Shown one piece after another: positions 1-64,000 of a DNA stretch of 64,000 bases. Every line of letters starts with the position of its first letter. Position 1 is the stretch's first letter. Origin of the DNA: Streptomyces sp. NBC_01142 (GTDB lineage: Bacteria > Actinomycetota > Actinomycetes > Streptomycetales > Streptomycetaceae). A model generated the notes under the pieces. That model was given only the letters and a program-made list of their open reading frames with translations. It had not been told where the DNA came from and made no database searches. The translations under genes were made by a program, and so were the position numbers. Location: NCBI RefSeq assembly GCF_026341125.1, contig NZ_JAPEOR010000002.1, forward strand, positions 3,093,001 through 3,157,000, written 5' to 3'.

Positions 1-97
1 CGATCAGCTCGCTGCCGGCCGCGGCGATCTTGTCCCGCCTGGTGGGCCGTACGTCGGGCCGGTCCTGGTACACGCTCGTCTCTTCTGCGCTGGGCAT
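1..97 (-). CDS. GT87-like membrane glycosyltransferase, N-terminal fragment (partial)
   Basis: The minus strand reads an open frame from ATG at 97 off the left edge; only about 32 residues are visible, beginning MPSAEETSVYQDRPDVRPTR. This soluble N-terminus resembles that of the Streptomyces polytopic glycosyltransferase (family 87 type) that lies downstream of the penicillin-binding protein in this neighbourhood. That match is from memory of the family, and no catalytic residue is in view. An in-frame ATG at 106 is an alternative start; the AGGA preceding 97 favours the shorter form. The gene is co-directional with the PBP gene but separated from it by a strong hairpin. Confidence 0.5.
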   Translation of the reverse strand, partial: MPSAEETSVYQDRPDVRPTRRDKIAAAGSELI

Positions 98-131
98 GCT
101 GCACATCCTGCCGTACGGGGGTGGGGACACG

Positions 132-191
132 ACGAGGGCCGCCGCTCCGGAGTGCACAGGTGCTGTGCGTACCGGGTGCGGCGGCCCTCGT
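132..191 (-). terminator. Factor-independent terminator of the PBP gene
   Basis: A perfect 14-bp inverted repeat (132-145 with 178-191, arm ACGAGGGCCGCCGC) encloses a 32-nt loop that can fold further. It lies just after the PBP stop codon at 211, in the 113-bp gap before the next minus-strand gene. It has no clear U-tract, as is usual in Streptomyces. Confidence 0.8.
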
Positions 192-210
192 GGCGTTGCC
201 GGGGTGGCTG

Positions 211-2958
211 CTACTCGCTCTCGGAGCCTCCGATGAAGCCTCCGTCGGCGCCGCCTGCGTCGGTGCCCGGTGACGTTGACGGGCTGGTTGTAGTGCCGCC
301 GTTCGCCCCGCCGTTGTTGGCACCCCCGTTGTTGGCGCCCCCGTTGTCGGTGCCGCCGGGATCATTGCCGCCGTTGGAGCCGCCGGGCTCGCAGGTCCAG
401 TCCTCCCAGGGATTGCAGGACTCGCTGGGTTCGGGGCTGGTGGACGGCGTCTCGGACGGCGTGGCCGACGGCGTCTCGGACGGCGTGGCCGACGGAGCCT
501 CGGTCGGCGGCGGGGGCGGGCTGGAGGCGCCGCCGCCCCAGACGGCTTCGCCCTCGATGGGCTCAGGCTCCGGGAAGGTGAGCAGCTCTGCGCCCTTGAG
601 CGCCTGCTCCATGTAGTCCTGCCAGATCTCCGAGGGGAACGATGCACCGTGGATCTTGTCCTGGCCACCGGTGCCGTACATCTCGAGGAACTGGCGCGGC
701 TTGTCGCTCTTCTCGTCGTCGTCGAGCCGGTACATGTCGATGGCGGTCGACAGCTGCGGTGTGTAGCCGACGAACCAGGCCGACTTGTTGCCGTCGGTCG
801 TACCGGTCTTGCCGGCGACCTGCCGGCCGGGAAGGCGGGCGTTACGGCCGGTGCCCTCGGGGTCGTCGACGACATCCCTGAGTACATCGGTCACATTGTT
901 CGCAACGGCCGAGGAGAAGGCCGTCTTCGGCTTGCCGTCGTACTCGAAGATCTTCTTGCCCTCGTGCTCGACCTTGGTGACGGAGTACGGCTCACGCTGC
1001 TTGCCCTCGGCTGCGAACGTCGCGTACGCGCCGGCCATCCGGATGGCACTGGGGGAGGAGATACCGATCGAGAAGGACGGGACGTTCGATGTGGACAGGC
1101 TGGGGGCGTCGAGCAGACCGGCGTCGATGGCCGCCTCCCGGACCTGGGGAATTCCGATGTCCATGCCCAGCTGAACGAACGGCGAGTTGGCTGAGTGGAT
1201 CATGGCTTCGCGCAGATCGATGTTCTTGTACGACTCGTCGCCGTCGTTGCGCTGCAGCCACTCCTCTCCCTTCTCGTTGCGCCAGACGGAACCGTCCCAG
1301 TTTTTGATCTTGAGCTTGTTCTTGCCGCTGTACCGACTCTTGTCCGGGTCGACGATCCTGCGCTCGTCCGGTCCCTGATCGGGACCCAGCCGGGGGTCGC
1401 GCACCCCGTCGCGCATCGCGGCGGCCAGGACGAACGGTTTGAAGGTCGATCCGACCTGGGCGCCGGTCTCGTTGGCGTTGTTCGTGAAGTGCCGTGTCGC
1501 GTCCTCGCCGCCGTAGATCGCGACGATCTTGCCGGTCTCCGGTTCCACCGAGGCGCCACCGAACTGGACGTGCGTGTCCGTCTCCGGGCGCTTCTTGGGC
1601 TTGATGTTGGCCTCGCGGACCTTCTTGACGGCCTTCTCCAGCTCGTTGACCTTCTTCTTGTCGAAGGTCGTGTGGATCGCGTAGCCACCCTGGGCGAGCT
1701 TCTTTGCGTCGACGCCTTCGGCGTTGTTGAGGATGTAGGACTTGGCGAGGTCCACCAGATAGCCGACCTGACCGCTCAGCTGCGCGTTCTTCTTGAGCTT
1801 GTCGGGCATCGGGAAGGCGGTGTACTTGTTCCGCTCCTCGGCGCTGAGGTGCCCGTCCTTGACCATCTCGTCGAGGATCCAGCGCCAGCGCTTGGTGGCA
1901 CGGATCGTGTTGTCCTTCTTGGTCGCCGTCGTATCGATTTCCGTGGCGCCCGCAGGGTCGTAGTAGGTCGCGCCCTTGAGGAGCGCGGCGAGGAACGCGC
2001 ACTCGCTGGCGTTCAGGTCCGTGGCGTTCTTGCCGTAGTACGTGCGGGCCGCGGCCTGGATGCCGTACGCGCCACGCCCGTAGTAGGCGGTGTTCAGGTA
2101 GCCGGCCATGATCTGCGGCTTGCCCACGTCGGTGCCGACTCTTATGGAGATGAACAGCTCTTTGAACTTACGTTCCAGGGTCTGGGACTGGTCGTCGAGC
2201 CGCGCGTTCTTCACATACTGCTGGGTGATGGTGGAGCCACCCTGGGTCTGCTGGCCCCTGGCCATGTTGAAGAGCGCGCGGGTGATGCCCTTCGGGTCGA
2301 TGCCCGAGTCATCCCGGAACGTCTTGTTCTCGGCCGAGATCACCGCGTTCTGCATCTCGTCGGGAATCTGCTCGATCCCGATGATCTGGCGGTTGACCTC
2401 ACCGCCGGTGGCGACCATCTGGGTGCCGTCGGCCCAGTAGTAGACATTGTTCTGAGCCTTGGCCGTCTTGGCCGGGTCCGGAACCTCCACCATCGCGTAC
2501 GCGATGGTGGCGGCGGCCATCAGACTGCCGACGAAACCCAGGAATGCCCCCGTAACGAGCTTCCACGACGGCACCCACCGCCGCCAGCCGTGCTTGTTGT
2601 GGCGCGGGTAGTCGATGAACCGCTTTTTGGACGGACGGCCGCCGCGACCGCGGCCGAGGCCCTCATGACCCCCGCCACCGCCGCCACCGCGACGTCCGCC
2701 GCGGCCGCCATGGCCGGCGCCCGCGGCTTCGTCCACGCGCCGGCGACCACCGCCAGGGCCACTGCGTTGCGCAGCACGCCGGGCCTCGGCCCGGCCGCCG
2801 CGCGGACGCTCCTCGCCGTACGAAGCAGAAGGAGAGGGTGAAGTGGTGCCCCGGGGCTGGGCTGCGCGGCGGCCAGTGGGCTGCTCGGCGGAGCGCCTGG
2901 CCCCGGTTCGCCCGCCACCCTGCGGCTGCTGAGGCGGTTTGCGACGGTGCTCGCTCAT
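211..2958 (-). CDS. Class A (bifunctional) penicillin-binding protein
   Basis: A 915-residue high-molecular-mass PBP that polymerises lipid II glycan strands and cross-links peptides outside the membrane. Residues 1-130 are a basic, Gly/Arg-rich cytoplasmic tail, and a single membrane anchor lies near 133-158. A GT51 transglycosylase domain follows, with the catalytic Glu in ENKTF (E210). The transpeptidase domain carries STFK (nucleophile S504), SAN (589-591) and KTG (717-719). The last 110 residues form a low-complexity Ser/Thr/Pro/Gly tail with repeated ATPSETPS and GGANN units around a Cys-containing segment; similar tails are common in actinobacterial class A PBPs. ATG at 2958 is preceded by GAGGAG. 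The gene is divergent from the PadR regulator gene. The family assignment is certain; the physiological role is not. Confidence 0.96.
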   Translation of the reverse strand: MSEHRRKPPQQPQGGGRTGARRSAEQPTGRRAAQPRGTTSPSPSASYGEERPRGGRAEARRAAQRSGPGGGRRRVDEAAGAGHGGRGGRRGGGGGGGHEGLGRGRGGRPSKKRFIDYPRHNKHGWRRWVPSWKLVTGAFLGFVGSLMAAATIAYAMVEVPDPAKTAKAQNNVYYWADGTQMVATGGEVNRQIIGIEQIPDEMQNAVISAENKTFRDDSGIDPKGITRALFNMARGQQTQGGSTITQQYVKNARLDDQSQTLERKFKELFISIRVGTDVGKPQIMAGYLNTAYYGRGAYGIQAAARTYYGKNATDLNASECAFLAALLKGATYYDPAGATEIDTTATKKDNTIRATKRWRWILDEMVKDGHLSAEERNKYTAFPMPDKLKKNAQLSGQVGYLVDLAKSYILNNAEGVDAKKLAQGGYAIHTTFDKKKVNELEKAVKKVREANIKPKKRPETDTHVQFGGASVEPETGKIVAIYGGEDATRHFTNNANETGAQVGSTFKPFVLAAAMRDGVRDPRLGPDQGPDERRIVDPDKSRYSGKNKLKIKNWDGSVWRNEKGEEWLQRNDGDESYKNIDLREAMIHSANSPFVQLGMDIGIPQVREAAIDAGLLDAPSLSTSNVPSFSIGISSPSAIRMAGAYATFAAEGKQREPYSVTKVEHEGKKIFEYDGKPKTAFSSAVANNVTDVLRDVVDDPEGTGRNARLPGRQVAGKTGTTDGNKSAWFVGYTPQLSTAIDMYRLDDDEKSDKPRQFLEMYGTGGQDKIHGASFPSEIWQDYMEQALKGAELLTFPEPEPIEGEAVWGGGASSPPPPPTEAPSATPSETPSATPSETPSTSPEPSESCNPWEDWTCEPGGSNGGNDPGGTDNGGANNGGANNGGANGGTTTSPSTSPGTDAGGADGGFIGGSESE

Positions 2959-3250
2959 CGAACGACTACTCCTCGGGCAGGCGAGACGCCTGGAAGCGGC
3001 AGTTGAGTTCCGGTCCCCCCGAAATGGATACGGACCAGTCCCGTGAAGGACTCATCCGCTGCGCATCCACGGCGATGACGCTCTGTGGCGTCATTTGGTT
3101 CCCGGTGGTCTGCATGCCGCACAGACTACGCATGGTCAAAACCCCCCTAGATCTGAAGTTCACCCCAAATCGGGCAACTTGCTTCCCATGAATTGGCGAT
3201 GTGACGCCGTTCACCATGACCCCTCTTGTCCCAGCAGGAACGTCGTTCTA

Positions 3251-3285
3251 TCGTGCTGATGTATCGAGTCGATACATCAGCACGA
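3251..3285. promoter_or_regulatory. PadR-type palindromic operator in the divergent PBP/padR gap
   Basis: A perfect 17-bp inverted repeat (3251-3267 and 3269-3285) around one central base; the core reads GATGTATCGAGTCGATACATC. It ends 33 bp before the PadR-family start codon, the expected place for an autoregulatory operator, and lies in the 360-bp gap between the divergent PBP and padR genes (2959-3318). PadR repressors bind such long AT-rich dyads; the pairing with this regulator is inferred. I saw no other convincing feature in the gap. Confidence 0.75.
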
Positions 3286-3318
3286 CATAAGCGGACCAGT
3301 ACAGCGAGAGAGGCGACG

Positions 3319-4035
3319 ATGAGCAGGCGCTCCGGCATCCTCGAATTCGCCGTGCTCGGTCTGCTCCGTGAAGCCCCGATGCACGGGTATGAGCTGCGCA
3401 AACGGCTCAATACGTCGCTGGGAATCTTCCGGGCCTTCAGCTACGGGACCCTCTACCCCTGCCTCAAGACGCTGGTTGCCAACGGCTGGTTGATCGAGGA
3501 GCCGGGAAGTGCTCCCGAGGATGCCCTCGCCGCTTCACTCGCAGGGCGGCGCGCCAAGATCGTCTACCGGTTGACGGCAGAAGGTAAGGAGCACTTCGAG
3601 GAGCTCCTCTCGCACACCGGCCCCGACACCTGGGAGGACGAGCACTTCGCGGCTCGCTTCGCCTTCTTCGGGCAGACGGAGCGCGAGGTGCGGATGCGGG
3701 TGCTGGAAGGCCGTCGCAGCCGGCTGGAGGAGCGTCTGGAGAAGATGCGCGCCTCCCTGGTCCGTACACGCGAGCGCCTTGACGACTACACGCTTGAGCT
3801 GCAGCGACACGGCATGGAGTCCGTGGAGCGCGAAGTGCGCTGGCTGAACGAGCTCATCGAGAGCGAGCGGGCGGGGCGGGATCAGCGACAGCCCACCCCC
3901 GAGGGCTCAGCTCAGCAGGACAACACATCTGGAGCGACGGGCGGCCTGCCCCGGCACAGGGGTGCCGAGTCGTCCGGGGGTACATACCCCGGACCCCCCA
4001 CCCCGCCGGATCCGTCCGACGACACCGCCAAGTGA
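3319..4035 (+). CDS. PadR-family transcriptional regulator
   Basis: A 238-residue regulator. Residues 1-95 form the PadR winged helix, starting with the family-typical [20 protein letters not shown] and followed by [14 protein letters not shown]-terminal helical region (about 110-190, Arg/Glu-rich) would make the PadR dimerisation domain, and the last 45 residues are a Pro/Gly-rich disordered tail. The start was set at ATG 3319 because GAGAGG precedes it and the domain begins there; the upstream in-frame extension would run through the 35-bp palindrome. The inositol-phosphate synthase gene follows 59 bp downstream on the same strand, so the two may be co-transcribed and co-regulated. Confidence 0.9.
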
Positions 4036-4094
4036 GGCTCTGCGATCCGCAGGGTTTCAGCCGGAATACCGAGATCACACAGGGAGCAACCGGA

Positions 4095-5177
4095 ATGGGT
4101 TCGGTTCGCGTAGCCATCGTCGGCGTGGGCAACTGCGCCGCCTCGCTGGTGCAGGGCGTCGAGTACTACAAGGACGCCGACCCCACCGCCAAGGTGCCGG
4201 GTCTGATGCACGTCCAGTTCGGCGACTACCACATCTCTGACATCGAGTTCGTGGCCGCTTTCGACGTGGACGCCAAGAAGGTCGGCCTCGACCTTGCGGA
4301 TGCCATCGGCGCCAGCGAGAACAACACCATCAAGATCTGCGACGTGCCGAACTCCGGCGTGACCGTCCAGCGCGGCCACACCTTCGACGGTCTGGGCAAG
4401 TACTACCGCCAGACCATCGAGGAGTCCGACGAGGCCCCGGTCGACATCGTCCAGACCCTCAAGGACAAGCAGGTCGACGTCCTGATCTGCTACCTGCCCG
4501 TCGGGTCGGAGGACGCTGCGAAGTACTACGCGCAGTGCGCCATCGACGCCAAGGTCGCCTTCGTCAACGCTCTCCCGGTCTTCATCGCCGGCACCAAGGA
4601 GTGGGCGGACAAGTTCACCGAGGCGGGCGTCCCGATCGTCGGTGACGACATCAAGTCGCAGGTCGGCGCCACCATCACGCACCGCGTGATGGCGAAGCTC
4701 TTCGAAGACCGCGGTGTCCGCCTCGAGCGCACCATGCAGCTGAACGTCGGCGGCAACATGGACTTCAAGAACATGCTCGAGCGTGACCGTCTGGAGTCCA
4801 AGAAGATCTCCAAGACGCAGTCCGTCACCTCGCAGATCCGCGACCGTGACCTGGGCGCCGACAACGTCCACATCGGCCCGTCGGACTACGTGGCCTGGCT
4901 GGACGACCGCAAGTGGGCGTACGTGCGCCTCGAGGGCCGCGCCTTCGGCGATGTCCCGCTGAGCCTTGAGTACAAGCTCGAGGTGTGGGACTCCCCGAAC
5001 TCCGCGGGTGTCATCATCGACGCCCTGCGGGCTGCGAAGATCGCCAAGGACCGCGGCATCGGCGGCCCGATCCTCTCGGCGTCCTCGTACTTCATGAAGT
5101 CCCCGCCGGTGCAGTACTTCGACGACGAAGCCCTCGAGAACGTCGAGAAGTTCATCAAGGGCGAGGTCGAGCGCTAA
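4095..5177 (+). CDS. myo-Inositol-1-phosphate synthase (inositol-3-phosphate synthase)
   Basis: A 360-residue NAD-dependent enzyme that converts glucose 6-phosphate to inositol 3-phosphate, the first step to inositol, phosphatidylinositol and mycothiol in actinobacteria. The Rossmann glycine motif is [16 protein letters not shown] at the N-terminus. The short actinobacterial form is recognised by length and by [11 protein letters not shown] and [12 protein letters not shown] near 185-230. The start is ATG 4095, 12 nt after GGGAGC; the longer in-frame ORF begins inside the padR stop region. It may be expressed with the upstream padR and ends at a strong hairpin. Confidence 0.95.
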
Positions 5178-5195
5178 GCGTTCGTTCTTTTCAGC

Positions 5196-5236
5196 CGAGG
5201 AGGGTCCCCAGGTAATCCACCCGGGGACCCTCCTCG
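5196..5236 (+). terminator. Terminator after inositol-phosphate synthase
   Basis: A perfect 14-bp stem (5196-5209 CGAGGAGGGTCCCC with 5223-5236) and a 13-nt loop, placed 18 bp after the synthase stop and just before the MFS gene, which must therefore have its own promoter or rely on read-through. Confidence 0.85.
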
Positions 5237-5254
5237 TGTGTGACGCTTGATCGC

Positions 5255-6523
5255 ATGCCCGTCGCACGTGATCTGCGCCTACTCCTGCGACTGACCGGCT
5301 TCCGTCGGCTGCTGGCGGTCAGGCTGCTTTCCCAGTCGGCCGACGGCGTCTATCAGGTCGCGCTCGCCACGTATGTGGTCTTCTCTCCGGAGAAAGAGAC
5401 CTCCCCTGCCGCGATCGCGTCCGCCATGGCAGTGCTGCTGCTGCCGTACTCCTTCATCGGTCCCTTCGCCGGCGTTCTGCTGGACCGCTGGCAGCGTCGG
5501 CAGGTCATCCTGTACGGGAACCTGCTGAGGGCTCTCCTCGCATGCAGCACCGCGGTACTGATCCTGGCCTCCGTGCCCGACTGGCTCTTCTACGCCTCGG
5601 CCCTGTCCGTCACAGCGGTCAACCGCTTTGTGCTGGCCGGGCTCTCGGCCGCGCTCCCCCGTGTGGTCGACACCGACCGACTCGTCATGGCGAACTCCCT
5701 CTCGCCGACGGCCGGCACACTCGCCGCAACCGCTGGCGGCGGACTCGCCTTCGCGGTACGGCTGGTGTCCTCGGAGTCCGATGCCGCAGTGGTGCTGCTC
5801 GGCGCAGCGCTCTATCTCTGCTCCGCGCTGGCCTCTCTCCGGATGGCGCGTGAACTGCTCGGTCCTGAGCAGGGGTTGGTCCAGCCAGGTCTGATTGCCG
5901 CATTGGCCTCCACGGCGCGCGGCCTCGTGGGCGGTCTCCGTCATCTGGCCGAACGCCGGTCGGCGGCCCGTGTGCTGTTCGCGATGACCCTGATGCGCTT
6001 CTGCTACGGCGCGCTGACGGTGATGGTGCTGATGCTCTGCCGGTATGCCTGGTCCGAGACCGAGTCGGAGGGCCTGGCTCTGCTCGGTCTGGCCATCGCC
6101 GTCTCGGGCGCGGGTTTCTTTGCGGCGGCTGTGCTGACCCCGTGGGCGGTCGGCCGACTCGGCCAGTACGGATGGATGGTGGCGTGCGCGGGATCGGCAG
6201 CCGTTCTCGAACCGGCTCTGGGGTTGCCGTTCGCCCCTGTGCCGATGCTCGTCGCCGCGTTCGTCCTGGCTCTCATCACCCAGGGGGCGAAGATCTCGAC
6301 GGACACGGTGGTGCAGACGTCGGTCGACGACGCCTACCGCGGCAGGGTCTTCTCTCTCTACGACGTGCTGTTCAACGTCGCTTTCGTGGGGGCGGCGGCA
6401 GTCGCCGCGCTGATGCTGCCTCCTGACGGCCGGTCGGTTCACCTGGTCGTTGCAGTCGCGGTCATCTACGCGGTGGTTGCCGCAACCCTTGTCCGTTGGA
6501 GCCGTGTTGGAGCGGAGTCATAG
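5255..6523 (+). CDS. MFS transporter
   Basis: A 422-residue integral membrane protein with about 12 hydrophobic helices, starting MPVARDLRLLLRLTGFRRLL. The N-terminal half contains the loop GPFAGVLLDRWQRRQVILYG, a typical major-facilitator motif A between helices 2 and 3. The C-terminal half has a conserved GRVFSLYDVLFNVAFVGAA. The substrate cannot be deduced. ATG 5255 is chosen over GTG 5240 because the latter lies against the upstream terminator; neither has a strong Shine-Dalgarno sequence. The position next to ino1 is conserved in Streptomyces as I recall it. Confidence 0.88.
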   Translation: MPVARDLRLLLRLTGFRRLLAVRLLSQSADGVYQVALATYVVFSPEKETSPAAIASAMAVLLLPYSFIGPFAGVLLDRWQRRQVILYGNLLRALLACSTAVLILASVPDWLFYASALSVTAVNRFVLAGLSAALPRVVDTDRLVMANSLSPTAGTLAATAGGGLAFAVRLVSSESDAAVVLLGAALYLCSALASLRMARELLGPEQGLVQPGLIAALASTARGLVGGLRHLAERRSAARVLFAMTLMRFCYGALTVMVLMLCRYAWSETESEGLALLGLAIAVSGAGFFAAAVLTPWAVGRLGQYGWMVACAGSAAVLEPALGLPFAPVPMLVAAFVLALITQGAKISTDTVVQTSVDDAYRGRVFSLYDVLFNVAFVGAAAVAALMLPPDGRSVHLVVAVAVIYAVVAATLVRWSRVGAES

Positions 6524-6570
6524 CGTGCGCGCGTCAAAGCGATCACAAACGTTTACCGAGGGAATTCCGC

Positions 6571-7140
6571 ATGACCTATCCGCCGCAGCAGGGCCCTGGT
6601 GCGTACGGGCACCCTGACCCGTACGCACAGCAGCCGCAGCAGCAGTACCCGCCGCAGCCCGGCTACGGCTATCCGCAGCAGCAACAGCCCTACCCGCAGC
6701 AGCCTCAACCGGGTTACGGGCAGCCGCAACAGCAGCACCCCGGGCAGCCGCAGCAGCAATGGGGCGCCCCGCCGCCTCCGCCGGCCCCCAGGCCCCGTGG
6801 TGGCGGCCTCGGCTTCAAGACCATCTTCAAGATCGTCGTTGCCGTCCTGGCCGTGATCTCCTTCGGCGTCTTCTGGTTCCTGGGCCGAGACGATGCCGAC
6901 CAGGCCGAGGCTGGCGACTGCCTGAAGAACGGCAGCTCCTCGGTGACCTCAGACGACCTCGAGATCGTGGACTGCACCGACTCGAAGGCTGTGTTCAAGG
7001 TCGTCGAAGTGCACAACGGCACGACGGATACCACGGTCTGCCAGGGCAAGTCCGATGCCGGCTACGTCAAGCAGACAAGCGGCGGGAGGCGCAGCTCGGG
7101 TACGAAGCTCGTGCTCTGCCTGGATCCCATCAAGAAGTAG
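6571..7140 (+). CDS. LppU/SCO3897-family membrane-anchored protein
   Basis: A 189-residue protein. Residues 1-80 are Pro/Gln/Tyr-rich, with PQQQYPPQPGYGYPQ-type repeats. One membrane span follows (about 93-112, TIFKIVVAVLAVISFGVFWF), then an exported globular domain of about 75 residues with four Cys (GDCLKNG, VDCTDS, TVCQGK, VLCLDP), probably two disulfides. This arrangement matches the LppU/SCO3897 family, whose function is unknown. ATG 6571 is preceded by GAGGGA; the longer frame overlaps the MFS gene end. It is convergent with cca and ends at a parS-bearing hairpin. Confidence 0.85.
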   Translation: MTYPPQQGPGAYGHPDPYAQQPQQQYPPQPGYGYPQQQQPYPQQPQPGYGQPQQQHPGQPQQQWGAPPPPPAPRPRGGGLGFKTIFKIVVAVLAVISFGVFWFLGRDDADQAEAGDCLKNGSSSVTSDDLEIVDCTDSKAVFKVVEVHNGTTDTTVCQGKSDAGYVKQTSGGRRSSGTKLVLCLDPIKK

Positions 7141-7146
7141 CCGCGT

Positions 7147-7190
7147 ACGCGAAGGGGCGGCGTTTCACGTGAAACACCGCCCCTTCGCGT
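7147..7190. terminator. Bidirectional terminator with a parS site at its apex
   Basis: A perfect 14-bp stem (7147-7160 with 7177-7190, arm ACGCGAAGGGGCGG) flanks the parS palindrome, so the 44-bp block is almost one continuous dyad. It sits between the convergent LppU-type gene and cca and can serve both. Confidence 0.85.
7162..7175. other. parS: parS site 1
   Basis: GTTTCACGTGAAAC, the perfect Streptomyces ParB-binding palindrome, intergenic, inside the loop of the LppU/cca terminator. Confidence 0.95.
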
Positions 7191-7205
7191 ATCGACCGTC
7201 GCCAT

Positions 7206-7219
7206 GTTTCACGTGAAAC
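7206..7219. other. parS: parS site 2
   Basis: A second perfect GTTTCACGTGAAAC, centred 44 bp from site 1 and embedded in a 24-bp perfect palindrome (7201-7224). A half-site GTTTCACG follows at 7228. It lies just past the cca stop codon. Confidence 0.95.
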
Positions 7220-7230
7220 ATGGCACCGTT

Positions 7231-8679
7231 TCACGCCGAGCCCTGCGCCGCCCACCATTCCTTGAGCGCCGCGACCGCCGCATCGTGCTCCATCGGCCCG
7301 TTCTCCAGGCGCAGCTCCAGCAGGAACGCATACGCCTTGCCGATCACCGGACCGGGACCCACACCCAGGACCTCCTGGATCTGGTTGCCGTCCAGGTCGG
7401 GCCTGATGGCATCCAGCTCCTCCTGCTCCTGAAGCTGTGCAATGCGATCCTCGAGCCCGTCATAGGCCGCGGAGAGCGTGCTCGCCTTGCGCTTGTTGCG
7501 CGTGGTGCAGTCCGAGCGGGTCAGCTTGTGCAACCTGCTCAACAGCGGCCCGGCATCGCGTACGTACCGCCGCACCGCCGAGTCGGTCCACTCCCCGGTC
7601 CCGTACCCGTGGAAACGCAGATGCAGCTCCACCAGTCGCGAGACGTCCTTGACCATGTCGTTGGAGTACTTGAGTGCGGCCATCCGCTTCTTGGTCATTT
7701 TCGCGCCCACCACCTCGTGATGGTGGAACGAGACCCGGCCGTCCTTCTCGAAACGCCGCGTCCTCGGCTTTCCGATGTCATGGAGCAGCGCGGCCAGCCG
7801 CAGCACCAGGTCCGGGCCGTTCTCCTCAAGATCGATGGCCTGTTCCAGGACTGTCAGGGAGTGCTCGTACACATCCTTGTGCCGGTGGTGCTCGTCACTC
7901 TCCAGACGCAGCGCCGGCAGTTCGGGCAGCACATGGGCCGCGAGACCGGTGTCGACGAGCAGCGCCAGTCCCTTCCGCGGGTTCGCGGAAAGGATCAGCT
8001 TGTTCAGCTCTTCGCGCACCCGTTCGGCGGAGACGATCTCAATGCGATCCGCCATCTCCTTCATCGCGGCAACGACCTCGGGTGCCACCTCGAAGTCCAG
8101 TTGCGCGGCGAAGCGGGCGGCCCGCATCATGCGCAGCGGGTCGTCGGAGAAGGATTCCTGGGGCGTGCCGGGTGTCCGCAGGACTCGCTCGGCGAGGTCC
8201 TCCAGACCGCCGTACGGATCCACGAACTCCTTCTCCGGCAGCGCCACGGCCATCGCGTTCACCGTGAAATCACGCCGTACGAGGTCTTCCTCGATCGAGT
8301 CGCCGTAGGACACCTCGGGCTTCCGCGAGGTCCTGTCGTACGCCTCCGAGCGATACGTCGTGACCTCGATCTGGTAGCCGTCCTTCTGGGACCCGACCGT
8401 GCCAAAGGCGATCCCCACGTCCCACACCGAGTCCGCCCACGGACGGACGATCTTCAGCACGTCCTCGGGACGGGCATCCGTCGTGAAGTCGAGGTCGTTG
8501 CCGAGTCGGCCGAGCAGCGCATCCCGGACCGAGCCGCCGACCAGGGCGAGGCAGAACCCGGCCTCCTGGAAGCGGCGCGCAAGGTCGTCGGCGACAGGGG
8601 ACACTCGCAGCAGTTCACTCACCGCGCGGCGTTGCACCTGGCTCAGTGCAGTGGGGTTGTCTTCATTGGCGTTCGGCAC
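7231..8679 (-). CDS. cca: CCA tRNA nucleotidyltransferase
   Basis: A 482-residue enzyme that adds or repairs the 3'-terminal CCA of tRNAs. The class II nucleotidyltransferase signature GGSVRDALLGRLGNDLDFTT (about 43-62) carries the metal-binding DxD, and RRDFTVNAMA follows. A C-terminal HD domain (HDIGKPRTRRFEKDG, FHHHEVVGAK) makes it an HD-fused bacterial type. GTG 8679 gives the family-typical N-terminus VPNANEDNPTALSQVQ. No Shine-Dalgarno is visible, so the mRNA may be leaderless. The much longer upstream frame overlaps the divergent gene and is not credible. Confidence 0.93.
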   Translation of the reverse strand: MPNANEDNPTALSQVQRRAVSELLRVSPVADDLARRFQEAGFCLALVGGSVRDALLGRLGNDLDFTTDARPEDVLKIVRPWADSVWDVGIAFGTVGSQKDGYQIEVTTYRSEAYDRTSRKPEVSYGDSIEEDLVRRDFTVNAMAVALPEKEFVDPYGGLEDLAERVLRTPGTPQESFSDDPLRMMRAARFAAQLDFEVAPEVVAAMKEMADRIEIVSAERVREELNKLILSANPRKGLALLVDTGLAAHVLPELPALRLESDEHHRHKDVYEHSLTVLEQAIDLEENGPDLVLRLAALLHDIGKPRTRRFEKDGRVSFHHHEVVGAKMTKKRMAALKYSNDMVKDVSRLVELHLRFHGYGTGEWTDSAVRRYVRDAGPLLSRLHKLTRSDCTTRNKRKASTLSAAYDGLEDRIAQLQEQEELDAIRPDLDGNQIQEVLGVGPGPVIGKAYAFLLELRLENGPMEHDAAVAALKEWWAAQGSA

Positions 8680-8868
8680 AACAGAAAAGGGTACGTGCCC
8701 GGGCCGACCGGGGCGCCCCTGTTTATGGCTGCCCGCACGTCCCTCCCGATCATGTAGTGCCCTCCGCGGCACTCCGCGGCACTTCGACACAGCGCACCTC
8801 GTTACCATTCGTGGACGCAAGAACCGAGAACCATCACCGGCAGCAGACGACGAGGGACGGGCGAGCGC

Positions 8869-11178
8869 GTGGCCGAGGCGGCAGACTTCCAGGGGATGAG
8901 TACTTCTCCTGCCCGCCGGTGGCTGCGTCGCACAGCCGCCCTGACCGCCGGCGTCCCGCTCGTGGCCGGACTGCTGTGCGGTCCCGCCGCTCCATCCGCG
9001 TACGCCTCCGAGGACGCCACAGGCTCCCGCACTGTCGATGTGTCTCTCGACACTCTGACGCCGTCCACGCCGCGCGAGGATGACACGCTCACCGTCTCCG
9101 GCACGGTGATCAACCGCGGAAAGCAGACGGTCTCCGACGCCCGTGTCGACGTGGGGGTGGGGCCGAGGCTGTCCGGCAGGACCGCCCTCGACAGCGCCGC
9201 TGAGCGGACCGGCCATGAGCCGGGAGTGGATCCCGCGCCGATAGGCGGCAAGTACACGACCAAGATCCCGCAGCTCGCCTCCGGCATCAGCCGGGACTTC
9301 TCACTCTCGATCCCGGTCAGCGAGCTCAAGCTCGACGGCGCCGGTGTCTACCAGCTCGGTGTCTCCCTGTCGGGACAGACCCCGGACAACTCGGTCGACC
9401 AGGTCCTGGGGATCCAGCGGACCTTCCTTCCCTGGCAGCCCGAGGCCACGGAGAAGAAGACCCGGTTCACCTATCTCTGGCCACTGATCTCATCGACCCG
9501 CCTCACTTCGGAAACCAGCTCGGACGAACAGCAGACGCCCGTCTTCAAGGACGAGACGCTGGCTGCGGAGCTCGCTCCGGGCGGACGGCTCGGGCAGCTC
9601 GTCTCCCTCGGCAGCGAGCTGCCCGTCACCTGGGTCATCGATCCGGATCTCCTGGCCACAGTCGACGCGATGACCCGGAATTACCGGGTCAAGAGCGGGA
9701 ACACCACCGTCGCGGGCAAGAACCAGGCCGTCGCCGAACGGTGGCTGAGTGCCGTCGAGGCTGCGGTGCAGGAGCGCAAGGTGGTTGCGCTGCCGTTCGG
9801 CGACCCCGATCTGGCGTCCCTGGCGCACCGCGGCAAGGACGTCTCCGGGTCCCTCAGCCATCTGCAGCCGGCCACCGAAGTGGCCGATACGACGGTGGAG
9901 ACGATCCTCCATGTGAAGCCGTCCATCGATTTCGCCTGGCCGGTGGACGGTGCGGTCGACTCCTCGATCGTCGATGTCGCCACATCGGCCGGCGCCCACA
10001 AGGTGATCGCCCGCAGCGACAGCCTCCAGGACAACCTGGGCTACACGCCGAGTGCTGCGCGGCCCATCGGTGGCGGCACCACCGCAGTGGTGGCCGACGC
10101 CCGGCTGTCCACCGCGTTCCAGGGCGACATGCTCCAGGCAGGCAGCTCCACTCTCGCCGTCCAGAAATTCCTCGCACAGTCGCTGGCGCTGACCCAGCAG
10201 GACCCGAAGAAGCAGCGGAGCATCGTCGTGGCCCCGCAGCGGATGCCGACCGCCGCACAGGCTCAGTCCATGGCACGCGCGCTGCACGCCCTCGACGACC
10301 AGCGCTGGACGCAGCCGCTCGACCTGGTCGCCGCGGCAGCCGCCAAGCCTGATGCCAATGTCACAACCAAGGTGCCCGGCGCCTCCCAGTACCCTGGCAA
10401 GCTGCGCAAGCAGGAGCTGCCGGTCCAGGCGTTCCAGGACATCAGGACCACACAGAACAGACTCGACAACTTCAAGGTCATCCTCACCGCGCAGCACCGG
10501 GTGGTGACCCCCTTCGGCAGGGCGATCGACCGGGAGATGTCCACGTCCTGGCGCGGTAGCCCGGTGGCGGCCCAGCAGTACCGGACGAGCGTGCAGGACT
10601 ATCTGCAGAGCCTCACCGAAGAGGTGCAGCTGATCGAGAAGTCGGACGTGACCTTGTCGGGGCGCAGCGCTACGATCCCGGTCACAGTGCAGAACCAGCT
10701 GGTCCAGGGCATCGACCATTTGGTGCTGCGGCTGAGGTCGGACCACCCCACCCGCCTGAATTTCGACCACGACAAGGGCATTGCCGAGCAGCCGATCACG
10801 GTCGAGGGCGGACACAGCCAATCGGTGAAGTTCACCGCTGAGGCGAACGCAAACGGTCCGGTACCGATGACGGCCCAGCTCTACACCGAGGACGGCAAGC
10901 CGTACGGCGAGCCCATGAAGTTCACGGTGAAGGTCTCCGAGCTCACCCCGACCGTGATGCTCGTCATCGCGGGCGGTGTCCTGCTGCTTGTCCTCGCGGG
11001 CGTCAGGATGTACAGCCGACGCAAGCGCGCAGCTGCCCGCGAGGCGGCCGCGGAGGGCACACAGGACACGAAGGGTGACATCGACAGCCCCGATCCCGGG
11101 CAGGCGAGTGACCCGGCGCCGGACACCGGAGCGGAAAGCGGCGACCCGTCGGGCACTGGTGAGAAAGTGGACCGTTGA
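8869..11178 (+). CDS. DUF6049-family secreted, membrane-anchored protein
   Basis: A 769-residue exported protein. It has an N-terminal signal peptide (RRTAALTAGVPLVAGLLCG then an AYA-type cleavage region near 45), a long extracellular part starting with an Ig-like region, and one C-terminal membrane span (VMLVIAGGVLLLVLAGV, about 697-713) followed by a basic and acidic cytoplasmic tail. Its place directly before murJ is conserved in Streptomyces and suggests an envelope role; the activity is unknown. GTG 8869 follows GAGGGA at a long distance; ATG 8896 is a possible alternative. It is divergent from cca. Confidence 0.85.
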   Translation: MAEAADFQGMSTSPARRWLRRTAALTAGVPLVAGLLCGPAAPSAYASEDATGSRTVDVSLDTLTPSTPREDDTLTVSGTVINRGKQTVSDARVDVGVGPRLSGRTALDSAAERTGHEPGVDPAPIGGKYTTKIPQLASGISRDFSLSIPVSELKLDGAGVYQLGVSLSGQTPDNSVDQVLGIQRTFLPWQPEATEKKTRFTYLWPLISSTRLTSETSSDEQQTPVFKDETLAAELAPGGRLGQLVSLGSELPVTWVIDPDLLATVDAMTRNYRVKSGNTTVAGKNQAVAERWLSAVEAAVQERKVVALPFGDPDLASLAHRGKDVSGSLSHLQPATEVADTTVETILHVKPSIDFAWPVDGAVDSSIVDVATSAGAHKVIARSDSLQDNLGYTPSAARPIGGGTTAVVADARLSTAFQGDMLQAGSSTLAVQKFLAQSLALTQQDPKKQRSIVVAPQRMPTAAQAQSMARALHALDDQRWTQPLDLVAAAAAKPDANVTTKVPGASQYPGKLRKQELPVQAFQDIRTTQNRLDNFKVILTAQHRVVTPFGRAIDREMSTSWRGSPVAAQQYRTSVQDYLQSLTEEVQLIEKSDVTLSGRSATIPVTVQNQLVQGIDHLVLRLRSDHPTRLNFDHDKGIAEQPITVEGGHSQSVKFTAEANANGPVPMTAQLYTEDGKPYGEPMKFTVKVSELTPTVMLVIAGGVLLLVLAGVRMYSRRKRAAAREAAAEGTQDTKGDIDSPDPGQASDPAPDTGAESGDPSGTGEKVDR

Positions 11179-11223
11179 GCGATGCCGTGGCCGGCCGGCC
11201 GGGGACGATGAGGTGGGGTAGCA

Positions 11224-13374
11224 ATGAACGCGCCGTATGACGGTGACCGCGGTCAGGGCGCGGGCGCAGACCCTGAAGGCCAGGGTCCTCCGCTGCCCCA
11301 GCCCGCCCCCGATCCGTACGCCCAGGACCCCTATGTCCAGGATGCCTACACCCGCGATCCTTACCGGGCACAGGATCTGGCGGCCCAGGACCCGGTGACC
11401 GAGGCGCTCTACGACCGTGCCTCGCACCCGCCGCCGCCCCCGGGCACCTACCAGGAGCCTCAGCCGCTCTACCAGCAGCCGCCGACTTCGCAGTACGCCC
11501 CGGACCCCCGCGTGTGGGCACAGACGCCACCGCCGGAGCCCGATGGCCCGTCCCGTCATCTCCCCTACGGCGACGACGCCAGGACCACCCAGTTCACGGG
11601 CGTGGACGACCTGGTCACCCTGGCCGGAGAGGACGAGCCGGAGCCGGACGCGTTCGCACACCTCTTCCGGGACCAGCAGGCGGCCGGTCCGCCCGCGCCC
11701 GCCCCTGAGCCGGTTCCGGCGGCACCCGCCCCCAAGAAATCGGGCGGCAAGGGTTCCAGCCTGCTGAAGTCCAGCGCGGTGATGGCAGCCGGCACGTTGG
11801 TCTCCCGTCTCACCGGTTTTGTACGCAGCCTGGTGATCACGGCCGCCCTGGGTGCCGCGCTCCTCGGTGACACCTTCACCATCGCGTACACGCTGCCCAC
11901 GATGATCTACATCCTCACCGTCGGAGGCGGCCTCAACTCGGTCTTCGTCCCGCAGCTGGTGCGGGCGATGAAGAACGACGAGGACGGTGGCGAGGCCTAC
12001 GCCAACCGCCTGCTGACACTGGTCATGGTGGCGCTCGGCCTCATCGTCGCCGTCGCGATGTTCGCGGCTCCGCTGCTGATCCAACTGATGTCGGAGACCA
12101 TCGCCAGCAATCAGGCGGCAAACAGCGCCGCCGTCGCCTTCGCCCGCTACTGCCTGCCCACGATCTTCTTCATGGGTGTGCACGTGGTCATGGGGCAGAT
12201 TCTGAACGCTCGCGGCAGGTTCGGCGCGATGATGTGGACCCCGGTCCTCAACAACATCGTCATGATCTTCACGTTCGGCCTGTTCATCTGGGTCTACGGC
12301 ACGTCCGCCGAATCCAACATGGGTGTCCAGACGATCCCGCAGGAGGGCATCCGGCTCCTGGGTGTCGGCACCCTGCTGGGGCTCGTGGTCCAGGCGCTGG
12401 CGATGATCCCCTACCTGCGCGAAGCCGGTTTCCGCTTCCGTCCCCGCTTCGACTGGAAGGGCCATGGGCTTGGCAAGACCGTCAAGCTGGCCAAGTGGAC
12501 GGTGTTCTTCGTCCTCGCCAACCAAGCGGGCGTTCTGGTAGTCACCCAGCTCGCCACCGCTGCCGGTGAAGCCTCCGGCAAGCAGGGCGCCGGCTTCATC
12601 GCCTACACCAACGCACAGCTGATCTGGGGCATGCCGCAGGCCATCATCACCGTCTCGGTCATGGCCGCCCTGCTGCCCCGTATCTCCCGAGCCGCCCACG
12701 ACAACGACCCTGGCGCAGTACGCGACGACATCTCCCAGGGCCTGCGCAACTCCGCGGTCGCGATCGTCCCGGTCTCCTTCGCGTTCCTCGCGCTCGGCGT
12801 CCCCATGTCCACGCTGCTCTTCGCCTCCAGCGGCCTCGAGTCCGCGCGCGGCATGGGCTTCATCCTGATGGCGTTCGGCCTCGGCCTCATCCCGTACTCC
12901 GTGCAGTACGTCGTGCTGCGCGGCTTCTACGCCTACGAGGACACCCGGACGCCCTTCTACAACACCGTCATCGTCGCCGCGGTCAACGCCGTCGCCTCCA
13001 CGCTCTGCTACGTGTTGCTGCCCGCCCAGTGGGCTGTGGTGGGCATGGGCGCCTCATACGGCCTCGCCTACGCCGTCGGCGTGGGCATCGCCTGGCGACG
13101 GCTGAAGAACCGGCTGGGCGGTGATCTGGACGGTGCCCACGTCATGCGTACGTACGCCCGGCTCTCCATGGCCTCCGTTCCGGCGGCCCTCGCCGGCGGT
13201 GCCGCCGCCTTCGGCGTCCTCAAGGTGCTCGGCAGCGGCGCCACCGGCTCGCTCGCGGCGCTGGTCGCCGGTGGGATCATGCTGCTCGGCGTCTTCTTCG
13301 TCGCCGCGAAGCGAATGCGGATCGAGGAGCTCAACTCCATGGTCGGCATGGTGCGCGGGCGCCTCGGACGGTAG
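11224..13374 (+). CDS. murJ: MurJ/MviN lipid II flippase
   Basis: A 716-residue polytopic protein of the MOP superfamily that exports the peptidoglycan precursor lipid II. Residues 1-170 are a cytosolic Pro/Asp/Tyr-rich region, unusually long compared with Gram-negative MurJ but usual in actinobacteria. About 14 membrane helices follow, beginning at KSSAVMAAGTLVSRLTGFVR, the classic MviN N-terminal motif with its essential Arg. ATG 11224 follows GAGGTGGGG. The downstream degenerate kinase gene mirrors mycobacteria, where a pseudokinase is fused to MviN. Confidence 0.95.
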   Translation: MNAPYDGDRGQGAGADPEGQGPPLPQPAPDPYAQDPYVQDAYTRDPYRAQDLAAQDPVTEALYDRASHPPPPPGTYQEPQPLYQQPPTSQYAPDPRVWAQTPPPEPDGPSRHLPYGDDARTTQFTGVDDLVTLAGEDEPEPDAFAHLFRDQQAAGPPAPAPEPVPAAPAPKKSGGKGSSLLKSSAVMAAGTLVSRLTGFVRSLVITAALGAALLGDTFTIAYTLPTMIYILTVGGGLNSVFVPQLVRAMKNDEDGGEAYANRLLTLVMVALGLIVAVAMFAAPLLIQLMSETIASNQAANSAAVAFARYCLPTIFFMGVHVVMGQILNARGRFGAMMWTPVLNNIVMIFTFGLFIWVYGTSAESNMGVQTIPQEGIRLLGVGTLLGLVVQALAMIPYLREAGFRFRPRFDWKGHGLGKTVKLAKWTVFFVLANQAGVLVVTQLATAAGEASGKQGAGFIAYTNAQLIWGMPQAIITVSVMAALLPRISRAAHDNDPGAVRDDISQGLRNSAVAIVPVSFAFLALGVPMSTLLFASSGLESARGMGFILMAFGLGLIPYSVQYVVLRGFYAYEDTRTPFYNTVIVAAVNAVASTLCYVLLPAQWAVVGMGASYGLAYAVGVGIAWRRLKNRLGGDLDGAHVMRTYARLSMASVPAALAGGAAAFGVLKVLGSGATGSLAALVAGGIMLLGVFFVAAKRMRIEELNSMVGMVRGRLGR

Positions 13375-13494
13375 GGGACGCTCATTTCCGCACAACCATC
13401 GTCGGACGTCGTGTGTCGTGCATAGCGTCAGACTGTGAGCACAATTGGCATGGCTGTTGGACAACGCGCAACGGATGGGGAGGCAGGAACGACG

Positions 13495-15195
13495 GTGGCG
13501 GAACGTAGCACGGCTGCCGTCGACGTGGCCGACAACAGCGGAGATGACCCGCTGACCGCGCAGGCGGGCAAGGCCACGACCGACGGGGCGGCGGAATCCC
13601 AGGACTCGGCGGAGCAGACCGCCCCGGACACGGGCAGCGAGCGGCAGGGCACCGAACCCGCCATCGCGACCCCCGAACTGCACAGTGGCCACAAGCTCGC
13701 CAGACGCTACCGGCTCGAGGAGTGCGTCACCCGTCTGGACGGTTTCAGCAGCTGGCGTGCGGTCGACGAGAAACTGCGTCGTGCCGTCGGTGTCCATCTG
13801 CTTCCCGCCGACCACCCACGGGCCCGCTCCGTACTGGCGGCGGCCCGCTCCTCGGCGCTTCTCGGCGACCCTCGTTTCGTACAGGTCCTGGACGCCGTCG
13901 AGGAGAACGATCTCGTCTACGTCGTCCATGAATGGCTTCCGGACGCGACCGAACTCACCGCTCTGCTCGCCGCCGGGCCGATGGAGCCTCACGACGCCTA
14001 CCAGCTCGTCGACCAGATCTCCCAGGCCATGGCAGCGGCACACCGTGAGGGCCTCGCCCACCTCAGGCTCACGCCGGGCGCGGTACTGCGGAGCTCGGCC
14101 GGCCAGTACCGGATCCGCGGTCTCGCGGTGAACGCCGCCCTGCGCGGAATCACCTCCGACGGACCGCAGCGCACCGACACCGAGGCGATCGGCGCGCTGC
14201 TCTACGCCGCGCTGACGCATCGGTGGCCGTACGAGAGCGACGCATATGGTCTCTCCGGGCTGCCCAAGGGCGTGGGGCTGATCGCCCCAGATCAAGTACG
14301 GGCCGGTGTCCACCGCGGGCTCTCCGAGCTCGCCATGCGTGCGCTGGTCAACGACGGCGCCACGGCCTCCCGCCAGGAACCGCCCTGCACCACGCCCGAC
14401 GAGCTGGCGAAGGCCGTCGCGGCGATGCCACGCATCCGCCCGCCGGAGCCGGCGTTCACCTCCCCGCCCGAGTACCAGCGCACCACCTACCAGCAGGGCA
14501 CGTACGGCCGTCCTGCGCCCCGCCAGGGCACGGCTGCCACCCAGCCGGTGCCCAACCCGCCGGCGCCGCTGCAGAGCCGCACCGGAAAGGCCCTCAAGTG
14601 GGCCGTGGCCGCGCTGCTGATTGCCGCACTGGGACTCGGCAGCTGGCAGATCGCGGACAAGCTGATCGACCACGACAAGGACCCGGTGGATCCGCCTGCC
14701 ACACAGACGAACAACGGCGAGAAGAACCCCGAGCCCGCGTCCGGCAAGCCGGTCGCCATCACCGGCGCCCGCGACTTCGACCCGCTCGGGGATCACTCCG
14801 AGAAGCCCGCTGAGATAAAGAACAGCTACGACGGCGACCCGGCGACGTACTGGAACACCGACGGCTACCTGCGCAGCGGGGACTTCGGGCGTCTCAAGCC
14901 AGGCGTCGGCATCGTTCTCGATCTGGGCAAGGTCCAGCAGGTCGGCACCGTGGATGTGTCCTTCCTCGGCGGAGAGACATCCGTAGAGCTGCGCACAGCG
15001 CCGGAGAATGCAGCGTCCGAACCGACCACCCTCGACGGCTTCGCCAAGGTCGCCGGCGGATCCGGTTCGAATGTGTCCCTCAAGCCCGGCAAGCCGGTGC
15101 AGGCACGGTACGTTCTGGTCTGGCTGACCAATCTGCCGCAGAGCACCGAGGGCAACTTCCGCGGCAAGGTCTCGGAGATCAAGATCACCACCTGA
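13495..15195 (+). CDS. Protein kinase-like (pseudokinase) membrane protein with C-terminal discoidin-like domain
   Basis: A 566-residue protein with a kinase fold but degenerate motifs. The VAIK region reads AVGVHLL without Lys, the HRDLKPxN region reads AHLRLTPGAVL, and no DFG is present. One membrane span lies near 365-385 (KWAVAALLIAALGLGSWQI). The roughly 150-residue extracellular part (KNSYDGDPATYWNTDGY onwards) resembles F5/8 type C sugar-binding domains. GTG 13495 is preferred (GGGAGG upstream); GTG 13435 is in frame without a good site. Linkage to murJ suggests a scaffold for control of lipid II export, which is inference. Confidence 0.85.
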   Translation: MAERSTAAVDVADNSGDDPLTAQAGKATTDGAAESQDSAEQTAPDTGSERQGTEPAIATPELHSGHKLARRYRLEECVTRLDGFSSWRAVDEKLRRAVGVHLLPADHPRARSVLAAARSSALLGDPRFVQVLDAVEENDLVYVVHEWLPDATELTALLAAGPMEPHDAYQLVDQISQAMAAAHREGLAHLRLTPGAVLRSSAGQYRIRGLAVNAALRGITSDGPQRTDTEAIGALLYAALTHRWPYESDAYGLSGLPKGVGLIAPDQVRAGVHRGLSELAMRALVNDGATASRQEPPCTTPDELAKAVAAMPRIRPPEPAFTSPPEYQRTTYQQGTYGRPAPRQGTAATQPVPNPPAPLQSRTGKALKWAVAALLIAALGLGSWQIADKLIDHDKDPVDPPATQTNNGEKNPEPASGKPVAITGARDFDPLGDHSEKPAEIKNSYDGDPATYWNTDGYLRSGDFGRLKPGVGIVLDLGKVQQVGTVDVSFLGGETSVELRTAPENAASEPTTLDGFAKVAGGSGSNVSLKPGKPVQARYVLVWLTNLPQSTEGNFRGKVSEIKITT

Positions 15196-15220
15196 TGGCA
15201 CCAGGGGAGGGGGCTCACCG

Positions 15221-15925
15221 TTGGACGACGCGACATTCGGCGACACAAGCGACCAGGACCTGCTGGCCCTCCATGTCGCGGGGAACCCGGATGCCTTCGG
15301 TGAGCTCGTACGGCGCCACCGCGACAGGCTCTGGGCCGTCGCCCTGCGCACCCTGGGCGACCGCGAGGAGGCCGCGGACGCGGTCCAGGACGCCCTGGTC
15401 TCCGCCTTCCGGGCTGCCCACACCTTCCGCGGTCAGTCCGCCGTCACCACGTGGCTCCATCGCATCACGGTGAATGCCTGTCTCGACCGGGCCCGCAAGG
15501 CGGCTTCGCGCAGGACCTCGCCCGTCGACGACACCGAGCGCCTCGAGCAGCTCCTCGAACCCCATGAGTCCGCCGAGGCCCCGGCCGAGCGGCAGGATCT
15601 CCACCGTGAGCTGCTGGCCGCGCTGGCCAAGCTGCCCGTCGATCAGCGGGCCGCGCTGGTGCTGGTCGACATGCAGGGCTATCCCGTGGCAGAGGCCGCG
15701 CGCGTCCTCGACGTACCGACGGGCACCGTCAAGAGCCGGTGTGCCCGGGGGAGAGCACGGCTGCTGCCCATGCTCACTCATCTACGTGGTGGCGGCGGGG
15801 ATAACAGCGACCTCAGCGTGGGAAGGAACCGGACGCCGGGGACATCCGTCCCACCGGCGTCGGGACCAAGGGACGCAGGGCCGAATGACCCTGCAGCTGT
15901 GAAGGGCGGAGGTGGGCGCGCGTGA
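15221..15925 (+). CDS. sigM: ECF RNA polymerase sigma factor SigM
   Basis: A 234-residue group 4 sigma factor. Region 2 (DAFGELVRRHRDRLWAVALR to TFRGQSAVTTWLHRI) binds core polymerase and the -10 element. Region 4 (KLPVDQRAALVLVDMQGYPV, GTVKSRCARGRARL) is the -35-binding helix-turn-helix. A 50-residue Gly/Pro-rich tail follows. The TTG start at 15221 has GGGGAGG 12 nt upstream. Its stop overlaps the rsmA start by 4 nt, so the two are translationally coupled. The SigM name rests on synteny with the Streptomyces sigM-rsmA-trxB-trxA order. Confidence 0.92.
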   Translation: MDDATFGDTSDQDLLALHVAGNPDAFGELVRRHRDRLWAVALRTLGDREEAADAVQDALVSAFRAAHTFRGQSAVTTWLHRITVNACLDRARKAASRRTSPVDDTERLEQLLEPHESAEAPAERQDLHRELLAALAKLPVDQRAALVLVDMQGYPVAEAARVLDVPTGTVKSRCARGRARLLPMLTHLRGGGGDNSDLSVGRNRTPGTSVPPASGPRDAGPNDPAAVKGGGGRA

Positions 15926-16812
15926 CATCCACGACCGACACGACTCAGCACCCGGACGTCTCGGAGATCTCCGACCTCACCGAGGATCTTCTCCCGCCGT
16001 CCCGCACGGCCGATGTGCGGCGGCACCTGGACGACTGCCCTCTGTGCGCGGATGTACGTGCGTCCCTCGAGGAGATCCGCGGGCTGCTCGGCACCCTGCC
16101 CGGCCCGCATCGGATGCCCGCCGACATTGCCGGCCGTATCGATGCCGCTCTGGCCGCTGAGGCACTTCTGGACGCCACCGCTCCCGAGGAGGTCGCCCAT
16201 GTTTCACGTGAAACAGGACCCGCCCCTCAGCAGCCGGGTACCGCACCGGCCGACCGGCCGGCGGGACGCGCCCGTGCTGCCACCGGGCCCGGCCGCAGCC
16301 GCCCGTCACGACGCCGCCGCACAGCTGTCCTCGGCGCAGCCTTCGGCGCGGTCGCCATCGGTGTGAGCGTGCTGCTCCTCCAGTCGGTTCAGACCACTGA
16401 GGACGCTGCGAAGAAGGACGCCGGTGTCAGCTCGGCAGCAGGCGATCAGCGGGACTTCTCCGCGCCAGGCCTCCAGGGCCGCGTGCAGGCTCTGCTTGCC
16501 CCGAGTCCTGAAAAGGCGAATCCCAAGGTCGAGAAGGGGCCGTCCGTCGACCGCCACGTGAGCCCTTTCTCGCCCAAGAGCACGCCGGACACGGCTGTGC
16601 CCTCCTGCATCCAGAAGGGCACCGGCCGGGCCGAGCCCCCGCTGGCCTTCGAGCGAGGCAAGTACGAGGGCACCCATGCCTATCTCGTCGTGCTCCCGCA
16701 CTCCACCGACAGCAGCAAGGTGGAGGCCTATGTGATCGACGCGGCCTGTGTCGACACGGCTCCCACGCCCACGGGAAAGCTCCTGCTGACGAACGCCTAT
16801 CCTCGCCGCTGA
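15922..16812 (+). CDS. rsmA: Anti-sigma factor RsmA (partner of SigM)
   Basis: A 296-residue membrane anti-sigma factor. The N-terminal domain has H35-x3-C39-x2-C42 (HLDDCPLC); in the S. coelicolor protein related Cys ligate a [2Fe-2S] cluster rather than zinc. A span near 132-152 (TAVLGAAFGAVAIGVSVLLL) precedes an extracytoplasmic sensor region with two Cys (PSCIQKG, DAACVD). The gene carries a perfect parS site that is read in frame as VSRET, between the anti-sigma domain and the membrane span. It should sequester SigM until released by an envelope or redox signal. Confidence 0.9.
   Translation: MTSTTDTTQHPDVSEISDLTEDLLPPSRTADVRRHLDDCPLCADVRASLEEIRGLLGTLPGPHRMPADIAGRIDAALAAEALLDATAPEEVAHVSRETGPAPQQPGTAPADRPAGRARAATGPGRSRPSRRRRTAVLGAAFGAVAIGVSVLLLQSVQTTEDAAKKDAGVSSAAGDQRDFSAPGLQGRVQALLAPSPEKANPKVEKGPSVDRHVSPFSPKSTPDTAVPSCIQKGTGRAEPPLAFERGKYEGTHAYLVVLPHSTDSSKVEAYVIDAACVDTAPTPTGKLLLTNAYPRR
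16201..16214. other. parS: parS site 3, inside rsmA
   Basis: A perfect GTTTCACGTGAAAC within rsmA, encoding VSRET in a low-constraint linker of the anti-sigma factor. Confidence 0.95.
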
Positions 16813-16841
16813 CACTCCTCTCGGTGCCGCTCCGACATCCC

Positions 16842-16868
16842 GGGAATGCGAGCCCCGTAGGATCCGTT
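16842..16868 (+). promoter_or_regulatory. SigR-type promoter of trxB-trxA
   Basis: GGGAAT (16842-16847), an 18-nt spacer, then GTT (16866-16868): an exact match to the Streptomyces SigR thiol-stress consensus GGGAAT-N18-GTT. trxBA is a classical SigR target. The start codon is about 70 nt downstream. Confidence 0.88.
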
Positions 16869-16938
16869 GGGTGGGGTGAGAGTCGTTGACCCGGCCCCAG
16901 TAGGCAGTAGGCAGTCTGCAGAGACGAGGAAGTAACCC

Positions 16939-17913
16939 GTGAGCGACGTCCGTAACGTGATCATCATCGGCTCCGGGCCGGCGGGCTACACGGCCGCGCT
17001 GTACACAGCGCGCGCATCGTTGCAGCCGCTCGTGTTCGAGGGAGCCGTCACCGCTGGCGGTGCGCTGATGAACACGACCGAGGTGGAGAACTTCCCCGGC
17101 TTCCGCGACGGCATCATGGGTCCGGACCTGATGGACAACATGCGCGCCCAGGCCGAGCGTTTCGGCGCCGAACTCGTCCCGGACGATGTAGTGGCCGTCG
17201 ATCTGAGCGGCGAGATCAAGACCGTCACCGACACGGCGGGCACCGTCCACCGTGCCAAGGCCGTGATCGTCACCACCGGCTCGCAGCACCGCAAGCTCGG
17301 TCTGCCGAACGAGGACGCGCTCTCCGGCCGCGGTGTCTCCTGGTGCGCGACGTGCGACGGCTTTTTCTTCAAGGACCAGGACATCGCCGTGATCGGCGGC
17401 GGTGACACCGCGATGGAGGAAGCCACCTTCCTCTCCCGCTTTGCCAAGTCCGTCACCGTCGTCCACCGCCGCGACACCCTGCGTGCCTCCAAGGCCATGC
17501 AGGAACGCGCCTTCGCCGACCCGAAGATCTCCTTCGCCTGGGACAGCGAGGTCGCCGAGATCCACGGCGAACAGAAGCTCTCGGGTCTGACACTGCGCAA
17601 CACCAAGACCGGCGAGACCTCCGCACTTGCGGTGACGGGCCTGTTCATCGCCGTGGGCCACGACCCGCGCACCGAGCTCTTCAAGGGCGCGCTGGACCTG
17701 GACGACGAGGGCTACCTGAAGGTCGAGGCGCCCTCGACTCGCACCAACCTGGCCGGTGTCTTCGGCGCGGGTGACGTCGTCGACCACACCTACCGCCAGG
17801 CCATCACCGCTGCCGGAACCGGCTGCTCGGCCGCGCTCGATGCCGAGCGTTACCTCTCCGCGCTCGCCGACAGCGAGAAGACCGCCGAGCCGGAGAAGAC
17901 TCCCGCGGCCTGA
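16939..17913 (+). CDS. trxB: Thioredoxin reductase
   Basis: A 324-residue cytosolic flavoenzyme that reduces thioredoxin with NADPH. The FAD motif is [16 protein letters not shown] (about 11-26), the redox-active CATC is at 136-139, the NADPH motif is [15 protein letters not shown], and the second FAD motif is [15 protein letters not shown]. This is the standard low-molecular-weight type. GTG 16939 follows GAGGAAG. trxA lies 48 nt downstream in the same unit, under the SigR promoter. Confidence 0.97.
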
Positions 17914-17961
17914 CTCCCTTGCACCACATTCCCTCACCCGCAAAGAAGTAAGGAGGCCGCC

Positions 17962-18300
17962 GTGGCCGGCGACCTGAAGAACGTGACCGACGACTCCTTC
18001 GAGGAAGACGTCCTCAAGAGCGACAAGCCCGTACTGGTGGACTTCTGGGCCGCCTGGTGCGGTCCGTGCCGCCAGATCGCGCCGTCCCTCGAGGCCATCG
18101 CGGCCGAGCACGGCGACAAGATCCAGATCGTGAAGCTCAACATCGACGAGAACCCGGCCACCGCAGCCAAGTACGGCGTCATGTCCATCCCGACGCTGAA
18201 CGTCTACCAGAACGGCGAGGTCGCCAAGACCATCGTCGGTGCCAAGCCGAAGGCCGCGATCATCCGCGACCTCGAGGGCTTCATCGGCGAGCAGTCGTAG
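17962..18300 (+). CDS. trxA: Thioredoxin
   Basis: A 112-residue thioredoxin with active site WCGPC (32-36) and the cis-Pro loop SIPTLNVY. It is the electron donor for disulfide reduction and works with TrxB. The GTG start at 17962 has a perfect AAGGAGG 6 nt upstream. The operon ends at a long hairpin 22 nt after the stop, with a parS site in between. Confidence 0.97.
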   Translation: MAGDLKNVTDDSFEEDVLKSDKPVLVDFWAAWCGPCRQIAPSLEAIAAEHGDKIQIVKLNIDENPATAAKYGVMSIPTLNVYQNGEVAKTIVGAKPKAAIIRDLEGFIGEQS

Positions 18301-18306
18301 CTGCCT

Positions 18307-18320
18307 GTTTCACGTGAAAC
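18307..18320. other. parS: parS site 4
   Basis: A perfect GTTTCACGTGAAAC between the trxA stop and the trxA terminator. Confidence 0.95.
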
Positions 18321-18322
18321 AC

Positions 18323-18356
18323 GAATGGGCTCACCCCCGTGGGGGTGAGCCCATTC
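18323..18356. terminator. Bidirectional terminator between trxA and the GNAT gene
   Basis: A 16-bp perfect stem (18323-18338 GAATGGGCTCACCCCC with 18341-18356) and a minimal loop, between convergent genes. Confidence 0.9.
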
Positions 18357-18377
18357 TCGCGTTCGAGGCCGCAGTGA

Positions 18378-18995
18378 TCACAGCGGCCGCAGCACTGGCT
18401 CCTTCTGAACCGCACCCAGCAGCCGGTCCAGCGCCAGCTCCACATCTTCCTTCCAGGACAGCGTGTTCCGCAGCTCCAGCCTCAACCGGGGGTACGTCGG
18501 ATGCGGGCGCACCGTCTTGAAGCCCACAGCCAGCAGATGGTCGGCGGGGAGCACACAGGCAGGCTCTTTCCAGCGGGCATCGCCAAATGCCTCGATCGCC
18601 CGGAACCCTCTGCGCAGCAGATCCTTGGCGACGGTCTGCACGATCACCCTTCCGATCCCTTGCCCCTGATAGCCCGGCATGATCCAGGCAGTCATCAACT
18701 GAACTGCGTCCGCTGAGACAGGGCTCGTGGGGAAGGCTGTGGAGCGCGGCACATACGCCGGAGGCGCGTAGAGAACGAAGCCGACCGGCACCTCGTCCAC
18801 ATAGACAACCCGGCCGCAGGAGCCCCACTCGAGCAGTACAGCCGAGATCCACGCCTCTTTCTCCAGCTCGGGCGTTCCCGCCTTTACCGCGGCCTCTCCG
18901 CTGACCGGATCAAGTTCCCAGAAGACACACGCACGACAGCGCTTGGGAAGGTCCGAAAGGTTGTCCAGCGTGAGCGGTACGAGTCGACGCCCCAT
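18378..18995 (-). CDS. GNAT-family N-acetyltransferase
   Basis: A 205-residue GNAT protein. The acetyl-CoA motif A is AWIMPGYQGQGIGRVIVQTV (Q/RxxGxG/A) near 103-122. The N-terminus contains CRACVFWELDP. The substrate is unknown. ATG 18995 is preceded by GAGGAGG with 6-nt spacing. This gene sits between trxA and parB in Streptomyces, as here. It is convergent with trxA. Confidence 0.88.
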   Translation of the reverse strand: MGRRLVPLTLDNLSDLPKRCRACVFWELDPVSGEAAVKAGTPELEKEAWISAVLLEWGSCGRVVYVDEVPVGFVLYAPPAYVPRSTAFPTSPVSADAVQLMTAWIMPGYQGQGIGRVIVQTVAKDLLRRGFRAIEAFGDARWKEPACVLPADHLLAVGFKTVRPHPTYPRLRLELRNTLSWKEDVELALDRLLGAVQKEPVLRPL

Positions 18996-19141
18996 GGTGG
19001 CTCCTCCTCACTTCCCTTGCCCGCCGCGCTACGAGCGGCTGCAAGCGCGCTCCTCTCCCGGAGCAGGCTGCTGACGAACCCGCCGACTGCGCCAAGGCCC
19101 AAGCCTGCTGTCACCAACTGGCTGCGGCTCACCGATCGCAT
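18884..19141 (-). CDS. Possible small membrane protein overlapping the GNAT gene
   Basis: An 85-codon frame from ATG 19141 with GAGGGAGAGCGAGG upstream. Residues 8-25 (SQLVTAGLGLGAVGGFVSSL) could form one membrane helix. The last 112 nt overlap the GNAT gene in another frame, which argues that the true extent is shorter or the ORF is not expressed. It fills the otherwise empty 310-bp gap between GNAT and parB. No family recognised. Confidence 0.3.
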   Translation of the reverse strand: MRSVSRSQLVTAGLGLGAVGGFVSSLLRERSALAAARSAAGKGSEEEPPWGVDSYRSRWTTFRTFPSAVVRVSSGNLIRSAERPR

Positions 19142-19239
19142 GGCCCTCGCTCTCCCTCTGAGGTGGATCAAGGTGGATGCGCCGTACCAGAACGCATCGT
19201 ATCCACCCAGCCCTGGCACGGGTACTCTCCGACGGCAAA

Positions 19240-19280
19240 GGGCGGGATGTGTTCCGTGAACAACCGGACACAGCCCGCCC
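19240..19280 (-). terminator. Probable terminator after parB
   Basis: Arms GGGCGGG (19240-19246) and CCCGCCC (19274-19280) are extended inward by TGTGT/ACACA pairing after one mismatch. It lies 25 bp beyond the parB stop. Confidence 0.6.
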
Positions 19281-19304
19281 TCGCCGACAGCCATTCGGAA
19301 GGCC

Positions 19305-20402
19305 TCAGCCCTCCTCGTCCTCCGCGGGCTCCTCGCCGAGCCCCTTCTCCAGGACCCGTCCCTCTCCCGGGGCGAGGGTGCCGAGGATGCGCTCCAGATC
19401 GTCTATCGAGGCGAACTCGACGACGATCTTTCCCTTCTTCTGTCCGAGGTCGACCTTCACCCGTGTCTCGAACCGGTCCGAGAGCCGTGAGGCGAGGTCG
19501 GTCAATGCCGGCGACAGCCGGGCACCGGCACGCGGACTCTTGGTCTTGGACGTGCTCTTGGGACTGGAGTTGATCAGGGTCACGATCTCTTCGACCGCTC
19601 GCACCGAGAGCCCCTCGGCCACAATCCTGTGCGCAAGCCGGTCCTGCTCCTCGGAGTCCTCCACCGAGAGCAGCGCCCGAGCATGGCCGGCGGACAGTAC
19701 CCCGGCAGCTACCCGGCGCTGAACGGAAGGCGAAAGGCGCAGCAGTCGCAGCGTGTTGGACACCTGCGGACGGGAGCGTCCGATCCGGTCGGCCAGCTGG
19801 TCGTGTGTGCAGTTGAAGTCCTTCAGCAACTGGTCGTAGGCCGCGGCCTCCTCCAGCGGGTTCAGCTGAGCGCGGTGCAGGTTCTCGAGCAGCGCGTCCA
19901 GAAGGAGCTTCTCGTCATCCGTGTCCCGGACGATCGCGGGAATCCGCTCCAGGCCCGCCTCACGGCAGGCCCGCCAGCGGCGCTCACCCATGATGAGCTC
20001 ATATCGCTCCGGCCCCAGCTGCCGTACGACAACGGGCTGCAGGAGCCCCACTTCGTTGATGGAAGTGACCAGCTCCGCGAGGGCGTCCTCATCGAACACC
20101 TCACGCGGCTGGCGCGGGTTGGGCGTGATGGCGCCGATCGGCAGCTCGGCGAAGTGTGCTCCGGCCGGCTCGGCAGGCTGCGATGCCGCCTCGGGCTCCG
20201 GCGCAGCCATGCTCGCCTCCGGCGGAGCGGAAGCGGCGGGCAGCGTCGTCACCTTGGCTGCAGCCACACCGCGTTCCGCGGTCAGCACCGGAGCCGCTCC
20301 CGGAGAAGTTGAAGCCCCGGTCTGGGGCACCTGCTTCTCCTGCGGAGCGGCGGGAATCAGCGCACCGAGCCCACGCCCCAATCCTCTACGTCGCTCACTC
20401 AC
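19305..20402 (-). CDS. parB: Chromosome-partitioning protein ParB
   Basis: A 365-residue CTPase and DNA clamp that loads at parS and organises the origin region. An N-terminal basic segment [16 protein letters not shown] contacts ParA. The CTP/nuclease-like domain contains [20 protein letters not shown], the central helix-turn-helix lies in [20 protein letters not shown], and a C-terminal dimerisation domain ends the protein. The Ala/Pro-rich linker near 25-80 is typical of Streptomyces. GTG 20402 overlaps the parA stop by 4 nt, so translation is coupled. Confidence 0.97.
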
Positions 20403-21475
20403 TGGATCCCCTCCGACATGTTCTGCTTGCTGTTCTGGCTGCCCACATGGGCATGCTGCGGGTCGTAGTGAAGCCCGACCCCCCGCAGCGCGATCTCACG
20501 GGCCGCCTCGAGATACGACAGGGACCCGCTGGAACCCGGGTCATAGGTCAGCACCGTCTGTCCGTAGCTCGGGGCCTCCGAAATACGCACCGAGCGCGGG
20601 ATGCTCGTCCGCAGTACTTCCTCGCCGAAGTGGCTGCGCACCTCGTCGGCGACCTGCGAGGCGAGCCGTGTCCTGCCGTCGTACATGGTGAGCAGGATCG
20701 TCGACACATGCAGCGTGGGGTTGAGATGCCCACGGACCAGATCCACATTCCGCAGCAGCTGTCCCAGCCCCTCCAGCGCGTAGTACTCGCACTGGATGGG
20801 GATGAGCACCTCTGCGCCGGCGACCAGCGCATTGACGGTCAGCAGGCCGAGCGACGGCGGACAGTCGATGAGGATGTAGTCCAGCGGCTGCTCATACGCC
20901 TGGATCGCCCGCTGTAGTCGGCTCTCCCGCGCCACCAGCGACACCAGCTCGATCTCCGCACCGGCGAGATCGATGGTGGCGGGGGCGCAGAAGAGACCTT
21001 CGACGTCCGGGACTGGCTGGACCACTTCGGAGAGCGGCCTGCTCTCCACCAGGACGTCATAGATCGAGGGGACTTCGGCGTGGTGATCGATCCCCAGCGC
21101 CGTGGAGGCGTTGCCCTGTGGATCCAGATCGACGACCAGAACGCGCGCGCCGTGCAGCGCGAGCGAGGCGGCGAGGTTGACCGTGGTGGTGGTCTTTCCT
21201 ACGCCGCCCTTCTGATTGGCGACGACCATGACGCGTGTCTGCTCAGGTCGGGGCAGACCCTCGCCGGCACGCCCCAGCGCCTCCACAGCCAGCTGGGCAG
21301 CACGGCCAATGGGGGTGTCGTCCATCGGGGGCGGTGTTTCACGTGAAACATCCTCCCCCGCCGACTCGGTACGGGGACCGGGGACCGGATCGGTCATCGG
21401 TCCCGCGATGTTGGCGTCGGACCGCAAGGATTCACTCTCCTCGACTTCAGGCTCGCAATGCACAGAGCCTGCCAT
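20399..21475 (-). CDS. parA: Chromosome-partitioning ATPase ParA
   Basis: A 358-residue Walker-type ATPase that segregates ParB complexes and in Streptomyces polymerises along aerial hyphae. The deviant Walker [21 protein letters not shown] begins near residue 113; [12 protein letters not shown] and [12 protein letters not shown] follow. The start is chosen at ATG 21475 because it gives the length I recall for Streptomyces ParA. The frame stays open to 21712, with no clear Shine-Dalgarno at either site, so the exact start is uncertain. A parS site lies in its own N-terminal coding region, read as VSRET. Confidence 0.93.
21336..21349. other. parS: parS site 5, inside parA
   Basis: A perfect GTTTCACGTGAAAC in the N-terminal linker of parA, encoding VSRET on the minus strand. 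Confidence 0.95.
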
Positions 21476-21624
21476 GCTTTCGGGGTCGTGAACCAGCGAG
21501 GCCCGTTCTTCTGTGGAGGAATCCACCTCTGTGGACAATTCCGTAGCCCGCACGAGGGGCTTGCGGCCCTTCGACGGGGCGGCAGCACGGCCGCGGCTGA
21601 TGATTCCCTGCAGCAGTGAGCGAC

Positions 21625-21638
21625 GTTTCACGTGAAAC
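21625..21638. other. parS: parS site 6, upstream of parA
   Basis: A perfect GTTTCACGTGAAAC in the rsmG-parA gap (or in an N-terminally extended parA frame). ParB bound here would sit over the parAB promoter region. Confidence 0.95.
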
Positions 21639-21791
21639 ACGATGCACGGGCCGCACTGCCACACCGGCTCGACACTCCGAAATGCGTAGGTATGGCAGCT
21701 TGTATGGAGCATCGCTGATAGGCAGTAGGACTGTACGGATCGTTATCCGAAGGTCGCCGGAAAGAGCAGGCAGACGGCCAGGCCGTACCGA

Positions 21792-22508
21792 TCAGCGACG
21801 CCGACGGGTACGGCTCGTCCGGGCTGCCTTCGCCCGCTTCGCGGCAAAGCGCACTCCGCCAGGGCTCTCCCCGACCTCCACCCGCACCACAGTGGACAGC
21901 GGATCGACGATCCCCTCGCCCACATGCAGAACCGATGCCTGCACCACACCGAGCTTGCTCAGTGCGGCCCGAGCGCCCTGGATCTCCTCCTCGGCGGTAT
22001 CGCCCTTGAGCGCCAGCATCTCTCCGTACGGACGCAGCAGGGGCACTCCCCAGCCCGCCAGCCGGTCCAGCGGCGCCACGGCACGCGCCGTCACCACATG
22101 CACTGGCGGCAGAGTGCCGAGTACCTCCTCGGCTCTGCCGCGGACCACGGTCACATGGTCCAGACCCAGCAGTTCCACGACTTCCTGGAGAAAGTTCGTC
22201 CGGCGCAACAGCGGCTCAAGGAGCGTGATCTTCAGATCCGGGCGTACCAGCGCCAGCGGAATGCCCGGCAGGCCGGCCCCGGAGCCGACATCGCAGACAG
22301 TGACACCTTCGGGCACGACCTCGGAGAGCACCGCACAGTTCAACAGGTGCCGCTCCCACAGCCGCGGCACCTCACGGGGGCCGATCAGGCCACGCTTGAC
22401 TCCCGCGTCCGCGAGCAGCTCCGCATACCGCACGGCCTCCGGAAAGAACTCTCCGAATACCGTCCGCGCTTCTTGGGGCGCATGGGGAAGCTCTGCTGCC
22501 TCCGTCAC
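21792..22508 (-). CDS. rsmG: 16S rRNA m7G527 methyltransferase RsmG (GidB)
   Basis: A 238-residue SAM-dependent methyltransferase of 16S rRNA G527; loss gives low-level streptomycin resistance. The SAM loop is VCDVGSGAGLPGIPLALVRP (about 66-85), followed by LLEPLLRRTNFLQEV and TARAVAPLDRL. The C-terminus is a basic tail (AAKRAKAARTSRTRRRR). GTG 22508 is preferred over 22532 because AAGGA lies 8-12 nt upstream and VTEAAELP is the family N-terminus. Confidence 0.94.
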   Translation of the reverse strand: MTEAAELPHAPQEARTVFGEFFPEAVRYAELLADAGVKRGLIGPREVPRLWERHLLNCAVLSEVVPEGVTVCDVGSGAGLPGIPLALVRPDLKITLLEPLLRRTNFLQEVVELLGLDHVTVVRGRAEEVLGTLPPVHVVTARAVAPLDRLAGWGVPLLRPYGEMLALKGDTAEEEIQGARAALSKLGVVQASVLHVGEGIVDPLSTVVRVEVGESPGGVRFAAKRAKAARTSRTRRRR

Positions 22509-22577
22509 GGGAACCGTCCTTCCGTACCGCACTGCCGCAATGTGGACTGTGATGGCTGACTATCAGGCTGACAAAGA

Positions 22578-22607
22578 TCGGCCCCGCCTGCGAACAGACG
22601 GGGCCGA
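22578..22607 (-). terminator. Hairpin between jag and rsmG
   Basis: A 9-bp perfect stem (22578-22586 TCGGCCCCG with 22599-22607) 15 bp after the jag stop. It probably ends or attenuates the rpmH-jag transcript, so rsmG-parAB may have a separate promoter. Confidence 0.7.
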
Positions 22608-22621
22608 GGGAACGATCGAGG

Positions 22622-23134
22622 TCAGGCCGGGAGTACGACGACGAAGCGCTGCGGCTCCTCGCCCTCGGACTCACTGCGCAGACCCGCGGCCGCGACCGCG
22701 TCGTGCACGACCTTGCGCTCGAAGGGCGTCATGGGGTCCAGCTTCACCGGCGCACCGGTGCTCTTCACCTCGTCGGCGGCCTTGGCACCGAGCTCGGCGA
22801 GCTCCGTGCGCTTCTTGGCCCGGAAGCCCGCGATGTCCAGCATCAGCCGGCTGCGGTCCCCGGTCTCTCGGTGCACAGCGAGCCGGGTCAGCTCCTGGAG
22901 AGCCTCCAGGACCTCGCCGTCACGGCCCACGAGCTTCTGCAGATCCCGGCTGCCCCCGTCGCTGATGATCGAGACCGCGGCCCGGTCGGCCTCGACGTCC
23001 ATGTCGATGTCACCGTCGAGATCGGCGATGTCGAGCAGACCCTCGAGGTAATCAGCCGCGATCTCCCCTTCCTGCTCGAGGCGGGTCAGGGTGTCGCCAC
23101 CCTCGGCGGCGGCGGAGATGGTGCCTTCCGTCAC
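22622..23134 (-). CDS. jag: Jag/KhpB RNA-binding protein
   Basis: A 170-residue protein with a KH domain (SIISDGGSRDLQKLVGRDGE, GxxG-like GRDG) and a C-terminal R3H domain (RELAELGAKAADEV region, MTPFERKVVHDAVA, with FVVVLPA at the end). The N-terminal Jag domain of other phyla is reduced to an acidic segment (LDIADLDGDIDMDVEADR). KhpB binds RNA and influences cell elongation in Gram-positives. It lies 14 nt after yidC, in the same operon. Confidence 0.93.
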   Translation of the reverse strand: MTEGTISAAAEGGDTLTRLEQEGEIAADYLEGLLDIADLDGDIDMDVEADRAAVSIISDGGSRDLQKLVGRDGEVLEALQELTRLAVHRETGDRSRLMLDIAGFRAKKRTELAELGAKAADEVKSTGAPVKLDPMTPFERKVVHDAVAAAGLRSESEGEEPQRFVVVLPA

Positions 23135-23148
23135 GGATGGACTCCTTC

Positions 23149-24414
23149 TTACTTCTTGGACGACGGGTGCTTGGGCCGCTGCTGGCCCTTGCCCTGTCCG
23201 GATTTGGGCTGGCGGGCAGAACCAGGGGCAGGCTTGCCTCCCGGCTGCTGCTTGGCGTCCTGTGGCTCGTCCTTCTGCAGCGAGAGCTTCGACACGGAGT
23301 CGGTGTCCTCGCCGCTCTTGGCCGCGCCCTGCTGGGCACTGCCGGACTGACGCTTCGCCTTGGTCGAACGCTTGGGCTGCTGCCGCTTCTGCGCGGCGCC
23401 GCCCTCGGCGTCGGGAACAGCGGTCTCGCTCTTGGCCACCGTGCCGTCCGCCTGGGCTGCGAAGCCCGCCTTGGACAGACCGGTGATGAACCTGCGCTCG
23501 TTCTCGTTGCGGTCCGTGCCCTTGGCGACGATCGCCTGGACGACATTGCGCTTACGGCGCGAACGCACCTCACCGTGGGCGGTGACGCCCTTCAGCAGCC
23601 GCTGAAGGTAGTGGTCCTGGGCCTTGCTGCCCGGGGTCGGGTTCTGGCTGATCACGTACATCTGCTGACCCATGGTCCACACGTTGGTGGTCAGCCAGTA
23701 GACGAGGACACCGACGGGGAAGTTGACACCCATCACGGCGAAGATGACCGGGAAGATGTACATCAGCATCTTCTGCTGCTGCATGTACGGCGTCTTCACC
23801 GTCAGGTCGACGTTCTTCTGCATCAGCTGGCGCTGCGTGTAGAACTGCGACGCCGACATCATGATGATCATGATCGCGGTGACGATACGCACATCGGTCA
23901 GCGAGGCGTCGAGAGCAGCGACCTGCGCCGCGCTGTCCGTGAACTTCGATGCAAGCGGAGCACCGAAGATGTGCGCCTGCCGCGCGCTGTCGAGCAGCGA
24001 CTGGTCGATGACACCGACCTGCTTGTTGCTCGCGATGCTGGAGAGCACGTGGTACAGGGCGAAGAAGAACGGCGACTGGGCCAGGATGGGAAGGCACGAG
24101 GAGAGCGGGTTGGTGCCCGTCTCCTTGTACAGCTTCATCATCTCTTCGGACTGACGCTGCTTGTCGTTCTTGTAGCGCTCCTGGATCGCCTTCATCTTCG
24201 GCTGGAGCGCCTGCATGTTCCGGGTCGACTTGATCTGCTTCACAAAGAGCGGAATCAGACAGATCCGGATGAGGATCACCAGCGACACGATGGACAGTCC
24301 CCAGGCCCAGCCCGTGTCGGGGCCGAAGACGGCGCCGTAGAGCGTGTGGAACTGGACGATGACCCACGAAACAGGTGTGGTGATAAAGCTGAAGAGACTG
24401 GCAATCGTGTCCAC
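23149..24414 (-). CDS. yidC: YidC membrane protein insertase
   Basis: A 421-residue insertase of the YidC/Oxa1/Alb3 family for membrane protein integration. About five spans are visible, with the family core [17 protein letters not shown] containing the conserved hydrophilic-groove Arg. A basic Lys/Gln-rich C-terminal tail of about 120 residues ([20 protein letters not shown] and beyond) is long, as in actinobacteria, and may contact the ribosome. It starts 3 nt after the yidD stop. Confidence 0.95.
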
Positions 24415-24417
24415 TAA

Positions 24418-24777
24418 TCAGGCTCCTTGAGCATTGGGCGAGGTCTCTGCGGCCGGGCTCGGGGGTTCGGAGGCCGCCCCCCTGGGAGGCACATCAGCGG
24501 CGGAGTGCCCGCCCTTGCTGCCGCGCAAGGCATCGCGCAGCATTTCGTGCCATCGCGGTCGCTTGCGCGGAGGCACATGGTCCACGCCACCCGGCGACCA
24601 CGGGTTGCACCGCAGGATGCGCCAGGCGGTCAGAGCTGTGCCCTTCACCGCGCCATGCCGGTCGATGGCCGTAAATCCGTAGTGGGAACACGACGGGTAG
24701 TACCTGCAGACCGGCCCCAGCAGCGGGCTGATCGTCCACTGGTAGAGCTTGATCAGAGCCAGCAGCGGGTACTTCAT
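24418..24777 (-). CDS. yidD: Membrane protein insertion efficiency factor YidD
   Basis: A 119-residue protein with the signature [20 protein letters not shown] and [18 protein letters not shown], preceded by an amphipathic helix ([16 protein letters not shown]). It assists YidC insertion. The C-terminal extension after residue 85 is Pro/Ala-rich and not conserved. The start overlaps the rnpA stop by 4 nt. Confidence 0.94.
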
Positions 24778-25145
24778 CGCGCGCCCCCTCCCAGCAACCG
24801 CTGAAGAGCGGCATCCAGGTCTCGGGCCAGCTGTGCATGGTCGGCGTCGCCCGCACCGGGCAGCGCCCGTACGACCACCAGGCTACCGGGGGGCAGCGCG
24901 GCGAGCCGATCGCGTATGAGGTGACGGAGTCTCCGCTTGACCTTGTTACGCACGACCGCCCCGCCCACGGCCTTGCTCACGACGAAACCCGCACACGTCG
25001 GGGGAGCGCTCTCCCCAGGCGCGTGCGGGTCCGTTGCACCGCTGCGTAGATGGACGACGAGGAGCGGGCGTCCGGCCCGACGTCCTCGGCGTACCGCGGT
25101 CGCGAAGTCCTCGCGCCGCCTCAGCCGATTCTCGGTAGGCAGCAC
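24774..25145 (-). CDS. rnpA: Ribonuclease P protein component
   Basis: A 123-residue basic protein subunit of RNase P for tRNA 5' maturation. [20 protein letters not shown] opens the protein and the family signature is [15 protein letters not shown] (RNR-like motif). It lies 18 nt after rpmH and overlaps yidD by 4 nt. Confidence 0.95.
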
Positions 25146-25163
25146 GTCATGACCTGTCCGCGA

Positions 25164-25301
25164 TCAGGCGGACAGGCTGCTGCGGCCCTTGCCGCGGCGA
25201 GCCGCGAGGATCGCACGGCCGGCGCGGGTGCGCATGCGCAGACGGAAGCCGTGGGTCTTGGCACGACGACGATTGTTCGGCTGGAAGGTGCGCTTGCTCA
25301 C
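25164..25301 (-). CDS. rpmH: 50S ribosomal protein L34
   Basis: A 45-residue, very basic L34. It reads [20 protein letters not shown] after a GTG start at 25301 and ends [13 protein letters not shown] lies 8 nt before the start. It is the first gene of the minus-strand operon running towards parB, divergent from dnaA as in nearly all bacteria. Confidence 0.97.
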
Positions 25302-25532
25302 TCGGGGGCTCCAGAAATGATTCGTAGATGGCGGGACATCGCCTGGCTGTCACCGTGCGCCCACGAGTAGCTCGCGTTTACGCCCGAGTGCACCGCTCCA
25401 CGATCACAGACCGTGATCTTTGCCCATCGGAGGCAGGCGGCAGCAGCCATCGACAACTCGACCTGGTCACGGTACGCGCGGCTACGCCATCCGGTCAAAC
25501 CAGGCCGATAGCGGGGCCCACTGTGCACAGCC

Positions 25533-25541
25533 TGTGGACAA
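25533..25541 (-). promoter_or_regulatory. DnaA box in the rpmH-dnaA gap
   Basis: A perfect Streptomyces DnaA box (TTGTCCACA on the minus strand) 127 bp before the dnaA start, suited to dnaA autoregulation. The 366-bp gap (25302-25667) also holds the dyad GATCAC-N5-GTGATC at 25402-25418, and should contain divergent rpmH and dnaA promoters that I could not assign by consensus. Confidence 0.75.
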
Positions 25542-25667
25542 CAACTTGAACCGCGCGGGTCGGCCTGACTACCGTGGCTGAACTCCAAATTCTTTTCCTG
25601 CCTGTCTTCCCATCCCTTCCCGAGAACCACACATTCGTGGGACGGGACCTGTGAGAGAGCGTGCCTT

Positions 25668-27449
25668 GTGGCTGACGTACCTGCCGATCTTGCCGCAGTG
25701 TGGCCACGCGTGCTGGAGCAACTCCTCGCGGAGGGCCAGCAGGGCATCGAGCCCAAGGACAAGCAGTGGATCGAGCGCTGCCAGCCACTCGCGCTGGTGG
25801 CCGACACCGCGCTCCTCGCCGTCCCCAACGAATGGGGCAAGCGGGTCCTCGAGGGCCGGCTGGCGCCGCTGATCAGCGAGACCCTGAGCCGCGAGTGCGG
25901 CCGCCCGATCCGGATCGCGATCACCGTCGACGACTCTGTGGGCGAGCCTCCCGCTCAGCACGGGCCCCCCGCACAGCAACAGCAGGCGCCCCGCTACCAG
26001 GACCCGCACCACGACGATCCTCGTGACCCTCGTGATCCTCGGCAGAGCGACCACTACGAGGGCTACGGGCACCGGCCCGCCGACGACGACGGACTGCCGA
26101 ACGTCCGCCCCGCCTACCCCGAGTACCAGCAGCATCAGCAGCAGCGCCCGGAGCCCGGAGCCTGGCCGCGTACGCAGGAGGACCTGTCCTGGCAGCAGCC
26201 GCGGCTCGGGGGCTTCCAGGACCGCGATCCGTACGCCACCGCCCGGCCGCGCCAGCCCCAGGACGACTACCGGCAGCCGCAACCGCCCGAGCGCCGGCAG
26301 TACGAACAGCAGCGGCACGATCTCCCCCAGCATCAGGCCCCGCACCGCAGTGCTCCCGGAAGGGCTCCCGGCCCACTGGGGGCCCAGCCCGCGCCGGCGC
26401 CGGGTCCGGGCGAGCCGCATGCCCGACTCAACCCGAAGTACCTCTTCGACACGTTCGTCATCGGCGCGTCCAACCGGTTCGCGCACGCCGCGGCCGTCGC
26501 GGTCGCCGAGGCCCCGGCGAAGGCGTACAACCCCCTGTTCATCTACGGGGAGTCGGGGCTCGGCAAGACGCACCTGCTGCACGCCATCGGGCACTATGCG
26601 CGCAGCCTCTACCCGGGCACGCGGGTGCGGTACGTGAGCTCCGAGGAGTTCACCAACGAGTTCATCAACTCGATCCGCGACGGCAAGGGCGACACCTTCC
26701 GCAAGCGCTACCGCGACGTGGACATCCTGCTGGTCGACGACATCCAGTTCCTGGCGAGCAAGGAGTCGACGCAGGAGGAGTTCTTCCACACCTTCAACAC
26801 GCTCCACAACGCCAACAAGCAGATCGTGCTGTCCTCGGACCGGCCGCCCAAGCAGCTGGTGACGCTGGAGGACCGGCTGCGGAACCGTTTCGAGTGGGGC
26901 CTGACCACCGACGTACAGCCGCCGGAGCTGGAGACGCGAATCGCGATCCTCCGCAAGAAGGCGGTGCAGGAGCAGCTGAACGCCCCGCCGGAGGTGCTGG
27001 AGTTCATCGCCTCCCGGATCTCGCGCAACATCCGCGAGCTGGAGGGCGCACTGATCAGGGTGACGGCCTTCGCGTCGCTCAACCGGCAGCCGGTGGACCT
27101 CGGGCTCACAGAGATCGTGCTGAAGGATCTGATCCCGGGGGGGGAGGACGCTGCCCCCGAGATCACCGCGAGCGCGATCATGGCGGCGACGGCCGACTAC
27201 TTCGGGCTGACGGTGGAGGATCTCTGCGGATCCTCGCGCAGCCGGGTGCTGGTGACGGCACGCCAGATCGCGATGTACCTGTGCCGCGAGCTCACGGACC
27301 TGTCACTGCCGAAGATCGGTGCGCAGTTCGGCGGGCGGGATCACACGACCGTGATGCACGCGGACCGCAAGATCCGCGCGCTGATGGCCGAACGGCGCTC
27401 GATCTACAACCAGGTCACCGAGCTCACCAACCGCATCAAGAACGGCTGA
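25668..27449 (+). CDS. dnaA: Chromosomal replication initiator DnaA
   Basis: A 593-residue initiator. Domain I occupies residues 1-90. Domain II (about 95-250) is a very long Pro/Gln/His/Arg-rich linker typical of Streptomyces. The AAA+ domain III has Walker A GESGLGKT (294-301) and Walker B LLVDDIQF near 354-361. Domain IV has the DnaA-box helix-turn-helix [20 protein letters not shown]. It opens oriC by binding DnaA boxes between this gene and dnaN. GTG 25668 gives the family N-terminus [18 protein letters not shown]. Confidence 0.98.
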
Positions 27450-27497
27450 CACAGCCGCCGCAGCAGGCCGCCACCAAGGCCGGCGAAGAGGCCTTCG

Positions 27498-27530
27498 AGG
27501 GCGCTCCGGGACAGCCTCCTGGGGCGCCCT
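27498..27530 (+). terminator. Terminator after dnaA
   Basis: A 10-bp stem (27498-27507 with 27521-27530, arm AGGGCGCTCC) with one non-Watson-Crick pair, 49 bp past the dnaA stop and at the left edge of oriC. Confidence 0.7.
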
Positions 27531-28367
27531 TCCTCGTTTCGCACGGCCTCGATCCGGCCGCCGCGCCTCCTCAGGACCCCTTCAGCGCGTCCTCAGCTCG
27601 TCTCCGGTGCGTCCCCGGCGTGTCCCCGGTGTTCGAATACGCATCGGCGGGGAGCTGTTCTCCACAGATGCGGGGGCGATCTTGCGTCCACAGCCTGGGG
27701 ACTGGGAAGTTGTCCAGATTGAGTCCACAGGGGCGATTGCTGAGACCTCATCACACCAGGTCAGGCGCTTGTGGATTTGTGGCCAACCTTGCTCCACAGG
27801 CTGTGGACAAAAAATCCGTCCACAGGGGGCGATCAACGTTGTCCACTGGCAGCCCACAGGCAGCGCCACGTTGCCCACAGCTTCTCCACACCCCTGTCCA
27901 CTGTTCGGCAACGAAACACCCGGTCTCACCATGCCGAGTGAAAGCCGTCACACCAACGAGGTCGGTTGGGCTGTGGGGAACGTGGGTAAAGCTGGGGACA
28001 GCACTGGGGAGAAGTCCCCTCGGGCTGTGCATCGGATGTGCAGAACTTTCGCGCGTCCACAGAAGCACCGGGTTGTCCACCGGCTCCACCCACAGGCCCG
28101 GTGGACAAAAAAACGGGTCTGACCTGCACAGATGACGTTATCCACCGTTTCCACAGGCCCTACTACTACTCCCACTTAGAGTTACCGGGAAATTCGCTTC
28201 GAAGAAGGCCCTGTGCACAACTCGAGCCCGGAGTGCCTGACACCTCTTGCCGCGACTTGACCCCGACCCGCACCGACTGTCGGTGCCGTACGTCAGACTG
28301 GTCCCCGGCGATACAGCCGACGACGAAGGCCAGCAGGGCGAGCCAGCAACAGCAGGAGGCGGTTCCG
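27531..28367. other. oriC: Chromosomal replication origin oriC (dnaA-dnaN intergenic region)
   Basis: A non-coding region of about 840 bp with many DnaA-box-like nonamers (consensus TTGTCCACA). Plus-oriented sites: 27658, 27684, 27710, 27721, 27790, 27816, 27839 (TTGTCCACT), 27871 (TTGCCCACA), 27882 (TTCTCCACA), 27894, 28053, 28073 (TTGTCCACC), 28138 (TTATCCACC), 28147. Minus-oriented sites: 27770, 27802 (perfect), 27972, 28100, 28212. The boxes fall in two clusters (27658-27902 and 27972-28220) around a box-poor stretch at 27903-27971. There is no long AT-rich unwinding element; the least G+C-rich part is about 28160-28205. Confidence 0.95.
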
Positions 28368-29498
28368 GTGAAGATCCGGGTGGAGCGCGATGTACTCGCG
28401 GAGGCGGTGGCCTGGGTGGCCCGCAGCCTCCCGGCCCGTCCGCCGGCGCCCGTACTCGCGGGCCTTCTTCTGAAGGCGGAGAACGGCGCCCTCAGCTTCT
28501 CGAGCTTCGACTACGAGGTCTCGGCGCGCGTCTCGGTCGAGGCGGAGGTGGACGAGGACGGCACCGTTCTGGTCTCCGGCCGGCTGCTCGCCGACATCTG
28601 CCGCGCACTTCCCAACCGCCCGGTGGAGATCTCCACAGACGGTGTACGGGCGACCGTCGTCTGCGGCTCCTCGCGATTCACACTCCACACCCTGCCTGTG
28701 GAGGAGTACCCGGCGCTGCCGCAGATGCCGACCGCGACCGGCACCGTTCCCGGTGAGGTCTTCGCCTCCGCCGCCGCGCAGGTTGCCATCGCCGCCGGCC
28801 GCGATGACACGCTGCCTGTCCTCACCGGCGTACGCATCGAGATCGAGGGCGACTCCGTCACGCTGGCCTCCACTGACCGCTACCGCTTTGCGGTCCGCGA
28901 GTTCCTGTGGAAGCCGGAGAACCCGGACACCTCCGCGGTCGCCCTGGTGCCCGCCAAGACGCTGCTGGACACCGCCAAGGCGCTGACCAGTGGTGACACG
29001 GTCACGCTGGCGCTCTCCGGCTCGGGTGCGGGCGAGGGGCTGATCGGTTTCGAGGGTGCTGGGCGGCGGACGACCACCCGGCTGCTCGAGGGCGACCTGC
29101 CGAAGTACCGGACGCTGTTCCCCACCGAGTTCAACTCGATCGCTGTCATCGAGACCGCGCCGTTCGTCGAGGCCGTCAAGCGTGTGGCGCTGGTCGCCGA
29201 GCGGAACACCCCGGTGCGGCTCAGCTTCGAGCAGGGTGTACTGATCCTGGAAGCCGGTTCCAGTGACGATGCACAGGCTGTGGAGCGCGTCGACGCGAAC
29301 CTGGAGGGCGACGACATCTCGATCGCCTTCAACCCGACCTTCCTGCTGGATGGGTTGAGCGCCATCGACTCGCCGGTCGCCCAGCTCTCCTTCACCACCT
29401 CCACCAAGCCGGCGCTGCTGAGCGGCAAGCCTGCTGTGGATGCCGAGGCGGATGAGGCGTACAAGTACCTGATCATGCCGGTACGCCTGAGCGGCTGA
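28368..29498 (+). CDS. dnaN: DNA polymerase III beta subunit (sliding clamp)
   Basis: A 376-residue processivity clamp with three clamp domains, beginning KIRVERDVLAEAVAWVARSL and ending YKYLIMPVRLSG, the conserved C-terminal M-P-x-R motif of the protein-binding pocket. GTG 28368 is chosen because CAGGAGG lies upstream and the length equals the family norm; the frame is open 330 nt further into oriC, which is not coding. Confidence 0.97.
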   Translation: MKIRVERDVLAEAVAWVARSLPARPPAPVLAGLLLKAENGALSFSSFDYEVSARVSVEAEVDEDGTVLVSGRLLADICRALPNRPVEISTDGVRATVVCGSSRFTLHTLPVEEYPALPQMPTATGTVPGEVFASAAAQVAIAAGRDDTLPVLTGVRIEIEGDSVTLASTDRYRFAVREFLWKPENPDTSAVALVPAKTLLDTAKALTSGDTVTLALSGSGAGEGLIGFEGAGRRTTTRLLEGDLPKYRTLFPTEFNSIAVIETAPFVEAVKRVALVAERNTPVRLSFEQGVLILEAGSSDDAQAVERVDANLEGDDISIAFNPTFLLDGLSAIDSPVAQLSFTTSTKPALLSGKPAVDAEADEAYKYLIMPVRLSG

Positions 29499-29514
29499 CC
29501 CCACAGGTGTGCAA

Positions 29515-29542
29515 CCGCGTCCGGGCGTAGGCTCGGACGCGG
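29515..29542 (+). terminator. Terminator between dnaN and gnd
   Basis: A 9-bp perfect stem (29515-29523 CCGCGTCCG with 29534-29542) and a 10-nt loop, 17 bp after dnaN. Confidence 0.75.
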
Positions 29543-29576
29543 GTAAGAACTGCACACAACGCCAAAGGAATCTCTG

Positions 29577-30452
29577 ATGGAGCTCGGTCTCGTCGGTCTC
29601 GGCAAGATGGGCGGCAATATGCGTGAGCGCATCCGCCGCGCAGGCCACACCGTCGTCGGATACGACCGCAATCCGGACCTCGCCGATGTCCACAGTCTCA
29701 AGGAGCTTGTGGGCAAGCTGAAGGGCCCGCGGGTCGTATGGGTGATGGTCCCGGCCGGGGCCGCGACTCAGGCCACCGTCGATGAGCTCGCCGAGCTGCT
29801 CGAGCCCGGCGATGTGGTGGTGGACGGCGGAAACTCCCGCTGGACCGACGACGAGAAGCACGCGGTCGAGCTCGGCATCAAGGACATAGGTTTTGTCGAC
29901 TGCGGTGTTTCCGGCGGCGTCTGGGGCCTGGAGAACGGCTACGCGCTGATGTACGGCGGCACCGCCGCCAATGTCGCCAAGGTCCAGCCGATCTTCGACG
30001 CGCTCAAGCCCGAGGGCGAGTTCGGCTCGGTCCACGCGGGCAAGGTCGGCGCCGGCCACTTCGCCAAGATGGTCCACAACGGCATCGAGTACGCCATGAT
30101 GCAGGCCTATGCCGAGGGCTGGGAGCTCCTGGAGAAGGTCAACTCGGTCACCGACGTACGCGAGGTCTTCCGCTCCTGGCAGGAGGGCACGGTCATCCGT
30201 TCCTGGCTGCTCGACCTGGCGGTCAACGCCCTGGACGACGACGAGCACCTGGACAAGCTGCGCGGTTATGCACAGGACTCCGGCGAGGGCCGCTGGACTG
30301 TGGAAGCCGCCATCGACAACGCCGTGCCGCTGCCCGCGATCACCGCGTCGCTGTTCGCCCGGTTCGCGTCCCGCCAGGACGACTCCCCGCAGATGAAGAT
30401 GATCGCGGCGCTGCGCAACCAGTTCGGCGGCCACGCGGTCGAGAACAAGTAG
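29577..30452 (+). CDS. gnd: 6-Phosphogluconate dehydrogenase, decarboxylating (short YqeC/GndA-like type)
   Basis: A 291-residue enzyme of the short 6PGDH class that makes ribulose 5-phosphate in the pentose phosphate pathway. The N-terminal Rossmann motif is LVGLGKMGGNM (5-15). The substrate motif is DCGVSGGVWGLENGYALMYG, and the catalytic Lys lies in KVGAGHFAKMVHNGIEYAMM. The short length and this context between dnaN and recF are typical of actinobacteria. Cofactor preference (NAD rather than NADP in several short-type enzymes) cannot be settled here. Confidence 0.94.
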   Translation: MELGLVGLGKMGGNMRERIRRAGHTVVGYDRNPDLADVHSLKELVGKLKGPRVVWVMVPAGAATQATVDELAELLEPGDVVVDGGNSRWTDDEKHAVELGIKDIGFVDCGVSGGVWGLENGYALMYGGTAANVAKVQPIFDALKPEGEFGSVHAGKVGAGHFAKMVHNGIEYAMMQAYAEGWELLEKVNSVTDVREVFRSWQEGTVIRSWLLDLAVNALDDDEHLDKLRGYAQDSGEGRWTVEAAIDNAVPLPAITASLFARFASRQDDSPQMKMIAALRNQFGGHAVENK

Positions 30453-30483
30453 TCCCTGAGCCGGGGGAGGTCGGCGTACATCC

Positions 30484-31611
30484 ATGCACGTTACGCATTT
30501 GTCGCTGGCCGACTTCCGCTCGTACGCCCGGGTCGAGGTCCCTCTTGACCCGGGCGTGACCGCGTTCATGGGGGCGAACGGGCAGGGCAAGACCAATCTG
30601 GTCGAAGCCGTCGGCTATCTCGCGACGCTGGCCAGCCATCGGGTCTCCTCGGACGCTCCGCTGGTGCGGATGGGGGCCGACCGGGCGGTCATCCGGGCAG
30701 CCGTCACCCAGGGCGAGCGCTCCCAGTTGATCGAGCTCGAGCTCAACCCGGGGAAGGCCAATCGGGCCCGTGTCAATAGGTCCTCGCAGGTCAGACCGCG
30801 TGACGTGCTGGGGATCGTACGGACGGTGCTGTTCGCCCCGGAGGATCTGGCGCTGGTGAAGGGCGATCCCGGCGAGCGGCGGCGGTTCCTGGACGAGCTG
30901 ATAACGGCGCGGTCGCCTCGGATGGCGGGGGTGCGGTCCGACTACGAGCGGGTGCTCAAGCAGCGCAATACCTTGCTGAAGTCGGCGGCGATGGCGCGGC
31001 GGCACGGCGGGCGCGGGATGGATCTGTCCACGCTGGATGTGTGGGACCAGCATCTGGCGCGGGCCGGGGCGGAGCTGCTGGCGCAGCGGATGGATCTGAT
31101 CGCGGCGCTGCAGCCGTTGACGGACAAGGCGTACGAGCAGCTGGCTCCCGGTGGTGGTCCGGTTGCGCTGGAGTACCGTTCCTCCGCCGGTGGCGAGGCG
31201 GGTGTGCACGGGCGTGAGGAGTTGTGCGCGCAGTTGACTGCCGCGCTGGCGGAGGTCCGCAAGCAGGAGATCGAGCGGGGCGTGACGCTGGTCGGGCCGC
31301 ACCGTGACGAACTGGTGCTCAAGCTGGGCCAGCTGCCGGCGAAGGGGTACGCCAGCCATGGGGAGTCCTGGTCGTACGCGCTGGCGCTGCGGCTGGCCTC
31401 GTACGACCTGCTGCGGGCCGAGGGCAACGAGCCGGTGCTGGTCCTGGACGACGTGTTCGCGGAGCTGGATGCGCGGCGCCGGGAACGGCTGGCGGAGCTG
31501 GTGGCTCCGGGCGAGCAGGTGCTGGTGACGGCGGCGGTCGACGACGATGTGCCCGGGGTACTGGCCGGGACGCGGTACGCGGTGGCGGACGGGGCGGTGG
31601 AGCGCGTATGA
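30484..31611 (+). CDS. recF: DNA replication and repair protein RecF
   Basis: A 375-residue SMC-like ATPase that loads RecA at gapped DNA. It begins [19 protein letters not shown]; Walker A is [14 protein letters not shown] (about 29-42), the signature motif lies in [18 protein letters not shown] and Walker B in [28 protein letters not shown] precedes ATG 30484. The stop overlaps the dciA start by 4 nt. Confidence 0.96.
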
Positions 31612-32147
31612 GCGACGAGCCCGTGGAGCAGTCGCCGAAGGCGCCCGAGTCGTCGGGGATCGATCTGGCGCGGGTCGCGCTGCGCGCGGCGAAGGAGCAG
31701 GCGAAGGCGCGAGGTGCGGCCGCGCAGCAGAAGAAGCAGGCCAGGCGGGGTGGCGGGCTGCGGTCCGGGGCGCGGGCGGACGGGCGGGATCCGCTGCCGC
31801 TGGGTGCGGCGATCAACCGGCTGATCACCGAGCGGGGCTGGGAGACGCCGGCCGCGGTCGGTGGCGTGATGGGGCGCTGGCCGCAGATCGTGGGCGCCGA
31901 TCTGGCGAACCACTGCGTGCCGCAGAAGTACGACGAGGACGAGTGCGTCCTGACGGTGCAGTGCGACTCGACGGCGTGGGCGACGCAGCTGCGGCTGCTG
32001 GCGCCGCGACTGGTGGCGCGGCTGAACGAGGACCTCGGGCAGGGGACCGTAAAGCTGATCAAGGTGCTGGGGCCGGGTGGGCCGCCGCGGAGGTATGGGC
32101 AGCTGAGGGCACCGGGGAGTGTGGGTCCGGGGGACACCTATGGCTGA
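31608..32147 (+). CDS. dciA: DciA/DUF721-family helicase-loading protein
   Basis: A 179-residue protein. A low-complexity Ala/Lys N-terminus ([20 protein letters not shown]) is followed by the DUF721 domain ([20 protein letters not shown] to [20 protein letters not shown], about 65-150). DciA is the ancestral loader of the replicative helicase DnaB in bacteria without DnaC/DnaI. Coupled to recF by an ATGA overlap. It is followed by a 719-bp gene-free stretch. Confidence 0.9.
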
Positions 32148-34906
<2,759 letters not shown>

Positions 34907-34947
34907 GTCGGTCTCAGCTGACCGCTTCGAAAGGATCTTGACCAGCA

Positions 34948-37557
34948 ATGGCCGACGAGAACACTCCCGCCACCACTGAAGAAGAAGAGCCGACGCTCCG
35001 GATCGAGCCGGTCGGGCTCGAGACGGAGATGCAGCGCTCGTATCTCGACTACGCGATGTCCGTCATCGTCTCGCGTGCGCTGCCCGACGTACGGGACGGT
35101 CTCAAGCCCGTCCACCGGCGTGTGCTCTACGCGATGTACGACGGCGGCTACCGGCCCGAGAAGGGCTTCTACAAGTGCGCCCGCGTCGTCGGTGACGTCA
35201 TGGGTACGTACCACCCGCACGGCGACTCCTCGATCTACGACGCCCTGGTCCGACTGGCCCAGCCGTGGTCGATGCGCATGCCGCTGGTGGACTCCAACGG
35301 CAACTTCGGCTCTCCCGGCAACGACCCGGCTGCCGCCATGCGGTACACCGAGTGCAAGCTGATGCCGCTGTCGATGGAGATGCTCCGGGACATCGACGAG
35401 GAGACCGTCGACTTCCAGGACAACTACGACGGCCGTAACCAGGAGCCGACGGTTCTGCCGGCGCGCTTCCCGAACCTGCTGGTCAACGGCTCGGCGGGCA
35501 TCGCCGTCGGCATGGCGACCAACATTCCGCCGCACAACCTGCGCGAGGTCGCGGCCGGCGCCCAGTGGGCGCTGGAGCACCCGGAAGCCACCCACGAGGA
35601 GCTGCTCGACGCACTCGTCGAGCGGATCAAGGGCCCGGACTTCCCGTCCGGCGCGCTGGTCGTGGGCCGCAAGGGCATCGAGGAGGCGTACCGCACGGGC
35701 CGTGGCTCCATCACGATGCGCGCGGTCGTCGAGGTCGAGGAGATCCAGAACCGCCAGTGCCTGGTGGTCACGGAGCTTCCGTATCAGACCAACCCGGACA
35801 ACCTCGCGCAGAAGATCGCCGACCTGGTGAAGGACGGCAAGATCGGCGGCATCGCCGACGTCCGCGACGAGACCTCTTCGCGCACGGGCCAGCGCCTGGT
35901 CATCGTGCTGAAGCGGGACGCGGTCGCCAAGGTCGTGCTCAACAACCTCTACAAGCACACCGACCTGCAGACCAACTTCGGCGCGAACATGCTGGCGCTG
36001 GTCGACGGTGTGCCGCGCACGCTGTCCCTCGACGCGTTCATCCGCCACTGGGTGACGCACCAGATCGAGGTCATCGTCCGGCGTACGAAGTTCCGTCTGC
36101 GCAAGGCGGAGGAGCGGGCGCACATTCTGCGCGGTCTGCTCAAGGCGCTGGACGCGATCGACGAGGTCATCGCCCTGATCCGGCGTAGCGACACGGTCGA
36201 AATCGCGCGCGAGGGCCTGATGGGTCTGCTCTCGATCGACGAGATCCAGGCCAACGCCATCCTCGAGATGCAGCTGCGCCGGCTGGCCGCTCTGGAGCGC
36301 CAGAAGATCGTCGCCGAGCACGACGAACTGCAGGCGAAGATCAACGAGTACAACAGCATCCTCGCCTCGCCCGAGAAGCAGCGCCGGATCGTCAGCGAGG
36401 AACTGGCCGTCATCGTCGAGAAGTTCGGCGACGACCGGCGCTCCAAGCTGGTGCCCTTCGACGGCGACATGTCCATGGAGGACCTGATCGCCGAGGAGGA
36501 CATCGTCGTCACCATCACGCGTGGCGGCTATGTGAAGCGTACGAAGACGGACGACTACCGCTCGCAGAAGCGTGGCGGCAAGGGCGTACGCGGTACGAAG
36601 CTGAAGGAAGACGACATCGTCGACCACTTCTTCGTCTCGACGACGCACCACTGGCTGCTGTTCTTCACCAACAAGGGCCGGGTCTACCGGGCCAAGGCGT
36701 ACGAACTGCCCGACGCGGGCCGCGACGCCCGCGGCCAGCACGTCGCCAACCTGCTGGCCTTCCAGCCGGACGAGCAGATCGCCGAGATCCTGGCGATCCG
36801 CGACTATGAGGCCGCGCCCTACCTGGTGCTCGCCACCAAGGGCGGTCTGGTGAAGAAGACCTCCCTGAAGGACTACGACTCGCCCCGTTCGGGTGGTGTC
36901 ATCGCGATCAATCTCCGCGAGACGGAGGACGGCAGCGACGACGAGCTGATCGGCGCGGAGCTGGTGTCCGCCGAGGACGACCTGCTGCTGATCAGCAAGA
37001 AGGCGCAGTCGATCAGGTTCACTGCAACGGACGATGCGCTGCGCCCGATGGGTCGTGCGACGTCCGGCGTCAAGGGGATGAGTTTCCGTGAGGGAGACGA
37101 GCTCCTCTCGATGAATGTTGTCCGGCCGGGTACGTTCGTGTTCACTGCCACCGACGGTGGATACGCAAAGCGCACCAACGTCGACGAGTATCGAGTCCAG
37201 GGCCGTGGTGGCCTCGGTATCAAGGCCGCCAAGATCGTGGAGGACCGCGGTTCGCTGGTGGGTGCGCTGGTGGTCGAGGACACTGATGAGATCCTCGCCA
37301 TCACGCTCGGTGGCGGTGTGATTCGTACGCGAGTCAACGAAGTCAGGGAGACGGGCCGTGACACCATGGGCGTTCAACTGATCAATCTGGGCAAGCGCGA
37401 TGCCGTCGTCGGTATCGCTCGTAACGCCGAGGCCGGTCGCGAGGCCGAAGAGGTCGACGGGACCGTAGAGGTAGATGGGACCGTAGAGGCCGACGTTGAG
37501 ACGGCAGAGGCGGTAGTCGAGGGCACGCAGCCCTCGGCCGGGGAGCACGAGGAGTAA
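34948..37557 (+). CDS. gyrA: DNA gyrase subunit A
   Basis: An 869-residue breakage-reunion subunit. The catalytic Tyr is Y133 in [10 protein letters not shown]. The quinolone region [15 protein letters not shown] has the sensitive-type Ser94 and Asp98. The GyrA box [10 protein letters not shown] starts the six-bladed C-terminal domain. The last 45 residues are an acidic tail with an internal repeat ([18 protein letters not shown]). It lies 41 nt after gyrB. Confidence 0.97.
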
Positions 37558-37560
37558 AGC

Positions 37561-38232
37561 GTGAGTGGAGCCACGGGCGCCGGATCGGCCGGTTCCGGAG
37601 GGAACGGTGCCCGTGGCCCTGCCGCGGACTCCCAGGGGGTTACGGTGACGGACACCCGGGGGCAGCAGCCCCCGTACGAGACGTTTGGCGGCGAGCAGCC
37701 GGCGCCGCAGCAGGCCGGGCAGCCGTACCACCCGCCGCAGGCGTATCCCTCGCCCCAGGGCGGGGGTGGGACGCAGGGCGGCCAGCAGTCCACCGGACAG
37801 CAGGCGCAGCAGGAGGGCGCTGCTGTGCGCCGGCCGCGGACCGGGGCGCGTACGACGCCGCGTACGCGCAAGGCGCGGCTGCGGGTGGCCAAGGCCGATC
37901 CGTGGTCGGTGATGAAGGTCAGTTTCCTGCTCTCCATCGCGCTGGGTATCTGCACGGTGATCGCGGCTTCGGTGCTGTGGATGGTCATGGACGCGATGGG
38001 CGTCTTCTCCACGGTCGGCGGCACGATCAGTGAGGCCACCGGCTCCAACGAGAGCAACGGCTTCGATCTTCAGTCGTTCCTGTCGCTGCCACGAGTGCTG
38101 GTCTTCACCTCGGTCATCGCGGTGATCGATGTGGTGCTGGCCACAGCGCTGGCGACGCTCGGGGCCTTTATTTACAACCTCTCCGCCGGTTTTGTGGGCG
38201 GTGTCGAGCTCACGCTCGCCGAGGACGAGTGA
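37561..38232 (+). CDS. DUF3566-family membrane protein
   Basis: A 223-residue protein. The N-terminal 100 residues are disordered (Gly/Pro/Gln-rich). The DUF3566 domain follows, with two membrane helices (FLLSIALGICTVIAASVLWM and VLVFTSVIAVIDVVLATALA) flanking an extracellular loop. The gene follows gyrA by 3 nt, a pairing conserved across actinobacteria (compare the mycobacterial gene after gyrA). Function unknown. Confidence 0.9.
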   Translation: MSGATGAGSAGSGGNGARGPAADSQGVTVTDTRGQQPPYETFGGEQPAPQQAGQPYHPPQAYPSPQGGGGTQGGQQSTGQQAQQEGAAVRRPRTGARTTPRTRKARLRVAKADPWSVMKVSFLLSIALGICTVIAASVLWMVMDAMGVFSTVGGTISEATGSNESNGFDLQSFLSLPRVLVFTSVIAVIDVVLATALATLGAFIYNLSAGFVGGVELTLAEDE

Positions 38233-38301
38233 GTGCGGACAACCGATTTTGGGACTGGCCCCGACGTGCGCTAATCTTCATGAGTCAGCGCGCAGCGCGG
38301 C

Positions 38302-38375
38302 GGGGCTATAGCTCAGTTGGTTAGAGCGCATCCCTGATAAGGATGAGGCCACAGGTTCAAATCCTGTTAGCCCCA
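38302..38375 (+). tRNA. tRNA-Ile (anticodon GAT)
   Basis: 74 nt with acceptor GGGGCTA/TAGCCCC, D-loop AGCTCAGTTGGTTAGAGC, anticodon loop CTGATAA and T-arm ACAGGTTCAAATCCTGT. CCA is not encoded (ACA follows). It lies at the boundary between core chromosome and accessory DNA; tRNA 3' ends are the usual attachment sites of Streptomyces integrative elements. Confidence 0.97.
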
Positions 38376-38392
38376 CAGTGGTAAGGCAGTAC

Positions 38393-38429
38393 AGAGAGGG
38401 CGTTTCCCCTGGTGGGAAGCGCCCTCTCT
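38393..38429 (+). terminator. Terminator after tRNA-Ile
   Basis: A 16-bp stem (38393-38408 with 38414-38429, arm AGAGAGGGCGTTTCCC) with one G-T pair and a 5-nt loop, 18 bp after the tRNA. Confidence 0.88.
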
Positions 38430-38565
38430 GCATGTACGGCCTAGGTGAGGGTGTCGGTCTGCGTTGGTCTGGAGTGGCCTCCGTGGGAGCGGGCCTACTT
38501 GATCGTCTCCCCGATTTCTCCCAGCCTCTCCCGAGGCTGCCCAGGCACTCTGTGTGGTTCTCCAA

Positions 38566-38856
38566 GCCGTTCTTTCGGATCAGACCGGGGACAGGCTTGA
38601 TCCGAGAGGGACGACCTGGAGTCGGAGTTCACGGCGGAACCTCGGAGCGGAACCGGACGTCTGATCGCTTGAGAAGGCAATCACGGGGCGTACGGAGGGC
38701 ATCGGCTATGACGATCACACTGGCCGAGGAGATCATGCTGCTGTCCCTGGACGACGAGTCCGGGTCGGCGAAGCAGCGCCAAGCGGCAGGCTGGGCGGTC
38801 TACGCGTCAGTCAACGGCAAACACAGACCAACGATCAGATGATCCGAAAGAACGGC
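38566..38856. repeat. 17-bp perfect inverted repeat bracketing the GPP34 fragment
   Basis: Arms 38566-38582 (GCCGTTCTTTCGGATCA) and 38840-38856 are exact reverse complements, 257 bp apart. They enclose the truncated GPP34 ORF. The 291-bp unit has the shape of a small inverted-repeat element or of two recombination sites, but no target duplication is obvious. Confidence 0.55.
38708..38842 (+). pseudogene. GPP34 (GOLPH3/VPS74-like) gene, 5' fragment
   Basis: ATG 38708 reads MTITLAEEIMLLSLDDESGS through GWAV (31 residues), the highly conserved N-terminus of actinobacterial GPP34 phosphoinositide-binding-like proteins (normally about 220 residues). At about 38801 the match ends abruptly in 13 unrelated residues and a stop. 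The rest of the gene is absent from this window. This marks a deletion or insertion junction next to the tRNA. Confidence 0.75.
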
Positions 38857-38986
38857 CCAGCCCTCGTCGGCGACAGCCTCTGTCGGCTGCCTCCACGCTG
38901 GGGTGGCCGTGGAGCTGGCCTATGGACAGAGGCAGAGACGTCCTTGCATAGCGGGCGTCTGGCGGCGAATCCTCGGATCGAGGAGG

Positions 38987-39592
38987 TCAGTGTTCCAGGT
39001 GCATGACGTCGGCCAGCGAGGGCGTGAACTCGCTGTCGGACGGTGGCGGGGCGTACTGGTAGCCCGGCTTCATCCAACCCGCCTTCTCAGCGGCGGTGAC
39101 GGCGGCTGCCTCGGCAGCATCCGCCCTGGCGTTCAACGCCCCGTCGTTGCCCGCGCTCCCTTTCGCTGCGGCGTCGCCAGCGGCCTGGGATGCCTGGAGA
39201 GCGGCACGGTAGGCAGCAACGGCGACCTCGCTGGAGTTGTCGTGCAGCTGGGCTGTCTGGGCGGCAAGAGCAGCAGCGGCAGAGGCGTTCCTTGCGCAGC
39301 GGGCGTCTGCCGCAGGATCAGGAGTGCTCTCGGAAAATGCCGCTACTGCCTGAGCGGCCGTCCGGACGGCGTGGTCGGCCTTCAAGACGGGCCCCTCTGC
39401 TGCCGTCCCGACCTCGTGCTTCTCAACGAGGCTGCTCTGCTCAGTGCTGAGGTAGTGACAGGTGGCCGCGGTGCGGGAAGCGGCACTCTTCGTACGTGCT
39501 GCGTGACTCTTCCTGAGGGCCTCGTCGGTGGTGACCGCCGTCGAGTTTTGGACCTCAGAGGCTCGGGCCTGTGGTGTGTCCAGTTCGCTCAT
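38987..39592 (-). CDS. Hypothetical Ala-rich protein
   Basis: A 201-residue protein, about one third Ala, predicted mostly helical (for example SAAAALAAQTAQLHDNSSEV and ADAAEAAAVTAAEKAGWM), without signal peptide or membrane span. ATG 39592 has AAGGAG 6 nt upstream; the ATG two codons earlier abuts that site and is rejected. No family recognised. The opposite-strand frame is a shadow. Confidence 0.65.
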   Translation of the reverse strand: MSELDTPQARASEVQNSTAVTTDEALRKSHAARTKSAASRTAATCHYLSTEQSSLVEKHEVGTAAEGPVLKADHAVRTAAQAVAAFSESTPDPAADARCARNASAAAALAAQTAQLHDNSSEVAVAAYRAALQASQAAGDAAAKGSAGNDGALNARADAAEAAAVTAAEKAGWMKPGYQYAPPPSDSEFTPSLADVMHLEH

Positions 39593-39746
39593 AGCCATCT
39601 CCTTGTCTGCAGGACGACGGTGCTACCTCGTCGGCTGGCCTGTGACCTTCCGGCGCTACGCCAGACAGGCGCTAGGTGTGCGGAGGGTGGCACGGCGGGC
39701 GCCAACAGGCCAGAGCGGCTCTCAAATCCACTCCCCCAACCTGCGG

Positions 39747-40355
39747 TCAGGCGTGTGTGTCGTCGTCACGGCGAGCGGATGGGAGCAGAAGGTCCCGCTC
39801 GGGGTGCTGCTCGCCGGTGACGCTTCCGGCAACGCCGAGATCTACTCGTGCGGCCTCATGGAAGCTGTTGATCGACCGGAAGACGGTCCGGTTCCGGTCG
39901 CGCCAGCCTTCCAGCGTTCCGGTCACCTTGCCTGTGGCCTGCCAGTCGACTTCGAGGGCCTTGGCGTTGAGATTGTGGGCCGCCTCAACGACGTCGTCAC
40001 CCCCGAGCAGCATGACGCGCTCGAAGGCCCGCCCGCGGAGTCGGCCGGCCTCGGCTATCTCTGCAAGCATCTCCGGCTCGGTCCGCTCGCTCTCGCGGAG
40101 GCCTTCCTTGTGCTCGTAAAGCTGCACGGCGAGGAAGATGCCGGCCCTGACTCGGTCGACGTAGCCCTCGTAGGCGTCGAGCTTCTTGTCGTCCCACCGT
40201 GTGAGCAGCTCGCGCCGATGGCGGCTGCGCTCCATGACGTAGGTGGTCAGGTGCGTGGTCAAGGCCCCCAGGAGTACCGCGGCGATCGTAATGAGCTGCT
40301 CGCTCGTACCCAACAGGTCCCCCACATCGCCCGGTTTTTCAGCACTCCTAAACAT
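39747..40355 (-). CDS. Hypothetical single-span membrane protein
   Basis: A 202-residue protein. One hydrophobic helix lies near 20-40 (LITIAAVLLGALTTHLTTYVM), followed by a charged helical cytoplasmic part (RSRHRRELLTRWDDKKLDAY and onward). Proteins of this plan are common and uncharacterised in Streptomyces. A 154-bp gap separates it from the Ala-rich gene on the same strand; there is no sign of coupling. Confidence 0.7.
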   Translation of the reverse strand: MFRSAEKPGDVGDLLGTSEQLITIAAVLLGALTTHLTTYVMERSRHRRELLTRWDDKKLDAYEGYVDRVRAGIFLAVQLYEHKEGLRESERTEPEMLAEIAEAGRLRGRAFERVMLLGGDDVVEAAHNLNAKALEVDWQATGKVTGTLEGWRDRNRTVFRSINSFHEAARVDLGVAGSVTGEQHPERDLLLPSARRDDDTHA

Positions 40356-40399
40356 GACTGGATGATCTTACGAGTGCGGACGGTTTGGAGCAGGGGAAC

Positions 40400-40498
40400 G
40401 CTGAAACAGGGGTGTCACGGCTGGTCACAGTATGTTCATCGAGGTCGGAGTGATCACCGTGACGCTGTGACGGCTGTGACACCCCCGCCTGTTTCAGC
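40400..40498. repeat. Large imperfect inverted repeat in a 390-bp gene-free gap
   Basis: Outer arms GCTGAAACAG (40400-40409) and CTGTTTCAGC (40489-40498), then GGGTGTCAC (40410-40418) and GTGACACCC (40476-40484), with a 4-nt bulge on the right. Inside are repeated TCAC/GTGA half-sites (GGTCACAG, TGATCACCGTGACGCTGTGACGG). It lies between divergent genes (40356-40745), so regulator binding is more likely than termination. Confidence 0.6.
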
Positions 40499-40745
40499 TC
40501 TTTGTCATGGTGAGCTCAGATGTTCCTCAACTCCATTGCCCTGGCTGGCGCGCTACCTGCAAGATCATCTAGCAAGAGCCGCTCGATCCTCCTGACCAGA
40601 GGTACTTCCGGGGTGGCAACAGCATGTGGCGGAAGACGCCGGGGGACCTTCTGTGTTCCCTGGCCGCCGTCATCCCGTCGCCGCCGATTCGGCGCTCGTC
40701 AGCCTTTGAGGCTCACGCGATGATGGGGCACAAGAGGGGAACAGT

Positions 40746-41303
40746 ATGAGTAGGAATTCTCGGCAGACCGCGATACGCGCCTTGGTAGTTGGAGCGTTGA
40801 GCACAGCAGTCGTTGCTGCTGGTGTGGTTCCGGCTGCCGCCTACAGCCACAGCAAGTCGAACACCCGCAGGGTCAGTCTCGGCACGTTGAAGGTCTCGTT
40901 CGGCGACACATGGCGGGGTGCCGGCCAGAAGACTTGGACGATCGACTCGTCCAAGGCTTCCGCTTCTTGGAAGCAGAACGCAGCTGGCCCGCACGCTGGC
41001 TACACCCTCAAGCTCAGCGACGGAATCTGCTTCGACAAGTACGGGATGGGCGGCGTGAGCGTGAGTGGCGGCAAACTGTCGTCCGGCAGTATCGGCACAG
41101 ACGACGACTGCGGTTCTGGGGTCTACCAGGGCAGCGCGAACTCCAGTGTGAACGTAGACCACGGCAAGGTTATTGGCCGGGGCAACGTCTATGGCCGGTG
41201 GCTCTGGGTCTCGCACACCGCGACGGCCAGCATGCAGTATGGCAACACCTACTACGACGTGACCGCCTACAAGCGTTCCAGCCCCATAGGCGGATCCGTC
41301 TAA
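40746..41303 (+). CDS. Hypothetical secreted protein
   Basis: A 185-residue protein with a clear Sec signal peptide (ALVVGALSTAVVAAGVVPAAAYS, cleavage near 33). The mature part has two Cys (GICFDKYG, DDDCGSG), probably one disulfide, and is rich in Gly/Ser/Tyr, suggesting a beta fold. No family recognised. Its TAA stop is part of the CTAA target duplicated by the IS1380 element that begins at the next base, so the gene is intact but cut off from its former downstream neighbour. Confidence 0.75.
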   Translation: MSRNSRQTAIRALVVGALSTAVVAAGVVPAAAYSHSKSNTRRVSLGTLKVSFGDTWRGAGQKTWTIDSSKASASWKQNAAGPHAGYTLKLSDGICFDKYGMGGVSVSGGKLSSGSIGTDDDCGSGVYQGSANSSVNVDHGKVIGRGNVYGRWLWVSHTATASMQYGNTYYDVTAYKRSSPIGGSV

Positions 41304-42984
41304 CCTGCGCGTTTCACTTGGACCTGTGTCCGGATCACGGGCGGTAACGCGAAAGTGCCTTCTGGGCTGGGACGATGAACCTTGTCGAGGGGTTCTGTCG
41401 GTCCAGGCGGAAGGCACTTTCTGCGTGCAGGGTATCGGTTCGCGTCCCAAGCTCCATGTGTCGGCTGACGGAGCGGGGGTGGTCGGGCATGCCGGGGCAC
41501 GTCTGCTCGCCGATCTCGCTGATGCCACCGGTCTGACGACCGCGTACTCCACCGCGCTGCGGCCTCTTCGTCCCCGCGCAACCGGGCACGATCCGGGCCG
41601 GGTCGCGACCGACCTTGCGGTGACTCTTGCCGATGGCGGCGAAGCCATCGCCGACCTGGCCGTGCTCAGGGACCAGGCAGAGGTGTTCGGTCCGGTCGCC
41701 TCGACACCCACGGCCTGGCGGCTGCTCGCCGACACGGACGAGAACGTACTCGCTGCGCTGCGATCGGCAAGGGCCCAGGCCCGGGAAGTGGCCTGGCTGC
41801 AGGCCGCCGAGACCGGAACCGGCATACCCACGACCCGGGCCGCAGGGCAGGAACTGCCCGGTCTCGTCCTGGACATCGACGCCACGCTGATCACGTGCCA
41901 CTCCCAGAAGGAGGAGGCCGCGCCCACCTACAAAGGCGGCTTCGGCTACCACCCGCTGCTGTGTTTCCTGGCGAATACCGGTGAGGCCATGTCCGGGCTG
42001 CTGCGGCCCGGCAACGCCGGCGCCAACACCGCCGCCGATCACATCACAGTCCTCGATCAGGCCCTCGCACAGATCCCCGACGCTCACCGGCACGGCATCG
42101 ACATCCTGATCCGCACCGACAGCGCCGGAGGAGCGAAAGCCTTCCTCACTCACGTCCGGAACCTGCGGACACGAGGAATCCGTACCTTCTTCTCGGTCGG
42201 ATACGCGGTCACCGAGCCGGTCCGCCGCGCGGTCCGGGCCCTGCCCGGGCAGGTCTGGCATCCCGCCCTGGACCAGGACGGAACCCTGCGTGCCGGGGCC
42301 GAGGTCGCCGAACTGACCGGCATGGTCGACCTGAACGGCTACCCGCCCGGCACCCGCATCATCGTCCGACGGGAACGTCCACACCCCGGCGCCCAGCTCT
42401 CGCTGTTCGACCAGGACGAGGGCCTGCGGCATCAGGTGTTCCTCACCGACACACCGTTCACCGGCGGCTCCGCCCAGTTCCTCGAAGTCCGCCACCGCGG
42501 GCACGCCACCGTCGAGGACCACATCCGAACGGGCAAGACCACAGGCTTCGGCCGCTTCCCCTCACGCCACTTCACCATCAACACCGCCTGGCTCGAACTC
42601 AGCCTCGCGGCAATCGACCTGCTGGCCTGGACGCGCGTCCTCCTGCTGGACAGCGAACTGGCTACCGCCGAACCCAAGAAGCTCCGCTACCGGCTGCTGC
42701 ACGTCGCCGCCCGCATCACCCGCGGCGGACGCCGCTTTAACCTGCGAATCTCCGCAACCTGGCCCTGGCGGCACGAACTGAGCAGCGCATTCGCCCGCCT
42801 CACGGCCCTGCCACGGCCGTCCACCTGAACCTCGGCACCATCCCTGCCCACCCACGACCCGAGGAACCCTGGAGCACCCGGCCCGAGCGCCGGGGCCCAG
42901 CCATGCCCACCCGACGACAAGCAAACGAAATCACCGGTCCGCCGCGATCAGACCGCCTCAACCACCCGAAGCGAAACAGCGAGG
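41304..42984 (+). mobile_element. IS1380-family insertion sequence
   Basis: A 1,681-bp element. The ends are imperfect inverted repeats (left CCTGCGCGTTTCACTTGG; right end, inverted, CCTCGCTGTTTCGCTTCGG), flanked by a 4-bp duplication CTAA (41300-41303 and 42985-42988). Termini beginning CCT and a 4-bp duplication fit the IS1380 family. One intact transposase gene is inside. Confidence 0.88.
41425..42828 (+). CDS. IS1380-family transposase
   Basis: A 467-residue DDE transposase from GTG 41425 (GGAAGG upstream); the frame is open to 41326 but the N-terminus VQGIGSRPKLHVSADGAGVV is the family start. Catalytic region motifs include LVLDIDATLITCHSQKEEAA and ILIRTDSAGGAKAF (the two Asp) and EDHIRTGKTTGFGRFPS (Glu region). 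It appears full length and active-looking. Confidence 0.93.
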   Translation: MQGIGSRPKLHVSADGAGVVGHAGARLLADLADATGLTTAYSTALRPLRPRATGHDPGRVATDLAVTLADGGEAIADLAVLRDQAEVFGPVASTPTAWRLLADTDENVLAALRSARAQAREVAWLQAAETGTGIPTTRAAGQELPGLVLDIDATLITCHSQKEEAAPTYKGGFGYHPLLCFLANTGEAMSGLLRPGNAGANTAADHITVLDQALAQIPDAHRHGIDILIRTDSAGGAKAFLTHVRNLRTRGIRTFFSVGYAVTEPVRRAVRALPGQVWHPALDQDGTLRAGAEVAELTGMVDLNGYPPGTRIIVRRERPHPGAQLSLFDQDEGLRHQVFLTDTPFTGGSAQFLEVRHRGHATVEDHIRTGKTTGFGRFPSRHFTINTAWLELSLAAIDLLAWTRVLLLDSELATAEPKKLRYRLLHVAARITRGGRRFNLRISATWPWRHELSSAFARLTALPRPST

Positions 42985-42991
42985 CTAACCC

Positions 42992-44770
42992 ATGTGGTTC
43001 CACACCGCGAACGTCCGGGGGCGCTCCGCCGCCCCCGGGCTGCGTAACTCCGCCATCGCTCTCGCCATGTGTCTGACGGGACTTGTGGGCTGCCAGACGA
43101 GCGAGCATAAGAGCGAAGGCCTGCGGATTGAACCTCGTGTCAAGGCGCCAGCGGGGGTCGAGGCCCGTCTGACGGCCACCTTCATCGCTGACTCGGCTAC
43201 TCCTGCGACGGTCCAGCTCACGGGCGAAGACCTTGAACGAGCCGTTGCTGCGGTGTCCGTACTACGCAGCACCGGCCGCACTGCAGAGGGCATCGATCTC
43301 AGTCAGCTCGCCGCCCAATGGTCAAAGCAAGTCACCTCCCCGTCGAAAGACGAGCCCGGGCTACGGTTGCAGCAACTGCGAATCGGGCTCCTTGCCTTTC
43401 CCGAACTAGAGCCATCCGGCGTCCAGCCCGCCCTGAGTTCCGTGACCGCCGGGCTGCTTGAAGGCACCCCCACGCTCCCGGACGTGGCAGCCCTTGGGGC
43501 GCTCGGCAAGCAGCTGAACCAGCTCAGCACATCTCCTGACCAGTGGCGGAAGAGTGCAGACCAGGTCAGAGAAGCCGTGGCAGAGTATCTGGCCGCACAC
43601 CCGCAGACATGCCGCACCGAGGGGACCGGCGAAGTGCTGCCGACCTTCGTCGCCATCCGAACACTGGCGACTCTGGGGTACAGATGCACCATGACGCCCC
43701 AACTTGAGCGTGGCGCCCATGAGGAGATCGGACGGCTCGCCGACAGCAGCGATGCCTGGTCCGCCCCAGAGGCCATCCTGCTCGCCCAAGTGGCGATCGC
43801 CGGCAGTGGGGACTCACGGCAAGACGCGGAAGACCTGAAGGCACTGAAGCAGAAGGCACACGGCGCACTGCGGGATCTGCTGGCCAGCAACGGCTCGTAC
43901 TTCCGGAGCCTGCCAGCCTCACTCACCGAGCTGGCTGTGGCCACCGCCACGCTGACCAACTGGTCTGCCCGGCCAGCCGGCGCCGATGTGTCGGACGCTG
44001 CGGCCCAGGCGTTGGGGGACATCGCTCTGCTGCGCGGCCGTATCCCCGACCAGCCCGAGGAGAACTCAGCCATCGACGGCTACCTCGCGGCCATCGCCAA
44101 GTCCCAGCTGACAGGCGACCAGGTCAGCCTCCCAACCGTGCCGCGTCCCACAGATACTGCACCCGCCCGCGACCACGTGCGCTTCTATCTGAATGCCTCG
44201 CTTCGGGCCGGTGATCCACTGAACCCCGAGGATGTCCGCCAGGACGCCAGTGCCTACCTGAAGAGCGTGAAGAATCCGCTCGACCGTCTCACCGTCACGG
44301 CGTCCGCAACGTTCGCACTGCTGCGTACGGACCAGCCCTGCGTCGTCGTAGATCAAGGGACGTCCGAGCTTAAGGCTGCGCTGACGCAGGCAGTGCAACA
44401 GTTCTCGCAAGGAAGCGACGCCGTGAGGGCGTGGCTGGCACTGCTGTGGAGCGTCACGGACGAATGCCGCTCGTTCCAGCAGGAGACGGCCTCCATATCT
44501 ACGGACTTCGCGAAGCTCCTGTCGGTGTCGGCACCGCCTTCGGCCAACCCGACGGCGCTGGCTGTGGCAGCGTGGGCCGGAGCCGAAATATCCTGCGCCA
44601 GGGGCGGCTCGGGCCGTATACCGCGCCCGGTCGACCCCGTCGCGTTCACCGAGAGCGAGGACCCTGGCGAAGGCCTTGGCCTCGGCGTCTACGCTTCACT
44701 GAGGGCTCAGGAAATGGCGGCCTCGCCATGCGCAGGAAACCTAGCGGACAAGCTTAGGCAGGCAGCGTGA
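42992..44770 (+). CDS. Hypothetical lipoprotein
   Basis: A 592-residue protein. A signal peptide with lipobox LVGC (Cys about 31) suggests a membrane-anchored extracytoplasmic protein. The rest is helical and repeat-like, with no recognised domain; Cys pairs occur at QTCRTEG/YRCTMT and near the end. ATG 42992 sits 7 nt after the IS1380 right end, whose terminal GAGG now serves as the only Shine-Dalgarno-like site. Before insertion, the gene would have started 3 nt after the stop of the secreted-protein gene. Confidence 0.75.
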   Translation: MWFHTANVRGRSAAPGLRNSAIALAMCLTGLVGCQTSEHKSEGLRIEPRVKAPAGVEARLTATFIADSATPATVQLTGEDLERAVAAVSVLRSTGRTAEGIDLSQLAAQWSKQVTSPSKDEPGLRLQQLRIGLLAFPELEPSGVQPALSSVTAGLLEGTPTLPDVAALGALGKQLNQLSTSPDQWRKSADQVREAVAEYLAAHPQTCRTEGTGEVLPTFVAIRTLATLGYRCTMTPQLERGAHEEIGRLADSSDAWSAPEAILLAQVAIAGSGDSRQDAEDLKALKQKAHGALRDLLASNGSYFRSLPASLTELAVATATLTNWSARPAGADVSDAAAQALGDIALLRGRIPDQPEENSAIDGYLAAIAKSQLTGDQVSLPTVPRPTDTAPARDHVRFYLNASLRAGDPLNPEDVRQDASAYLKSVKNPLDRLTVTASATFALLRTDQPCVVVDQGTSELKAALTQAVQQFSQGSDAVRAWLALLWSVTDECRSFQQETASISTDFAKLLSVSAPPSANPTALAVAAWAGAEISCARGGSGRIPRPVDPVAFTESEDPGEGLGLGVYASLRAQEMAASPCAGNLADKLRQAA

Positions 44771-44801
44771 AGAATCGCAGACTTGCCGGAAGGAATGGAC
44801 G

Positions 44802-44981
44802 ATGACAGCACGGGCGTGGGAACGGTTCCTCGGAGGCATATCCCTGTTCGCCGCAGTCCTTGCCTTCGTATACGGCTTCGGCACCGCAAGTGCCGACGGG
44901 TCTCTTGGGACCGGAGTCGTCGCCCTAGCGTTGGCCGGACTCGGAATTCTCCTGATCCGTGGCCGCTTCAGCCGTCATTGA
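44802..44981 (+). CDS. Small two-span membrane protein (59 aa)
   Basis: ATG 44802, with GGAAGG 10 nt upstream, reads TARAWERFLGGISLFAAVLA, an FVYGFGTASADG loop, then TGVVALALAGLGILLIRGRF and SRH. The two hydrophobic helices predict a hairpin with both ends cytoplasmic. It begins 31 nt after the lipoprotein gene and is probably co-transcribed. No family recognised. Confidence 0.6.
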   Translation: MTARAWERFLGGISLFAAVLAFVYGFGTASADGSLGTGVVALALAGLGILLIRGRFSRH

Positions 44982-45136
44982 CGAGTACCGCACCACTGCA
45001 CTACTGAGCTGGCCGGATCGCAGAAGCGGCCAGCTGTGGGGCGTTTCTCGCTGCGGACGGCCGTGCCGGCCCCTGGCCTTCGTCTCACGCCGGGCGGGCC
45101 GGAGGCGCACCGGCTTTCCCATCCGTCATGGCGGCC

Positions 45137-45265
45137 CTGCGGGTTCCCCGGCCCCTGGGCCGTACCCGCACGCGACCGAAGGTGGTCCTGGCCGACGAGG
45201 CCTACTCCTCCCGCGCGATTCGGGATCATCTGCGCAGGCGCAAGAGCCGGGCGGTTATCCCGGGC
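45137..45265 (+). pseudogene. IS5-family transposase remnant
   Basis: The frame contains GRTRTRPKVVLADEAYSSRA followed by IRDHLRRRKSRAVIPG, a characteristic internal segment of IS5-family transposases around the second catalytic Asp (LAD-AYSSRAIR). No start, upstream DDE part or C-terminus is present, and the sequence degenerates on both sides. It is the only recognisable content of the 363-bp gap 44982-45344 and is unrelated to the intact IS5 element at 49 kb. Confidence 0.7.
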
Positions 45266-45344
45266 CTGGTCCCCGCCTTTCCCCGCCTTTCCCCGTGGTT
45301 CCCCGCAGGATCTGACACGGTTCTGGCACGGCATCTTCGTCCCT

Positions 45345-46340
45345 TCAATAGACGAACCATCCGTTCTGGGACGGCTCGGCCAGGCCGAGGACTTCGAGTT
45401 CGTAGCGGTTGTCGAGTTCGAGGCCGCAGGTGTAGCAGTCGAAGTAGTCGGGGAACTCTCTGCTCTGGCGGGCCCTTCTCCCCTTTTTGGGACGCTTAGG
45501 CTGGTTACCCAGGGATGCCTGGACATCACCGTCTGCGCCGCATACAGGGCATTTCACCGACCGATAGAGGCACTCGCCGTACTCGCTCCTGTCGGCCTCT
45601 GGCTCCACCATGTCGGCCTTCGCGATCTCTCCCGGCGTCTTCCCGTAGTAGAGGACCCGATACAGCTTCTTGGCGCACCTGACCTTCACGGCCACTGCTA
45701 TCTGGGCTGCTTGGAAGCTCTTGCTGCGGAAGTCTTCGATCATGGGTTCGAGGAGCCCGTCTTCCCAGTTTTCTATCTGCGGCTCATCGGCAGCTTCGAC
45801 GCCCCCTCCCTTGAGAGCCTGCTCTGCCGCGATCTGGGCGTCTCGCTGCATCTGTTCGAGGTCCAGGCGGGTGTCTGCCCACGGCCCCCAGAAGGTTGGG
45901 ATGTCTTCCTGGAGGTCTGTCAGGACAGCGTCCGCCACGGTGACAGTGATGGCTAGGGCGTCATGGGTAACGGCGTCGTCGTGAGCGCCGAGGTGTGCCA
46001 CACCATTTCGGGCCGTCAGGAGCGGGTCGAGGTCGCGTTCCTTGACCGGCATGGTGATGAGAGCGGCGGCGCGCTTGAAGGCGTCAAGGGCTCCAATGGT
46101 CTTGACCTTGGTTTCGGGAGAGGCGGCGTAGGTGCTCTGACCGGTGGCGTGGAGAAGGCTATTGAAGTCGCGGCCATCGACGAGAAGGGATGGATGGCGG
46201 GCGGCGAGGAGTGCCTTGAGTAGGTGTTCGGTGGCAATGCCTCCATGGAGTACGGCCATGTCGTTATCGCTCGTGCACCATGCGCTCATGGCCCGGATCA
46301 TCTGGCGTTGCGCGGAGGCGAGGAGGCTGGTCTTGTCCAT
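45345..46340 (-). CDS. HEPN-like protein with C-terminal zinc ribbon, paralogue A
   Basis: A 331-residue protein. The N-terminal 140 residues are helical with HGGIATEHLLKALLAARHPS and ARNGVAHLGAH; the R-x4-H in RNGVAH resembles the HEPN RNase/nucleotide-binding motif. A coiled linker follows. The C-terminus has a four-Cys zinc ribbon (CPVC ... CYTC, near 270 and 310). It is clearly paralogous to the neighbour at 46578 in order and motifs. ATG 46340 has AGGA upstream. The HEPN call is by motif only; no catalytic activity is shown. Confidence 0.7.
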   Translation of the reverse strand: MDKTSLLASAQRQMIRAMSAWCTSDNDMAVLHGGIATEHLLKALLAARHPSLLVDGRDFNSLLHATGQSTYAASPETKVKTIGALDAFKRAAALITMPVKERDLDPLLTARNGVAHLGAHDDAVTHDALAITVTVADAVLTDLQEDIPTFWGPWADTRLDLEQMQRDAQIAAEQALKGGGVEAADEPQIENWEDGLLEPMIEDFRSKSFQAAQIAVAVKVRCAKKLYRVLYYGKTPGEIAKADMVEPEADRSEYGECLYRSVKCPVCGADGDVQASLGNQPKRPKKGRRARQSREFPDYFDCYTCGLELDNRYELEVLGLAEPSQNGWFVY

Positions 46341-46518
46341 ACCTGTAGTCCTATTCAGGTGGCTGGGCTACTACCCGGGGTTAGGTCCGGTCCGCAGCCC
46401 CAAGCGGCAAGATGTCGCATCACGATCGATGACGCGGATGTTCTGGTGGGTGCAGCCGGCGGGCTCGGTGACCAGGCCGTTAGGAGTTCGATCGCTCCCC
46501 GGCAGTGCCGAGGAGCCA

Positions 46519-46537
46519 CCCGGCCGTGCTGGCCGGG
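46519..46537 (-). terminator. Short hairpin after HEPN-like paralogue B
   Basis: CCCGGCC (46519-46525) pairs with GGCCGGG (46531-46537) across a 5-nt loop, 41 bp past the stop of the 46578 gene and within the 237-bp gap before paralogue A. Confidence 0.5.
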
Positions 46538-46577
46538 CCGGGCCGTACCGGTCTTGATGAGCGATGCCAGCCGCCGG

Positions 46578-47807
46578 TTATCCCTCGTACCTGGTTGCTA
46601 GCTCCATGTACGCCGCTTCCAATTCCTCTTCGGCGTCCAGTACCAGACAGCAAACGGGACATGTAAACGCCTGTGCGTGAGCGACCGTCGGTGGTCCCTC
46701 GTCGTGTTCGCCGCAGTAGGAACCGCCCGCGCGGCATTCCTCGTCGACACATACGTCGTGTTCCAGGTGCCCGTATAGATCTCCCCAAGCCGGGCAAGCC
46801 GGGCAAGGCTCCCAGCGCCACAGGTAAGTGCCATACCCAGCAGACTCGTACGACCGTGGACGCCACACAACGTCACTCGATGGCTCCGACAGAGCGAACT
46901 CCAGCTCATCTGGAAGAGCGACCCGGAACGCACCTTCGACATAGCGGGCCACCAAACTTTTCACCGCTACCGCGTCGCTGGCTGCCACCTGACTATTTGA
47001 GTCTCCGGGCACATAGCCGTACGACCTGAGCAGGGCTGCTGCAGCACGCTGAGCCCGCATGGCAGTGGTGTGCAAGACGGCCGATACGGCCGAGCGACGC
47101 GCGATGCTCAGTGCATGGCGCGCCACTTTGTCGTTGCCTCCGAGCGCGTCATCCCCCAGGGGAATCCTGGTGAGCGCATCAGTCGCCGTTTTGGCAGTGC
47201 TCTTGGCAGCGTCCACAGCGGCGCGCGCAGCCTCTACTGCCTCGGCTTGGGCGAGGTTTTCGGCAGCTTGCTCTAGACCAATCTTCGGGATCGCGGGCAT
47301 GGCAGCGATCTTCTTGAGGTCGTGGAAGGCGTGTGCGTAGCCCTTCCAGAAGTCCGCAGCGGACGCATTGAGCTCCTTCCGAATGGCCTCAGCCACCTGA
47401 AGGGCAGTGGACACCACATGCTCGGCGGTAGCCGGGTTGTGATGAGCCAGATGAGCGATGCCGTTGCGAGCTTCCATCACAGGCCTGAACGCTTCGATGG
47501 TGACGGGCATACGGCCTTGCATCACGATCTTCGCGTCCTTGAACGCCTCCGCCATGCCGATCGTCCGAGCTTGCTCCAGAGGCTTGACGCCCTTCTCCCC
47601 GCCAAAGCCAATGCTGTGGAAACGTAACGCCTGGTCCCCATGAGCAGCGATCAACAGCGGGTCGTGGTGGCACAGGACTGCCTTCAGACAGAACTCGGAG
47701 CCCATGCCGGCGTGAAGGACAGCAAAGAGCCGGTTCCCGCCACGCCATGAGTCGAGTGCGGACCGCATCATCTGTGAGGCCAAGTCTGCAAATTGCTCGG
47801 TGTTCAA
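46578..47807 (-). CDS. HEPN-like protein with C-terminal zinc-ribbon array, paralogue B
   Basis: A 409-residue paralogue of the 45345 protein. It shares AVLHAGMGSEFCLKAVLCHH, ARNGIAHLAHH (R-x4-H) and the ends CPACPAWGDLYGHL and CPVCCLVLDAEEELEAA. It has a longer Ala-rich coiled middle (about 195-250) and an extra Cys/His insert (CVDEECRAGGSYCGEH). TTG 47807 is chosen because GAGGGGGAG lies upstream and residue 1 then aligns exactly with paralogue A; the frame is open to 47843. Confidence 0.7.
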   Translation of the reverse strand: MNTEQFADLASQMMRSALDSWRGGNRLFAVLHAGMGSEFCLKAVLCHHDPLLIAAHGDQALRFHSIGFGGEKGVKPLEQARTIGMAEAFKDAKIVMQGRMPVTIEAFRPVMEARNGIAHLAHHNPATAEHVVSTALQVAEAIRKELNASAADFWKGYAHAFHDLKKIAAMPAIPKIGLEQAAENLAQAEAVEAARAAVDAAKSTAKTATDALTRIPLGDDALGGNDKVARHALSIARRSAVSAVLHTTAMRAQRAAAALLRSYGYVPGDSNSQVAASDAVAVKSLVARYVEGAFRVALPDELEFALSEPSSDVVWRPRSYESAGYGTYLWRWEPCPACPAWGDLYGHLEHDVCVDEECRAGGSYCGEHDEGPPTVAHAQAFTCPVCCLVLDAEEELEAAYMELATRYEG

Positions 47808-48360
47808 CTGGTTGCGCTCCCCCTCGGATTTGGCACTTACCAATACCTATCCGCTGACGCTGCCGAAGACACCTCATGAGGGCAGAGCGGAGACGAGAGT
47901 CAGATCCGTGTAGTGATCAACGACGGATCCAGCTACAGAACCAGTGTTGTTGATCAGCATCCGGCTCTCCTCGCGCTCTTCGAGCGAGGTCAGCGGCCAC
48001 GTCGAGACGCCAGCAGACAACGGTTGCTTCGAGTCGCCAGCTGCCGACACCCGCTCTAGGAGTGCGAGCCTGGCTCTGAGGGACCTGGCACAACGTGCAC
48101 CCGGGATCAAGCGCCTGGTCCCCTGCGATTGGCCTCGTCCGTCAGCGTCCGAGGACGTTGATGTCAGCTGGTGATGTCAGGTCGCCTTGTCTCGGGCGCC
48201 GACCGACGTGTTGGCGGCAGCACTTCCCCCCGGAGCCTGCCGTAGGAGCCTCCGTATGTCGGAGCGCACACCGTGCAAGAGGACTGTTCCGGTGAGCTGG
48301 CGTTGTGGTGCATGCACGGCGTGACTCACATCGGCGGAAGTGGTCCGCATGCAGCGGCCG
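47808..48360. other. Gene-poor interval
   Basis: About 550 bp without a convincing gene. A minus-strand frame ending at 47874 (last 78 codons from 48110, tail VSTWPLTSLEEREESRMLIN and beyond) reads protein-like but has no good start and no known domain. It could be the 3' fragment of a lost gene. Confidence 0.4.
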
Positions 48361-48921
48361 TCAGGTGGAGCCAAGGGAAGGGGGCGTCTGCAGAGCTCCG
48401 GAGGTCGGGCTGCGCCTCTTTTTCAGCATCACCCATGTCACAATCTGCAATCCAAGCGCCACCACGCCGATTATCCAAGCAACGATAGCCCAAGCCGGAA
48501 CTTCTTCTCGTTCTACTCCAGCTATAAGAAGAACTATGATTGCCGCGAAACTCAAAATCGGGAAGATCCCATAGGCGGCAAGGACACCAAGGAACTGTCC
48601 AGAACTCGTCCGCCTTTGAAGCTCCCACCAGAGCCCTCCGGGGACTTTTTCGTGCAATGTATGTGCAATGTACCCCCCGATGCGACGGATAGTAAGGCGC
48701 TGCTCGTACCATTGCGCACCAAGAATCAACGATATGATTGGGAGTATGAGGAGCACGGTGATGTTATTGGGATTCGCCAAGGCTACTGAGGCTAGGGCTG
48801 TGGCCGCGACCATTTCTACGCCGAGAAGCGCTTGTTGAAGATTGGAGCGCCGGTCGATTTCCGACCGAAGTGCTTGGAATTCGGCAACGGGGCCGTCGAT
48901 TCCCTCGGGGGGCTCTCCCAT
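48361..48921 (-). CDS. Hypothetical four-span membrane protein
   Basis: A 186-residue protein with two hydrophobic pairs (VEMVAATALASVALANPNNI/TVLLILPIISLILGAQW and FLGVLAAYGIFPILSFAAII/AWAIVAWIIGVVALGLQIVT) around a cytoplasmic basic loop. ATG 48921 has a perfect AAGGAGG 6 nt upstream; the longer frame from 48942 would ignore it. The lower G+C and codon use differ from the core genes, as expected for acquired DNA. No family recognised. Confidence 0.75.
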   Translation of the reverse strand: MGEPPEGIDGPVAEFQALRSEIDRRSNLQQALLGVEMVAATALASVALANPNNITVLLILPIISLILGAQWYEQRLTIRRIGGYIAHTLHEKVPGGLWWELQRRTSSGQFLGVLAAYGIFPILSFAAIIVLLIAGVEREEVPAWAIVAWIIGVVALGLQIVTWVMLKKRRSPTSGALQTPPSLGST

Positions 48922-48994
48922 CGCTACCCTCCTTAATCGCAAGGTTGCGATTCGCGATACAGCTACTTACCGAAAGGCGGCAGCCGTAGGCCTA

Positions 48995-49871
48995 AGGCTT
49001 GTCCCGTAAACGATCTTGGGTGGGTGCGGGCGTGGCTGGTGGCCGGTCCGGCCGCCCGCCTATCCGGCGAGGTTGAGGTTGTGGAGGCGGGCGATTCCGA
49101 GCATGGCGTGGTGGACGCCATCGCCCTTGAGGCGGCAGTCGCGGAGGATCTTCCAGGTCTTCATGCGGGCAAAAACGTGCTCCACGCGGGCGCGAACCTG
49201 TTTGTGGGACTTGTTGTGGGCCTGCTTCCAGTCAGGCAGTTCTTCACCTTTGCGCCGACGGTGTGGCATGACGAGTCCGGTGCCCGGATAGCCGCCGTCG
49301 GCGATCGTCATGGCCTTGCCGACGGCGGCCTTCGCGCCGGACTCCTCCCACGCCCTGCAGTCGTTGCGGTTGCCGGGCAAGGGCCGGCCGACCACGACGA
49401 CCAGGCGGGTATCGGCGTCGATGACGACCTGGTGGTTCGTGGAGTACCGGTAGTTCTTGGACTGCTCGGCGATGCTGTGGTCGCGGGTGGGCACCAGGGT
49501 GCCGTCCACGATGAGCACGGTGTCCTTGCGGAACCGTTTGCGGGGCTGGAGCGCCAGCGACGGGCCGAGGTGGTCGATGATGCGGTCCGCCGCGGACTTC
49601 GATACACCGAAGAGCGGAGCGAGTTGGCGCATTGTCAGGTTCGTGCGCCAGTAGGCCGCGACGAGCAGAACCCGGTCCTCCAGCGGAAGTCCCCACGGGC
49701 GGCCCTTACGGACCGGATCTGCACCTTCGCGGCGCAGTGCGGTCACCAACCTGCCGAAGGAACGCGGGCTCAGCCCGGTGAACGGGGCTATCCAGGACGG
49801 CTCCGACGCCGTGATCACACCAGACACCCGAAGATCATCTCACCCGTGACCAGCAGTTACGGGACAAGTCT
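48995..49871. mobile_element. IS5-family insertion sequence
   Basis: An 877-bp element with terminal inverted repeats AGGCTTGTCCCGTAA (48995-49009) and its near-complement at 49857-49871 (14 of 15 match). TA flanks both sides, compatible with a 2-bp target duplication. A single minus-strand transposase gene fills it. Confidence 0.85.
49060..49827 (-). CDS. IS5-family transposase
   Basis: A 255-residue DDE transposase. The N-terminal helix-turn-helix is RQLAPLFGVSKSAADRII. The catalytic motifs are LIVDGTLVPTRDHS (first Asp), MTIADGGYPGTGL (second Asp) and HKQVRARVEHVFARMKTWKI (Glu in the R-x-x-x-E-H motif). The gene is complete without frameshift, so the element could be active. The long plus-strand frame opposite is a shadow. 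Confidence 0.93.
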   Translation of the reverse strand: MSGVITASEPSWIAPFTGLSPRSFGRLVTALRREGADPVRKGRPWGLPLEDRVLLVAAYWRTNLTMRQLAPLFGVSKSAADRIIDHLGPSLALQPRKRFRKDTVLIVDGTLVPTRDHSIAEQSKNYRYSTNHQVVIDADTRLVVVVGRPLPGNRNDCRAWEESGAKAAVGKAMTIADGGYPGTGLVMPHRRRKGEELPDWKQAHNKSHKQVRARVEHVFARMKTWKILRDCRLKGDGVHHAMLGIARLHNLNLAG

Positions 49872-49902
49872 TAGGATAGTTCTGCCCTGCAGGTTGTGCT
49901 CT

Positions 49903-50163
49903 ATGCGTGTTCCCAAAGACGAGCCGAACATCCCGACTCACTGCTGTGGCTTCAGATGCCGGGTGCTAGGGCGGTTCCTCCTGCCGGCCTCGGGTCGAGG
50001 TGCTCTCGTCGCCATGCGGTCGCTGATTGGCGAGAAGGTGACGGCCTCGCCCGGCTCAAGCCAGAACCTCGCCGTACGGCTCGATGAAGAGGCACAGCGT
50101 GCCGCTCCCCGCATTGTCGACTGGCAGTCTGCCTGGCATTGGATCACCCCGCCCGCACCCTAG
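49903..50163 (+). CDS. Possible small hypothetical protein next to IS5
   Basis: An 86-codon frame from ATG 49903, starting MRVPKDEPNIPTHCCGFRCR and ending IVDWQSAWHWITPPAP. Third-position G+C is moderately high and the end is protein-like, but there is only a weak upstream AGG. The start lies 32 bp from the IS5 right end, so it could also be a gene fragment severed by the IS. No family recognised. Confidence 0.35.
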   Translation: MRVPKDEPNIPTHCCGFRCRVLGRFLLPASGRGALVAMRSLIGEKVTASPGSSQNLAVRLDEEAQRAAPRIVDWQSAWHWITPPAP

Positions 50164-50396
50164 TGGTAGGAAGCGCAGGAGACATGGAGCACCAGTTTGG
50201 AAGACGCCGTATGCCGATGCCGCTGAGCTGCGAGGTAGTTGACCTGCGTGGGAGCTTCTCGGTGTCCGCGATTCCCCGTGGTTCCCCGCTCGTCTCCTGC
50301 TGATCGGGCACGCAGGGGGCACGCCGCTGGGGGAACGTGCTGCACCTACGATGTCGAGCCGTCAGGTTGTCGGCTTGCCGTGGAGTAGGAGGCGGC

Positions 50397-50792
50397 GTGA
50401 AGGTTCCAGTGGCCTTAATCGGCTCTCGGGTGGAGCGCACGTCATTTGATCAGCAGGTGCGGCTGAGCCTGTGTGCCCTCGATCCGGACGAGGGATACCG
50501 GCTGGATGCCGAGCTGGTGGTGGAGACGCCGTTCCTGTTCCGGGACGCTGCTGGGGAGTGGCACGAGCTGGACCCCGGCACAGGTTTGAGCCTCGCACCT
50601 GTTCTAGCGCTCTATGGGCAGTCGGTCACTTCGGTCGACGTGCGTGACCGTGGGGCGTTGGTCATCGACTTCCACGATGGCGCAGGACTCTGGATCGGCC
50701 CGGACCCACAGTTTGAGTCCTGGCATCTGACTGGACACGGAATCGACCCGATCATGGTCGGCCCTGGTGGCGAGGACGACTGGCTGCGCTGA
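50397..50792 (+). CDS. DUF6188-family protein
   Basis: A 131-residue protein of alternating beta-strands. The DUF6188 pattern includes LIGSRVERTSFDQQVRLSLC, ELVVETPFLFRD, the L-x-P G-x-S turn LDPGTGLSLAPVLALYGQSV and the C-terminal F-DGAGLWIGPDPQFESWHL. Function unknown; such proteins are widespread single-gene insertions in Streptomyces. GTG 50397 has TAGGAGG upstream; the longer frame lacks a ribosome site. Confidence 0.75.
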   Translation: MKVPVALIGSRVERTSFDQQVRLSLCALDPDEGYRLDAELVVETPFLFRDAAGEWHELDPGTGLSLAPVLALYGQSVTSVDVRDRGALVIDFHDGAGLWIGPDPQFESWHLTGHGIDPIMVGPGGEDDWLR

Positions 50793-50861
50793 CTGACGCC
50801 AGCATGGATGGGCGGGTGACCTTCGTTACGAGGTCGGTGTAGCGGCTTTGGGCGGGAGCTG

Positions 50862-50970
50862 CTTTGGGGCGAGTGTTCATGGCCCCTTACGCTGGCCGCG
50901 ATTCGGGCAGCACCACGCCTGCCCGCAATAGCCCGAATCGGGGCCATGATCTTAGAGGCTCGCCCCAAAG
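50862..50970. repeat. 109-bp nested palindrome (cruciform-like element)
   Basis: Three nested pairs on one axis: CTTTGGGGCGAG (50862-50873) with 50959-50970, CATGGCCCC (50878-50886) with 50940-50948, and GATTCGGGC (50900-50908) with 50931-50939. All three are perfect, separated by unpaired internal loops. It lies in the 460-bp gap between the DUF6188 and FkbM genes and could be a structured RNA, a terminator or a repeated palindromic element. Confidence 0.75.
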
Positions 50971-51252
50971 TGGCTGCCTAAAGCCGTGGAGCCGTCCGGC
51001 CGAGCCGCGCTGTGCACGCCACCTCTGATTTCTGCAGCGGACAGCATCGCTGTTCAGGAGGCCGGCAAACGGACGTCGACATGCAGTCCGTTCCCGTGGA
51101 CTGACAGCCAGGTCGTGCCTTCTTCACGCAGCGCTGAGGCTGGCCCAGAGGGTATGCGTCCCGCTGGCCGAGAACGTCTCCTGTCTGCCCGTGCTGCCCT
51201 GAACGTCGAACTCGGCGCTATGGTTCGCGTGCACCCGCAGAGAGGCGGTCGG

Positions 51253-52176
51253 ATGAGTAACCCCTGTTCAGAGGCCCTGATCACTCTCGGTCGCTGGTAC
51301 GTCCGCCACGCTCCTGGATCGATAGGCAAGGCCTATCTGGCTGCGGGATGCCTGAATCCCCGACTACGCGATCATCCTCGAGGCCGGATTGCACGGACTC
51401 GATTCGGTGCGCGGTTCAGCGTTGATACGCAGGACCTCATTCAGCGGTATCTCTACATGTTCGGGGTGTGGGAGCCCCACATGACGTACTGGCTACAGCG
51501 CAGGCTGCGGCCGGGGGACACGTTCGTCGATGTCGGGGCCAACGCCGGCTACTTCAGCGTCATGGCCTCACGCCTCGTCGGCGAAGAGGGCCAGGTCGTT
51601 ACCGTTGAAGCCTCGCCCGTCTTTCATCGGACACTGCTGCAGCACGCTCGGCTCAACGGCTGTGACAACATCCGCGCGGTGAACGCCGCTGTCTCAGACA
51701 GTCGGAAGATGCTGACGTTCATCCTCGCCAGCTCGAAGAACCTGGGGGCGACCAGCATCGTCCCGTACGACGGGCCGGCAGAGTCCACATTCGAGATCGA
51801 AGCGCGCCCGCTGCCGGAGCTCCTGGAGCCTGCGGAGGTCGCCAACGCCCGTGTGATCAAAATCGATGTGGAGGGCGCAGAAGGCAGCGTCGTCCGTGGG
51901 CTGGCCCCCATGCTCGACAAGCTCAGGCCGGACGCGGAGATTACGATCGAAGTCACTCCCAAGCGCATGGAGCAACTGGGTGACTCCGCCGCTGAGTTGC
52001 TGGACACGATGCGGGAGCACGGCTTTCACGTCTACCGCCTCGCAAACGACTACGCGCCGGAGAGCTACCCGGCAGCGCTGCGCGGCTCTCCCGCTGTGCC
52101 AGTTCGCTGGCGAGGGGCGGTTGTCGACGAGAGTGACCTGATCTTCTCCCGAGTCGACGCCGAAACGCTTCCCTGA
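51253..52176 (+). CDS. FkbM-family SAM-dependent methyltransferase
   Basis: A 307-residue protein. The SAM motif FVDVGANAGYFSVMASRLVG is near 96-115, ALNGC-type motif II follows, and the FkbM signature VIKIDVEGAEGSVVRGL is near 203-219. Family members O-methylate sugars, polyketides or glycans; the substrate is unknown. ATG 51253 is preceded by GAGAGG at 9 nt; the long upstream open frame has no ribosome site. A strong terminator follows. Confidence 0.87.
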   Translation: MSNPCSEALITLGRWYVRHAPGSIGKAYLAAGCLNPRLRDHPRGRIARTRFGARFSVDTQDLIQRYLYMFGVWEPHMTYWLQRRLRPGDTFVDVGANAGYFSVMASRLVGEEGQVVTVEASPVFHRTLLQHARLNGCDNIRAVNAAVSDSRKMLTFILASSKNLGATSIVPYDGPAESTFEIEARPLPELLEPAEVANARVIKIDVEGAEGSVVRGLAPMLDKLRPDAEITIEVTPKRMEQLGDSAAELLDTMREHGFHVYRLANDYAPESYPAALRGSPAVPVRWRGAVVDESDLIFSRVDAETLP

Positions 52177-52181
52177 CAGGA

Positions 52182-52223
52182 CACAGCCCGGCTCTCTGCC
52201 AGAGGCGAGGGAGCCGGGCTGTG
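52182..52223 (+). terminator. Terminator after the FkbM gene
   Basis: A 13-bp perfect stem (52182-52194 CACAGCCCGGCTC with 52211-52223) and a 16-nt loop, 6 bp after the stop. Confidence 0.88.
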
Positions 52224-52384
52224 GGCAGCGGCCGGGGGAACCGCCACCGTCCCCTGACACGCGGTTGCCGTCGCGAGGCTGCATCCTTCCCTTTGCCGCC
52301 TCGCTCCCCCGCGTGGGGGACTTTCATTCCGCCCCGGCCTCGACCTGTCCAAGGGTGCGGGGAGCCGGGGCGGAGCTCATTGGG

Positions 52385-52594
52385 CTATGACCATCGGATG
52401 GGTTCCAAGGTGCCTCCTGCGCAGGCAGGACACGGGACGCGGAGCGTCCGCCGACAAGTGCGGCACCCAAGGAAGCCGCAGCAGTCCGGGCACCAGATCG
52501 TGCGACGCCCAGTACAGCAACCGCAGTAGGTCGCGGCTGGCGTACGCCCCTCCGCCTGCGGGCTCATCTTCCGGGCCCCGACCGCGGTCGTCAT
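52385..52594 (-). CDS. Small Cys-rich (zinc-binding) protein
   Basis: A 69-residue protein with ten Cys in the last 50 residues: YCGCC, WCPDCCGFLGCRTC and CPACAGG, most in CxxC knuckles, predicting one or two zinc sites. ATG 52594 overlaps the stop of the upstream gene by 4 nt (ATGA), so translation is coupled. It is the last gene of a three-gene unit with a GntR regulator. Function unknown. Confidence 0.72.
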   Translation of the reverse strand: MTTAVGARKMSPQAEGRTPAATYCGCCTGRRTIWCPDCCGFLGCRTCRRTLRVPCPACAGGTLEPIRWS

Positions 52595-52989
52595 CCGAAG
52601 GCCTCCGCCGGAAGCCTCGGCCCGTTGCCCTCGCCCTCGTCGGCCGGCTCTTCGTCGTCCGACGCTGGCAACCGCGCGCCTCGGCTTTGCGCGACCCGCA
52701 GTACATCGGCCAAGGCGTCATTCACTCGCGAAAGAGCCAAGCGGAGTTCCGGGTTACCCGCGTGCGAGTCGTCGAGCACGGCTTTGGCTGCTTTCAGCAC
52801 ATCCGCCGCTGTGTTCGTCTGCGCCGCCTCCATCGTGTCTGCGAGCCGGGACAACACGCCGCCGTCACTGTCGGGGCTCAGATAGCACGGCTTCCCCTCA
52901 GGTGTCTGCCAGGGCAGCAGCCGCAGGGAGCAGGAGCCGGCGCTGTGCGAGAGCTGCCCTGGGGCCTCCTGGTTCAGGCCGTCGGTCAT
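52591..52989 (-). CDS. Hypothetical protein in GntR operon
   Basis: A 132-residue, mostly helical acidic protein (TMEAAQTNTAADVLKAAKAV and ELRLALSRVNDALADVLRVA), ending in a Glu/Asp/Gly-rich tail. It overlaps the GntR gene upstream and the Cys-rich gene downstream by 4 nt each. No family recognised; the coupling implies a shared role. Confidence 0.75.
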   Translation of the reverse strand: MTDGLNQEAPGQLSHSAGSCSLRLLPWQTPEGKPCYLSPDSDGGVLSRLADTMEAAQTNTAADVLKAAKAVLDDSHAGNPELRLALSRVNDALADVLRVAQSRGARLPASDDEEPADEGEGNGPRLPAEAFG

Positions 52990-53726
52990 CCTGCTGCCTC
53001 CAGTTCCTGGATCGGTGCGTGCGTGGTGAAGACGGCTTCCGTGCGATGGCCGGGGAGCACCAGGAGCGCCGCCTCAACCACCCGGCCTGTGGCATCCATG
53101 GAGATTCGCTCGATGGCCAGCACCGGGGCCCCGGTGCCGAGGCGCAGTGTCTTCGCCTCCATCGGGTCCGGAAGCCGGGCGGTAACGCGCTCGACAGTGG
53201 AGGCCGTCTGAACGCCGGACTCGGCGAGTTGGCCCCGGATGTCGTCGCCCAGAGGTGACCGGCTGGTTCTGTGCGTGCTGAGATTCGCCACGCTCCAGGG
53301 CACGTAGATGCGCGCCAGGCTGTGCGGGGATGTGCCTTGGTGGCTCAGGTAGACGTACTCGATCAGGAGAGCTCCCCGCGGCACCTGCAGGAGCGCGGAC
53401 AACGTGTCCGAGGCCTTGACGCCGCTGCTGCGGACGCTGACGTTCAGAGCGGTGCTGAACGCCGCTCGCCTGTCTGCGGCGAACCGGTCGTTGGAGTATG
53501 TGATCCGCTCGAACGGCTGGCGAACGAAGTTGCCACGGCCCTGCTGCTTCTCGATCAGTCCTGCGTCTTGGAGCACGCCCAGGGCAATCCTCACGGTGGG
53601 CACGCTGGCCTCGTATCGACGGGCGAGTTCCGTCTCCGCGGGCAGCTGGTCGCCAGCCCTGAACAAGCCGTTTGCGATGTTGTTCCGGAGGTCGTCTGCG
53701 ATGTCCTCGTAGCGGTTGGCTGCCAT
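52986..53726 (-). CDS. GntR-family (UTRA-type) transcriptional regulator 1
   Basis: A 246-residue regulator. The N-terminal winged helix includes YEDIADDLRNNIANGLFRAG, DQLPAETELARRYEASVPTV and EKQQGRGNFVRQP. The UTRA-like effector domain follows (ALLIEYVYLSHQGTSPHSL, VERVTARLPDPMEA). It is closely similar to regulator 3 (56204) throughout, suggesting duplication within the element. First gene of a minus-strand unit. Confidence 0.88.
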   Translation of the reverse strand: MAANRYEDIADDLRNNIANGLFRAGDQLPAETELARRYEASVPTVRIALGVLQDAGLIEKQQGRGNFVRQPFERITYSNDRFAADRRAAFSTALNVSVRSSGVKASDTLSALLQVPRGALLIEYVYLSHQGTSPHSLARIYVPWSVANLSTHRTSRSPLGDDIRGQLAESGVQTASTVERVTARLPDPMEAKTLRLGTGAPVLAIERISMDATGRVVEAALLVLPGHRTEAVFTTHAPIQELEAAG

Positions 53727-53827
53727 AGCTGTGGATCACCACCTCCGGACTGCCCGCACCGCAGGCAGTCGGGTCTTGGGCGTCAGGGTTTCCCTCGCGC
53801 CGCTGAATGGAGCTTCCAGGTGAGGCA

Positions 53828-54028
53828 TCAGGCCTCCCCGCTGTTGCCAGCCCGGACGGCGGACCGGTGGCAGCGGCAGGCACACGTCTCGTAGATCACC
53901 GGAAGCGCGAGCGGCGCGGCCTGGGGCTCGGTCTCGTCACACTGGCTGTGCGTGCCGATGTGGCAGGCGAGGGAGTGATACGGCGCCAACGCTCCGCCGC
54001 TTCCCGGTTGTTGCGGTCGCGCGGGCAT
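53828..54028 (-). CDS. Small Cys/His-rich hypothetical protein
   Basis: A 66-residue protein from ATG 54028, which shares one base with the preceding stop (TGATG) and has GGAGG upstream. HSLACHIGTHSQCDE and YETCACRCHRSAV suggest a zinc site. Found in the gene set of Streptomyces mobile elements as I recall; no function known. Confidence 0.6.
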   Translation of the reverse strand: MPARPQQPGSGGALAPYHSLACHIGTHSQCDETEPQAAPLALPVIYETCACRCHRSAVRAGNSGEA

Positions 54029-54318
54029 CAGCAAGCCTCCGGTACAGCGATGTGCGGGCAGATCAGCAGCGTGCGGCGACGTGGCTCGCTCCGCCGCCAA
54101 GCGCGTTCCTCAATGGTCAGCACGTAGGGACGGACGAGGGCGGTGTCCTCCCCGCGGATCACTGCCTCGTGCTTAAACAGCCGCCGGACCTGGGGCGCGG
54201 ACAATGACGCCGGCATCGTGGTCGACCAGCTCGTCGACGAGCGTCGACTGTGGTGCTTGGAATGGGGTACGAGCTGCCATCTAGCCCATGCGGCAGCACG
54301 GCGGATATGGTCGAACAC
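54028..54318 (-). CDS. Hypothetical basic protein of AICE type
   Basis: A 96-residue Arg-rich protein starting MFDHIRRAAAWARWQLVPHS and containing RGEDTALVRPYVLTIEER. The pattern (R)GED-LVRPY--EER is frequent in small proteins of Streptomyces integrative elements. GTG 54318 has GAGGAG 9 nt upstream. Coupled by TGATG to the next gene. Function unknown. Confidence 0.68.
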   Translation of the reverse strand: MFDHIRRAAAWARWQLVPHSKHHSRRSSTSWSTTMPASLSAPQVRRLFKHEAVIRGEDTALVRPYVLTIEERAWRRSEPRRRTLLICPHIAVPEAC

Positions 54319-54331
54319 GCTGATCAGCTCC

Positions 54332-54643
54332 TCATAGCTGTCGGCCGTGCCCCCGGACAGCGTCGGCTGCCTCGGGGGCTTCTCTGCTGACAGCGGCCCA
54401 CACGGTGCGGCCGCCCTCGCTGCTGTCGACCAGCCCGAACCAGTCGGCTGTCTCCAGCACCGTTAAGAGCTCTCGCCATGACTCGGCGGAGATCGGATCC
54501 GGAACCTCCATCTCGATGCAGGTGGAGTCGTGTTGGTGCGTCACTTTCGGTGTGAAGCCAGCGGCAGAGAGACGTGCGGCGATGCGGTTGGCACGAGCTT
54601 CAGGTGAGGCCACAAGCCGTTTCCTCCGTCGCTGCAACATCAC
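54332..54643 (-). CDS. Hypothetical protein divergent from GntR regulator 2
   Basis: A 103-residue protein. RKRLVASPEARANRIAARLS opens it, and a central IEMEVPDPISAESWRELLTV and DWFGLVDSSEGGRTVWAAV suggest a small alpha/beta fold. The start is GTG 54643 or ATG 54640, both hugging GGAG. It is transcribed from the divergent promoter that carries tandem CTAG palindromes, so probably controlled by GntR regulator 2. Confidence 0.7.
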   Translation of the reverse strand: MMLQRRRKRLVASPEARANRIAARLSAAGFTPKVTHQHDSTCIEMEVPDPISAESWRELLTVLETADWFGLVDSSEGGRTVWAAVSREAPEAADAVRGHGRQL

Positions 54644-54654
54644 TCCAAGTTAAG

Positions 54655-54685
54655 CTAGTTAACTAGATTAGAGCTAGTGGACTAG
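54655..54685. promoter_or_regulatory. Tandem operator in the GntR regulator 2 promoter
   Basis: Two dyads on one face of the helix: CTAGTTAACTAG (54655-54666, perfect) and CTAGTGGACTAG (54674-54685), start-to-start 19 bp. They fill the 51-bp divergent gap between the 54643 and 54695 genes, so bound regulator would block both directions. Confidence 0.78.
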
Positions 54686-54694
54686 ATTTTCCAT

Positions 54695-55450
54695 ATGCGT
54701 GAGCAGCCGCCTTACCTTCGTATCGCTGACGTGCTGAGACAGCGCATCGCGGATCACGAGTGGACGCCGGGAGACCGACTGCCGTCCCGAGCTCAAATCG
54801 CACAGGAATGCGGAGTGGGTGAGAACGTCATCCGCCGCGCCCAAGAGCTTCTGATCTCGCAGGGCGTCCTGGAGGGGCGTTCGGGATCAGGGACCTACGT
54901 CGCCGAACCGCGCGAGCGGTTGCGCATGGTCCGCTCGCAGTACCGCGAGCAGACCGGAGGATCGCCCTTTCGCGCGGACATGTCGGCGCTCGGCAAGCGG
55001 GGAACCTGGGAGAGCCGGACTGATGCCAAGGTCCCTGCTCCGGCAGGCATCGCCACACGGCTCGGCATCACCGAAGGGGACCTCTGCGTCCGTACGGCGT
55101 ACGAGTTCCTGGCCGATGGCAGGCCCGTACAGGCGTCGACCAGCTGGGAGCCGTACGAGCTGACGGCGGGGACGCTCGTGGTGCTGCCCGAGGGTGGACC
55201 TCATGCCGGCAAGGGCGTGGTCGACCGCATGGCCGAGATCGGCATCACGGTCGGCCACGCGGTGGAACAGCCGGAGCCGGGACAAGCAAACGCCGAGGAG
55301 GCAACCCTCCTCGGCGTTCAGCGGGGCGCGCTCGTCACGCGCATTCAGCGGACGTACTACAGCAGCGACGGACGCCCGGTCGAGACGGCCGACATCGTCG
55401 TCCCCACCGCTTTCTGCGAGATCGTCTACGAAGTGCCGGTCAATCCGTGA
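54695..55450 (+). CDS. GntR-family (UTRA-type) transcriptional regulator 2
   Basis: A 251-residue regulator. The winged helix is YLRIADVLRQRIADHEWTPG, DRLPSRAQIAQECGVGENVI and LEGRSGSGTYVAEP. The UTRA domain includes TRLGITEGDLCVRTAYEFLA and GRPVETADIVVPTAF. It is more distant from regulators 1 and 3. It is likely autoregulated through the tandem CTAG operators ending 9 bp before its start. Its 3' end overlaps the convergent glycosyltransferase gene by 11 bp. Confidence 0.88.
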   Translation: MREQPPYLRIADVLRQRIADHEWTPGDRLPSRAQIAQECGVGENVIRRAQELLISQGVLEGRSGSGTYVAEPRERLRMVRSQYREQTGGSPFRADMSALGKRGTWESRTDAKVPAPAGIATRLGITEGDLCVRTAYEFLADGRPVQASTSWEPYELTAGTLVVLPEGGPHAGKGVVDRMAEIGITVGHAVEQPEPGQANAEEATLLGVQRGALVTRIQRTYYSSDGRPVETADIVVPTAFCEIVYEVPVNP

Positions 55451-56210
55451 CCGGGTAGCGCCACTGGAAGTAGGCGAGCTGGCGTGCCCTGGCCTCTACA
55501 ACCGCCATGCGGCCGTCACGCTCAGCCGTATCGGTGTGCGCCGCCTGGCTGGTCGCCTGACCTGGCCACTTGCGGTACAGAAGCCCCACCTCGGGCGAGA
55601 ACCAACCGCGGCTGGTCGCATTCAGTGCGAGCAGAAGGCCCGTGTCCTCAGAGGCAGGGAGAGCCATCCAGCCGCCGAGCGCGACAAGCAGTTCGCGGCG
55701 GACGAAGAGCGTTGCCGGGTGGACCTGCGCGCGGAAACCATTCGCCTTCCAGTAGTCGAGAACGGCTCCACGCTCGATCGGTCCGGCTTCGGGATCGCCG
55801 GGAAAACCCGCCGTAGAGCCGTCGGGCAGCAGATCCAGTACGCGCGATGTCGCCCAGCCGATCGCGGCGTCGCTTTCCAGTGCCGCCAGGTCGCGGGCCA
55901 GTGCGCCCGGGGGCAGCTGGTCGTCGGCATCCAAGACCTTGACGTACTCGCCGTCTGCGTGCGCGAGAGCCATGGTGCGGGCGACGCCGGGGCCACCAGG
56001 GCGCCCCTGCTTGAAGGTCACACGGTCATCGTCGGGGACGTGGGGAGCGACCTCATCGCTCTTGCCATCCTCCTGGATCAACCAATGCCACTCCCATCCG
56101 TCGGGGAGCTCCTGCTCGCAGAGAGACTTGTACGCGTCCGTCAGGAATGGAGCGGACGGCGGGTGAACGGCAGTGATGATGATGACGCGCCGACGCACGG
56201 CACTCACCAC
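55440..56210 (-). CDS. Family 2 glycosyltransferase
   Basis: A 256-residue GT-A enzyme: VIIITAVHPPSAPFLTDAYK at the start, PGVARTMALAHADGEYVKVL, the metal-binding DADD (about 95) and ALPASEDTGLLLALNATSRG with the acceptor-side Glu-Asp. No membrane span. Sugar donor and acceptor are unknown. It overlaps the upstream GntR regulator 3 by 7 nt, so the pair is co-transcribed; this is odd cargo for a transfer element. Confidence 0.85.
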   Translation of the reverse strand: MVSAVRRRVIIITAVHPPSAPFLTDAYKSLCEQELPDGWEWHWLIQEDGKSDEVAPHVPDDDRVTFKQGRPGGPGVARTMALAHADGEYVKVLDADDQLPPGALARDLAALESDAAIGWATSRVLDLLPDGSTAGFPGDPEAGPIERGAVLDYWKANGFRAQVHPATLFVRRELLVALGGWMALPASEDTGLLLALNATSRGWFSPEVGLLYRKWPGQATSQAAHTDTAERDGRMAVVEARARQLAYFQWRYPVTD

Positions 56211-56992
56211 CTTTCCAGATGAGTGGTGAAGAGCATTTCCGTGCGGTCACCAGGCAGCGTGATGTCGGATACGTCCACCACGCGGTTATCGATGTCGAAC
56301 GAGGTCTTCCGGAGAACGAGGACCGACATCCCTGGCGGTAGCTCCAGCTCCTCGGCTTCTTCCGGTGTGGGCGGGCGGGCGGTGACGCGTTCCTCGACGC
56401 GGTCCACTTCGATTCCCACGGTGTAGAGCTGGTTCTGTGTGCCGCCGGGCCACGGTTCTTTGGCGTCGTCCAGGAGGTCGGGGTTCTCCTCGATCAGAGC
56501 CCGGACGATGTAAGAGGTCACCAGGTTGAACGGGGCGGTTTCGGCGGCGTACCTCGTCCGGTAGGTGCGCTCCAGGACGGGCGTCCCCTCGGTGACCCCG
56601 AAGGTCTCCGCGAGTTCCTTGTTCGCCTTGATCTCGCGATACGCCGCGTAAAAGACGAGGTCGTCTATCTGCAGGCCGGTGTCATGCTCGGTCGCGCCTG
56701 TCTCCAGCCTCGTTGCCTCCGGCTCGCGCGCGCGGTCCTTCTCCCACTGGTGCCGGACGTTGTCGCGCAGCACCGTCGTGCGGGGCCGGCGGACGAAGTT
56801 GCCGATGCCGTGCCGCTTCTCGACCAGCCCTTCGTGCTGCAGGAGCCGAAGTGCGTTCTGGACCGTCGGCACGCTCTTCGCGTACCGCTCGGCGAGTTTG
56901 GTCTCCGCGGGAAGTCGGTCGCCGGGCTTGAGCTGACCAGCGCGGATGGACTGGCGGAGGTCATCCGCGATCCGCTCGTACGCCTTTGCCAC
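56204..56992 (-). CDS. GntR-family (UTRA-type) regulator 3, probable transfer-operon repressor
   Basis: A 262-residue regulator. The winged helix is YERIADDLRQSIRAGQLKPG, DRLPAETKLAERYAKSVPTV and EKRHGIGNFVRRP, close to regulator 1. The UTRA domain carries TYRTRYAAETAPFNLVTSYI and GTQNQLYTVGIEVDRVEERV. It is divergent from the transfer operon, and its gap holds three copies of one operator. By analogy with KorSA of pSAM2 (a GntR repressor of transfer functions) it probably represses the transfer genes and itself. Confidence 0.87.
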   Translation of the reverse strand: MAKAYERIADDLRQSIRAGQLKPGDRLPAETKLAERYAKSVPTVQNALRLLQHEGLVEKRHGIGNFVRRPRTTVLRDNVRHQWEKDRAREPEATRLETGATEHDTGLQIDDLVFYAAYREIKANKELAETFGVTEGTPVLERTYRTRYAAETAPFNLVTSYIVRALIEENPDLLDDAKEPWPGGTQNQLYTVGIEVDRVEERVTARPPTPEEAEELELPPGMSVLVLRKTSFDIDNRVVDVSDITLPGDRTEMLFTTHLERW

Positions 56993-57035
56993 TGATGCTC
57001 ACCGTTCTCTGTTGCCTGACGGCGCTCAGCTTACG

Positions 57036-57130
57036 ACTCCTAAAGAGGTCTTGACGAGTGGGGAGAGCTACGCCATAGTCATGGCAGCTCCTAAAGAGGA
57101 GTTGAGGACAAGACCTCTTTAGGAGTTAGT
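57036..57130 (+). promoter_or_regulatory. Transfer-operon control region: two promoters, three operators
   Basis: ACTCCTAAAGAGGTCTTG at 57036-57053 is repeated exactly, inverted, at 57109-57126; a variant GCTCCTAAAGAGGAGTTG lies between (57087-57104). Promoter 1: TTGACG (57051), 17 nt, CATAGT (57074). Promoter 2: TTGAGG (57102), 17 nt, GTTAGT (57125). Operators 1 and 3 overlap the -35 and -10 region respectively. The divergent GntR regulator 3 is the obvious ligand. Confidence 0.78.
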
Positions 57131-57148
57131 GCGCCCGGAGGGCCCTTG

Positions 57149-57256
57149 GTGGCTCGAAGGAAGCGTCCGTTCCTTGAGAACTCCACAGAGTGCCTGGACA
57201 AACGAGTGCTTTTGATCTTCGGCACCGCCATCCGTAGTGGGCGGTGCCGAAGGTGA
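57149..57256 (+). CDS. Leader ORF of the transfer operon (35 codons)
   Basis: GTG 57149 with a perfect GGAGGG 6 nt upstream reads ARRKRPFLENSTECLDKRVL onward and stops at 57254-57256. The frame covers the antitermination-like box and the first arm and loop of the following hairpin, so its translation would change folding of the leader. It may be a regulatory leader peptide rather than a functional protein. Confidence 0.45.
   Translation: MARRKRPFLENSTECLDKRVLLIFGTAIRSGRCRR
57171..57193 (+). promoter_or_regulatory. rRNA-leader-like antitermination box
   Basis: TCCTTGAGAACTCCACAGAG and following TGC closely resemble the sequence TTGAGAACTCAACAGCGTGC that precedes 16S rRNA in Streptomyces and relatives and is thought to serve antitermination or processing. 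The rRNA sequence is recalled, not searched. It stands before two hairpins in the transfer-operon leader. Confidence 0.5.
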
Positions 57257-57283
57257 TGACCACTCGTCTCCGGATGAGTGGTC
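57217..57283 (+). terminator. Two consecutive leader hairpins (attenuator-like)
   Basis: Hairpin 1: CTTCGGCACCGCC (57217-57229) with 57240-57252, perfect 13 bp. Hairpin 2: GACCACTC (57258-57265) with 57276-57283, 8 bp. Both lie between the promoters and the first long gene at 57347, so they must be read through. Confidence 0.7.
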
Positions 57284-57346
57284 TCCCTGACCTAGGCCGC
57301 GGCGGCTCTCACGCGCCGCTGGCCTCTACTCCCGAAGGGGGACCCG

Positions 57347-57721
57347 ATGAAGCTCGCGATCGGCGATGTCGTCCGAGATCGCAGCGATATGGCGCTTGGC
57401 ACGGTTATCGGCGTCACCAGCCAGACCGGCGGCAACCTCGTCGCGTTCTACGTCTCCAGCCACACGGTGCGCCTTGGCGAGCCGGATCGCCTGGACGTCG
57501 TAGCCCGCCACACCAAGCCGCCGACGAAGGCCCGCAGGGTGCTGGCTCTGATCGCCTTCTCCCTCGCGTTACTCGCCGCTTTCCTCGGCGGTCACTCCGC
57601 CCGGGAAACCGGTGCCGACTGGCCGCTGACGTCGCTGGCGAGTCTCGGTGGCTACATGGCGGTGGCCATGACGTACCACTGGGGCGGTCGTCTGACCGGC
57701 CCTCGGCGCTTCCACGTCTGA
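57347..57721 (+). CDS. Small membrane protein of the transfer operon
   Basis: A 124-residue protein. The first 60 residues are a soluble beta-rich region (KLAIGDVVRDRSDMALGTVI, NLVAFYVSSHTVRLGEPDRL). Two membrane helices follow (RVLALIAFSLALLAAFLGGH and LASLGGYMAVAMTYHWGG). ATG 57347 is preceded by GGGGGA. First long gene of the unit; no family recognised. Confidence 0.7.
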   Translation: MKLAIGDVVRDRSDMALGTVIGVTSQTGGNLVAFYVSSHTVRLGEPDRLDVVARHTKPPTKARRVLALIAFSLALLAAFLGGHSARETGADWPLTSLASLGGYMAVAMTYHWGGRLTGPRRFHV

Positions 57722-57733
57722 TCCCTTCCGTAG

Positions 57734-57776
57734 CCAGCGGCGGTGGTCGACGGGTCAAGAAAGCCCACCGCCCTGG
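57734..57776 (+). ncRNA. Conserved leader hairpin element, copy 1
   Basis: Stem GGCGGTGG (57739-57746)/CCACCGCC (57765-57772) with an 18-nt loop TCGACGGGTCAAGAAAGC; four more pairs (57734-57737/57773-57776) past one bulged C. It is followed by CTCCCATCCCATCCA and lies 40 nt before the next start codon. The same structure recurs at 63413. Confidence 0.65.
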
Positions 57777-57811
57777 CTCTCCCATCCCATCCAGGACCTA
57801 GGAGAGATCCA

Positions 57812-58144
57812 ATGCGTACGTATGTTGGCGGCCAGGAGGCCCTGAACGCCTTCGAGTTCGGGGAGCTGGCCTACGGATTCGGGGACCCGATGCCCGAGGA
57901 CTTCCGGGACCTCTTCGTCGGCGAGCCGGCAGAGTCCACCCAGCAGCGCGCGGCTCGCATGGCGGTTGCCCGCGAGGTGCTGGCGGAGCTCCAGGAGCAG
58001 AGCGAGGAAGACGAGGTCTCCCGGCTCAATGCGCGCTACGCGGCCCAGCTCAGCAGGGTCGTACCGCTGCGGCGGAGGGTGAGTGCGCCGGAGGGAAAAG
58101 TGGACGCGAAGTCCTCGGTACGCGGGGCGAGGAAGGTCGCGTGA
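57812..58144 (+). CDS. Hypothetical protein of the transfer operon
   Basis: A 110-residue protein beginning MRTYVGGQEALNAFEFGELA, with an acidic N-terminal half and a helical charged region (RMAVAREVLAELQEQSEEDE), then a basic tail. ATG 57812 has TAGGAG upstream; the longer frame would read through the conserved leader hairpin. The stop overlaps the SpdB-like start by 4 nt. Confidence 0.72.
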   Translation: MRTYVGGQEALNAFEFGELAYGFGDPMPEDFRDLFVGEPAESTQQRAARMAVAREVLAELQEQSEEDEVSRLNARYAAQLSRVVPLRRRVSAPEGKVDAKSSVRGARKVA

Positions 58145-59097
58145 GCACGACGACTCCACCGATCGCCGCACCTCCACCGCTGAGCAAGACAGAGAGGACG
58201 TTGCTGGGCACCGTCATCCCTGCCGGCACAGGGGTGGGAGGCTTGGGCCTCGCTGCCTCGTTCAACTCCGTATCCGAGGCCGCGAATCGCTGGGGATTCA
58301 CGTATCCGTGGATGCTGCCGGTTGGAATCGACCTCGCCATCCCCGTGTTCACCGCGGCCAATCTCCTGCTGATCCGGCTCGGCATGCCGTTGGCATGGGT
58401 GCGGTTCGTGCCCTGGGGCCTGACGCTGGTCACCTGCTGGCTGAACATCGCAGCCGGGAGCTCGGTCTCGGCGAAGGTCGCTCACGGGGCGATGCCCCTG
58501 CTGTGGGTAGTGCTGAGTGAGATCGCCGCCCACATCTACGCCGTCCGCATCGGTGCGGCGACCGGGGCGCGGATGGAACGCATCCGCCGCTCCCGCTGGC
58601 TGATCGCACCCCGTACGACGCTGCTGCTCTGGCGCCGAATGGTCCTGTGGGAGACCACCGACTACCGGGAAGCGCTGGCGTTGGAAAAGCAGCGGCTGTT
58701 GGTTCGCGCCGAACTGTGCGAGAGCTACGGCCGTGGATGGCGCAGGAAGGCTCCGCGTCGAGATCTGGTGCTGCTCAAGCTGGGGGAGTTGACCCCCGAC
58801 GGTTTCTCCCCGACTGATGAGGAAGAGGAGCCGGACGCTGAGTCGGGCTCAGGGTCGGCCCCTCGGCAACGCCGCAAAGTCAGGCCGGAGAAGAAGAGTC
58901 GGCGCATGACGTGGGGCGAGGCGATCTCCAAGGCCCGTGAGGAGACGGCTGGTTGGCCGTACGAACGCCTTGACGCGGAGCCCATTCGTAGGGTCGTCGG
59001 CTGTAGTCAGGACCGCTCTCGTCAGCTACGCGACGTGCTCAGGGCCGAGCGTCTGACGGAGACAGCAAAGGCGGAACCCATCGAGGCCACTGTCTGA
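58141..59097 (+). CDS. SpdB-like DUF2637 membrane protein (plasmid spread)
   Basis: A 318-residue protein. Four membrane helices fall in the first 140 residues (VIPAGTGVGGLGLAASF, PWMLPVGIDLAIPVFTAANL, FVPWGLTLVTCWLNIAAGSS, AMPLLWVVLSEIAAHIYAVR), the DUF2637 plan of Streptomyces Spd proteins. The C-terminal half is cytosolic with a helix-turn-helix-like end (PIRRVVGCSQDRSRQLRDVL). Spd proteins spread transferred DNA through the recipient mycelium and associate with the translocase, whose gene follows. Confidence 0.85.
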   Translation: MSTTTPPIAAPPPLSKTERTLLGTVIPAGTGVGGLGLAASFNSVSEAANRWGFTYPWMLPVGIDLAIPVFTAANLLLIRLGMPLAWVRFVPWGLTLVTCWLNIAAGSSVSAKVAHGAMPLLWVVLSEIAAHIYAVRIGAATGARMERIRRSRWLIAPRTTLLLWRRMVLWETTDYREALALEKQRLLVRAELCESYGRGWRRKAPRRDLVLLKLGELTPDGFSPTDEEEEPDAESGSGSAPRQRRKVRPEKKSRRMTWGEAISKAREETAGWPYERLDAEPIRRVVGCSQDRSRQLRDVLRAERLTETAKAEPIEATV

Positions 59098-59135
59098 AGT
59101 GCGCCCGATATCAACCCTCTGAACTACCCGTTTGA

Positions 59136-59180
59136 GCTGAGGCCCGGCCGCTGCTTTGGCGGGTAGGGCCAGGCCTCAGC
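59136..59180 (+). terminator. Hairpin in the spdB-tra gap
   Basis: GCTGAGGCC (59136-59144) pairs perfectly with GGCCTCAGC (59172-59180). The 27-nt interior can pair further. It lies 28 nt before the translocase start, so it may attenuate transcription or affect translation. Confidence 0.55.
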
Positions 59181-59208
59181 TTCCCTCCCGTTCCGGAAGG
59201 AAGTGCCA

Positions 59209-61392
59209 GTGAAGCACGACGACAACGACGATCAGGCGCGCGAGATCTTCGCGCGACTGGAGAAAGAGATGGCCCCCGACTCTGAGGACTCCGCAGGGTC
59301 GGTACTCAACTTCGGCAAGCACCAGTCGGACGGCAACCGACCGTCAGGGTCGGCCGACCCTGACGAGGTCACCAAGGTCGACCGTCCCGGCGGACCGTCG
59401 GGTCCCGGCCTGATGGACCGGGTACGCGGCGCGAAGCGCCGACCGGTCATCCCGGCATGGGCAAAGTCGGGTCGCGAGTTCAAGGCCGCCGGCAAGGGCG
59501 TCGCCGCGTACGCCTGGCACGTCGCCGCCTATCACGCGGTCCGCACGCCGTGGTACACACTGCGGCTGACGCTGCAGGTGCCGCGCGGTGCGGCCCGGTT
59601 CGTGGGCGACTCGCTGCGGTGGGTCGTGGACGCTGAGGGGGAGCCGCTCCGTCAGGACGCGGCCAGCCGCGAGGACGTTGGCGACTACCTGAAGCTCAGT
59701 CGTCAGCGCGACCGGCGGGTGCGCTGGCGCACCGTCGTCGCGGTCGCCGCCTCGGTCGTGGGCACCACTACGGCGCTGGCACTGTACGTTCTGGCCCCAA
59801 CGTGGCTGCTAGTGCTCTCGGCCTCCGTGGTGACCATGGCGATGGGCCGACTCGGCCAACCGGCCGACGATCCGGTCATCCACAGGGCTGTGGAAATCCC
59901 CAAGGCGACCAAGCTCACCAGCGACATCGTGCTCCGCGCCCTCGGCTCCCTGGGGATTCCGGCGATCAACCAAGCACAGTCCAAGGGCGGGGACGGCTTC
60001 ACCTTCACCGCTCCCATCACCCGCGATGGTCCCGGTTGGCTCGCCGAGGGCGATCTCCCCTACGGCGTGACCGTGACGGATGTCATCGACCGTCGAGACA
60101 AGCTGGCGTCGGGCCTCCGCCGCCCGCTGGGCTGTGTCTGGCCCGAGGCAGTGCCGGACGAACACACCGGTCGGCTTCGGCTGTGGGTTGGCGATCAGGA
60201 CATGTCGCAGACCGAGAAGGCGCAATGGCCGCTCGCGAAGACCGGTGCCGTGGACCTCTTCAAGCCCGTCGACTGGGGTACTGACCAGCGAGGGCGGTGG
60301 GTCGGCATGACGCTCATGTACATCGCGGGCGTCATCGGCGCTATCCCGAGGATGGGCAAGACTTTCCTTCTGCGGCTCTTGCTCCTTATGGGCGCGCTGG
60401 ATCCTCGGGCGGAGATTCACAGCTTCGACCTGAAGGGCACAGGCGACCTGGACACGGTCGGCGACCGCGTCTCCTATCGGCACCGTGCCGGTGAGGAGCA
60501 AGCGGACATCGAGTACATCCTCGCCGATCTCCGGGAAGTGCAGGGTGAGTTGCGCCGCCGAGCGAAGGTCATCCGCTCGCTTCCCCGCGACGTATGCCCA
60601 GAGTCGAAGGTCACCACCGAACTCGCCTCCAAACGATCGCTCGGCCTCCACCCGATCGTCATCGGGGTGGATGAGTGCCAGATCCTCTTCGAGCACCCGA
60701 AGCACGGTGCAGAGTTCAAAGAGATCTGCACCGACCTGGTCAAGCGCGGCCCAGCCACCGGCATTGTGCTGCTGCTTGCCACACAGAGGCCGGACAAGGA
60801 CGCCATCCCGACTTCGATCAGCGCCAATGCCTCCGCCCGCTGGTGCCTCAAGGTCATGGGGCAGATCGAGAACGACATGGTCCTCGGGACCGGCGCCTAC
60901 AAGCGGGGCATCCGGGCGAACATGTTCGCCTGGGGTGACAAGGGCATCTGTTACTTCCTCGGCGAGGGAGCGGACGCGCGTATCGTCCGGTCGGCGTTCA
61001 TCGACGCGGTAGAGGCAGACCGAATCGCCCTTCGGGCCCGCGCGCTTCGCGAGCGCGCCGGCACCCTTGCCGGTCATGCGCTCGGCGAGCAGCCAGAGAC
61101 CAATCTGGCCGCCTCGTACGACCTGCTCACCGACCTGTTCGCCGTGGTCCCCGCCGAAGAGCCCAAGGCTTGGTCCGAGACAGTCGTGACCCGGCTCGCT
61201 GAGCTCCGGCCGGAGATCTACGGCGAGTGGACGCTCGAGCACCTCGCGGCAGCGCTCAAGCCGCTCGGCATCCGCACCTCGCAGATGTGGGGCACCACGG
61301 AGGACGGCAAGGGCGCCAACCGGCGCGGTATCAAGCGCGCCGACATCCTCAGGGTGATTGCGGAACGTGACGGAAGAGCCGACGCCGCATAG
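59209..61392 (+). CDS. FtsK/SpoIIIE-family conjugative DNA translocase (TraB/TraSA type)
   Basis: A 727-residue motor that transfers double-stranded DNA in Streptomyces mating. The N-terminal 160 residues are charged and lack domains. Two membrane helices lie near 185-225 (TVVAVAASVVGTTTALALYV, LVLSASVVTMAMG). In the ATPase, Walker A is GAIPRMGKTF (about 377-386) and Walker B PIVIGVDECQILFEH (about 482-496). A C-terminal winged helix (LAAALKPLGIRTSQMWGTTE) would read clt repeats. GTG 59209 is favoured over 59203 by spacing from GGAAGG. Confidence 0.92.
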   Translation: MKHDDNDDQAREIFARLEKEMAPDSEDSAGSVLNFGKHQSDGNRPSGSADPDEVTKVDRPGGPSGPGLMDRVRGAKRRPVIPAWAKSGREFKAAGKGVAAYAWHVAAYHAVRTPWYTLRLTLQVPRGAARFVGDSLRWVVDAEGEPLRQDAASREDVGDYLKLSRQRDRRVRWRTVVAVAASVVGTTTALALYVLAPTWLLVLSASVVTMAMGRLGQPADDPVIHRAVEIPKATKLTSDIVLRALGSLGIPAINQAQSKGGDGFTFTAPITRDGPGWLAEGDLPYGVTVTDVIDRRDKLASGLRRPLGCVWPEAVPDEHTGRLRLWVGDQDMSQTEKAQWPLAKTGAVDLFKPVDWGTDQRGRWVGMTLMYIAGVIGAIPRMGKTFLLRLLLLMGALDPRAEIHSFDLKGTGDLDTVGDRVSYRHRAGEEQADIEYILADLREVQGELRRRAKVIRSLPRDVCPESKVTTELASKRSLGLHPIVIGVDECQILFEHPKHGAEFKEICTDLVKRGPATGIVLLLATQRPDKDAIPTSISANASARWCLKVMGQIENDMVLGTGAYKRGIRANMFAWGDKGICYFLGEGADARIVRSAFIDAVEADRIALRARALRERAGTLAGHALGEQPETNLAASYDLLTDLFAVVPAEEPKAWSETVVTRLAELRPEIYGEWTLEHLAAALKPLGIRTSQMWGTTEDGKGANRRGIKRADILRVIAERDGRADAA

Positions 61393-61399
61393 CTGCCGC

Positions 61400-61490
61400 G
61401 GTGCTAGACCTAGCGGCCACCCCCGCTAGGTCTAGCACCCCCGCTAGCGCCCTAAGTCGCCTCTGAACTGGCCGCTAGCGTCTAGCGGCC
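61400..61490. repeat. CTAG-rich palindrome cluster after the translocase gene
   Basis: A perfect 17-bp inverted repeat (61400-61416 GGTGCTAGACCTAGCGG with 61423-61439) is followed by GGCCGCTAG-CGT-CTAGCGGCC (61470-61490, 9-bp arms) and CCGCTAGCG at 61441. Seven CTAG tetramers occur in 91 bp. It follows the tra stop by 7 bp. Terminator, clt-type transfer locus or regulator site are all possible. Confidence 0.75.
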
Positions 61491-61532
61491 CTCTCCGAGC
61501 ACACCCTGATTCCTGCCCTGAGAGGGGTCCTC

Positions 61533-61787
61533 ATGTCTTCGATGCTTTCCTATGCACCCGGCCTGATATTCCTCACGCTCTGCTACGGAGCACTGTGCGC
61601 CGCCAGCCCGTTCGGAACCTGCCGCAAGTGCAAGGGCTGGGGCTCCAAGGCCCGGGTGGGGCGCTTCACCGGACACCTCAAGCGCGGCCGTGAATGCCGC
61701 CGCTGCAGCGGCTACGGCCGCCGCATTCGTCTCGGTCGCCGCATCTACAACATCGCCTCTCGCCTTCACGGCGAGGGCACCCGCTGA
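61533..61787 (+). CDS. Small zinc-knuckle membrane protein
   Basis: An 84-residue protein. An N-terminal hydrophobic helix (APGLIFLTLCYGALCAA) is followed by two CxxCxGxG-type knuckles, CRKCKGWG and CRRCSGYG, 27 residues apart, as in DnaJ-like zinc domains. Basic C-terminus. ATG 61533 follows GAGAGGGG. Such proteins are common next to tra in Streptomyces integrative elements; function unknown. Confidence 0.75.
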   Translation: MSSMLSYAPGLIFLTLCYGALCAASPFGTCRKCKGWGSKARVGRFTGHLKRGRECRRCSGYGRRIRLGRRIYNIASRLHGEGTR

Positions 61788-61809
61788 CCCGTCCCAAGGA
61801 GGCTCCGCC

Positions 61810-62004
61810 ATGTTCCTCACCATCTCCGCGCTCGCGCTGTTCGGCCTCCTCCTGGCCCTGCTCCTGCGCTTCAAGGCCCTCGGCATTGGCGCTGCCGTGG
61901 TCGCCCTCCTCTTCGGCTTCTACCTCTCCAGGACGGGAGCCGCCGCCTCCATCGACCAAGTCATGAACGCCCTCGCGGACGCCGTCCGCGACGTCGGCAA
62001 CTGA
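61810..62004 (+). CDS. Small two-span membrane protein
   Basis: A 64-residue protein: FLTISALALFGLLLALLLRF and GIGAAVVALLFGFYLSRTGA, then a short soluble tail (IDQVMNALADAVRDVGN). ATG 61810 has AAGGAGG upstream; the frame extends left through the previous gene but only in a shadow. Probably a transfer or spread accessory protein. Confidence 0.75.
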   Translation: MFLTISALALFGLLLALLLRFKALGIGAAVVALLFGFYLSRTGAAASIDQVMNALADAVRDVGN

Positions 62005-62026
62005 CCCCAAGAGAGGAATCCCGACC

Positions 62027-62269
62027 ATGTCCAAGCAGAACGCAACCGTCCGGCCGCGCATCTCGCTGATGGCCTCCGGTGAACTCCGCGATGCCCTCAC
62101 CGCGATTGAAGAAGGCAAGGGTCCGGCGGCCATCGCCGCCCTGATGGCAATAGATGCCGCTTCCTGGCAGGCGATCGAGCACCGCCTTGCAATCGTCGTA
62201 GGCAGCGATCTCCGTGCACTCCTCCTGGGTGCCGCCGGCGGGATCCAGGAGGCTCAGGCCCTTGGCTGA
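62027..62269 (+). CDS. Hypothetical small helical protein
   Basis: An 80-residue protein starting MSKQNATVRPRISLMASGEL with an Ala-rich helical body (GKGPAAIAALMAIDAASWQA). GAGAGG precedes ATG 62027. No Cys, no membrane span, no family recognised. Same strand and tight spacing as its neighbours. Confidence 0.65.
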   Translation: MSKQNATVRPRISLMASGELRDALTAIEEGKGPAAIAALMAIDAASWQAIEHRLAIVVGSDLRALLLGAAGGIQEAQALG

Positions 62270-62357
62270 CGGTTCCCCGTCCGGTCCCAACTCCCAAGGA
62301 GGTGGGACCGAGCGGAGGACCGGAGAGCCCGGCCTGCACTCCACATGGAGGACGCCG

Positions 62358-63020
62358 ATGCCCAACCCCACCAGCGTGTGGTTCCACAGCCTCGCTGACA
62401 GCGTGTTCGCTCTCGGGGCGGCAGCCCGCGAGTACCGGACCGCCAACCAAACGGCGCGGATTGCCGCTTGGAATGCCGATCCGTTCCGTCTGCTCTCCAT
62501 CGATGGAACGCTGAACGTTCCTGGTGCGCACTTCATCCGCCCACACGACGACGCTCTGTCTCGACTCGAAGAGATCTACCGGCAGACGGAGAGCCGAGCC
62601 AGGGAGCTGTACGAGGACACGGCATTGGCCTACGCCTACGGCACGGCCGGAGCCCTGCAGGCCGTACTCAAGGGCGAAAGCCCCCAGTACGTCGAGCTGC
62701 ATCGTCAGGACGGCCGCTACGTGATTCCCGACAGCCTGCTGCCCGACCTCCATGCGGCCCTCGGCGAGTGGTCCGGCAATCAGCGGCTCGCCGTTCTCCG
62801 GGACGACGTCACCGCCCGCGAGTGTGCCGTCGCCGTCGCCAACGACCTTGCTTCATACGGCCGCCTGTCGGACGACGAGGCTGCCGAGATGGCAAACGCC
62901 TCCGAATTCGCCACCGGACTGGCGGACTGCGCATACGCCTACGGCGAGAAGGCTGAAAGCGCCCTGCATTTCCTGCTGACTGCAGCCAGGGCGAATCCCA
63001 ACCCCAAGGAGAAGCAATGA
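62358..63020 (+). CDS. Hypothetical protein of the replication/transfer module
   Basis: A 220-residue mostly helical protein beginning MPNPTSVWFHSLADSVFALG, with EEIYRQTESRARELYEDTAL and a C-terminal SALHFLLTAARANPNPKEKQ. ATG 62358 follows GGAGG. The stop overlaps the next start by 4 nt. A G-rich hairpin (GGTCCCA near 62284 with TGGGACC near 62304) lies in its leader. No family recognised. Confidence 0.7.
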   Translation: MPNPTSVWFHSLADSVFALGAAAREYRTANQTARIAAWNADPFRLLSIDGTLNVPGAHFIRPHDDALSRLEEIYRQTESRARELYEDTALAYAYGTAGALQAVLKGESPQYVELHRQDGRYVIPDSLLPDLHAALGEWSGNQRLAVLRDDVTARECAVAVANDLASYGRLSDDEAAEMANASEFATGLADCAYAYGEKAESALHFLLTAARANPNPKEKQ

Positions 63021-63406
63021 CGTTCGAAACGAGTGGTCCCGAGGCCGCCCTCAACACGTCGGACCCCGACGTCACCTACGCGGATGCCCCCAGCATCATC
63101 TCCGAAATCGGCTGGGTCACTCAGCAAGCCGCCAGCCGCCGCCTCGGCTCGAAGCTCGGCCGCGAGTTCTGGCTCCGAAAGGCTGCGCTTCTGGACCGCA
63201 TCGCCCTGCAGGAGGCCGCCACGTACGCGCCGGAGGTCGCCGCTACCGCCATTCAGACCGCTGAGGGGGCTGCCCTCGGGCTGATCGATTTCGACTCGGC
63301 GCACACCGGGCTCAGCCCCAGGGGCGCGGACCTGGCCACTGACGGGGACCGCCGCGACTACGTCCGCGAGCAGTACAGCGAATGGAGTCGCTCGCAGCTC
63401 TTCTGA
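63017..63406 (+). CDS. Hypothetical protein, coupled to upstream gene
   Basis: A 129-residue protein starting MTFETSGPEAALNTSDPDVT, with a central amphipathic part (GREFWLRKAALLDRIALQEA) and an acidic C-terminal region. The ATGA overlap with the previous gene shows translational coupling. No family recognised. The next gene is separated by a copy of the conserved leader hairpin. Confidence 0.7.
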   Translation: MTFETSGPEAALNTSDPDVTYADAPSIISEIGWVTQQAASRRLGSKLGREFWLRKAALLDRIALQEAATYAPEVAATAIQTAEGAALGLIDFDSAHTGLSPRGADLATDGDRRDYVREQYSEWSRSQLF

Positions 63407-63412
63407 TCTCGC

Positions 63413-63454
63413 CCGGGGCAGTGGTCGACGGGTCAACGCAGCCCACTGCCCCGG
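63413..63454 (+). ncRNA. Conserved leader hairpin element, copy 2
   Basis: A perfect 12-bp stem (63413-63424 CCGGGGCAGTGG with 63443-63454) and an 18-nt loop TCGACGGGTCAACGCAGC, 15 of 18 identical to copy 1. One stem pair is G-C in copy 1 and A-T here. Followed by CTCCCATCCCATCCA and the next start at 63496. Confidence 0.65.
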
Positions 63455-63495
63455 TTCCTCCCATCCCATCCACGGAATCAGGAGGTGCCATCAGG

Positions 63496-64000
63496 ATGCA
63501 CCACAACACTCCTTGCCCGCTGCCCCGCGCCGCTCTCGAAGCGACTGAGCGCGGCTGGCACGTCTTCCCCCTCATCCCGGACAGCAAGCGCCCGGCCATC
63601 CGATCTTGGGAACCGCGCGCAACGACCGACGCCGACCGTGTCACGCGCTGCTGGACGGCTGGTGACTACAACCTCGGCATCGCGGCTGGTCCCTCCGGCC
63701 TGGTGGTCGTCGACCTGGACGTGCCCAAGCACGACCAGGACGTGCCGCCCGCCGAGACTCCCTCGTACGTGGCCGATGGTTCGGACATGTTCGCCGTACT
63801 CGCCGAGCGGCACGGCCAGACGCTCCCCATCCAGACGTACAGCGTCCGCACGGCCAGCGGGGGCACTCACCTCTACTTCGCGGCCCCCGCCGACGTGGAG
63901 CTGCGCAACACTGCGGGCACGCTCGGATGGAAGATCGACACCCGCGCAAGCGGCGGCTACGTCGTAGGCGCGCACAGCTCGGTCGACGGCAAGCCCTACT
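63496..64000 (+). CDS. Bifunctional DNA primase/polymerase (prim-pol) replication protein, partial
   Basis: 168 residues before the window ends. The N-terminal prim-pol domain is recognised by ALEATERGWHVFPLIPDSKR, GDYNLGIAAGPSGLVVVDLD (DxD metal site VVDLDVP), TYSVRTASGGTHLYFAAP and IDTRASGGYVVGAHSSVDG. AICE replication proteins of this type usually continue with a helicase domain, which would lie outside. ATG 63496 has GGAGG upstream at 63481. It primes autonomous replication of the excised element. Confidence 0.88.
   Translation, partial: MHHNTPCPLPRAALEATERGWHVFPLIPDSKRPAIRSWEPRATTDADRVTRCWTAGDYNLGIAAGPSGLVVVDLDVPKHDQDVPPAETPSYVADGSDMFAVLAERHGQTLPIQTYSVRTASGGTHLYFAAPADVELRNTAGTLGWKIDTRASGGYVVGAHSSVDGKPY

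Follow-up and report, generated by a model that had tools for sequence, protein, structure and literature searches.

A covarying leader hairpin with an often element-specific loop before transfer and replication genes of Streptomyces integrative conjugative elements

Among translational operators and riboregulators, a known class masks the Shine-Dalgarno sequence. The leaders analysed here resemble its members in having a hairpin in the 5′ leader and an anti-Shine-Dalgarno word directly before the start codon, but they differ in that one element often carries two to five copies, in that the copies precede unrelated genes, and in that elements tend to have a loop word of their own. The elements concerned are AICEs, which, by the definition in an excerpt of PMC3218068, combine in a single element an integrase, FtsK/TraB and a gene for replication (PrimPol, RepAM or RepSA). 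As described in excerpts of PMC8584621 and PMC3218068, the replication, excision and integration genes of the AICE pSAM2 are coordinated by KorSA/Pra, and this control is transcriptional, exerted by a GntR repressor and the activator Pra. Those excerpts mention no leader, and the words leader and hairpin are absent from PMC8584621. Another repeated structured motif that lies beside DNA-handling genes is STAXI, for which both RNA and single-stranded DNA have been discussed; according to an excerpt of PMC2864571 it consists of tandem pseudoknots, frequently with UUCG loops, whereas the leaders here are single, pair with the Shine-Dalgarno and have loops specific to the element.

The window element and its leaders

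The window, i.e. the whole 64,000-nucleotide stretch of DNA that was analysed, contains the left end of an element whose size is about 30 kb, as deduced from the tRNA-end direct repeats that start at 38334 and 68253. The element is integrated in a tRNA gene with direct repeats (the 43-bp 3′ end of tRNA-Ile), and carries an integrase, a PrimPol replication gene and FtsK/TraB, the last assigned by its annotated relatives, without a Pfam match; it is classed as an AICE on this basis. As in pSAM2, GntR genes are present and the transfer genes are preceded by a small gene. The features of the element are:

38334..38376, + strand: left element end, consisting of the 3′-terminal 43 bp of tRNA-Ile(GAT), with an exact repeat at 68253-68295 beyond the window
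57812..58144, + strand: acidic ORF of 110 aa, placed before the transfer genes
58141..59097, + strand: DUF2637 gene, which we take to be SpdB-like
59209..61392, + strand: FtsK/TraB-like translocase gene, no Pfam match, 65% identity to a plasmid protein annotated FtsK
61533..61787, + strand: gene for a basic protein of 84 aa whose zinc motifs are of the DnaJ type (below the Pfam cut-off)
63496..64000, running past the window end, + strand: PrimPol gene (PF09250, E 7.5e-45)

Beyond the PrimPol gene come an AAA_25 gene, an HTH gene that resembles excisionases (below both cut-offs) and the integrase. The acidic ORF matched no family in Pfam or NCBIfam, and the 36 proteins examined in this connection are named only "hypothetical" or "uncharacterized". 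Its predicted fold was uninformative (helical, mean pLDDT 72.1, pTM 0.51, best PDB match E 3.0). It is possibly a counterpart of pSAM2 Pra. Relatives of the 84-aa zinc protein were found in 45 of the 61 regions compared, the window's included; this is the sole count used from a clustering that merged unrelated frames.

Three leaders were located in the window, all between genes of this element:

57729..57814, + strand: leader A, shortly after the upstream stop (57719-57721) and ending at the ATG of the acidic ORF (57812); R1 score 88.7 bits
57733..57777, + strand: hairpin 1 of leader A, arms 57733-57737/57773-57777 and 57739-57746/57765-57772, with one bulged C (57738)
57747..57764, + strand: loop of leader A, TCGACGGGTCAAGAAAGC, its 5′ part element-specific and its 3′ part more widely shared
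57777..57806, + strand: hairpin 2 of leader A, CTCTCC (57777-57782) opposite the Shine-Dalgarno GGAGAG (57801-57806)
59136..59211, + strand: class C leader before the FtsK/TraB-like gene, hairpin 59136-59180, loop GCTGCTTTGGCGGGTA, GTG at 59209
63407..63498, + strand: leader B, abutting the upstream stop (63404-63406) and ending at the PrimPol ATG (63496); R1 score 103 bits
63413..63454, + strand: hairpin 1 of leader B, arms 63413-63424/63443-63454
63425..63442, + strand: loop of leader B, TCGACGGGTCAACGCAGC
63457..63485, + strand: hairpin 2 of leader B, CCTCC (63457-63461) opposite the Shine-Dalgarno GGAGG (63481-63485)

The sequence-only reading had described leaders A and B as two hairpins with loops of equal length and 15 of 18 bases in common, a shared trailing sequence, a similar distance to the start codon and different but still paired stems, placed before unrelated genes. 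Direct reading of the letters bore this out: both loops have 18 nt and agree at 15 of them; CTCCCATCCCATCCA is identical at 57779-57793 (A) and 63458-63472 (B); the start codon follows the 3′ arm by 39 nt (A) and 41 nt (B); a G-C pair in the stem of A is replaced by A-T in B; and the acidic ORF, without a Pfam/NCBIfam family, contrasts with PrimPol (PF09250). CTCCCATCCCATCCA occurs exactly at A and B only, with five further places at 3 mismatches. TGGTCGACGGGTCAA is likewise exact at both leaders and was found at no other place even when up to 3 mismatches were allowed; since shuffles predict 2.56 matches at this looser level, only its exactness and context make it notable. The combined leader pattern has exactly two occurrences in the 10.1-Mb genome. 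Against dinucleotide shuffles, hairpin 1 gave z -2.90 for A (1 of 200 shuffles as good) and z -3.87 for B (0 of 200), and folding of the whole leader was less striking (z -1.97, 10 of 200, and z -2.70, 1 of 200, respectively).

The class C leader is absent from the sequence-only reading, as are the Shine-Dalgarno pairing and the element-specific loop. In this leader CTTCC (59180-59184) lies opposite GGAAG (59195-59199). In the window's element and its relatives L055 and L057, whose stems have diverged, the class C loop appears on inspection by eye to be the motif of 22 other elements in reverse complement.

A covarying leader family with Shine-Dalgarno pairing

Homologues elsewhere have the same layout. 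The family was detected in 136 of 392 Streptomyces genomes, so that the observation is larger than first reported; within the order, 60 of 147 genomes were positive, all of one genus. Family leaders lie in many Streptomyces AICEs, and their hairpin 1 has about 12 bp and a loop of 15-22 nt. Of 19 stretches from the first collection scan, 7 (L009, L012-L016, L019) lacked the hairpin on inspection by eye and were discarded as chance matches. When the window was scanned with Rfam 15 at gathering score, only a tRNA was matched and nothing at the leaders; the same scan of seven loci, including one that overlaps the window, gave five matches, none at a leader.

All 17 proposed pairs changed on both sides among 115 copies, and 96.2% of the cells were paired, in an alignment that was fitted to the structure; a MAFFT alignment of 16 copies gives the same direction. 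None of 500 shuffles reached any of the five measures, and slid controls were 45-62% paired. The proposal of a cis-acting, covarying leader common to transfer and replication modules thus stands, with strong stem covariation and no Rfam match at the leaders scanned. Recent duplication does not account for the copies, because their stems differ while their loops agree.

The genes downstream of family leaders encode the small acidic ORF, PrimPol, DnaB-like, integrase and FtsK-like proteins and, in some elements, DUF4097 proteins. The label of methylase was restricted to the downstream gene of L070, because the three tested ORFs with an RLLDLFSC-like word (L066, L069, L071) had no Pfam match. Leaders begin 0-19 nt past the stop of an open frame of at least 60 codons in 87 of 125 cases, compared with 57 of 625 random positions. 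An ORF follows 116 of the 125 leaders; this enrichment is only moderate, since an ORF start is also nearby at 284 of 625 random positions in the same GC-rich regions. The distance from loop end to start codon has a median of 49 nt (interquartile 45-51).

A second pairing places CTCC opposite the Shine-Dalgarno GGAG, and covariation was observed in helices 2 and 3. GGAGA or GGAGG is carried by 115 of 158 distinct leaders, the sample including 20 class C tails hand-picked from about 25. TCTCC is present in 53 of 87 leaders with GGAGA and in 7 of 28 with GGAGG, and CCTCC in 5 of 87 and 10 of 28, respectively. The partner word thus tends to follow the Shine-Dalgarno variant. The complementary word covaries, as in leaders that hide the Shine-Dalgarno sequence; the copies are related, so that independent events are fewer than these counts.

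Loop variants and candidate partners

Loops were compared for 184 copies from 107 elements and 77 genomes, leaving out loci without a genome handle (L007, L017, L018, L145 and duplicates). The first 11 nt of the loop were identical in 57 of 101 same-element pairs, in 1 of 84 pairs from different elements of one genome and in 688 of 16651 pairs from different genomes; these pair counts, like the word counts above, are inflated by related sequences. Over the same classes the 5′ stem arm had mean differences (of 12) of 3.23, 3.56 and 3.58. With the discovery loop type excluded, 52 of 95 same-element pairs were still identical (permutation mean 6.0, maximum 16 in 2000). The remaining 44 of 101 same-element pairs were not identical, and some of these involve the leader of the FtsK/TraB-like gene, which has its own loop; in G210, G251, G303 and G441, among others, the loops clearly differ. 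These results suggest that the loop, often common within an element and different between elements, may be a private recognition signal for the element's gene set.

Pairing of the loop GGG with downstream CCC as a pseudoknot, as had been speculated, was not upheld: loops paired with their own downstream region at -8.63 kcal/mol, no better than with that of another type (-9.57). Natural variants have GGA, GGT or CCC instead (L058, AACGGATC; L074 and L076, GACGGTTC; L029, CTACCCGG), and L058 and L029 retain the downstream CCC despite the changed loop. In the first loop type, a GACGGG:CCC(A/G)TC pairing was also discarded (matched -10.66, mismatched -10.67). Own-leader pairing no better than foreign is as expected if the loops are kept free for a partner. 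Some elements show striking repeats of the loop in the tail that precedes the Shine-Dalgarno, but scores for own and foreign tails were close (5.44 and 5.28; shuffled 4.78). The CsrA consensus has GGA in a hairpin loop; CsrA-type sites were rejected, as types such as CCGTCTCACCACAAGCCTG and CCTCTCGCCAAAGACCG lack GGA.

No protein partner stood out by co-variation among TraB windows, the acidic ORF, the zinc protein and six gene families. Protein similarity predicted loop identity with areas under the curve of 0.63-0.86 in six families, highest for the acidic ORF (0.86) and the zinc protein (0.85); the interval for the zinc-TraB difference was -0.05 to 0.15. Such prediction might reflect only shared descent. 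Among 47 pairs of TraB C-termini at least 85% alike, the loop distance was 0-1 in 37, 2-3 in 5 and 5-6 in 5.

Possible roles of the leaders

We give slight preference to a translational leader regulon that has a factor encoded by the element, probably a protein, as its reader. Hairpin 1 would present the loop to this factor; in hairpin 2 the CU-rich word would pair with the Shine-Dalgarno, so that the ribosome site would be hidden by default, and the factor, on the loop, would shift access to it. Genes with the same loop would be expressed together; these comprise the replication genes, the acidic gene that precedes the transfer genes and sometimes the integrase or DUF4097 genes. Since elements tend to own a private loop word, there would be no cross-talk between co-resident elements. 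In a further, tentative proposal, to which we assign somewhat less than an even chance, the loop is a private address for an element-encoded RNA-binding protein, giving co-resident elements insulated post-transcriptional programmes.

It is rather unlikely that the hairpin acts instead as DNA. In this reading a DNA-binding or replication protein of the element would bind the loop of a cruciform or single-strand hairpin, at a transfer, priming or operator site, and the intergenic placement would arise because gaps are free of coding. An RNA stem is expected to favour G-U over A-C mismatches, and in 95 distinct stems the two were near-equal (34 and 23, p 0.18), as a DNA site would allow. The inverted class C loop seen by eye in the window, L055 and L057 would be tolerable for such a site, and several of the genes concerned handle DNA. 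The element-specific clt sites of Streptomyces plasmids also count in its favour. For pSAM2, according to an excerpt of PMC9513070, no clt motif has been described. Against a DNA site stand the Shine-Dalgarno partner that the motif includes, the tendency of this partner to follow the Shine-Dalgarno itself, and the fairly fixed distance to the start codon; and the five close pairs with loops 5-6 edits apart, whose TraB C-termini are 87-92% alike, may argue against the loop as a TraB recognition word.

It is improbable that the hairpins are passive, insulating or stabilising the next cistron after a stop, with loops that agree by common ancestry or gene conversion and bind no ligand. Leaders do abut upstream stops, strong GC hairpins also precede other genes of these elements, and loop types partly track the relatedness of other genes in the element. 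Against this, 41 of the 95 same-element pairs combine an identical loop with at least two stem differences, it is hard to see how conversion could be confined to about 18 nt flanked by diverged arms, and the same loop variant precedes unrelated genes, e.g. in L055, L057 and L058. Least probable is an antisense RNA, encoded by the element, that targets the loop. A variable loop word matched across the targets of one element fits recognition by base pairing, and in L098 a known candidate sRNA, gntR-DTE (RF02989), is located immediately upstream of leader A; by position it also adjoins leaders in G082 and G088. Its sequence and structure differ from those of the leaders, and it was rejected as a general partner, with no covariance-model match in the window, none in the window's genome at E 0.01, and matches in just 44 of 392 genomes. 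Moreover, in 51 regions own loops had no longer same-strand complement than foreign ones (8.22 and 8.32 nt). An excess was seen on the opposite strand (own 8.90, foreign 8.42 nt), which we attribute to leader copies missed by the model. A 9-nt loop complement at 61785 of the window is at about chance level and is not kept in place in L055, L057 and L058.

The literature searched contained no earlier description of an RNA-level control layer for AICEs. If the preferred reading, a translational leader regulon, is true, it would add a post-transcriptional layer to AICE control, which the excerpts on KorSA and Pra describe as transcriptional, and many natural variants of one loop-reader pair would be at hand for orthogonal regulation in Streptomyces. 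The leader family, present in more than one third of the Streptomyces genomes sampled and common to replication, integration and transfer genes, would also make it possible to ask directly how co-resident elements are kept apart.

Leaders A and B and their host element

Both hairpins claimed by the sequence-only reading were found at their positions and with the features ascribed to them. Each is hairpin 1 (a stem with a 15-22-nt loop) of a leader whose hairpin 2 sets a CU-rich word against the Shine-Dalgarno sequence. The leaders of the window are:

57729-57814 (+), leader A, before a 110-aa acidic ORF
63407-63498 (+), leader B, before the PrimPol gene
59136-59211 (+), class C leader, before an FtsK/TraB-like gene

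The loops of leaders A and B are 18 nt each with 15 bases identical, the 15-nt tail after the hairpin is identical, and the stem lies 39 nt (A) or 41 nt (B) from the start codon. In the window, exact copies of the words common to both leaders occur at those two places only, and a search of all 10.1 Mb of the genome for the combined pattern gave exactly two hits. Compared with shuffles, hairpin 1 folds more stably (z -2.90 for A, -3.87 for B); for the whole leader the difference is only moderate (z -1.97 and -2.70). A stop codon lies a few bases 5′ of leader A and directly 5′ of leader B. Two strong hairpins, terminator-like by eye, were also seen at 57213-57300, 5′ of the ORF (57347) located ahead of leader A.

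The element carrying both hairpins is an actinomycete integrative and conjugative element, bounded at 38334 and 68253 by copies of a 43-bp stretch of the tRNA-Ile 3′ end. Its genes code for GntR/UTRA regulators, a DUF2637 protein, a translocase (annotated FtsK in plasmid relatives), PrimPol, an AAA_25 protein, an integrase and, with a match below cut-offs, an excisionase-like HTH protein. Gene adjacency places the acidic ORF, DUF2637 and translocase genes under leader A and the PrimPol unit under leader B. In the 498-aa integrase (L004:8768-10264, window coordinates 65768-67264), a LacI-type helix-turn-helix (PF00356) occupies residues 302-345, after the N-terminal domains and before a weak catalytic-domain match. 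A small (84-aa) basic protein (61533-61787), whose N-terminus is hydrophobic, carries zinc motifs of the DnaJ type (Pfam match below cut-off) and is conserved 3′ of the translocase gene in 45 of 61 regions compared.

Distribution and downstream genes

Scanning one genome per species with a pattern returned 19 stretches, 7 of which were discarded by eye as chance matches; the leader was present in the other 12, from Streptomyces and Kitasatospora, and several of these held two copies ∼5-6 kb apart. A first covariance model was built from 16 sequences, namely both copies of the window and 14 of the copies from the scan. At E 0.01, 136 of 392 genomes of the genus held a match to this first model, where ∼4 matches are expected by chance and E-values are rough. 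The exact loop pattern of the window occurred in only 1 of the 392. With a second model, made from 115 copies, matches were present in 60 of 147 genomes at order level, confined to one of five genera, and in 10 of 197 at class level; its lone match outside the genus (E 8.5e-4) is near chance expectation. An example is NZ_CP107792.1, an 18.5-kb circular plasmid from Streptomyces sp. NBC_00562, whose PrimPol gene is preceded by a leader (44 bits, second model). Rfam gave no match at any leader in the window or in seven loci scanned, among them one that overlaps the window. No description of such leaders was found in the literature searched, a limited collection that includes PMC8584621, PMC3218068, PMC4170104, PMC2864571 and PMC9513070, and print may hold one.

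In 87 of 125 cases a leader starts 0-19 nt 3′ of a stop codon that closes an open frame of ≥60 codons (57 of 625 random positions), and an ORF of at least 60 aa starts near the model end in 116 of 125 (284 of 625). By a crude word search, these 116 ORFs comprised 38 PrimPol-like, 29 acidic-ORF-like, 8 integrase-like, 8 with an RLLDLFSC-like word, 3 DUF4097-like, 1 DnaB-like and 29 others. Sixteen ORFs were checked against Pfam, 15 starting at a leader and one (L110) at a 26-bit match. Eight had no Pfam family, including three RLLDLFSC ORFs and L060, which is nevertheless PrimPol-like by word search.

Pfam families of ORFs downstream of leaders
L061: PrimPol
L112: integrase
L070: C5 DNA methylase
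L093: DnaB with DUF3987
L092: HTH_17/AlpA, excisionase-like
L064: DUF4097
L176, and L089 below cut-off: FtsK_SpoIIIE

The gntR-DTE RNA (RF02989) lies just 5′ of a leader at L098:3200-3325 and near leaders in two further genomes (G082 and G088), and part of that RNA family therefore belongs to mobile elements; its matches, in 44 of 392 genomes, are mostly away from leaders. In several elements the gene of the 84-aa zinc protein is followed by a conserved intergenic sequence, inverted-repeat-rich by eye, that ends before another Shine-Dalgarno sequence (no Rfam match there in the four of these five loci that were scanned):

L080:1973 (+), ∼160 nt
L085:8773 (+), ∼160 nt
L097:8499 (+), ∼160 nt
L098:8656 (+), ∼160 nt
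L099:8666 (+), ∼160 nt

Loop identity within and between elements

Our main result is that loops often agree within elements and hardly ever between co-resident elements. Copies on one contig and strand with gaps <12 kb were taken as one element, which sorted 184 copies into 107 elements of 77 genomes. The first 11 loop nt were identical in 57 of 101 same-element pairs, in 1 of 84 pairs from different elements of one genome, and in 688 of 16651 pairs across genomes. Without the loop type used to find the family, 52 of 95 same-element pairs were identical (permutation mean 6.0, maximum 16 in 2000). The first copies of the 107 elements held 55 different 11-nt words; the loop's 3′ portion (CCAAGG, CCAAAG, CACAAG and similar) is common to many loop types. 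The window's genome also holds a second element, in which an FtsK-like gene follows a leader with another loop, TACACCGGCCAAGGAAGTC (G000:C3:96278-96366, L176). In some discordant same-element pairs one member is a leader before an FtsK/TraB-like gene with its own loop; clearly differing loops within one element occur, for example, in genomes G210, G251, G303 and G441.

The 5′ stem arm differed on average at 3.23 of 12 positions within an element, 3.56 between different elements of one genome and 3.58 between genomes. Because the arms differ about as much within elements, the copies are not recent duplicates.

Stem pairing and a putative trans-acting factor

The proposed stem covariation was borne out, with two-sided changes in 17 of 17 pairs and 96.2% of cells paired among 115 copies; any of five measures was reached by 0 of 500 shuffles, in an alignment that was fitted to the model. 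A MAFFT alignment of 16 sequences was 93.3% paired, with two-sided changes in six pairs, a number matched by 12 of 500 shuffles. In hairpin 2, the partner of the Shine-Dalgarno sequence was TCTCC in 53 of 87 leaders with GGAGA and 7 of 28 with GGAGG, and CCTCC in 5 of 87 and 10 of 28, respectively. Class C leaders mostly combine GGAAG with UUCC-type words, and their preference for their own Shine-Dalgarno sequence is slight (-6.85 vs -6.62 kcal/mol, 20 hand-picked tails). The pairing of hairpin 2 with the Shine-Dalgarno sequence suggests translational control.

The strand test does not show RNA, since G-U (34) and A-C (23) stem mismatches are near-equal (p 0.18), and the hairpin might be a DNA site. 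Regions examined for class C leaders bear on this: a hairpin was present in 42 of 44, and by eye a class C loop had one orientation in 22 and was the reverse complement, its sequence retained beside diverged stems, in three (window 59150-59165, L055 and L057); the other 17 hairpins lay in coding sequence or other leaders. An inversion of this kind would be easier to reconcile with a DNA site than with an RNA site. To some extent, loop types also follow overall relatedness. The area under the curve for protein similarity against loop identity was 0.86 for the acidic ORF, 0.85 for the 84-aa zinc protein and 0.74 for TraB; at common loci it was 0.84 for the zinc protein and 0.81 for TraB (bootstrap interval of the difference -0.05 to 0.15). 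Neither best-correlated family clearly exceeds TraB, and hence neither is claimed as the ligand.

No preference of the loop for pairing with its own leader was found. Since the loop lacks such a preference, is often identical before unrelated genes and changes together with them, the results point to a loop-reading factor that acts in trans; and since co-resident elements carry different loop words, they point to its being encoded by the element. A same-strand search found no antisense RNA to the loop, which makes a protein the first choice. A candidate element-encoded protein would bind the loop, in trans, at the leaders of one element, and pairing of the Shine-Dalgarno sequence would control their translation.
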